This document shows, in pieces, positions 1-21,439 of a stretch of DNA of 21,439 nucleotides. Within the stretch, counting starts at the first letter, position 1; every line of letters begins with the position of its first letter. The position numbers and the translations under genes were made by a program. This stretch comes from a virus. The stretch spans positions 1-21,439 of IMG/VR virus record IMGVR_UViG_3300011114_000154. One strand, 5' to 3'. The notes below the pieces were generated by a model that searched no databases, was not told where the DNA came from, and saw nothing but the letters and a program-made list of their open reading frames with translations.

Positions 1-364
1 TGGCCAGAGGCAACTCCAGACCCTCCGCCCTCCGCTTTGCAAACTCTGCCAGCTTTCGTGCGCGGCCACCCTTGGCTGCGCGGTATTCGGGGTCAACATA
101 TATCGCCTTCTCCTCAAGGACAGGCTCTGAACTGTACCACACGGGGCCGATGTTTAGCAGGATCGCGCCCTCAAGCTTGCCGCCCACTTCATCCCCAATC
201 ACGCCCACTATGCCGCCCTGCTGCGTGAGGGACTTGTACACTTGGTTTGCGAGAAGTGCGATGCTGGGTGCGATGAATGCATTCTCCTCTGTCGCCGCAA
301 TCGACAGCCGCATCATTTCATTGAAATCTTCCGCAGTTCCGATCCGAACCTTAATCTCGCTCAT
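1..364 (-). CDS. GNAT-family acetyltransferase (3' end cut by window)
   Basis: The first 121 residues of a protein that runs off the left edge. The N-terminus reads as a GNAT fold: a first strand (IKVRIGTAEDF), a helix with MMRLS, a central strand with EGAILLNIG, then a motif-A-like segment at residues 88-108 (IYVDPEYRAAKGGRARKL) that resembles the acetyl-CoA pyrophosphate loop R-x-x-G-x-G/A. GNAT enzymes move an acetyl group from acetyl-CoA to an amine. The substrate here cannot be told. The start is ATG at 364, with AAGGA seven bases upstream. Small GNAT genes sit among structural genes in many phages, and a role in modifying virion or host proteins is only a guess. It lies downstream of the minus-strand structural operon but is separated from it by the plus-strand HNH gene. 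Confidence 0.72.
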   Translation of the reverse strand, partial: MSEIKVRIGTAEDFNEMMRLSIAATEENAFIAPSIALLANQVYKSLTQQGGIVGVIGDEVGGKLEGAILLNIGPVWYSSEPVLEEKAIYVDPEYRAAKGGRARKLAEFAKRRAEGLELPLA

Positions 365-383
365 GCCTTAATCCTTTTCTCTC

Positions 384-412
384 TTGCAGTCTCACGGCAA
401 AACAGGTATATT
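384..412 (+). promoter_or_regulatory. Candidate sigma70-like promoter for the HNH gene
   Basis: TTGCAG (384-389) and TATATT (407-412) are separated by exactly 17 bases on the plus strand. The -10 box matches TATAAT at 5 of 6 positions and the -35 box matches TTGACA at 3 of 6. The expected start of transcription falls at or next to the ATG at 420, and no Shine-Dalgarno sequence precedes that ATG, so the mRNA could be leaderless. This is prediction from pattern only. Confidence 0.35.
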
Positions 413-419
413 TTTCGCT

Positions 420-905
420 ATGGAACATGCATACCTCACATATAACCTATCCTACGACCAGAATACAGGGTATTTCACATGGTCGCAGCCGCGCTCCAAA
501 ATCAAAGTTGGAGATGTGGCGGGACACACCCACAAGAAGACTGGATATGTCTCCATAGAGATAGACGGAAAAATTTATGCGGCACATCGATTGGCTTGGT
601 TTTATGTAACAGGCAAAATGCCTGAATTGCAAATTGACCACATAAATAGAATAAAAAATGACAACCGTTTTGAAAATTTGAGAGAGGCATCCAACGGTCA
701 AAATAGAGCAAATACGAAATCTTCAAGCAAACACGGCTTGAAGGGGGTTTCTTACAAAAAATGGCTCAAAGAAAAGCCATGGGAGGCAAGAATTACTTTT
801 GAAAAAAAAGTAAGGTCATTGGGGTGTTTTTCAACAAAAGAGGAAGCCCACGAGGCGTATTGCAAGGAAGCAAAACGACTTCATGGTGATTTTTTTAATC
901 CTTAA
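420..905 (+). CDS. HNH homing endonuclease with C-terminal AP2-like domain
   Basis: A 161-residue protein. The N-terminal part (SYDQNTGYFTW, then HRLAWFYVTGKMPE near residues 56-69) leads into the HNH core QIDHINRIKNDNRFENLR at 71-88, followed by Asn residues near 92-98. Residues about 104-161 look like an AP2 DNA-binding domain (HGLKGVSYKKW, WEARITF, GCFSTKEEAHEAYCKEAKRLHG). Such proteins are free-standing homing endonucleases that cut DNA and spread their own gene. It is the only plus-strand gene here and is visibly A/T-richer than its neighbours, both signs of recent insertion. Its stop overlaps the stop of the converging gene by a few bases. ATG 420 is chosen over an in-frame TTG at 384 because relatives start just before the SYD-x-x-TG-x-FTW segment. 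Confidence 0.88.
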   Translation: MEHAYLTYNLSYDQNTGYFTWSQPRSKIKVGDVAGHTHKKTGYVSIEIDGKIYAAHRLAWFYVTGKMPELQIDHINRIKNDNRFENLREASNGQNRANTKSSSKHGLKGVSYKKWLKEKPWEARITFEKKVRSLGCFSTKEEAHEAYCKEAKRLHGDFFNP

Positions 906-1468
906 TCGCGCTTCGGGCCAGGTAATTTTTGCAAAGTCTTAATAGTTTTCTGGCGCATCTTTTTCACAAATGCGTCCAAGATTTTGTGGCCGTGATCCAG
1001 ATCACCCTTGCCAATCTCGACAACGTCTTCGGGTGGTATCACATACTCGCCGCCAGCCGCAACGATGGGTACTGAATCAACATCACCACCCTCAGCCTTG
1101 CGTGGGGCTGGAACGCCGTATGGAAGCCCGTTGGCCCCGTATGGCATCCCGCTTTGCCCGTACGGCCTCTTGCCAGAGAAGATGTTCTTGGCGACCTTGA
1201 AGCCAGCCATGGAATTTCCCTCACCCATGGCCGAGATGATGTCTGCGGGGATGACGTAGGAGCCAGATGCCACATGCATCGGGAGGTGGTCTGTGCGGCC
1301 AGCCACAGAACTGTGGATGGCACCCTTGTGAACCTTTGTCCTTCCACCGCGCGCGCGAGCGGTTCTGAGGGCTGCGGCGATAGCCTGATCCTGTGGGTGT
1401 CCAGCGTCCACCATCTCTGAGATATTATCAGAAATGGTTTCCTGCGATGATCCATGCTTTAGCGGCAT
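902..1468 (-). CDS. Conserved phage protein with two YVIP repeats
   Basis: 188 residues, function unknown. The N-terminus (MPLKHGSSQETISDNISEM, then PQDQAIAAALRTA) is a small helical module often seen at the start of phage proteins. Two related segments follow: residues 66-97 (VASGSYVIPADII, AMGEGN, AGFK) and 136-170 (VAAGGEYVIPPEDVV, IGKGD, GHKILDAFV). This looks like an internal duplication, joined by a linker with three PYG motifs at 102-118. A similar architecture occurs in many phages near tail genes, where it is annotated only as hypothetical. The start follows GAGGGAG by about six bases and lies one base after the stop of the upstream gene, so the two are probably translated together. 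Confidence 0.8.
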   Translation of the reverse strand: MPLKHGSSQETISDNISEMVDAGHPQDQAIAAALRTARARGGRTKVHKGAIHSSVAGRTDHLPMHVASGSYVIPADIISAMGEGNSMAGFKVAKNIFSGKRPYGQSGMPYGANGLPYGVPAPRKAEGGDVDSVPIVAAGGEYVIPPEDVVEIGKGDLDHGHKILDAFVKKMRQKTIKTLQKLPGPKRD

Positions 1469-1469
1469 T

Positions 1470-1820
1470 TTATGCTCCCTCAGAGTACGAGATTACGACA
1501 GTCATACCAGTGCCTGGGACAACGACGAGGCCATTGTTGTATGGCATATTGATCACCGTCACGCCAACGGCGTTTGCCACTGCCGCCAAGCCGCTAGTCA
1601 AGCTGGATGCGTTGTTGCTGTCATACACCACGCAGTTGGAACTGCCAGCGACCACGACACTGATTGAGGCGAGCCTGCCTTGGCCATTGGCTACCAAAGT
1701 GGTTGCAGTCAGAGTGGATGATCGGGCGGTTCCGTTGATTTTGAGGTACGTCTGGCCAAGCTGGTTCACCGAGGTGACAAGGTTCTTGGCGGCGGTAAGA
1801 ATGTCTGACAGAGATGCCAT
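1470..1820 (-). CDS. Small beta-rich phage structural protein, unknown role
   Basis: About 116 residues. A short helical start (SLSDILTAAKNLVTSVNQLGQTYLKINGT) is followed by Ala/Ser/Val/Thr-rich beta segments (LASISVVVAGSSNCVVYDS, VGVTVINMPY, LVVVPGTGMTVVISYS). No catalytic motif is visible. The composition and position, just after the large neck or tail protein, suggest a small virion or tail-assembly protein. The start used is ATG at 1820, which shares one base with the upstream stop (TGATG), so translation is probably coupled. A TTG one codon earlier is possible but less likely. I do not recognise a named family. Confidence 0.72.
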   Translation of the reverse strand: MASLSDILTAAKNLVTSVNQLGQTYLKINGTARSSTLTATTLVANGQGRLASISVVVAGSSNCVVYDSNNASSLTSGLAAVANAVGVTVINMPYNNGLVVVPGTGMTVVISYSEGA

Positions 1821-4372
1821 CAATATTTTCCATCTGGTTGGAGGCGGTATCGGATGTTACCCAATCGCCAGAACGTGTCGATCTGGCTGCCCGCAATCTT
1901 GATTGAGATCAGGCGCGCACGAATGCGTGGCGAGATGTACTCTGTCCCTTGGTTTACGTTGTACGGCCCATAAACTCTGGGTGTCTGGCCTGGGTAGTCC
2001 ACAGCGTAGAACGTGATATTGACGTTGGCATTGTTCGAGCCGCCGTAATATCCCCACTTCATGTCTGGCCAGACCTGATCAAGGAACGTCATATTGTCAC
2101 CCTCACTGAGGGCAAAGTAACCTGTCTGGACATATGCATCCATCTCAGCGCCAGCGGCATTCTGGGATGTCTCATGCTGGTAGATGATGCCGTCATCATC
2201 AGCGCCAATGGGTGGGCCGAAAACCCCCTGATCAATCCAAGCGGTGCGGGTCAGCGTACCAAAATCCCATTGCTGGAGCAGGGTGTTGTACTTGACGTAC
2301 TTTGTGGGGACACCATTCGACCCTGTGGTTGGGTAATACCAAGAAATCTCGCCAAAGCGACTGTTGGGCGCGCAACGAATGTTGCTGAGGTAGTCTTGGT
2401 CGATGTCTTGGAAGATGACATCCCAGACGGGGCATGGCAGCGGCTGAACGCCACCCCCAGCCAAGACAAAGAACTGGCTCTGGCTCATCCAGTACACGAT
2501 ACCACTCATGGTTCCCATGGCCTTTCGGCCAATCAAACCGCAGCCAGCGCCAATCTCGTTGAACGAATATACCAGTGGCAAGTTGATGTACTGCATCGAC
2601 CACAAATTGGTGTCCGTCCACAGAAGGCCCTGCTGCGGCCCCTGCATACCGCCGACAATCTTAGACCCCTTCGGGATGCGGAAAGAACCCGCCTGATTGC
2701 TGACCGTGGCAACCCAACTGGTAAAGTTGCCAATGTCCGTCCAACGCACCAGAAGTGGGTCTTTTATGCCATTGAATGTCGTGCCGTAGCAAATGATCTG
2801 ACGCTCTGGCATCGACACAAAGAAGCCTTCGCTGACTGTGGGGGCATAGGGAACAACGTTTGCATGATTGCCGCCATCCATAGTGTCGTAATAGAACAGA
2901 CCGCTGTTGGTTGGGCTTGCCATCAAGAAGCCGCCCCAGTTGTCCAAAGACCAGTCATTGACCTCAAGGGGTGCAGACACGTTTTGACTGGTGGAACTGT
3001 ACACACCAGGTGGAAATCCCCACGAATCAGTGGTGACAGTCCCAGATGTCTCGGTTGCGGGATTTGTTGTCACCGCAAAGGAGAATGTACTGGTAGCGCC
3101 AGAAGTTGCCGCCGTGACAATGAACGTCCCATTGTAGTTTGTGGTGCCAGTAATTGTAATTCGCGTATTTGGGGCGACATACAAAACCTGATTTACCGTC
3201 ACCGTTGCCACGAGGCTGGATGCGGATATTGACGCAATGGCAAGTTGACGGCCACCACTTGAGGTTACGCCCGTGCCAAATCCGCCAGCGCCAAAGAGGC
3301 CGTCACCAAAGCCACCTGGAGGCGGTATGTTCTGCTTACCCACGTAGTAGACGATCCTTGCGGCACCCCCATTCATTGACACGGTCTGAGTCGATGTTGC
3401 AGAGTTCTCCGCCGCAATGTAAAAATCATTTGCTGTCAGCACTGGTGTATCAAGTACGATGTAATTCCCATAGAGGGTCAAGCCCCCAACGCTCACTGGA
3501 ACCAAAATGGCAAATGTCGATCCCGCAGTGTACCCATGGTTTGCCAAGGTTACCTTAACATTGATCTGGCCGCTCGTGGTGTCAAAAACAGGCACCGCGC
3601 CGCTAGGCGCAATAAAGGTGCCAGCCACAGTCAAGGGGCCAAAGTTGGTCGTGCCAGTTGAGAAGGTAAACGTCCCAGCAGACGATGTGAGGACTGTCCA
3701 AGCAGCATTGTACCCAACTGGAGTTACAACTGAAAAAGTTACTGTGGAGCCAACCGTCACAACGGTAGTGGATGGGGAGCAAATCGCCGTGGCAATGAAG
3801 TTGGGTGACGAACCTGATACCGTTATCGCGGTAACCGAAAATGTCTGCGTGGCGGGTGTTGTCAGGCCAATAATGTTTCGGGCAACAACTTGGTACGCAT
3901 CATCGTTCAAGGCAATTGGAGGGTAATACCCAGACAGTATGATGCCACCCACGCTGATTGGAGTCAGGATGTTTACACCATCGTACGATGAAATATTTGA
4001 ATTAGTGTCATTGATGGTTACAGTGGCCGATCCACTCACCGTGTCAACCGACACTGGAAGATTGTATTCGTAGAACTGGGGCGATATTTCAGATGAAAAG
4101 CCGTTGGCTGTTGCAATGTTTAGACTGTCCTCATCCCCAATTGCCAAATAAGATTCGCCGTCTATGTTGGCCCAAGAGTGCAGGGCGCGCACAACCGAAG
4201 ACTGAGCATTGCTGACAAACTGCGTCCAGCCTCCAAGCTTTTGAGGCAGCCCAAGGCCCTGCCGATCTGGCACAAACCTGATCAGATTGCTCTCAGAGAT
4301 AGCCGCCTCATTCAGGGCGGGTGTCCTGTTCTGGTCAACACCTGGTATTAGCTTGAGGCTTGCGTGTGGCAT
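1820..4372 (-). CDS. Large neck/tail protein, P22 gp10-like, with FCCH-like modules
   Basis: 850 residues. The N-terminus (ASLKLIPGVDQNRT, then LIRFVPDRQGLGLPQKLGGW) and the C-terminal half (residues about 455-850, with PLLVRWTDIGNFTSW, FRIPKGSKIVGGM, SQSQFFVLAGGGVQPLPCPV and WYYPTTGSNGVPTKYVKYN) match the type of phage protein that forms a beta-propeller tail hub, called packaged-DNA stabilisation protein in P22-like phages. Between them lie several beta-rich modules: 112-170, 182-260, 268-345 and 375-447. Two of these carry the same motif (P-I/V-SVGG-hydrophobic-x-L-x-G-x-Y at 138-150 and 292-304). These resemble the small barrel often annotated as E1 FCCH-like in phages. It probably plugs or extends the portal after DNA packaging. 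It starts three bases after the upstream adaptor gene, with GAGG seven bases before the ATG. Confidence 0.75.
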   Translation of the reverse strand: MPHASLKLIPGVDQNRTPALNEAAISESNLIRFVPDRQGLGLPQKLGGWTQFVSNAQSSVVRALHSWANIDGESYLAIGDEDSLNIATANGFSSEISPQFYEYNLPVSVDTVSGSATVTINDTNSNISSYDGVNILTPISVGGIILSGYYPPIALNDDAYQVVARNIIGLTTPATQTFSVTAITVSGSSPNFIATAICSPSTTVVTVGSTVTFSVVTPVGYNAAWTVLTSSAGTFTFSTGTTNFGPLTVAGTFIAPSGAVPVFDTTSGQINVKVTLANHGYTAGSTFAILVPVSVGGLTLYGNYIVLDTPVLTANDFYIAAENSATSTQTVSMNGGAARIVYYVGKQNIPPPGGFGDGLFGAGGFGTGVTSSGGRQLAIASISASSLVATVTVNQVLYVAPNTRITITGTTNYNGTFIVTAATSGATSTFSFAVTTNPATETSGTVTTDSWGFPPGVYSSTSQNVSAPLEVNDWSLDNWGGFLMASPTNSGLFYYDTMDGGNHANVVPYAPTVSEGFFVSMPERQIICYGTTFNGIKDPLLVRWTDIGNFTSWVATVSNQAGSFRIPKGSKIVGGMQGPQQGLLWTDTNLWSMQYINLPLVYSFNEIGAGCGLIGRKAMGTMSGIVYWMSQSQFFVLAGGGVQPLPCPVWDVIFQDIDQDYLSNIRCAPNSRFGEISWYYPTTGSNGVPTKYVKYNTLLQQWDFGTLTRTAWIDQGVFGPPIGADDDGIIYQHETSQNAAGAEMDAYVQTGYFALSEGDNMTFLDQVWPDMKWGYYGGSNNANVNITFYAVDYPGQTPRVYGPYNVNQGTEYISPRIRARLISIKIAGSQIDTFWRLGNIRYRLQPDGKY

Positions 4373-4375
4373 TTA

Positions 4376-5116
4376 TCAGCCTCGCGTTGGTGATGCGACA
4401 GGGGCGGGCGCTTGAGATGACCACGCCGCACCCTCGTACTTCTTCCGCGCCTCTTCAACCATTGCAGACTTGAGTAGGGTGCCGTACTGGCTTTCATAGC
4501 TCTGCGCCATCTGGGGATCGTCTGACTGCCTGCCAAAGTTGCGCTGATAGGCAGAGATGTAGATCATGGATGCCATGATCAGGAGGTCTGGCAGATACTG
4601 GCTGATAAATGTGGTTGGCACATCTTCTGATAGCGGCGCAGGTCGAACCGTACCCACCACTTCAACATAATAGTCAACATCTGGAACAGGCCCAACGAGA
4701 AATAACGTGTCGTTAAATGGGGCGAAGTATTTTGGCTGACCCCTATTTGCAGTCAATGCAGACCCAAAAACAGCATCCAAGAACTCTTTGGTCACTGGCA
4801 GGAGCGGTATGCGATTATTGGAGTTTGGGTCAGTTTGCCCAGCGGGGGTGATTAAGTTGATTTGCTCACTGACAACAAAGTACGATCCTCCAGCAAGGTT
4901 TTGGCTGAAAGACAGGTTCCTGTTTCCAGTTGTCAGCTTGTAATTGACCCCAGACAGGGATGCCGATGTAATCAAAAGGTCAAGGTCACGGTTGATGCGC
5001 AAAGTGGCGTAGTCGATCATTGAGGGAAGAATTGCCAAGAAGTTGACATCATCCTCCTCAACCACGGCCATCTGCGCGATCTGCGTCTTGTACGTTGCGT
5101 ATGTCAGTCCAACCAT
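4376..5116 (-). CDS. Head-tail adaptor protein (SU10-adaptor-like)
   Basis: 246 residues. The N-terminal segment TYATYKTQIAQMAVVEEDD, followed by FLAILPSMIDYATLRINRDLDL, is the helical signature of phage adaptor proteins that dock on the portal (SU10 adaptor-like type). The middle has beta strands, including NDTLFLVGPVPDVDYYVEVVG. The C-terminal part carries the helix QYLPDLLIMASMIYISAYQRN, then a charged helix and a disordered PAPVASPTRG tail. Adaptors form a ring under the portal and link it to the tail. The same layout of strand, PVPD turn, strand and helix is present in the protein at 9438-10118, so the two may be paralogues. A promoter-like site lies directly upstream and the gp10-like gene directly downstream. 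Confidence 0.72.
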   Translation of the reverse strand: MVGLTYATYKTQIAQMAVVEEDDVNFLAILPSMIDYATLRINRDLDLLITSASLSGVNYKLTTGNRNLSFSQNLAGGSYFVVSEQINLITPAGQTDPNSNNRIPLLPVTKEFLDAVFGSALTANRGQPKYFAPFNDTLFLVGPVPDVDYYVEVVGTVRPAPLSEDVPTTFISQYLPDLLIMASMIYISAYQRNFGRQSDDPQMAQSYESQYGTLLKSAMVEEARKKYEGAAWSSQAPAPVASPTRG

Positions 5117-5139
5117 GAGGTCACCTTACGTTTTCAGGC

Positions 5140-5168
5140 ACTATAGACTAAATCCGCCACTTATCCAA
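5140..5168 (-). promoter_or_regulatory. Candidate sigma70-like promoter before adaptor gene
   Basis: On the minus strand TTGGAT (5168-5163) and TATAGT (5145-5140) are 17 bases apart. The -10 box matches the consensus at 5 of 6 positions and the -35 box matches only in its TTG. It sits in the largest gap of this part of the operon, with its -35 overlapping the stop of the DUF6378 gene, about 24 bases before the adaptor start. It could give the adaptor and neck genes their own transcript. No experimental support. Confidence 0.35.
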
Positions 5169-5430
5169 TAGACGTTGCGATCTCACCGCCGCAGGCAAAA
5201 TACCCAACGCCATCCACCCAATTGTCTGCGTGGCTCGGATTTGACTTGATCCTCGCCGCCTTCAGTAAAGCCATCATCACGGCAACGTCATCTTTCGTGA
5301 TTGGGATGTCCAAGTGGATAGACCAATACTTTGCAATCGTATCAAAATTGTCCTCCATGTTGCCGTGAGTGGCATCGCGGTCTTTGGTTATGGCCTGCTT
5401 TGCCGCATCAAGAACTTGAGATCGGTTCAT
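5161..5430 (-). CDS. DUF6378 domain protein
   Basis: 89 residues, nearly all one domain. The visible signature is AITKDRDATHGNMEDNFDTIAKYW, here given in two parts: KDRDATHGN and EDNFDTIAKYW, then ITKDDVAVMMALLKAARI, and NPSHADNWVDGVGYFACG near the C-terminus. This is the pattern of the DUF6378 family, which is common in phages and prophages and has no established function. The conserved acidic and His residues might bind a metal, which is inference. It starts with an ATGA overlap at the end of the putative outer spanin gene, so it belongs to the lysis transcript by position, though a lysis role is not implied. Confidence 0.8.
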   Translation of the reverse strand: MNRSQVLDAAKQAITKDRDATHGNMEDNFDTIAKYWSIHLDIPITKDDVAVMMALLKAARIKSNPSHADNWVDGVGYFACGGEIATSIG

Positions 5431-5627
5431 TTGCAGGCCCTATCGATTGAGGCAATCAGGATCGCGCCAGTCACAACGGACTTGTCACCACCGTCCTCGG
5501 CAAGGGCAGCGGCGTGGTTTGTCCTCTTATCGGCGGTGCCATCGCAAATAGCGTTACTGCTTACCACGTTCGCGCAGCCACTCACGGAGGACAGCAGGGT
5601 CATCACCAATAGCTTTTTCAACATCAT
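5427..5627 (-). CDS. Small lipoprotein, candidate outer-membrane spanin (Rz1-like)
   Basis: About 66 residues. It has a clear lipoprotein signal peptide: a Lys-Lys start, a hydrophobic stretch (LLVMTLLSSVSG) and a lipobox ending in Cys, followed by ANVV. The mature part is short and includes AICDGT, NHAAALAEDGG and SVVTGAILIASI. In phages of Gram-negative hosts a tiny lipoprotein that overlaps an inner-membrane partner is the usual outer spanin; the pair fuses inner and outer membranes in the last step of lysis. Its first 74 bases overlap the end of the upstream gene in another reading frame, just as in Rz/Rz1 pairs. The start is ATG 5627, six bases after AAAGGA; ATG 5624 is also possible. 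No Pro-rich region is present, so the assignment rests on topology and position. Confidence 0.65.
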   Translation of the reverse strand: MMLKKLLVMTLLSSVSGCANVVSSNAICDGTADKRTNHAAALAEDGGDKSVVTGAILIASIDRACK

Positions 5628-5775
5628 CAATTTCCTTTCGGGTTTTTATATAAGATTCGGCTGCCTCGACGTCGGACTGTTGGCGTTGATCACGCCGCCC
5701 AGCCATCCACGCAGCAAACAAAAGGGCCGCAAGCCCTGCGGCCCACATCGCGGTGCGCTTGATCCATCCAAACAT
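5554..5775 (-). CDS. Small membrane protein, candidate inner-membrane spanin (Rz-like)
   Basis: 73 residues. A short positive N-terminus (GWIKR) leads to one transmembrane helix at about residues 8-25 (MWAAGLAALLFAAWMAG). A charged, helical, coiled-coil-like tail follows (RRDQRQQSDVEAAESYIKTRKEID, here split: RRDQRQQSDVEAAESY and IKTRKEIDDVEKAI), ending in LREWLRERGKQ. This N-in, C-out layout with a periplasmic coiled coil is that of inner-membrane spanins, although the protein is shorter than lambda Rz. It starts with a TGATG overlap at the endolysin stop, and its last third overlaps the lipoprotein gene in a different frame. It could instead be a pinholin or antiholin, but the overlap with a lipoprotein favours a spanin. 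Confidence 0.65.
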   Translation of the reverse strand: MFGWIKRTAMWAAGLAALLFAAWMAGRRDQRQQSDVEAAESYIKTRKEIDDVEKAIGDDPAVLREWLRERGKQ

Positions 5776-6404
5776 CAGCGGTCACCATCTGCCCACTTAC
5801 GGAGGCGCTCACGCATGATCCACAGAGCGGCCAGCACGACCACGCCCGCAAACACGAGCGCCACAATCTGAGCCGTGCCATCCAACGCGCCGACTGCCGC
5901 GACGCCCGCGCCCGCGCCCGATACGATCTGCACGGCAGATGCCTGCATTGTGGTGGATTGCGCCACGTTATCACGCTCTGGCTCGGCCACTGTCAGCCCC
6001 GTCGCGCCTGTCTTAAACGGCGTCCCCCACGAGCGTTTTGGGCCTGTGTCAATGTGGATAAATCCCTGCTTGGGGTAATAGCCAAACCCCGTAAAGCCTA
6101 CGGCGCGCGCTGCGGCCTCAAATTGTTCGGGGTCTTGGTTTTCCATGCGCACGTCAAATGCGATACCCTGCATATGCTGGCTGTTCTTTGCGCCGCCAAC
6201 GGCTCGGTTATGTTCTGGGCTGCGGTACGCAGAAGTCAACAGCAGGGGGCGCTTTAGGCTGTTGCGCAGAGCCTGCAGCTTGTCCAGAGCGTCCTCATTT
6301 ACGCCTAGCGCGCCCGTACCTTTGCAGGCAATCTCGCGCGGGCTGAAACTTTTCCAGCGCCATTCATCCTTTGGAACATTTGAAAAGTGCGTGTACAGCT
6401 TCAT
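5775..6404 (-). CDS. Endolysin: peptidase M15 domain with C-terminal membrane anchor
   Basis: 209 residues. Residues about 15-125 form a zinc D,D-carboxypeptidase-like (M15A type) domain. Visible motifs are TSAYRSPEHN (57-66), the SxHxxGxAxD box SQHMQGIAFD with His77 and Asp84, and FIHID with His117 and Asp119; these provide the likely metal ligands and catalytic acid. Such enzymes cut peptide bonds in peptidoglycan stems or cross-bridges. After a Ser/Thr/Ala linker, residues about 180-197 form a hydrophobic helix (IVALVFAGVVVLAALWIM) followed by a basic tail. A C-terminal anchor is unusual for an endolysin and suggests a membrane-tethered enzyme. It starts with an ATGA overlap with the upstream membrane protein and is followed by the spanin pair, forming a compact lysis cassette. 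Confidence 0.85.
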   Translation of the reverse strand: MKLYTHFSNVPKDEWRWKSFSPREIACKGTGALGVNEDALDKLQALRNSLKRPLLLTSAYRSPEHNRAVGGAKNSQHMQGIAFDVRMENQDPEQFEAAARAVGFTGFGYYPKQGFIHIDTGPKRSWGTPFKTGATGLTVAEPERDNVAQSTTMQASAVQIVSGAGAGVAAVGALDGTAQIVALVFAGVVVLAALWIMRERLRKWADGDR

Positions 6405-6631
6405 TTTCCCACCTTTGCGATTAGGGCTTTGATGTCATCTCGTATTTCGGCCAGCATGGAGTTGGTTTCACCGCGCGAGCGTTGGGCCGCATCCATGTCT
6501 TCCTTGCGCTGGTTCCACAGGCGCTTGATCTCTTTACCGTTCTCAACGCTGCCAGCCTCAAGGCGGATAAGCCACACCACCACAGCTACAAAGCTGACGC
6601 CAATCGGCCAGTATGCAAAAATGCCTTCCAT
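6401..6631 (-). CDS. Small membrane protein with coiled coil, candidate holin
   Basis: 76 residues. One hydrophobic segment lies at about residues 7-23 (YWPIGVSFVAVVVWLIR) and is followed by a long charged helix (ENGKEIKRLWNQRKEDMDAAQ and then MLAEIRDDIKALIAKVGK) with heptad-like spacing. It directly precedes the endolysin with a four-base ATGA overlap, the usual place for a holin. Single-span holins and holin-associated proteins with this size exist, so holin is the best guess. A regulator of the endolysin is another option. No sequence motif proves either. AGGGGAG lies about ten bases before the ATG. Confidence 0.55.
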   Translation of the reverse strand: MEGIFAYWPIGVSFVAVVVWLIRLEAGSVENGKEIKRLWNQRKEDMDAAQRSRGETNSMLAEIRDDIKALIAKVGK

Positions 6632-6653
6632 TATGCAGACACTCCCCTAATCG

Positions 6654-8288
6654 CTACACAAATGTGCCAGTTGTTGCGCTGATCTTTTTGACTGTATAGT
6701 AAGACCCAGCCAATGGTGTTGCCGTACCCGCACTTTGGGTTAATTGCAGCTTGAAGCTTGTCGCGGCGTTGGTCTGAACTTGAGTGACAAACTGGAATGC
6801 ATGGTTAACGGCAGTTGTCAGCGATCCAGTTGCCGCAAAGGCAGCCGTTGTTGCGCCCTGCGATCCAGCAAATCCGCTTATTGGTGCGCCAGCGGCAATA
6901 CCAGTCACTGGAGATGCCAGATAAGTGCCTACGATGCGTGTGGGGGCGGATGATGCGGTCAAAGTCCAAGTCGCCGTTCCCGCAGTGGTTTTTGTCATCA
7001 CCGCGTAAATGTAGATTTCGTACACAGACGAGGCTTCAAGAGATATTGCCGAGGTTGCCCCAAAGAAATCACCAATGGTGGGGCCAAATGCAGTTACGTT
7101 TGCGGCAAGGTTAAATGTCTGCTCCCCGACGATAGCACCATTACCCGATGTGGCGTTGGCGGAAACCGCACCCGTGATCGTTGGGGCGGTTCCAAGGACA
7201 ACAGAGCCAGTTCCCGTAACAGACTGGAAATCAGTGAAACCAGCCTCCCAATCTGCGGCAGTGGTGAGAGTGGTGCCAATACAAGTCACCATCGCGCTCA
7301 GGCCAGCAATTACGGTTGTCACAAGGTTTCCGCCAGACGAGTTGACAGTGAGTGACCCAGTGGAGTTGTTTACGATGTGAAAAGACCAACCAGCCCCAAG
7401 GGTTGACGTGACGGGCAATGTAATTGTCTGCGTGGTCGAACCAGTGAACAGTTGGTACTGGCTGCTCGTGTTGGTCAAGACTGTTGTGCCAGCCGCCGTT
7501 GCGGTGGATGTGTAGCCCAAAAGAACTGCAGCAGCCGCTGGAGCGGTGGTTACGCCAGTGCCGCCATTGCCCAGTGGCAAAGTTCCAGAAACGTCTGCCG
7601 TGAGACTGACGGCGCTAAAAGTGGGAGCGCCAGATGCGTTCCCGTGGAGAACCTGAGTTGCCGTCCCAGCCGCCGTGGATGCCATTGCAGTGGTGGTGCT
7701 TCCGTAGATCAAGCCATACTGTGTGAGGGCGCTGCCCTGTCCAGTGCCGCCATCAGCCACAGCCAAGTCTGTGATACCCGTAATCGACCCGCCCGTAATG
7801 GCCACGCTGTTGGCGTTTTGGGTGGACATGGTTCCAAGTCCAGTGATGTCAGTGCTTGGGATGGTTGCGGACGCTGTGAGCGGTGTCGTGCCGCTGCCTT
7901 TGACGTACCCAGTCAGTGTTGATACCCCAGTGCCACCATCAGCCACCGCCAGATCGGTGATGCCAGTGATAGAGCCACCCGTAATCGCCACGGCACTTGC
8001 GTCCTGCGTGGACATCGTACCAAGGCCCGTGATGTCTGTATTTGGGATGGTTGCCGACCCCGTAAATGGGGTGGTTCCGCTGCCTTTGACGTAGCCAGTG
8101 ATGGTTGTGACACCCGTGCCGCCCACGCTGACTGAAAAAGGAAACGTTATGGGTGTGGTGATGCGGGCAGCCGCGATGACTTGAGCCAAGCTGATCTTTA
8201 CAGATGTGCCAGCTTGTACGCCTTCAAACAGTTCAGCCCCAGATAGGGAGGCAACGGCGGGAAGGTTCGGGATTTGTACGTTCGCCAT
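6654..8288 (-). CDS. Tail fibre / receptor-binding protein with 62-residue repeats
   Basis: 544 residues, rich in Gly, Thr, Ser and Ala, with no catalytic motif. The N-terminus (ANVQIPNLPAVASLSGAELFEGVQ, given as NLPAVASLSGAELFEGVQ) is typical of fibres that attach to the tail. Residues about 56-185 hold two tandem 62-residue units starting with GGTG (GYVKGSGTTP, SATIP-x-TDITGLGTMSTQ, VAITGGSITGITDLAVADGG) and a third GGTG start. The middle contains further GNGGTGVTT-type motifs seen in long fibres. The C-terminal 155 residues (from NLAANVTAFGPTIGDFF) look like a compact beta domain that may bind the receptor. It lies between a zinc-finger protein and the lysis cassette. The start shares a base with the upstream stop (TGATG). 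Confidence 0.8.
   Translation of the reverse strand: MANVQIPNLPAVASLSGAELFEGVQAGTSVKISLAQVIAAARITTPITFPFSVSVGGTGVTTITGYVKGSGTTPFTGSATIPNTDITGLGTMSTQDASAVAITGGSITGITDLAVADGGTGVSTLTGYVKGSGTTPLTASATIPSTDITGLGTMSTQNANSVAITGGSITGITDLAVADGGTGQGSALTQYGLIYGSTTTAMASTAAGTATQVLHGNASGAPTFSAVSLTADVSGTLPLGNGGTGVTTAPAAAAVLLGYTSTATAAGTTVLTNTSSQYQLFTGSTTQTITLPVTSTLGAGWSFHIVNNSTGSLTVNSSGGNLVTTVIAGLSAMVTCIGTTLTTAADWEAGFTDFQSVTGTGSVVLGTAPTITGAVSANATSGNGAIVGEQTFNLAANVTAFGPTIGDFFGATSAISLEASSVYEIYIYAVMTKTTAGTATWTLTASSAPTRIVGTYLASPVTGIAAGAPISGFAGSQGATTAAFAATGSLTTAVNHAFQFVTQVQTNAATSFKLQLTQSAGTATPLAGSYYTVKKISATTGTFV
7741..8112 (-). repeat. Two tandem 186-bp units inside the tail-fibre gene
   Basis: Units at 7741-7926 and 7927-8112 align end to end without gaps and stay in frame (62 codons each). 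They are close but not identical at DNA level, with most changes at third codon positions, so the duplication is not very recent. A third start of the unit follows at 8113 (cccgtgccgcc) and then diverges. Repeats of this kind lengthen fibre shafts. Confidence 0.85.
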
Positions 8289-8788
8289 CAGATCGGCCCT
8301 GTCTTTGGAACTTCAGTGTTACCATACGGCAAACCTGGGTCATTGTCACCTGGGGCATTGGGGTCAGTGCCAGGTCTTTCATTCAGGCTGCCATCCGCAA
8401 ATCCTGTCTGCTGGACAACGCGCTTCTTGTCGTTTTCGGTGATGCGGGTGTCGCCATCTGGCACCATGAGGCCAGTCTTGGCGTTCATGGTCGCGGGCAA
8501 GCTCGTCAGGCGATAATCAGTCTCGGCGCGCTCGAATTGCTCTGGGCGCGGGTTCAAGATCGGAATAGGGTCTGCGGGCAGCACGATGGCGCGAAGCTGC
8601 TGCTGTGGGTTATCCAAGCAGTGCCTGCACACCAAGATGCGCTTATTGATGATCGACGCGCCAGCCCAGTCATACTGCCAATTCAGATCGACGTGGTTAT
8701 AGCGGCCACCGCACCGATCACAGATTGCGTGTGCGGCGGGTGATACCCGTGACGTTCTTGCCTTACCTGATCTAGATGCGTATGCCAT
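8288..8788 (-). CDS. Conserved phage protein with four-Cys zinc-binding site
   Basis: 166 residues. Two Cys pairs, C23-x-x-C26 (ICDRCG) and C54-x-x-C57 (VCRHCLD), enclose a segment with HVDLNWQYDWAGASIINKR and very likely bind one zinc ion. A conserved-looking stretch (PQQQLRAIVLPADPIPILNPRP) follows, and the C-terminal third is Pro/Asp/Gly-rich and probably disordered. Proteins of this layout are common beside tail genes in phages and remain without an assigned function; the Cys pairs alone do not make it a nuclease. It starts with a TAATG overlap with the GIY-YIG gene upstream, and its stop overlaps the start of the fibre gene, so it is embedded in the operon. Confidence 0.78.
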   Translation of the reverse strand: MAYASRSGKARTSRVSPAAHAICDRCGGRYNHVDLNWQYDWAGASIINKRILVCRHCLDNPQQQLRAIVLPADPIPILNPRPEQFERAETDYRLTSLPATMNAKTGLMVPDGDTRITENDKKRVVQQTGFADGSLNERPGTDPNAPGDNDPGLPYGNTEVPKTGPI

Positions 8789-9441
8789 TACGACAAAGCC
8801 TTTTCTCGTTCGCGCCGCGCACGTTGAGACTCTCTCATTTTTGCCTTTGTGTCATCAGACATTTTTGGCCTTGGCTTTCCACGGGTCTTTGATCCATAGG
8901 TATTGCCAAGGTGTGCCTTGGATATTTTTTTACGGGCTTCCTCGGATACGGGATGACCCATAGCTGAAATAGACATCTTTGCCTTCGTTTCTAAAGATGC
9001 TTTTCTTCCCGCCCGCCCGCCAGAACACTTTGCCCTTACAGCATCATTATCCATGCCAATTTTGGTGGCAATGGAGTGCTTCTCTCTTGAATCAGGCGCA
9101 GACCAACGTTTTTTGGATGCAGCCCTCATTTTTTCTAATACGTCTTCAGGCGGGCTTTTCAAACCGTCACCGCCAGCAGTTTTGTTTGAAAGTTCAACGT
9201 TGCGTTCTTTCCAAAAAGCAATTCGCTCTATCTCCAAGCGCAATGCGTCATCCTCAGAAAGGCCAGATGCAACCATGCGTACCTCTACGCACATTCCAAG
9301 CTTCTTTAGCTTGTTCTTTATATTGCTGTGATGTTTGTTTCTGGTTCGATTTGGGTCAAACCTAGACGCACTACCCTTGCCCACATAAAACGGGAGGTCA
9401 AGATCGGGTCGCCAATGCTCATATACGTAAAACTTTTTCAT
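8788..9441 (-). CDS. GIY-YIG homing endonuclease with NUMOD3-like repeats (copy A)
   Basis: 217 residues. The catalytic GIY-YIG domain spans about residues 1-95: YVYEH (GIY strand), FYVGKG (YIG strand), RF and NKHH downstream, a helix with LEIERIAFW that supplies the likely catalytic Glu70 or Glu72, and LSNKTAGGDG. The rest is basic and holds NUMOD3-like DNA-binding elements (SLETKAKMS, SEEARKKISKAHLG, SDDTKAKMRES). Such enzymes cut DNA lacking their gene and spread by repair. It is free-standing and joined to both neighbours by overlapping stop/start codons (ATGA with the adaptor before it, TAATG with the zinc protein after it). Its sequence is visibly more A/T-rich than its neighbours. Confidence 0.9.
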   Translation of the reverse strand: MKKFYVYEHWRPDLDLPFYVGKGSASRFDPNRTRNKHHSNIKNKLKKLGMCVEVRMVASGLSEDDALRLEIERIAFWKERNVELSNKTAGGDGLKSPPEDVLEKMRAASKKRWSAPDSREKHSIATKIGMDNDAVRAKCSGGRAGRKASLETKAKMSISAMGHPVSEEARKKISKAHLGNTYGSKTRGKPRPKMSDDTKAKMRESQRARREREKALS

Positions 9442-10118
9442 CTAAAATACGACCCCAACATTGGTGAAATGTACGTGCCGACATTCTCCACGTTCTGGTT
9501 GGATGCGATGGCATAGCTCTCATCGGCCTGAGCCTTGAGTGCCACGGCCATTTGCGGGTTCCAGATGCGCGCCAGTCGGTATGACAGTCCGTCAGCAAAG
9601 CACTCCAGCCACAAATAGGGAATTTCGACATTTTCGTTATTTTGGAGATTTGAGTCTTGGATTTGGCGCACACGGTAATACTTCAGGATCGTGGATGACG
9701 TGCCATCAGGAACGGGCCACAGCGTGATTGTGGGCGAGATGAGGCGGTCATACCAGAAGGACGTGACGAAGCCCTTCTGCTCCTTGTTTGGGTACGATGC
9801 GTACTCTGTGCGGCTGATTGGCATGATGACACGGTCAATGCCCTGATCTGTCGTGGTATATGCGTCGAGGATCATGACTGTGTTTGGCGCTACGGCGTAG
9901 GTGGTCTGGCCCTCAATCAGTGGCGTGGTGATCAGGTCAACCGCCCAAAGGTTTACGCCCTGATTTGAAAATCTTGAAAGCATCATGTTGGCAGCCATTC
10001 TTGCTGTCTCCATGTGTTCTTGCAAAATAGAAGCTGGACGTATGCCTATGTTTTGATAAGCATAGAGAACTATTTCTCCCAATCCTGGATTAAACGTGTA
10101 TGCACCACTAGTGGTCAT
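9438..10118 (-). CDS. Head-tail adaptor / P22 gp4-like tail accessory protein
   Basis: 226 residues. The N-terminal helical part (GEIVLYAYQNIGIRPASILQ, then HMETARMAANMMLSRFSNQGVNLW) is the pattern of P22 gp4-type proteins, which bind below the portal and start head closure. The central part is beta-rich (GQTTYAVAPNTVMILDAY, DRLISPTITLWPVPDG, STILKYYRVRQIQD) and the C-terminal part is helical (IPYLWLECFADGLSYRLARIW, then MAVALKAQADESYAIA). AGGAGG lies about six bases before the start. The gene is flanked on both sides by related GIY-YIG endonuclease genes, and its own stop and start overlap them. It follows the capsid module in the P22-like order of coat, then gp4. Confidence 0.72.
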   Translation of the reverse strand: MTTSGAYTFNPGLGEIVLYAYQNIGIRPASILQEHMETARMAANMMLSRFSNQGVNLWAVDLITTPLIEGQTTYAVAPNTVMILDAYTTTDQGIDRVIMPISRTEYASYPNKEQKGFVTSFWYDRLISPTITLWPVPDGTSSTILKYYRVRQIQDSNLQNNENVEIPYLWLECFADGLSYRLARIWNPQMAVALKAQADESYAIASNQNVENVGTYISPMLGSYFR

Positions 10119-10717
10119 AGCTCCCTCCTGGTATTCTCCGCAACCCTGCGCTTCTCACTCCACGGTTTACCTTTATTGGCAGCGCTCAGAGAAGCCCTCG
10201 TCTCATCGCTTACAATCTTTCCTGTGTGTGCGGCTGAAATTTTAGCTTTATGCTCTGCCGAAAGCGGATTACCACGGCGTTTTTCAGCACCCATCTCTAT
10301 TGCCTCTCGCGGCTGTTTGCGGCCAATTAGGGGGGCAATGCGCCTAGCTACAACATCTGGTTTTTGCTTCTTCCCAAGTTTGGCAGCGGACATTTTGGCC
10401 TTAGCTTCATCCGACATCTTCAAGCCGCTTACACCATCTCCGCCATTAGTGCGATTTGCAAGATCAATGCCAGCCTCACGCCAAAAAGCAATACGTTCAA
10501 CCTCAATCGCAAATGCCTCATCCTCAGTCAAGCCTGTCGCAACCATGCGCACTTCCATGCCGCTACCTTCGCGGGATAGTTTACCCATAATTGCCCGATG
10601 ATGAGCATTACGGTCACGCATCTTGTATGCGCGAATGCCCTTACCCTTACCAACGTAAAAACATTCATCACGGTCAAGCCGCCAGTGTTCGTACACATAG
10701 AAAACGCTGGTGGTCAT
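10115..10717 (-). CDS. GIY-YIG homing endonuclease with NUMOD3-like repeats (copy B)
   Basis: 200 residues. The N-terminal 95 residues match copy A closely by eye: FYVYEHWR, FYVGKG, NAHH, EVRMVATGL, ED-x-A, the helix with IEVERIAFW carrying the likely catalytic Glu72, and NRTNGGDG. Repeats of NUMOD3 type follow (SDEAKAKMSAAKLGK, SAEHKAKISAAHTGK, SDETRASLSAANKGK). The last codons (N-T-R-R-E-L) double as the ribosome-binding site of the adaptor gene, and its stop is inside the adaptor start (ATGA). Its first four residues, MTTS, are the same as those of the adaptor. These points suggest that the element inserted exactly at the adaptor start. Function as in copy A. Confidence 0.9.
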   Translation of the reverse strand: MTTSVFYVYEHWRLDRDECFYVGKGKGIRAYKMRDRNAHHRAIMGKLSREGSGMEVRMVATGLTEDEAFAIEVERIAFWREAGIDLANRTNGGDGVSGLKMSDEAKAKMSAAKLGKKQKPDVVARRIAPLIGRKQPREAIEMGAEKRRGNPLSAEHKAKISAAHTGKIVSDETRASLSAANKGKPWSEKRRVAENTRREL

Positions 10718-10720
10718 TTT

Positions 10721-10972
10721 TTAACACTTCCATGCTTTCAGGGACAGGGCTTTGCGAGTTGGCTTGCCCTTCTCGTCCGTCATCGGGCCTTCCATGCCAG
10801 ACATCCTGGCGCAGAATGACTTCTTGCGCCCAGCATCCTTTTCCGTCTTTGGATTTGGCGCTGGTGGCTTCAGGTTCATGCCCTGAGCCTTTGCTGATGC
10901 TCGGCCCTTTGCATTGAGACCGCCAGCTGGATTTTTTCCCTCAGCCCTCTGCCAAGCAGGTGTCTTTGCCAT
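10721..10972 (-). CDS. Small basic phage protein (DUF6321-like)
   Basis: 83 residues, strongly basic. The sequence begins KTPAWQRAEGKNPAGGLNAKGR, here split as KTPAWQRAEGKNPAGG and LNAKGRASAKAQG, and continues with LKPPAPNPKT, KKSFCARMSGMEGPM and RKALSLKAWKC. This pattern is that of the DUF6321 type found in many aquatic phages, where it occurs among structural genes and has no proven role. The high Lys/Arg/Gly content and two Cys residues suggest binding to nucleic acid, which is inference. Its start overlaps the stop of the upstream gene (TAATG) and it lies directly before GIY-YIG copy B. Confidence 0.75.
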   Translation of the reverse strand: MAKTPAWQRAEGKNPAGGLNAKGRASAKAQGMNLKPPAPNPKTEKDAGRKKSFCARMSGMEGPMTDEKGKPTRKALSLKAWKC

Positions 10973-11280
10973 TACCGAATACCCGCCTGAACGATATATG
11001 CCGTAACGGTGCCAGAGCCAGAGGTCACGTTGATCGAAAGCGCGTGGTGCGGAACCGTGATCGACCCATTTGTGGATGCGGTCTTGGCCGAGAAGCCAGC
11101 GTCAACGGCCCACACGGACGGGGTTACCACTGAGGGATCATCCATTGAAATTTCAATGTTGAACGTGGCCGTGCCAGATACGACTGCGATGACGCCGACA
11201 TTAAAGGGGTTTTGGAAACTGTCAGAGGCAATGACCGCGCTCCGCCCAGTGCCAGTTTTTGAGATTGTGACGGGGGTCAT
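10972..11280 (-). CDS. Small beta-rich phage structural protein
   Basis: 102 residues with alternating hydrophobic and Thr/Ser residues that suggest a beta sandwich (PFNVGVIAVVSGTATFNIEIS, given as NVGVIAVVSGTATFNIEIS; then SITVPHHALSINVTSGSGTV and TAYIVQAGI). An Asp-Asp motif and a Trp-Ala-Val segment lie in the middle. Small proteins of this kind near the capsid gene often decorate or cement the head, but this is only a position-based guess. GGAGAC precedes the ATG. The gap upstream (11281-11326) contains a GC-rich hairpin. Confidence 0.72.
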   Translation of the reverse strand: MTPVTISKTGTGRSAVIASDSFQNPFNVGVIAVVSGTATFNIEISMDDPSVVTPSVWAVDAGFSAKTASTNGSITVPHHALSINVTSGSGTVTAYIVQAGIR

Positions 11281-11305
11281 GCCTGTCTCCTACAGAAGTG
11301 GATGA

Positions 11306-11321
11306 GGGGCTGTGAGGCCCC
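11306..11321 (-). promoter_or_regulatory. GC hairpin between two small structural genes
   Basis: GGGGC and GCCCC pair across a six-base loop, with further G/C bases beside the stem. It lies five bases after the stop of the gene at 11327-11515 and before the ribosome-binding site of the next gene. No T-run follows on the minus strand, so it is not a classical terminator and may act on RNA stability or processing. Confidence 0.4.
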
Positions 11322-11326
11322 CCACG

Positions 11327-11515
11327 CTATTTTGCCTTGGCGGCTGCTGCCGACATCAGTGGCATACCATGTACAGGTTGTCCACCAGTGACGGTGCGGC
11401 TTCCAGTGGGGTTGTGCGGGGTGAAGTCCTCGGTGACCGAAGGCTTACCCGTGCTGACCGATTTATCGATGGTCATCGAGGGTTTCTTGTTCCCAACGCG
11501 GATGCCATTTTCCAT
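11327..11515 (-). CDS. Small phage protein of unknown function
   Basis: 62 residues, hydrophilic, with many Lys, Ser, Thr and Pro (NGIRVGNKKPSMTIDKS, TGKPSVTEDFTPHNPTGSRT) and a short Ala-rich end. It has no membrane segment or catalytic motif. It is probably flexible. The start shares one base with the stop of the upstream structural gene (TAATG), which makes coupled translation likely and supports it as a real gene. It ends just before a GC hairpin. I do not recognise a family. Confidence 0.6.
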   Translation of the reverse strand: MENGIRVGNKKPSMTIDKSVSTGKPSVTEDFTPHNPTGSRTVTGGQPVHGMPLMSAAAAKAK

Positions 11516-11973
11516 TATGCGAGATCGTGCGCTTGGATGTAACGGACGGTGATCGTGCCAACGCCCGTTCCCGTGTTTGCCGACAGAACAAAGATGCGCT
11601 TGTCGGTGGTGCCAGTGTCGTCCCAGTTGGCGGTGCGTGTTGCGTCAGAACCTGGGTTCAGACCGATAACACCGATGGTGCCGCCAGCAGCGGCAGAGAC
11701 AAGTTCAGTCGAGGTGGCTGAAGTGCCAACGCTGAACGTGGTTGCGGCACCGCTCCATACGGCAGTCACAACCATCTGCATGTTCAAGATATGGCTGTTG
11801 GCAGGCAGCACAATGGTGGTACCCAGTGCAGTTGCCGTCAGCGCCTGCGTGATTGGATAGGTCTGAACCATGACAACCGAGCCAACGTTCTTAACGTCTT
11901 GGCCGAGTGTGGTGCCAGAGGTGTTCAGAATATTGCCCGCACGAATCGGGCCAGTGAAAGTAGTCTTGCCCAT
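11515..11973 (-). CDS. Putative head decoration protein
   Basis: 152 residues from the ATG at 11973, which has AAAGGAG six bases upstream; an upstream in-frame ATG at 12015 has no such site and would add an unusual leader. The sequence starts GKTTFTGPIRAGNILNTSG and then is beta-rich (VGSVVMVQTYPITQ, TIVLPANSHILNMQMVVTAVW, TFSVGTSATSTELVSAA, RIFVLSANTGTGVGTITVRYI). It lies directly after the major capsid gene, the common place for decoration or cement proteins. A role in the outer head layer or as a head fibre is therefore inferred from position and fold type only. Confidence 0.68.
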   Translation of the reverse strand: MGKTTFTGPIRAGNILNTSGTTLGQDVKNVGSVVMVQTYPITQALTATALGTTIVLPANSHILNMQMVVTAVWSGAATTFSVGTSATSTELVSAAAGGTIGVIGLNPGSDATRTANWDDTGTTDKRIFVLSANTGTGVGTITVRYIQAHDLA

Positions 11974-12060
11974 TTGAGGCTCCTTTTGCACGATAGGGAC
12001 GGTCTGTCTGTGCAAAGTCCGCTAGGGCGGTCAGATCGTCCGATTGATCCTAGATGGTGA

Positions 12061-12086
12061 AGGGGGCCGAGGCCCCCTCCGTTTTT
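12061..12086. terminator. Strong hairpin after the capsid gene, T-run on the plus strand
   Basis: A perfect 18-base palindrome (AGGGGGCCGAGGCCCCCT, 12061-12078) is followed on the plus strand by CCG and five T. As a Rho-independent terminator it would stop plus-strand transcripts. On the minus strand, where the capsid mRNA runs, the same hairpin comes 12 bases after the stop codon, with five A before it and no T-run after it. There it more likely protects the 3' end of capsid mRNA or causes partial termination. Confidence 0.6.
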
Positions 12087-12089
12087 CGC

Positions 12090-13001
12090 TTAGGTCGGGA
12101 ACGAGCCGAAGATCGAACGCCAGTTGTAGTATCCGAAAGAATAACGCTCATATCCTTTTACGAGCAAGTTATCCGTAACGAAGTCCACTTGCATATCCGT
12201 TTCGAACTTTACCCGCTCCATATAGGATAGGCCGTCGATGTTGGTCAGCAAGAACCATGCGCCAGTCGAGGTCAAGAAGTCGTTGACCATGTAGCCCTCT
12301 GGCAAGCCGCCAGCGGTGGACATGATCGCGTTGACATCGTTGTCCGCCGTGCCTGGGCGCAGTTCGGTTTTCGTCAGACGAATTGCAACTGGTTCCAGTT
12401 GAGGTGGTACAATCAGCTTACGGCCACGGGCGAAGACCTTCAGGCCAGCCTGATCGCGGAAGTTTGTACGAATTGCAATCATGCCGTTCAGCAGGGTCGC
12501 CTCGTTCAATTCCACATCGGTCGTTGGGCGGTTTGCAACCGTGCCACCATCGATTGGGTGCGCGGTCGAGATCAGAGCCACGCCGTCACCACCGATTGCA
12601 CCGTTGTAGGTGGTCGCGGTGTTCAGGATGTTTGCGCCGTAGATTTCCTTGGTCTGCTGGAACGATTCCACCAAGCCGAGGTTCGAGGGAGCAAACTGCG
12701 TTTTGTACAGGTTATCGTCAATGGCTTTGCGAGTGATCGCGTAGCCCAAGCCGATTTCCGTATGCTCTTGGTTGTAGATAAAACGCTCACCAGCGCCGTT
12801 GTCGAATGCGGTACGGCCGCCCTCGGTTTTCAACTGCGCGAAGCCCAAGAAGCGCATTTCTGCGGTGCGCTCAAGCGCCATCTTGGAGTTGTGCTTCGTG
12901 AAAATTTTATCGTACTGAGATGGGATCATCTCGTACTTGCCTTCGATACCACGCAAGCCTGGCAGGAGAAGGTCTTTGATTGCTGAAAGATTAACAGCCA
13001 T
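12090..13001 (-). CDS. Major capsid protein
   Basis: 303 residues, the usual size for an HK97-fold coat protein without a delta domain. It starts with AVNLSAIKDLLLPGLRGI and then has IPSQYDKIFTKHNS, a loop region with KTEGGRTAFDNG, the helix YAITRKAIDDNLYKTQFA, the strand-rich P-like part (VALISTAHPIDGGT, ELNEATLLNGMIAIRTNF, GRKLIVPPQLEPVA) and the C-terminal FVTDNLLVKGYERYSFGYYNW. These segments correspond to a common capsid family in tailed phages. AAGGAG lies about seven bases before the start. The gene follows a putative decoration or head protein and comes after the scaffold in the same strand order. It probably forms the icosahedral shell. Confidence 0.85.
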   Translation of the reverse strand: MAVNLSAIKDLLLPGLRGIEGKYEMIPSQYDKIFTKHNSKMALERTAEMRFLGFAQLKTEGGRTAFDNGAGERFIYNQEHTEIGLGYAITRKAIDDNLYKTQFAPSNLGLVESFQQTKEIYGANILNTATTYNGAIGGDGVALISTAHPIDGGTVANRPTTDVELNEATLLNGMIAIRTNFRDQAGLKVFARGRKLIVPPQLEPVAIRLTKTELRPGTADNDVNAIMSTAGGLPEGYMVNDFLTSTGAWFLLTNIDGLSYMERVKFETDMQVDFVTDNLLVKGYERYSFGYYNWRSIFGSFPT

Positions 13002-13012
13002 TTTCTATCTCC

Positions 13013-13966
13013 TTAGATGCCAGCAAAGTTGCGTGGCATTGCGTTGTTGAAGCCAACGATGATCTCGTTGTACCCGCTCGTATTGTCGTTGCCGTTGATC
13101 CCAATCAGTGGCGAAGTTTGACCAGGTTCGAAGTTGGCAAGAGCAATGATGCGGAATGGCAACGCAGCGTTTGCACCCAGCACACCAGCCGAAGACAGGG
13201 TGTACTGATCAGCGAACATGGTGGAGATACCCGTCGAGGTACGGCCATTCGTTTCGCCAGTTGCAGTGCTGTCCTGCCAGTTGAAGCCGATGTTCTCGCC
13301 CACGTTGGCTTGGCCGACAGCCGTTGCCGTGGTGTTTGAGTTGCCAGTTTGCACGGTGAAGTGAGCATTTGGGTCGGTGATAACGTAGGCAATCACATCA
13401 CCAGAAGCGTCCGAGCCGCCCCAGTAGTTCGACCATACAGTGCGCTTCTGCGATACCGACAGGTATTTGCAGCCAGTGAACACGCCAGCCACAGGAACGT
13501 AGACGGTGACCACGGGGGTGGAGGTTGCCGAGGTTGCTGCGGTTGTGGTGGTGCTTTGAACAACCACGGTCGTGGAGGTGGCCGAAGTGACCGTGAAGAC
13601 ACCGTTTGGAACACCAGTCGCGTTGGTCACAACCACAACAGAACCCACTGGGGCTGCCCAGTTGGTCGATGCGAAGGTTGGGATGTTTGCGGTGCTGGAC
13701 GAGATCGCGGTGAAGGTGATCGTCATTGCGCCAGTGGCGACAGTGGCGATGCCAGTGGCAGCAACGGTCAGGGTTACTGGGCCAGTTGCTTGGGCAATGT
13801 AACCAGTGCCTACGCCAGTAGCGTTGGTGGCCTGCATTACAGGGTCATTGAAGAAAATTGGGGTCGTATTGCCCGATGCAATCGCGGCCATGGTCTGCTC
13901 GTAGGTTGGAGCCGAACCAGCGCCTGAATACTGGGCGAAACCGACAGGCGCAAACGTATTTGCCAT
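13013..13966 (-). CDS. Capsid-associated structural protein with an inserted beta module
   Basis: 317 residues. The outer parts look like one conserved phage protein usually found next to the coat gene: the N-terminus APVGFAQYSGAGSAPTYEQ, then GNTTPIFFNDPVM, and the later part FTGCKYLSVSQKRTVWSNYW, VIAYVITDPNAHFTVQ, GENIGFNWQD and LPFRIIALANFEPG. Between them, residues about 62-157 are a Thr/Val-rich insert (VGSVVVVTNATGVPNGVFTV, TTVVVQSTTTT) of the FCCH-like barrel type also seen in the large neck protein. Its precise role is unknown: decoration, head fibre or minor coat are all possible. AAAGGAG precedes the ATG, and a promoter-like site lies about 100 bases upstream. Confidence 0.75.
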   Translation of the reverse strand: MANTFAPVGFAQYSGAGSAPTYEQTMAAIASGNTTPIFFNDPVMQATNATGVGTGYIAQATGPVTLTVAATGIATVATGAMTITFTAISSSTANIPTFASTNWAAPVGSVVVVTNATGVPNGVFTVTSATSTTVVVQSTTTTAATSATSTPVVTVYVPVAGVFTGCKYLSVSQKRTVWSNYWGGSDASGDVIAYVITDPNAHFTVQTGNSNTTATAVGQANVGENIGFNWQDSTATGETNGRTSTGISTMFADQYTLSSAGVLGANAALPFRIIALANFEPGQTSPLIGINGNDNTSGYNEIIVGFNNAMPRNFAGI

Positions 13967-14039
13967 GCGGAAATCTCCTTTACAGGAGGTCTATTTCGCG
14001 CACCGAGGCGATTTATGACCAAGGGGGTGATTTGGACAG

Positions 14040-14052
14040 CCCCGCCGAGGGG
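14040..14052 (-). promoter_or_regulatory. Short GC hairpin in the capsid-operon leader
   Basis: CCCC and GGGG pair around a five-base loop within the leader before the gene at 13013-13966, downstream of the promoter-like site. It may stabilise the leader or influence translation, but the stem is short. Confidence 0.25.
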
Positions 14053-14064
14053 ATGGATGTACGC

Positions 14065-14093
14065 ACCATACCTTTATTTTTACGACAAGTAAA
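14065..14093 (-). promoter_or_regulatory. Candidate promoter for the capsid genes
   Basis: On the minus strand TTTACT (14093-14088) and TATGGT (14070-14065) are 17 bases apart, each matching the sigma70 consensus at 4 of 6 positions, with an A/T-rich spacer. It lies in the 191-base gap before the decoration and capsid genes, the longest gap of the head module, and would start transcription around 14058. Most of this gap otherwise shows only a leader with a small hairpin. Confidence 0.35.
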
Positions 14094-14157
14094 GGGGGCG
14101 ACCAAAGCCGCCACCGCTCACTATTATCGATCAAACTTGGAGCATGCGATGGCTATC

Positions 14158-14688
14158 TCACTCAGGGATTGGCATGGCTTCATACCCCTTCTTGATCCTC
14201 GTCATGTTCTCGCCCTTGTGGCTGCGCTCAAACTCACCTGGGCGTGAGGAAGACAATTGCTCTTCCTTAGCCCGAACTTGCATCCGCGCGCGGCGCTGCT
14301 CGATAGAGCGGGCCTCTTCGGTGATCTCCAGCGGTCGCTCCATCAGCACCATGCCCTTACGGATGATCATGGTACCTGTGTACCCAAGCGGCATCATTTC
14401 TGGGTGTCTGGATGCTGGGACAATCTCCCAGCCCTTACGCTGCAGAGCAACTTGGTGGGCGGGGTCTTCAGCGCCAAGTACGGTGCGCATCTTCCACTCG
14501 TAGCTCCAGTCCTGCGGAATGATGCCAGGTTCAACGAAGAATTCATCGCTACCACTGTCGGTGTCACTGTGGTTGCGAAGCTCTGCGGCGCGGGCCGCCG
14601 CATCCCGTGGCTGCTCCACAGTTGCCATCTGCGGGCGGACGCTGGGCCGTACGTTTTTCGTCACCTTCCGAAATTCTTCATCGCTCAT
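14158..14688 (-). CDS. Conserved phage head-module protein, unknown role
   Basis: 176 residues, hydrophilic. Recognisable stretches are AAELRNHSDTDSGSDEFFVEP, given as RAAELRNHSD and DEFFVEPGIIP, then QDWSYEWKMRTVLGAEDPAH, VPASRHPEMMPLGYTG, IIRKGMVLMERPLEITEEAR and a helical basic end. The same order of motifs is seen in many phages between scaffold and coat genes, without a known function; a role in head assembly is inferred from position. The start overlaps the scaffold stop by four bases (ATGA), with AAGGAAGG upstream, so the two are made together. Confidence 0.72.
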   Translation of the reverse strand: MSDEEFRKVTKNVRPSVRPQMATVEQPRDAAARAAELRNHSDTDSGSDEFFVEPGIIPQDWSYEWKMRTVLGAEDPAHQVALQRKGWEIVPASRHPEMMPLGYTGTMIIRKGMVLMERPLEITEEARSIEQRRARMQVRAKEEQLSSSRPGEFERSHKGENMTRIKKGYEAMPIPE

Positions 14689-15488
14689 TTGAGTTTACCT
14701 TCCTTAATGAGTGCAATCTTGTGCTTGGCATAGTCCTGCTCGCTCATGCCCATGTCCGAGGCTGCCTCACGCTCCGCCGAGGTGAGCCTGATAGCGTTCT
14801 TGCTGCCGTTGCTCGTGCCACGGCTTACAGGTGCGGCTGCAGGGGCAGCATCACGGCGCTGTGTGACCTTTGCGGCGTACTGATCGCCAGTGTCGGTCGT
14901 TTTCGACACGCCAAGCTTGGCTTCAATGGCTGCAAAGTACGCGGGAGTGTCCACGGCGATGCCATCGTCAACCGCATCCTCGTGAGCGCGGATCATCTTG
15001 CGATTTAGGCGCTGATCGGTGACGAATTGAGGGTTGCGGCGAACCCAGTCTGCCGATGTGGCCGAAAGGCGAGATGCAAATGCCTCGACGGAATCTGCGG
15101 GGACGTATTGCGGCTCTGGGGTCTTCGGTTTGGAGTTCATAGCGTCCAAGCCGTTGCGAAGTTGCTGCAACTGCGCAGATTTTTCGCCCATAAGCTGCTG
15201 AATGTCAGCCGCCTTGGCAAAATCCTGATTCTGCATGGCAATTTGCAGGTTGGTTTTCAGGATTTCGGTGTCACGCACCACGCTGTCGATGGCGCTGGAC
15301 ACCAATTGGATTTCAGTGTCATCCTTTTCGGTGTTCGCGTGGTGCGCCCGCCTCTCTGCGGCCACACGCGCCTCGCGCTCGGCGTTCAGTTGGCGCTTTA
15401 GCTCGGAGACGGTGTCCTGAACGTCAGGAATTTGGGCCTCATCCTCGACTACATCATCAACGATGACTTCAATTTCTTCTTCATCCAT
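14685..15488 (-). CDS. Capsid scaffolding protein
   Basis: 267 residues. It has the composition of a scaffold: a very acidic start (DEEEIEVIVDDVVEDEAQ), a long coiled-coil-rich middle (TVSELKRQLNAEREARVAAE, then IQQLMGEKSAQLQQLRNGLD), a helical part with ADWVRRNPQFV and AYFAAIEAKLG, a flexible Ala/Pro/Ser linker and a basic C-terminal helix (DYAKHKIALIKEGKLK) of the sort that binds coat subunits. Scaffolds guide coat assembly and leave before or during DNA packaging. No protease motif is visible. AAGGTGA lies about eight bases before the ATG. It sits between the co-chaperonin and the pre-capsid protein, as expected. Confidence 0.78.
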   Translation of the reverse strand: MDEEEIEVIVDDVVEDEAQIPDVQDTVSELKRQLNAEREARVAAERRAHHANTEKDDTEIQLVSSAIDSVVRDTEILKTNLQIAMQNQDFAKAADIQQLMGEKSAQLQQLRNGLDAMNSKPKTPEPQYVPADSVEAFASRLSATSADWVRRNPQFVTDQRLNRKMIRAHEDAVDDGIAVDTPAYFAAIEAKLGVSKTTDTGDQYAAKVTQRRDAAPAAAPVSRGTSNGSKNAIRLTSAEREAASDMGMSEQDYAKHKIALIKEGKLK

Positions 15489-15500
15489 GTCTTTTCACCT

Positions 15501-15890
15501 TCAATAAACGGAATCTGGGTGGGGTGCGCGGCCCTTGATGCTGATGTCATCAAAAATGCGGCACAAAACGCCATTGACGGTGATAGACCAGCCGTCAGAT
15601 GGGCGGAAAATGAGCCAGTCGTGGTCTTGGAAGGTCACTCCAGTGAACCAATTGCCGTCCTGCTCAAATGCGAGAGGCCCTCGCTTGACCAGCAGGCCAA
15701 CTTTTGACTGGTATCGATCTTCATCAAGGTGATTTGCAGTCAAAATCAGGCCAGATTTTGTCTTTTCTGGCCGCAGGTAGACGGCAAGAAGTACTTGGTT
15801 GTGGAACAACTCAACGTTTGAGATGTCACCAAGCTCTTCCAGCAGCTTTTTCTTTGGGTCTTCTTCGTGGCTCATGGGCATATGGGGCAT
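15501..15890 (-). CDS. GroES-like (Cpn10) co-chaperonin
   Basis: 129 residues. After a charged leader, the region from residue 27 follows the Cpn10 pattern: a first strand (ELFHNQVLLAVYLR), a mobile-loop-like segment (PEKTKSGLILTANH, 41-54, comparable to the KSAGGIVLT part of GroES), a strand with KVGLLVKRGP, QDHDWLIFRPSDGWSITVNG corresponding to the GD-x-V-hydrophobic region, then VLCRIFDDISIKGR near the end. Phage co-chaperonins such as T4 gp31 replace GroES on host GroEL so that the coat protein can fold. Its place directly before the scaffold and coat genes fits this. The match is to the fold pattern and not to close homology. AGGA lies about seven bases before ATG 15890. Confidence 0.68.
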   Translation of the reverse strand: MPHMPMSHEEDPKKKLLEELGDISNVELFHNQVLLAVYLRPEKTKSGLILTANHLDEDRYQSKVGLLVKRGPLAFEQDGNWFTGVTFQDHDWLIFRPSDGWSITVNGVLCRIFDDISIKGRAPHPDSVY

Positions 15891-15899
15891 GTCTAATCC

Positions 15900-16106
15900 T
15901 TACATGGTCTTGTTAATCGTGGCGGAAACCTCGTGACACATTGAGATGACCTCATCGAGCGCGGCAATTTTTCCGACCGCCTCACGATATTCCTCAATAG
16001 TCTTAATAGCAAGTCCGCCAGCTATGTTGCTGACGATCTCGGCCTTGCGTTCAAGGATGTATTTGACAAGTTCCCGCTCGAAGGCGGTGCTTACGGTGGT
16101 GATCAT
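15900..16106 (-). CDS. Small helical phage protein
   Basis: 68 residues, predicted almost fully helical with heptad-like hydrophobic spacing (ELVKYILERKAEIVSNIAGG, then IEEYREAVGKIAALDEVISM). No catalytic or binding motif is visible. Short helical proteins with a similar pattern occur upstream of head genes in many phages, function unknown. AGGA lies six bases before the ATG, and its stop (TAAGGAT) forms part of the ribosome-binding site of the co-chaperonin gene, so the two are likely co-translated. Confidence 0.68.
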   Translation of the reverse strand: MITTVSTAFERELVKYILERKAEIVSNIAGGLAIKTIEEYREAVGKIAALDEVISMCHEVSATINKTM

Positions 16107-16131
16107 CTGTAATCCTAATATCTGAAAGTAA

Positions 16132-16154
16132 GGGGCCAGTGCGTAGCTGGCCCC
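16132..16154 (-). terminator. Hairpin after the basic protein gene
   Basis: GGGGCCAG (16132-16139) and CTGGCCCC (16147-16154) form an eight-pair GC-rich stem with a seven-base loop, eight bases after the stop of the gene at 16162-17943. On the minus strand it is followed by TTACTTTC, a weak T-rich stretch, so partial Rho-independent termination or an mRNA-end structure is likely. Confidence 0.5.
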
Positions 16155-16161
16155 CCAAGGT

Positions 16162-17943
16162 TTACTTTCTGAGGTCTTTGTTCATCTTTTCGCCGTAGGC
16201 TGTGACCTTTTCCTTGCGAGCGCGCCCGCCACCAGAACCGCCAGTGATTGGGTATTCCACTCTGCCGCCAGCCTTGCGGCCCATCATAGGCGCAGGCATT
16301 GGGGGGCGGTTCATCATGGGCTGAGGCATCCCACCGCCAGCGGGTGGCATAGGCCCAGCGCCCGCAGCGCCTGCCAGAGCCTGCTGCAGCCCTGGAGGGA
16401 GCGACATGTGGGCTGGGGGCGGTGCCGACGGCATGGGCGCAGGCATTGGCATTGGTGGCTTCATCATGGGCGGCATACCAGCGGGTGGGACGGGCATAGC
16501 GCCAGCCTTCTCGGCGGTGTGCGGGTAGATGTTGATGCTGATGTTGCTCTTGCCAACCTTACCACCAGACTTGCGGGCCGTGCGGCCACCCTCTTCAGAC
16601 ATCGCAGCGCCACCGCAGGCCTTGCACATGCAGTCCTTGTGGTGCATGGCCTTTCCGCCCTTCTTCATGGCGCTGCCGCCAGACTTGCGGCGAGTTAAAT
16701 CGCCAGCGTATCGATCACTTTCTTGCCGCATTTCTGTCGGCATATCCCTGCCGCTAATTGGAAAATCTCTTTCTTTAACGGGGGGTAAAAGAGGTGCAAC
16801 GCCGCCCTTTTTCATGGCGGTCTTGGCTGCGTCCTTGAAGTCAGAGGCGGATGGAGCGCCCTTGGCACCTGGCTTGCGCATCTTCTCTTTCGAGCCGTCT
16901 TCAATGCGCTCGCGCTTGGCGTGGATGTTGGCGTACAGGCCGCCACCGTTTGCCATCTTGCCAACGCCGTCAGCGGCAAAGAATGGAACCTTCTTGCCGT
17001 CTTTCTCGACCATCTTCATTTTTCCGCCAGCGGCGTAACCCATGCTGCCGCCGCTCATCTTCGCGTTACGACCGCCTTCTTGGGCCATTGCGGCACCAAC
17101 ACACGCTTTGCACATGCAGTCCTTGTGGTGCATCATCTCGGCCTTGCCGCCTTTTTTGTAGCCGCGAGGCATCGACATCATTGGGTCTTGCATGCCCATG
17201 CCCATACCCATGCTGCCGCCGCCCATCTTCTTGGTGCGGCCCTTGGATGGCATGTCGTGCATCTTGTCGGCATGGGATGCTTCCCATTCCTTCATGGTCA
17301 TGCCCATCTTGGCAGCCATCTTCTTGTCTTCCATCATGTCCTTGGCAGAACCCTCGGTCTTACCGCCGCGCTTGCGGCCCAAGGTTTCAAGGTCGTATTG
17401 ATCTCGTTCCGCCGCCCTGTTTGCGCGCTCCAGTGCCTTCATGCCCTCGGCCTCGGCAGCCGCATTCATGATCTCCTCCATACGCTCAGGCGATGGGCGT
17501 GGCTTTGGGCGAGTCATCGGCGCAACACCCATCTCGTCCATCATCTCACGCGATGGGCGAGGCATCGGGCGTAGCGAAGAGATCATATTGCTGCCACCGA
17601 CCTGCTTTTCAGTGCGGCCACCTTTTTTGAAGCCGCCTACGTGCTTAATGCCTTCGCGCTCTTCGTTTGCATCCTTGACGTTACGGTTCACCAATGCGTT
17701 GGCGTATTCCGTTTTTCCACCCGACTTGCGCGGTGTGCGGCCAGCGTGGGTCATGGCTTCAGCGCCATCTACCTTGCCGCCGACCTTGAATGCGCGGCGA
17801 GAGACTGGGCGAGCGCCCGTCTTCACGTCTGCGTTCAGCGGCTCCGCTGGGGTGAACGTCGATGCGTCAACTTTTTCCGAAGTGGCTCCGCAGAGGCGCT
17901 TGGCCTTCTGCTTCATTGCCTCGCGTAGGCTTTTAGCGTCCAT
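16162..17943 (-). CDS. Large Lys/Gly/Met-rich basic phage protein with CxC motifs
   Basis: 593 residues from ATG 17943, which has AGAGGA about seven bases upstream; an in-frame ATG at 17988 lacks a comparable site. The N-terminus (DAKSLREAMKQKAKRL, EPLNADVKTGARPVSRRAFK) and many KxGGK/R motifs (RKSGGKT, FKKGGRT, KRGGKT, YKKGGKA, MKKGGKA) make it low-complexity and strongly basic. The same nine-residue metal-site-like segment MHHKDCMCK followed by AC occurs twice, at 271 and 433. A Pro/Met-rich region precedes the C-terminus. Proteins of this type occur in many aquatic phages with no known function; DNA binding or packing inside the head is a possibility from charge alone. Its start overlaps the upstream gene by 11 bases in another frame. 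Confidence 0.75.
   Translation of the reverse strand: MDAKSLREAMKQKAKRLCGATSEKVDASTFTPAEPLNADVKTGARPVSRRAFKVGGKVDGAEAMTHAGRTPRKSGGKTEYANALVNRNVKDANEEREGIKHVGGFKKGGRTEKQVGGSNMISSLRPMPRPSREMMDEMGVAPMTRPKPRPSPERMEEIMNAAAEAEGMKALERANRAAERDQYDLETLGRKRGGKTEGSAKDMMEDKKMAAKMGMTMKEWEASHADKMHDMPSKGRTKKMGGGSMGMGMGMQDPMMSMPRGYKKGGKAEMMHHKDCMCKACVGAAMAQEGGRNAKMSGGSMGYAAGGKMKMVEKDGKKVPFFAADGVGKMANGGGLYANIHAKRERIEDGSKEKMRKPGAKGAPSASDFKDAAKTAMKKGGVAPLLPPVKERDFPISGRDMPTEMRQESDRYAGDLTRRKSGGSAMKKGGKAMHHKDCMCKACGGAAMSEEGGRTARKSGGKVGKSNISINIYPHTAEKAGAMPVPPAGMPPMMKPPMPMPAPMPSAPPPAHMSLPPGLQQALAGAAGAGPMPPAGGGMPQPMMNRPPMPAPMMGRKAGGRVEYPITGGSGGGRARKEKVTAYGEKMNKDLRK
16622..16647 (-). repeat. 26-base exact repeat, copy 1 (pair at 17108-17133)
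   Basis: The sequence at 16622-16647 is identical to that at 17108-17133 and is in the same reading frame. It encodes the MHHKDCMCK segment of the basic protein. The copies are 486 bases apart, which is 162 codons. Confidence 0.9.
17108..17133 (-). repeat. 26-base exact repeat, copy 2 (pair at 16622-16647)
   Basis: The second copy of the metal-site-like segment. The surrounding codons (KGGKA before, GAAM and EGGR after) are also similar, which shows that a longer protein segment was duplicated and that only this part has stayed identical in DNA. Confidence 0.9.
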
Positions 17944-20212
17944 TTTTCGATCCTCTGAGGTTACCAGGCGTCCCTGTTGCACTTTCATTGTACATCGAAG
18001 TGAGCTTCAATGCACGATCTATGTTTTTGGCCTTGCCACCACGGTTAAAGCCGTATTCCTTCATGCGATCTTCTTCCGCACCCTTCACCAAATCAACCAC
18101 TCTCTGATCCACTTTGATTGCAGGAAACTTGGTTGCAAGGGTCTGCTGCGCTTCTGTTGAAGTATTAGCGTTCTTTACGTCACGCTCATACAGTTTCTCG
18201 GCAGGAACCAATGCGCGGAAGCGTCCAGCGTATCCCAATGTTGGTATGCCGTGAGTGTAGGTGCCGTGGGCGCGCATTTCATCGTTTGCCACCAGTGCGC
18301 CCTTTGGGTCAAGTTGGGTAAGGCCATATCCAACTGCGCCTTGCGGCTCCGCCATCAAATCTGGGTGTATATTGGCAAATCTTGCAGACCCCACATTTGG
18401 AAAACCAGTGGATTGCCAGCGGACACTGTCCATGTTCTGGATAAATTTTGCAACATGCTTACCAGGTCTAGGTTGAGGGCGGATCATGTCTGGCTGACCC
18501 TTTTTGCCACGAACTACGGTTGGCTGCCTGTAAAAGAAATCGTGAACCGCATTGGTGTTTAAAATTCCAGGCCAAGGCATTGGATATTTCTCGTCATGCG
18601 GAAACTTTTCACGCATTTCCTCATCAAATGCATCAATGTGGCGTTTGAGAATTGGCAAATTTGGTACTTGATTGATTACAGAGTGCAAAAGCATGTGCGA
18701 GCTATCTGCGGCAGGGTTACCCATCAACATGTGAGCGCCGTAAATTGGCGATCCTTCAGGAACGTCTTGGCCAACACGACTCTGCATACCCTTAGCCGCT
18801 CCTTCACGCGATCTCCAGCCTGTTGGTTGGTTAGTTCGAGAGTAATCAGACCGCATATAGTCGCCACCACCTTCTTGATTTACTGGATCAACAAGAGGTA
18901 CGCCGTTATGGCTTAAAAGAATGGTGTCTGCTGGAGTCTTATCGCCAACAAATGGTCGAATGTAGGCACCCTCGTTCTGCATCCTTTCAATGTTGACGTA
19001 TTTCTGAGGTGACAGATTGTTCTTGGGCGCAAACTCAGCCTGAAAATCCTCAAAGGGTGTGATCAAGTGGCCGCTTTTTTTAGTATCCTTTAAGTTGGAC
19101 AGCTTAGGTTGCGAAATTTGCAAGCGGGGGTCACGCCTGATCAAGTCAGCACCTGTTCGTATGAACCCAGATGTCTTAGCAGCCTCAAGAGCTTGCCGCA
19201 CCATTCCTTGGTTCACGCTTCCGTGTATTGCGTTCAAAAAAGATTTGGCCAGAGAGTGGTCTTCACTGTCGTCTTTAACAGAACCCTTTGTGGCATAACC
19301 AATACGACCGCCGTCCTTTGCGTTACGCATGGCAGCCACAACATCGCTGTGGGTTGTTTCTTCATTGCCAGCCTTGTCCCAGATTGCGTGGTGAGTAAGG
19401 TGCTGGCGGAAAGGCTCCAAGCCAGAGTCCATCTTTGGATTTAGTGCTGTTTGGCGGGCTGCAAGTCGGTCGACCGCATCAAATCCAGCGCGGGCCATGG
19501 GGCGCTGCGCTTCCCTTGTCGGCATACCAGTTTGAAGGACGACCTGACGCGCATCGAGCGTGGGTTGATCGCCACGGCCAAGCATGGATGCTGCAAAACC
19601 AGCTTTTGCAGTGCCAATCCCACGCAATCCGTTTGCAAACTCGCGCCACTCTGCAATAGGGCTGTTGCCTGACAGCGCCCTCTTCACCATGTCAGAAACG
19701 GCTTGGTGCTTGTCATGCAAATTATTTGCGGCCCACGGCAAAGCATCCCTTTCGGTATCCAACCCAAACGGTTTCATCACACCTTGCGCATGTTCAACAG
19801 CTTCTTGATTGACTTTGCCCATCTCAGCAGCATCAAGGTAGCGTTGCCCCATTGGCGACTTCAGCCACTCGGCCATTGCCCCTTCTGGCCTAATGCTGCC
19901 AGTGGCGCTCTGCGGCAATATAAGGCCAGACGCACGTAATTTATCAACGTTCTGGGAACGCCGCTGAATGCTTGCCCGTGTAATGGCGTAGGCCTTGATC
20001 AATTCGCGCGGGGAAAGTCCAGTTGTTGCGGCCTTGCGCGCCATTTCGTCCATGTACGCGCCAAAATCTTCAACGTGACTTGGTATCTCGGTCATGCCGC
20101 CAAGTTCTTCTTGAACATCTCTCAGCTTGCGCCAATCAAACCCCTGCATCCTCTTGCTTGGCGGATATTGGTACTTAGACACCAAATCCATTGCCTTTTT
20201 GATGTCAGCCAT
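17933..20212 (-). CDS. Large phage protein of unknown function, likely virion-associated
   Basis: 759 residues from ATG 20212, one base after the stop of the upstream gene, with AAGGGG in the region upstream; an in-frame ATG at 20239 would overlap that gene. I do not recognise a full-length family. Visible are helical stretches at the N-terminus (ADIKKAMDLVSKYQYPPSK), a segment with GLRGIGTAKAGFAASMLGRG and then DQPTLDARQVVLQTG at about 195-228 that resembles a helix-hairpin-helix element, and middle parts rich in Asn, Gly and His. The C-terminus (FNRGGKAKNIDRALKLTSMYN) resembles the end of the upstream peptidase protein. Similar large proteins occur as parts of giant virion polyproteins in aquatic phages. 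Ejection into the host is conceivable but unproven. Confidence 0.65.
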   Translation of the reverse strand: MADIKKAMDLVSKYQYPPSKRMQGFDWRKLRDVQEELGGMTEIPSHVEDFGAYMDEMARKAATTGLSPRELIKAYAITRASIQRRSQNVDKLRASGLILPQSATGSIRPEGAMAEWLKSPMGQRYLDAAEMGKVNQEAVEHAQGVMKPFGLDTERDALPWAANNLHDKHQAVSDMVKRALSGNSPIAEWREFANGLRGIGTAKAGFAASMLGRGDQPTLDARQVVLQTGMPTREAQRPMARAGFDAVDRLAARQTALNPKMDSGLEPFRQHLTHHAIWDKAGNEETTHSDVVAAMRNAKDGGRIGYATKGSVKDDSEDHSLAKSFLNAIHGSVNQGMVRQALEAAKTSGFIRTGADLIRRDPRLQISQPKLSNLKDTKKSGHLITPFEDFQAEFAPKNNLSPQKYVNIERMQNEGAYIRPFVGDKTPADTILLSHNGVPLVDPVNQEGGGDYMRSDYSRTNQPTGWRSREGAAKGMQSRVGQDVPEGSPIYGAHMLMGNPAADSSHMLLHSVINQVPNLPILKRHIDAFDEEMREKFPHDEKYPMPWPGILNTNAVHDFFYRQPTVVRGKKGQPDMIRPQPRPGKHVAKFIQNMDSVRWQSTGFPNVGSARFANIHPDLMAEPQGAVGYGLTQLDPKGALVANDEMRAHGTYTHGIPTLGYAGRFRALVPAEKLYERDVKNANTSTEAQQTLATKFPAIKVDQRVVDLVKGAEEDRMKEYGFNRGGKAKNIDRALKLTSMYNESATGTPGNLRGSKNGR

Positions 20213-20213
20213 G

Positions 20214-21439
20214 TCACTTCCCCTTGGGTTTGAGCGCATCTATAGCAGACTTACCGTCCTTCGTAAATCCGCGTGTTAAGGCAAGGGCTTTGAACACAAA
20301 TCCGCCGCCAGCCTTTACGGCGCGCGGCTTTCCGCTGACAAAATCGTACTTGTGGAGGTTGTCTTGAAACGCTTCCACAGGGTACTTGTTGACCTTCTTG
20401 CCAGCATCTTGGTCTTCCATCTCCAGTACAGGGACATGGTTGTTGTAGATGCGCTTTCTTTGCGGGAATGACTCCGCACGGCTGACCGAAAATCCCGTTA
20501 TCTTCATGGGGGTGGGGTTCTTCGAATGCTTGTAAACGAACGTATCGCCAATCTTGAAGTCGTCAAACTCTCCGTTTGAATGGGCCATTTCGTAAGCTTT
20601 TTGCGCCTGCTGTTGCCCAGCAGCGATCTTGTCAAAAAGGTTTTGGACTCGATCATCTCCGCCGCCAGAGCCAATATTTCGCAAAGATCGAGCCAGTGAG
20701 AGGCTCTCAACATTGCTTCTGCCACTGGTGTCTTGGTTGTCATCGTTCATCGCGCTTCCTCCGTCTGCATAGCCATAACGCTCCTGAGTAAAGGGCTGCG
20801 CCCACTCTGGGATGCTGTCCCTGCTGTGAGACGGCCCCCAACCACGGGGGTCACCGACATCAAAGTGCATGTTATTATCGTAAAAGCCAATGCCCCTGAA
20901 GCCAGCATTCCACGCCTCATCAGCAAGGCGCAGGCGATCCTCATAGGAAAGACCTGACGTGTCGATGTCGTATGCGTTGCCATGCAGGTGCTGGCTGCCC
21001 TTTGCGCCGCCAACCTCTTGGTTCTTCTCTGGGTCGCGGTATGCGCTGACAACGGTGAGTGGTTGCCCCCATGCGTCAGTCAGCTTGCCGTATGCTGCCG
21101 CCGCCGCCTCGCTCATGCCTTGAGGCCCGTGGCCCTCCGTGGCGGCGCTGGGCGAGTCCGCTGCCGCATCTGGCTTCTTCTTAAAGCCCTCGACCGTGTC
21201 CATCAGGGAGTTCAGGGACTCGCTGAACCTCGCCGCAGGTGCTTGCTGCTGCTGAACTGGTGCGCGCGCAACGGCCAGCCGTGGCACGGTCAAGGATGCC
21301 ATCGGCACATACCCCATGACGGGGCCACCCGTGGCTTTGGCGACATCGGGGCTGTCCGATGCCATGTCAAAGACGTTTTCTGGGTGCATTGGGCCGTCAA
21401 CATTCTCAGCGCCATTCCAGTATCTGACCTCGGCCTTGA
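20214..21439 (-). CDS. Virion-associated protein with M15 peptidase domain (5' end outside window)
   Basis: The open frame continues beyond the right edge, upstream of the first internal ATG at 21389 (AEVRYWNGAENVDGP precedes it), so only the C-terminal part is seen. Counted from that ATG, residues about 92-185 form an M15-type zinc peptidase domain: VVSAYRDPEKNQ (113-124), the box SQHLHGNAYD with His134 and Asp141, and NMHFD with His175 and Asp177. This closely parallels the endolysin at 5775-6404. The rest is Ser/Gly/Asp-rich and includes a beta part (FKIGDTFVYKHSKNPTPMKI). The end (GGGFVFKALALTRGF) resembles the end of the next gene product. It probably helps degrade peptidoglycan during entry. 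It could also be a processed virion protein. Confidence 0.72.
   Translation of the reverse strand, partial: KAEVRYWNGAENVDGPMHPENVFDMASDSPDVAKATGGPVMGYVPMASLTVPRLAVARAPVQQQQAPAARFSESLNSLMDTVEGFKKKPDAAADSPSAATEGHGPQGMSEAAAAAYGKLTDAWGQPLTVVSAYRDPEKNQEVGGAKGSQHLHGNAYDIDTSGLSYEDRLRLADEAWNAGFRGIGFYDNNMHFDVGDPRGWGPSHSRDSIPEWAQPFTQERYGYADGGSAMNDDNQDTSGRSNVESLSLARSLRNIGSGGGDDRVQNLFDKIAAGQQQAQKAYEMAHSNGEFDDFKIGDTFVYKHSKNPTPMKITGFSVSRAESFPQRKRIYNNHVPVLEMEDQDAGKKVNKYPVEAFQDNLHKYDFVSGKPRAVKAGGGFVFKALALTRGFTKDGKSAIDALKPKGK

Follow-up and report, generated by a model that had tools for sequence, protein, structure and literature searches.

How can a nuclease gene sit harmlessly on an essential gene that is packed against its neighbours without spacers? 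The question is raised by a 21,439-base viral metagenome fragment (IMG/VR record IMGVR_UViG_3300011114_000154), referred to here as the window. A structural-gene operon on its minus strand holds a head-tail adaptor gene with one candidate homing endonuclease gene (HEG) on either side, GIY1 upstream and GIY2 downstream. The answer suggested by the comparisons below is that the upstream nuclease took the start of the adaptor gene and returned a substitute 5′ end together with a ribosome site. The adaptor is assumed to be essential, judging from its family.

Layout of the locus

The coordinates and ATGA overlaps originally predicted for GIY1, the adaptor gene and GIY2 all hold on the minus strand. 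Related loci carry L numbers. The features of the locus are as follows:

10721–10972, minus strand: DUF6321 gene (PF19846, E=2.3e-25), native neighbour upstream of the adaptor
10727–10731, minus strand: native ribosome site GGAAG, within the 3′ end of the DUF6321 gene, now serving GIY1
10705–10717, minus strand: native start of the adaptor, ATGACCACCAGCG, captured by GIY1 as its first codons; HEG-free L005 and L007 have the identical adaptor start
10115–10717, minus strand: GIY1, upstream GIY-YIG/NUMOD3 nuclease gene, 200 aa (NUMOD3 match; invariant GIY-YIG-type residues)
10124–10129, minus strand: new adaptor ribosome-binding site AGGAGG, encoded in the last GIY1 codons, as had been predicted
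9438–10118, minus strand: SU10-type head-tail adaptor gene (PF24175, E=1.9e-9; phrog_12985, E=6e-20; phrog_399)
9948–10118, minus strand: imported, putatively co-converted adaptor 5′ tract, about nt 1–171, including the second MTTS copy (AU tests, changepoint at nt 171, synonymous difference)
9450–9452, minus strand: Ser codon TCG preceding the adaptor's terminal YFR (found in six of six checked adaptor ends with a GIY2-clade enzyme)
8788–9441, minus strand: GIY2, downstream GIY-YIG/NUMOD3 nuclease gene, 217 aa (NUMOD3 match; junctions compared with empty relatives)
8791–9440, minus strand: inserted GIY2 DNA, between the last adaptor codon and the native TAATG
8288–8788, minus strand: native downstream neighbour, 166 aa, with no assigned function, starting on TAATG and lying directly after the adaptor in HEG-free relatives

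The end of GIY1 and the start of the adaptor have the ATGA at 10115–10118 in common, and the end of the adaptor and the start of GIY2 the ATGA at 9438–9441. GIY2 and the next gene (8288–8788) overlap by one base (TAATG). GIY1 ends in ...AATACCAGGAGGGAGCTATGA, so that AGGAGG belongs to GIY1 codons and precedes the adaptor ATG by 5 nt. Both GIY1 (ATGACCACCAGC) and the adaptor (ATGACCACTAGT) open with MTTS.

Two further genes of the window are of note. An HNH endonuclease gene with an AP2-like tail lies on the opposite strand at 384–905 (plus strand; HNH_3, E=1e-13; phrog_99, E=2e-60) and is a possible third homing endonuclease of the window. A second SU10-type adaptor gene of the same operon is found at 4376–5116 (minus strand; PF24175, E=8.4e-15), and its homologues in L083, L084, L087, L159–L162, L185 and L189 have relatives of GIY1 and GIY2 beside them.

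Assignment of the adaptor and the nucleases

The adaptor scored 38.7 bits against PF24175 (SU10 adaptor; curated cut-off of 27), and this match assigns it to that Pfam family. A sequence search of the PDB with the adaptor gave no match at E≤1 and no relative of solved structure, and a search of genome contigs gave no bacterial or prophage relatives. The original label of a P22 gp4-like gene is therefore not borne out by these sequence searches.

No GIY-YIG Pfam model scored above its cut-off for GIY1 or GIY2 individually. Both carry NUMOD3 (E=3e-12 for GIY1 and 3.7e-4 for GIY2) as a modular DNA-binding tail, and tails of NUMOD1 type and I-TevI type occur among their relatives. Across 23 family members, the LEM-3_GIY-YIG model was matched by 10 (best E of 7.8e-6) and the I-TevI DNA-binding model by four. 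The conserved Tyr, Tyr, Arg, Glu and Asn of a GIY-YIG catalytic domain are present at the family level, where the invariant residues are Y7, Y9, Y21, R29, E72 and N88 in GIY1 numbering. We take their spacing to resemble that of GIY-YIG nucleases such as I-TevI, and the roles of Y7/Y9, Y21, R29, E72 and N88 are presumed to be those of the I-TevI residues. When an AlphaFold model of GIY1 (mean pLDDT of 78.8) was compared with the PDB, the top folds were GIY-YIG nucleases (PD-T4-3 and T4 EndoII) with weak E-values of ≥0.057. Family matches, invariant residues and this weak fold match together suggest the GIY-YIG assignment, which is weak for the two window proteins taken by themselves.

An intron-encoded homing endonuclease was also considered. 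It was rejected because an Rfam scan of the window at gathering thresholds gave no match and no intron family, and because the reading frames on either side of the genes are complete, with no DNA in between. GIY1 and GIY2 are predicted to be free-standing HEGs of one GIY-YIG family.

Empty and occupied sites

The search with the adaptor alone returned 76 loci. Neither nuclease is present in L003–L008 and L012, the adaptors of which are 87–98% identical to that of the window. L002 has both nucleases, L009 and L014 have GIY2 only, and L015 and L017 have GIY1 only; GIY1 is not present in L003–L014. Each nuclease is thus sporadically present, with intact empty sites in close relatives. The gap between the adaptor and its next gene is −13 to +11 nt in HEG-free loci vs. 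553–966 nt in loci with an insertion. L002 is the one double-occupied locus among those of the adaptor search, which by an informal estimate is about the expectation under independent occupancy.

Some of these loci have peculiarities of their own. L012 and L013 are the same adaptor locus found twice in opposite orientation on one 90.6 kb contig (IMGVR_UViG_3300010965_000005), which looks like an assembly artefact. Compared with other relatives, L009 is ~590 nt longer (1097–1683) from the U102 homologue to the DUF6321 gene, possibly through another insertion. After position 5172 of L004, the tail-fibre-like gene lies ~2.3 kb further downstream than in close relatives, which suggests an insertion after the 166-aa gene.

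The empty relatives L003–L008 carry the upstream sequence aagcatggaagtgttaaaaaATGACCACCAGCGGCACATAC and the same DUF6321–adaptor junction as the window, aagcatggaagtgttaaaaaATGACCACCAG. In the window, the upstream junction reads aagcatggaagtgttaaaaaATGACCACCAGCG followed by TTTTCTATG and then continues into GIY1. At the empty site, the native adaptor start has its own ribosome site (GGAAG...ATGACCACCAG), as was expected of relatives without the nucleases. The present adaptor restarts at ATGACCACTAGTGGTGCATAC, after the AGGAGG encoded within GIY1. When empty and window junctions are compared, the first 13 nt of GIY1 (MTTS) are the adaptor's own start, behind the adaptor's own ribosome site. In another pair, the 30 nt before the ATG are identical between L133 (occupied) and L085 (upstream site empty), and in L133 the nuclease is fused at that ATG.

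Exact insertion next to the adaptor with a takeover of its translation signals had been predicted, and the empty and occupied sites support this strongly. The direction of the takeover is more specific than had been proposed. From the junctions, it is strongly supported that the native ribosome site and start codon went to GIY1, and that the adaptor now begins at a second copy of its start, behind a new ribosome site.

Start codons in related phages

At least 484 relatives came out of the search for the nuclease family, and the 80 best loci, with 82 nuclease genes, were examined. Of these genes, 20 separate an adaptor from its next gene, 18 immediately precede an adaptor and 13 are neighbours of a second SU10-type adaptor (homologous to window 4376–5116); the remainder are at other structural genes. 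The nucleases upstream of adaptors begin with MATSGTY, MATSGTF, MATSNL, MTTSV and similar residues, and the adaptors begin with MATSGTYxFNP. The upstream nuclease of L099, a member of a more distant GIY group, also begins with MTSSGTY. In 12 of 14 upstream cases, the first codons of the nuclease were closer (median) to HEG-free adaptor starts than to the restart of its own adaptor. When nuclease prefixes were compared with the starts of the next genes, 55 residues were identical; in 20,000 shuffles, this count averaged 20.6 and never exceeded 41. A motif resembling a ribosome site was found inside the nuclease before the adaptor in all 16 of 16 upstream cases, being weak in L099 and at long spacing in L133.

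The shared MTTS, itself confirmed, is more than chance, since the empty sites explain it and it recurs in other phages. Could it nevertheless be convergent, or the usual start of the enzyme family, with no start capture at all? Only four codons are shared in the window, and the upstream enzymes of L088 and L133 are without a clear match to the adaptor start. However, downstream enzymes of the same family start differently, with MKK, MTK, MN or MF, and the codons of the displaced gene can be recognized at the DNA level, as in L082, where 21 of 21 nt of the upstream nuclease start are identical to HEG-free L016. Moreover, enzymes before other genes start with the codons of those genes: before a tail-fibre-like gene they begin with MANV (L082) or MATNIQ (L146) vs. 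native MANVQIPNLP or MANIQIPNLP, and before another structural gene in L174 with MGGG vs. native MGGGGK. We consider a convergent or usual family start highly improbable and retain start capture. Most other nucleases before adaptors, and some before other structural genes, begin with the first codons of the gene they displaced. The MANV enzyme (4704–5312 of L082) is the second nuclease of that phage.

An imported adaptor 5′ tract

Compared with the adaptor of HEG-free L004, the window adaptor shows 93% identity beyond about nt 171 and 73% before it. The synonymous difference between the two is 0.82 within this tract against 0.25 for the remaining adaptor, with a fitted changepoint at nt 171. 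In a tree of nt 37–168, the window, L002 and L003 group with L009, L014, L015 and L017 (support 100/100); in a tree of nt 181–678, the window groups with L003–L007. Each partition rejects the grouping of the other (p-AU of 2e-4 and 6e-7). Judged by these alignments and trees, the first ~170 nt of the adaptor are imported.

A like tract was found in four of four upstream-occupied adaptors having a close HEG-free relative (>90% identity in the other three, which form independent pairs). Its boundary is at nt 176 in L082/L016 and at nt 219 in L133/L085; in L137/L086, dense differences extend to about nt 177 and the fitted changepoint is 352. HEG-free adaptor pairs as a group were without such a pattern (Mann-Whitney p=2.4e-4, with sequences that are not independent). 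Several upstream cases without a close HEG-free relative had no clear tract. The tract matches what co-conversion from a cut in the 5′ part of the adaptor would leave.

The imported type of tract is also found in HEG-free L003, L009, L014 and L016, so the tract alone does not prove a transfer driven by GIY1. In L003, it spans nt 55–175, and nt 1–54 are of the native type. These phages could have lost GIY1, could never have had it or could have received the tract otherwise, e.g. by ordinary recombination. Their existence, and the fact that homing is deduced here from sequence, would suit a reading in which the nucleases are passive passengers: ordinary phage recombination put them at gene boundaries, and the enzymes no longer home. 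Against this, dN/dS is 0.05 for GIY1 (vs. L015) and 0.10 for GIY2 (vs. L009), values that speak for strong purifying selection on both genes, and the invariant catalytic-type residues are kept. Furthermore, in the pairs tested, the imported tract is in every case adjacent to the nuclease and extends to nt ~150–220. We regard the passenger reading as unlikely and prefer enzymes that home.

The downstream junction

The empty site downstream of the adaptor reads ...TATTTTAGATAATGGCATACGC. In the window, the sequence is ...TATTTTAGA, then the insert TGAAAAAG...GCTTTGTCG, then TAATGGCATACGC. The insert comprises 650 nt with no spare base. With GIY2 in place, the adaptor stop becomes TGA and the GIY2 start uses the last adaptor A, and the native TAATG becomes the stop of GIY2 and the start of the next gene.

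The codon before the terminal YFR encodes Ser in the adaptor ends with a GIY2-clade enzyme vs. Gly in downstream-empty loci except L004. This Ser codon, seen in few independent lineages, is a possible co-converted marker. No clear long co-conversion tract was found for GIY2; there is only this marker and a short stretch in the next gene.

An HNH-like gene, not of the GIY-YIG type, lies at the same adaptor/next-gene junction in a more distant phage (4690–5244 of L064). This site attracts more than one nuclease family.

Origin of the two nucleases

The close match predicted for the N-terminal halves of the two nucleases was found, with 57% identity over the ~91 aa of the catalytic domain. The original prediction also offered the duplication of one ancestral element; in a local form of this reading, one element inserted once beside the adaptor would have given rise to both nucleases. 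The two are indeed of the same family (43% identity over 188 aa, E=2e-42) and lie on both sides of one gene, and the AU test against their sisterhood was borderline (p=0.065) and did not fall below 0.05. The similarity ranks point the other way: GIY1 has 97% identity to the L015 enzyme in the catalytic domain vs. 57% to GIY2, and GIY2 ranks only about 98th among the relatives of GIY1 by catalytic-domain similarity. The closest relatives of GIY1 are the upstream enzymes of L015, L017 and L082 and the downstream enzymes of L010 and L011. GIY2 belongs to a separate clade, the members of which were found only downstream of adaptors, and those adaptors are 68–100% identical. Phages with one nuclease only also exist (L009, L014, L015 and L017). 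Local duplication was rejected on the similarity ranks and the tree, with the AU test alone being borderline, and we hold it to be very unlikely. GIY1 and GIY2 arriving separately at the two ends of the adaptor is instead part of an overall explanation that we consider quite probable as a whole. One enzyme of the GIY2 clade occurs in an annotated phage record (MW202675.1), where it is named 'intron associated endonuclease' beside 'tail adaptor'.

The upstream enzyme of L133 and the downstream enzyme of L085 share 284 nt at 95.8% identity, after which there is no similarity. GIY1 and the downstream enzyme of L010 diverge at the same point. As far as these alignments tell, upstream and downstream enzymes that differ in their DNA-binding tails exchange catalytic domains.

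Proposed mechanism

The explanation that we favour with good confidence combines separately arrived HEGs, capture of the adaptor start, a restored and diverged 5′ end, and homing. In a co-infecting phage that lacks it, either enzyme would cut in the adaptor region; through repair from the HEG-bearing genome, the nuclease would then be copied in along with neighbouring adaptor DNA. GIY1 sits a few codons inside the original adaptor gene and uses for itself the ribosome site, start codon and opening codons native to that gene. The adaptor would be restored by a second, diverged version of its first ~170 nt, brought in with the nuclease, and would be translated from the new ribosome site at the end of GIY1 and through the ATGA stop/start overlap. 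With GIY2 between the last adaptor codon and the native TAATG, translation would pass from the adaptor to GIY2 and on to the next gene. With the diverged 5′ end, the adaptor would stay intact, could not be cut and could not expel the nuclease by recombination. Where upstream genes differ (L015, L017 and L082), the captured start codons may act as a short homology arm.

We infer that the nuclease and the diverged adaptor 5′ end form a cassette that homes into the adaptor and restores it. More tentatively, this may be a home-and-rescue cassette of natural origin. The nuclease would home into an essential gene at its 5′ end, start its own translation on the start codons of its victim, which might double as a short homology arm, and bring along a replacement 5′ end that is diverged, uncuttable and non-recombining; the enzyme family would use this strategy generally, across several structural genes. 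We find this wider reading plausible but stop a little short of favouring it.

If the start is taken and a 5′ end is returned, the nuclease should be hard to delete, and the location of the cut is predicted. Nuclease domains are, moreover, exchanged between the two sides of one target gene. With matched phages that carry or lack the HEG, the cleavage site, immunity and rescue can be tested directly. In unannotated phage genomes, the start-codon signature could help to locate insertion sites and the genes displaced there.

Comparison with known systems

In the excerpted account of phage T4 used here (PMC2988022), seg and mob are free-standing genes of GIY-YIG or HNH type that neighbour essential phage genes, and many HEGs are promoterless cassettes on the message of the host gene. 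The mobE gene starts on UAAUGA with nrdA, host-gene promoters embedded in a HEG favour HEG retention, and homing is accompanied by co-conversion of flanking DNA. The window resembles seg and mob in having free-standing nuclease genes beside an essential phage gene with overlapping start and stop codons. Unlike seg and mob as described in that excerpt, GIY1 uses the ribosome site, start and first codons of a target that itself restarts on a diverged second 5′ end, with a ribosome site as the embedded signal.

In the HEG islands of ICP1 and other phages, HEGs bracket essential genes, different enzymes occupy the same positions in related phages, and domains are shuffled (PMC10448857). The same was seen here: the adaptor is bracketed by nucleases in the window/L002, L099 and L139, the same positions hold different enzymes, and domains are shuffled. 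In contrast to those islands, that of the window holds one gene and no intergenic DNA at all, and the catalytic domain, which has a sharp border, is passed between upstream and downstream enzymes. The cargo is not far more conserved than the rest of the genome; between the window and L014, L015 and L017, only the adaptor 5′ tract is conserved.

Like I-TevI, the enzymes combine an N-terminal catalytic domain with a modular tail, and four of the 23 relatives match its DNA-binding model as given above. I-TevI, however, is intron-encoded, whereas the window holds no intron family.

Free-standing phage homing endonucleases are known. New here, and in our assessment real and well supported by the sequence comparisons, is the capture of a start codon combined with a diverged replacement 5′ end, of which a literature search of partial coverage returned no description. 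The arrangement works like the engineered home-and-rescue gene drives (PMC7968924), in which a nuclease in an essential gene is paired with a sequence-changed copy of the displaced part. Those, however, are engineered CRISPR drives in flies with no relation by descent, and the likeness is one of working only.
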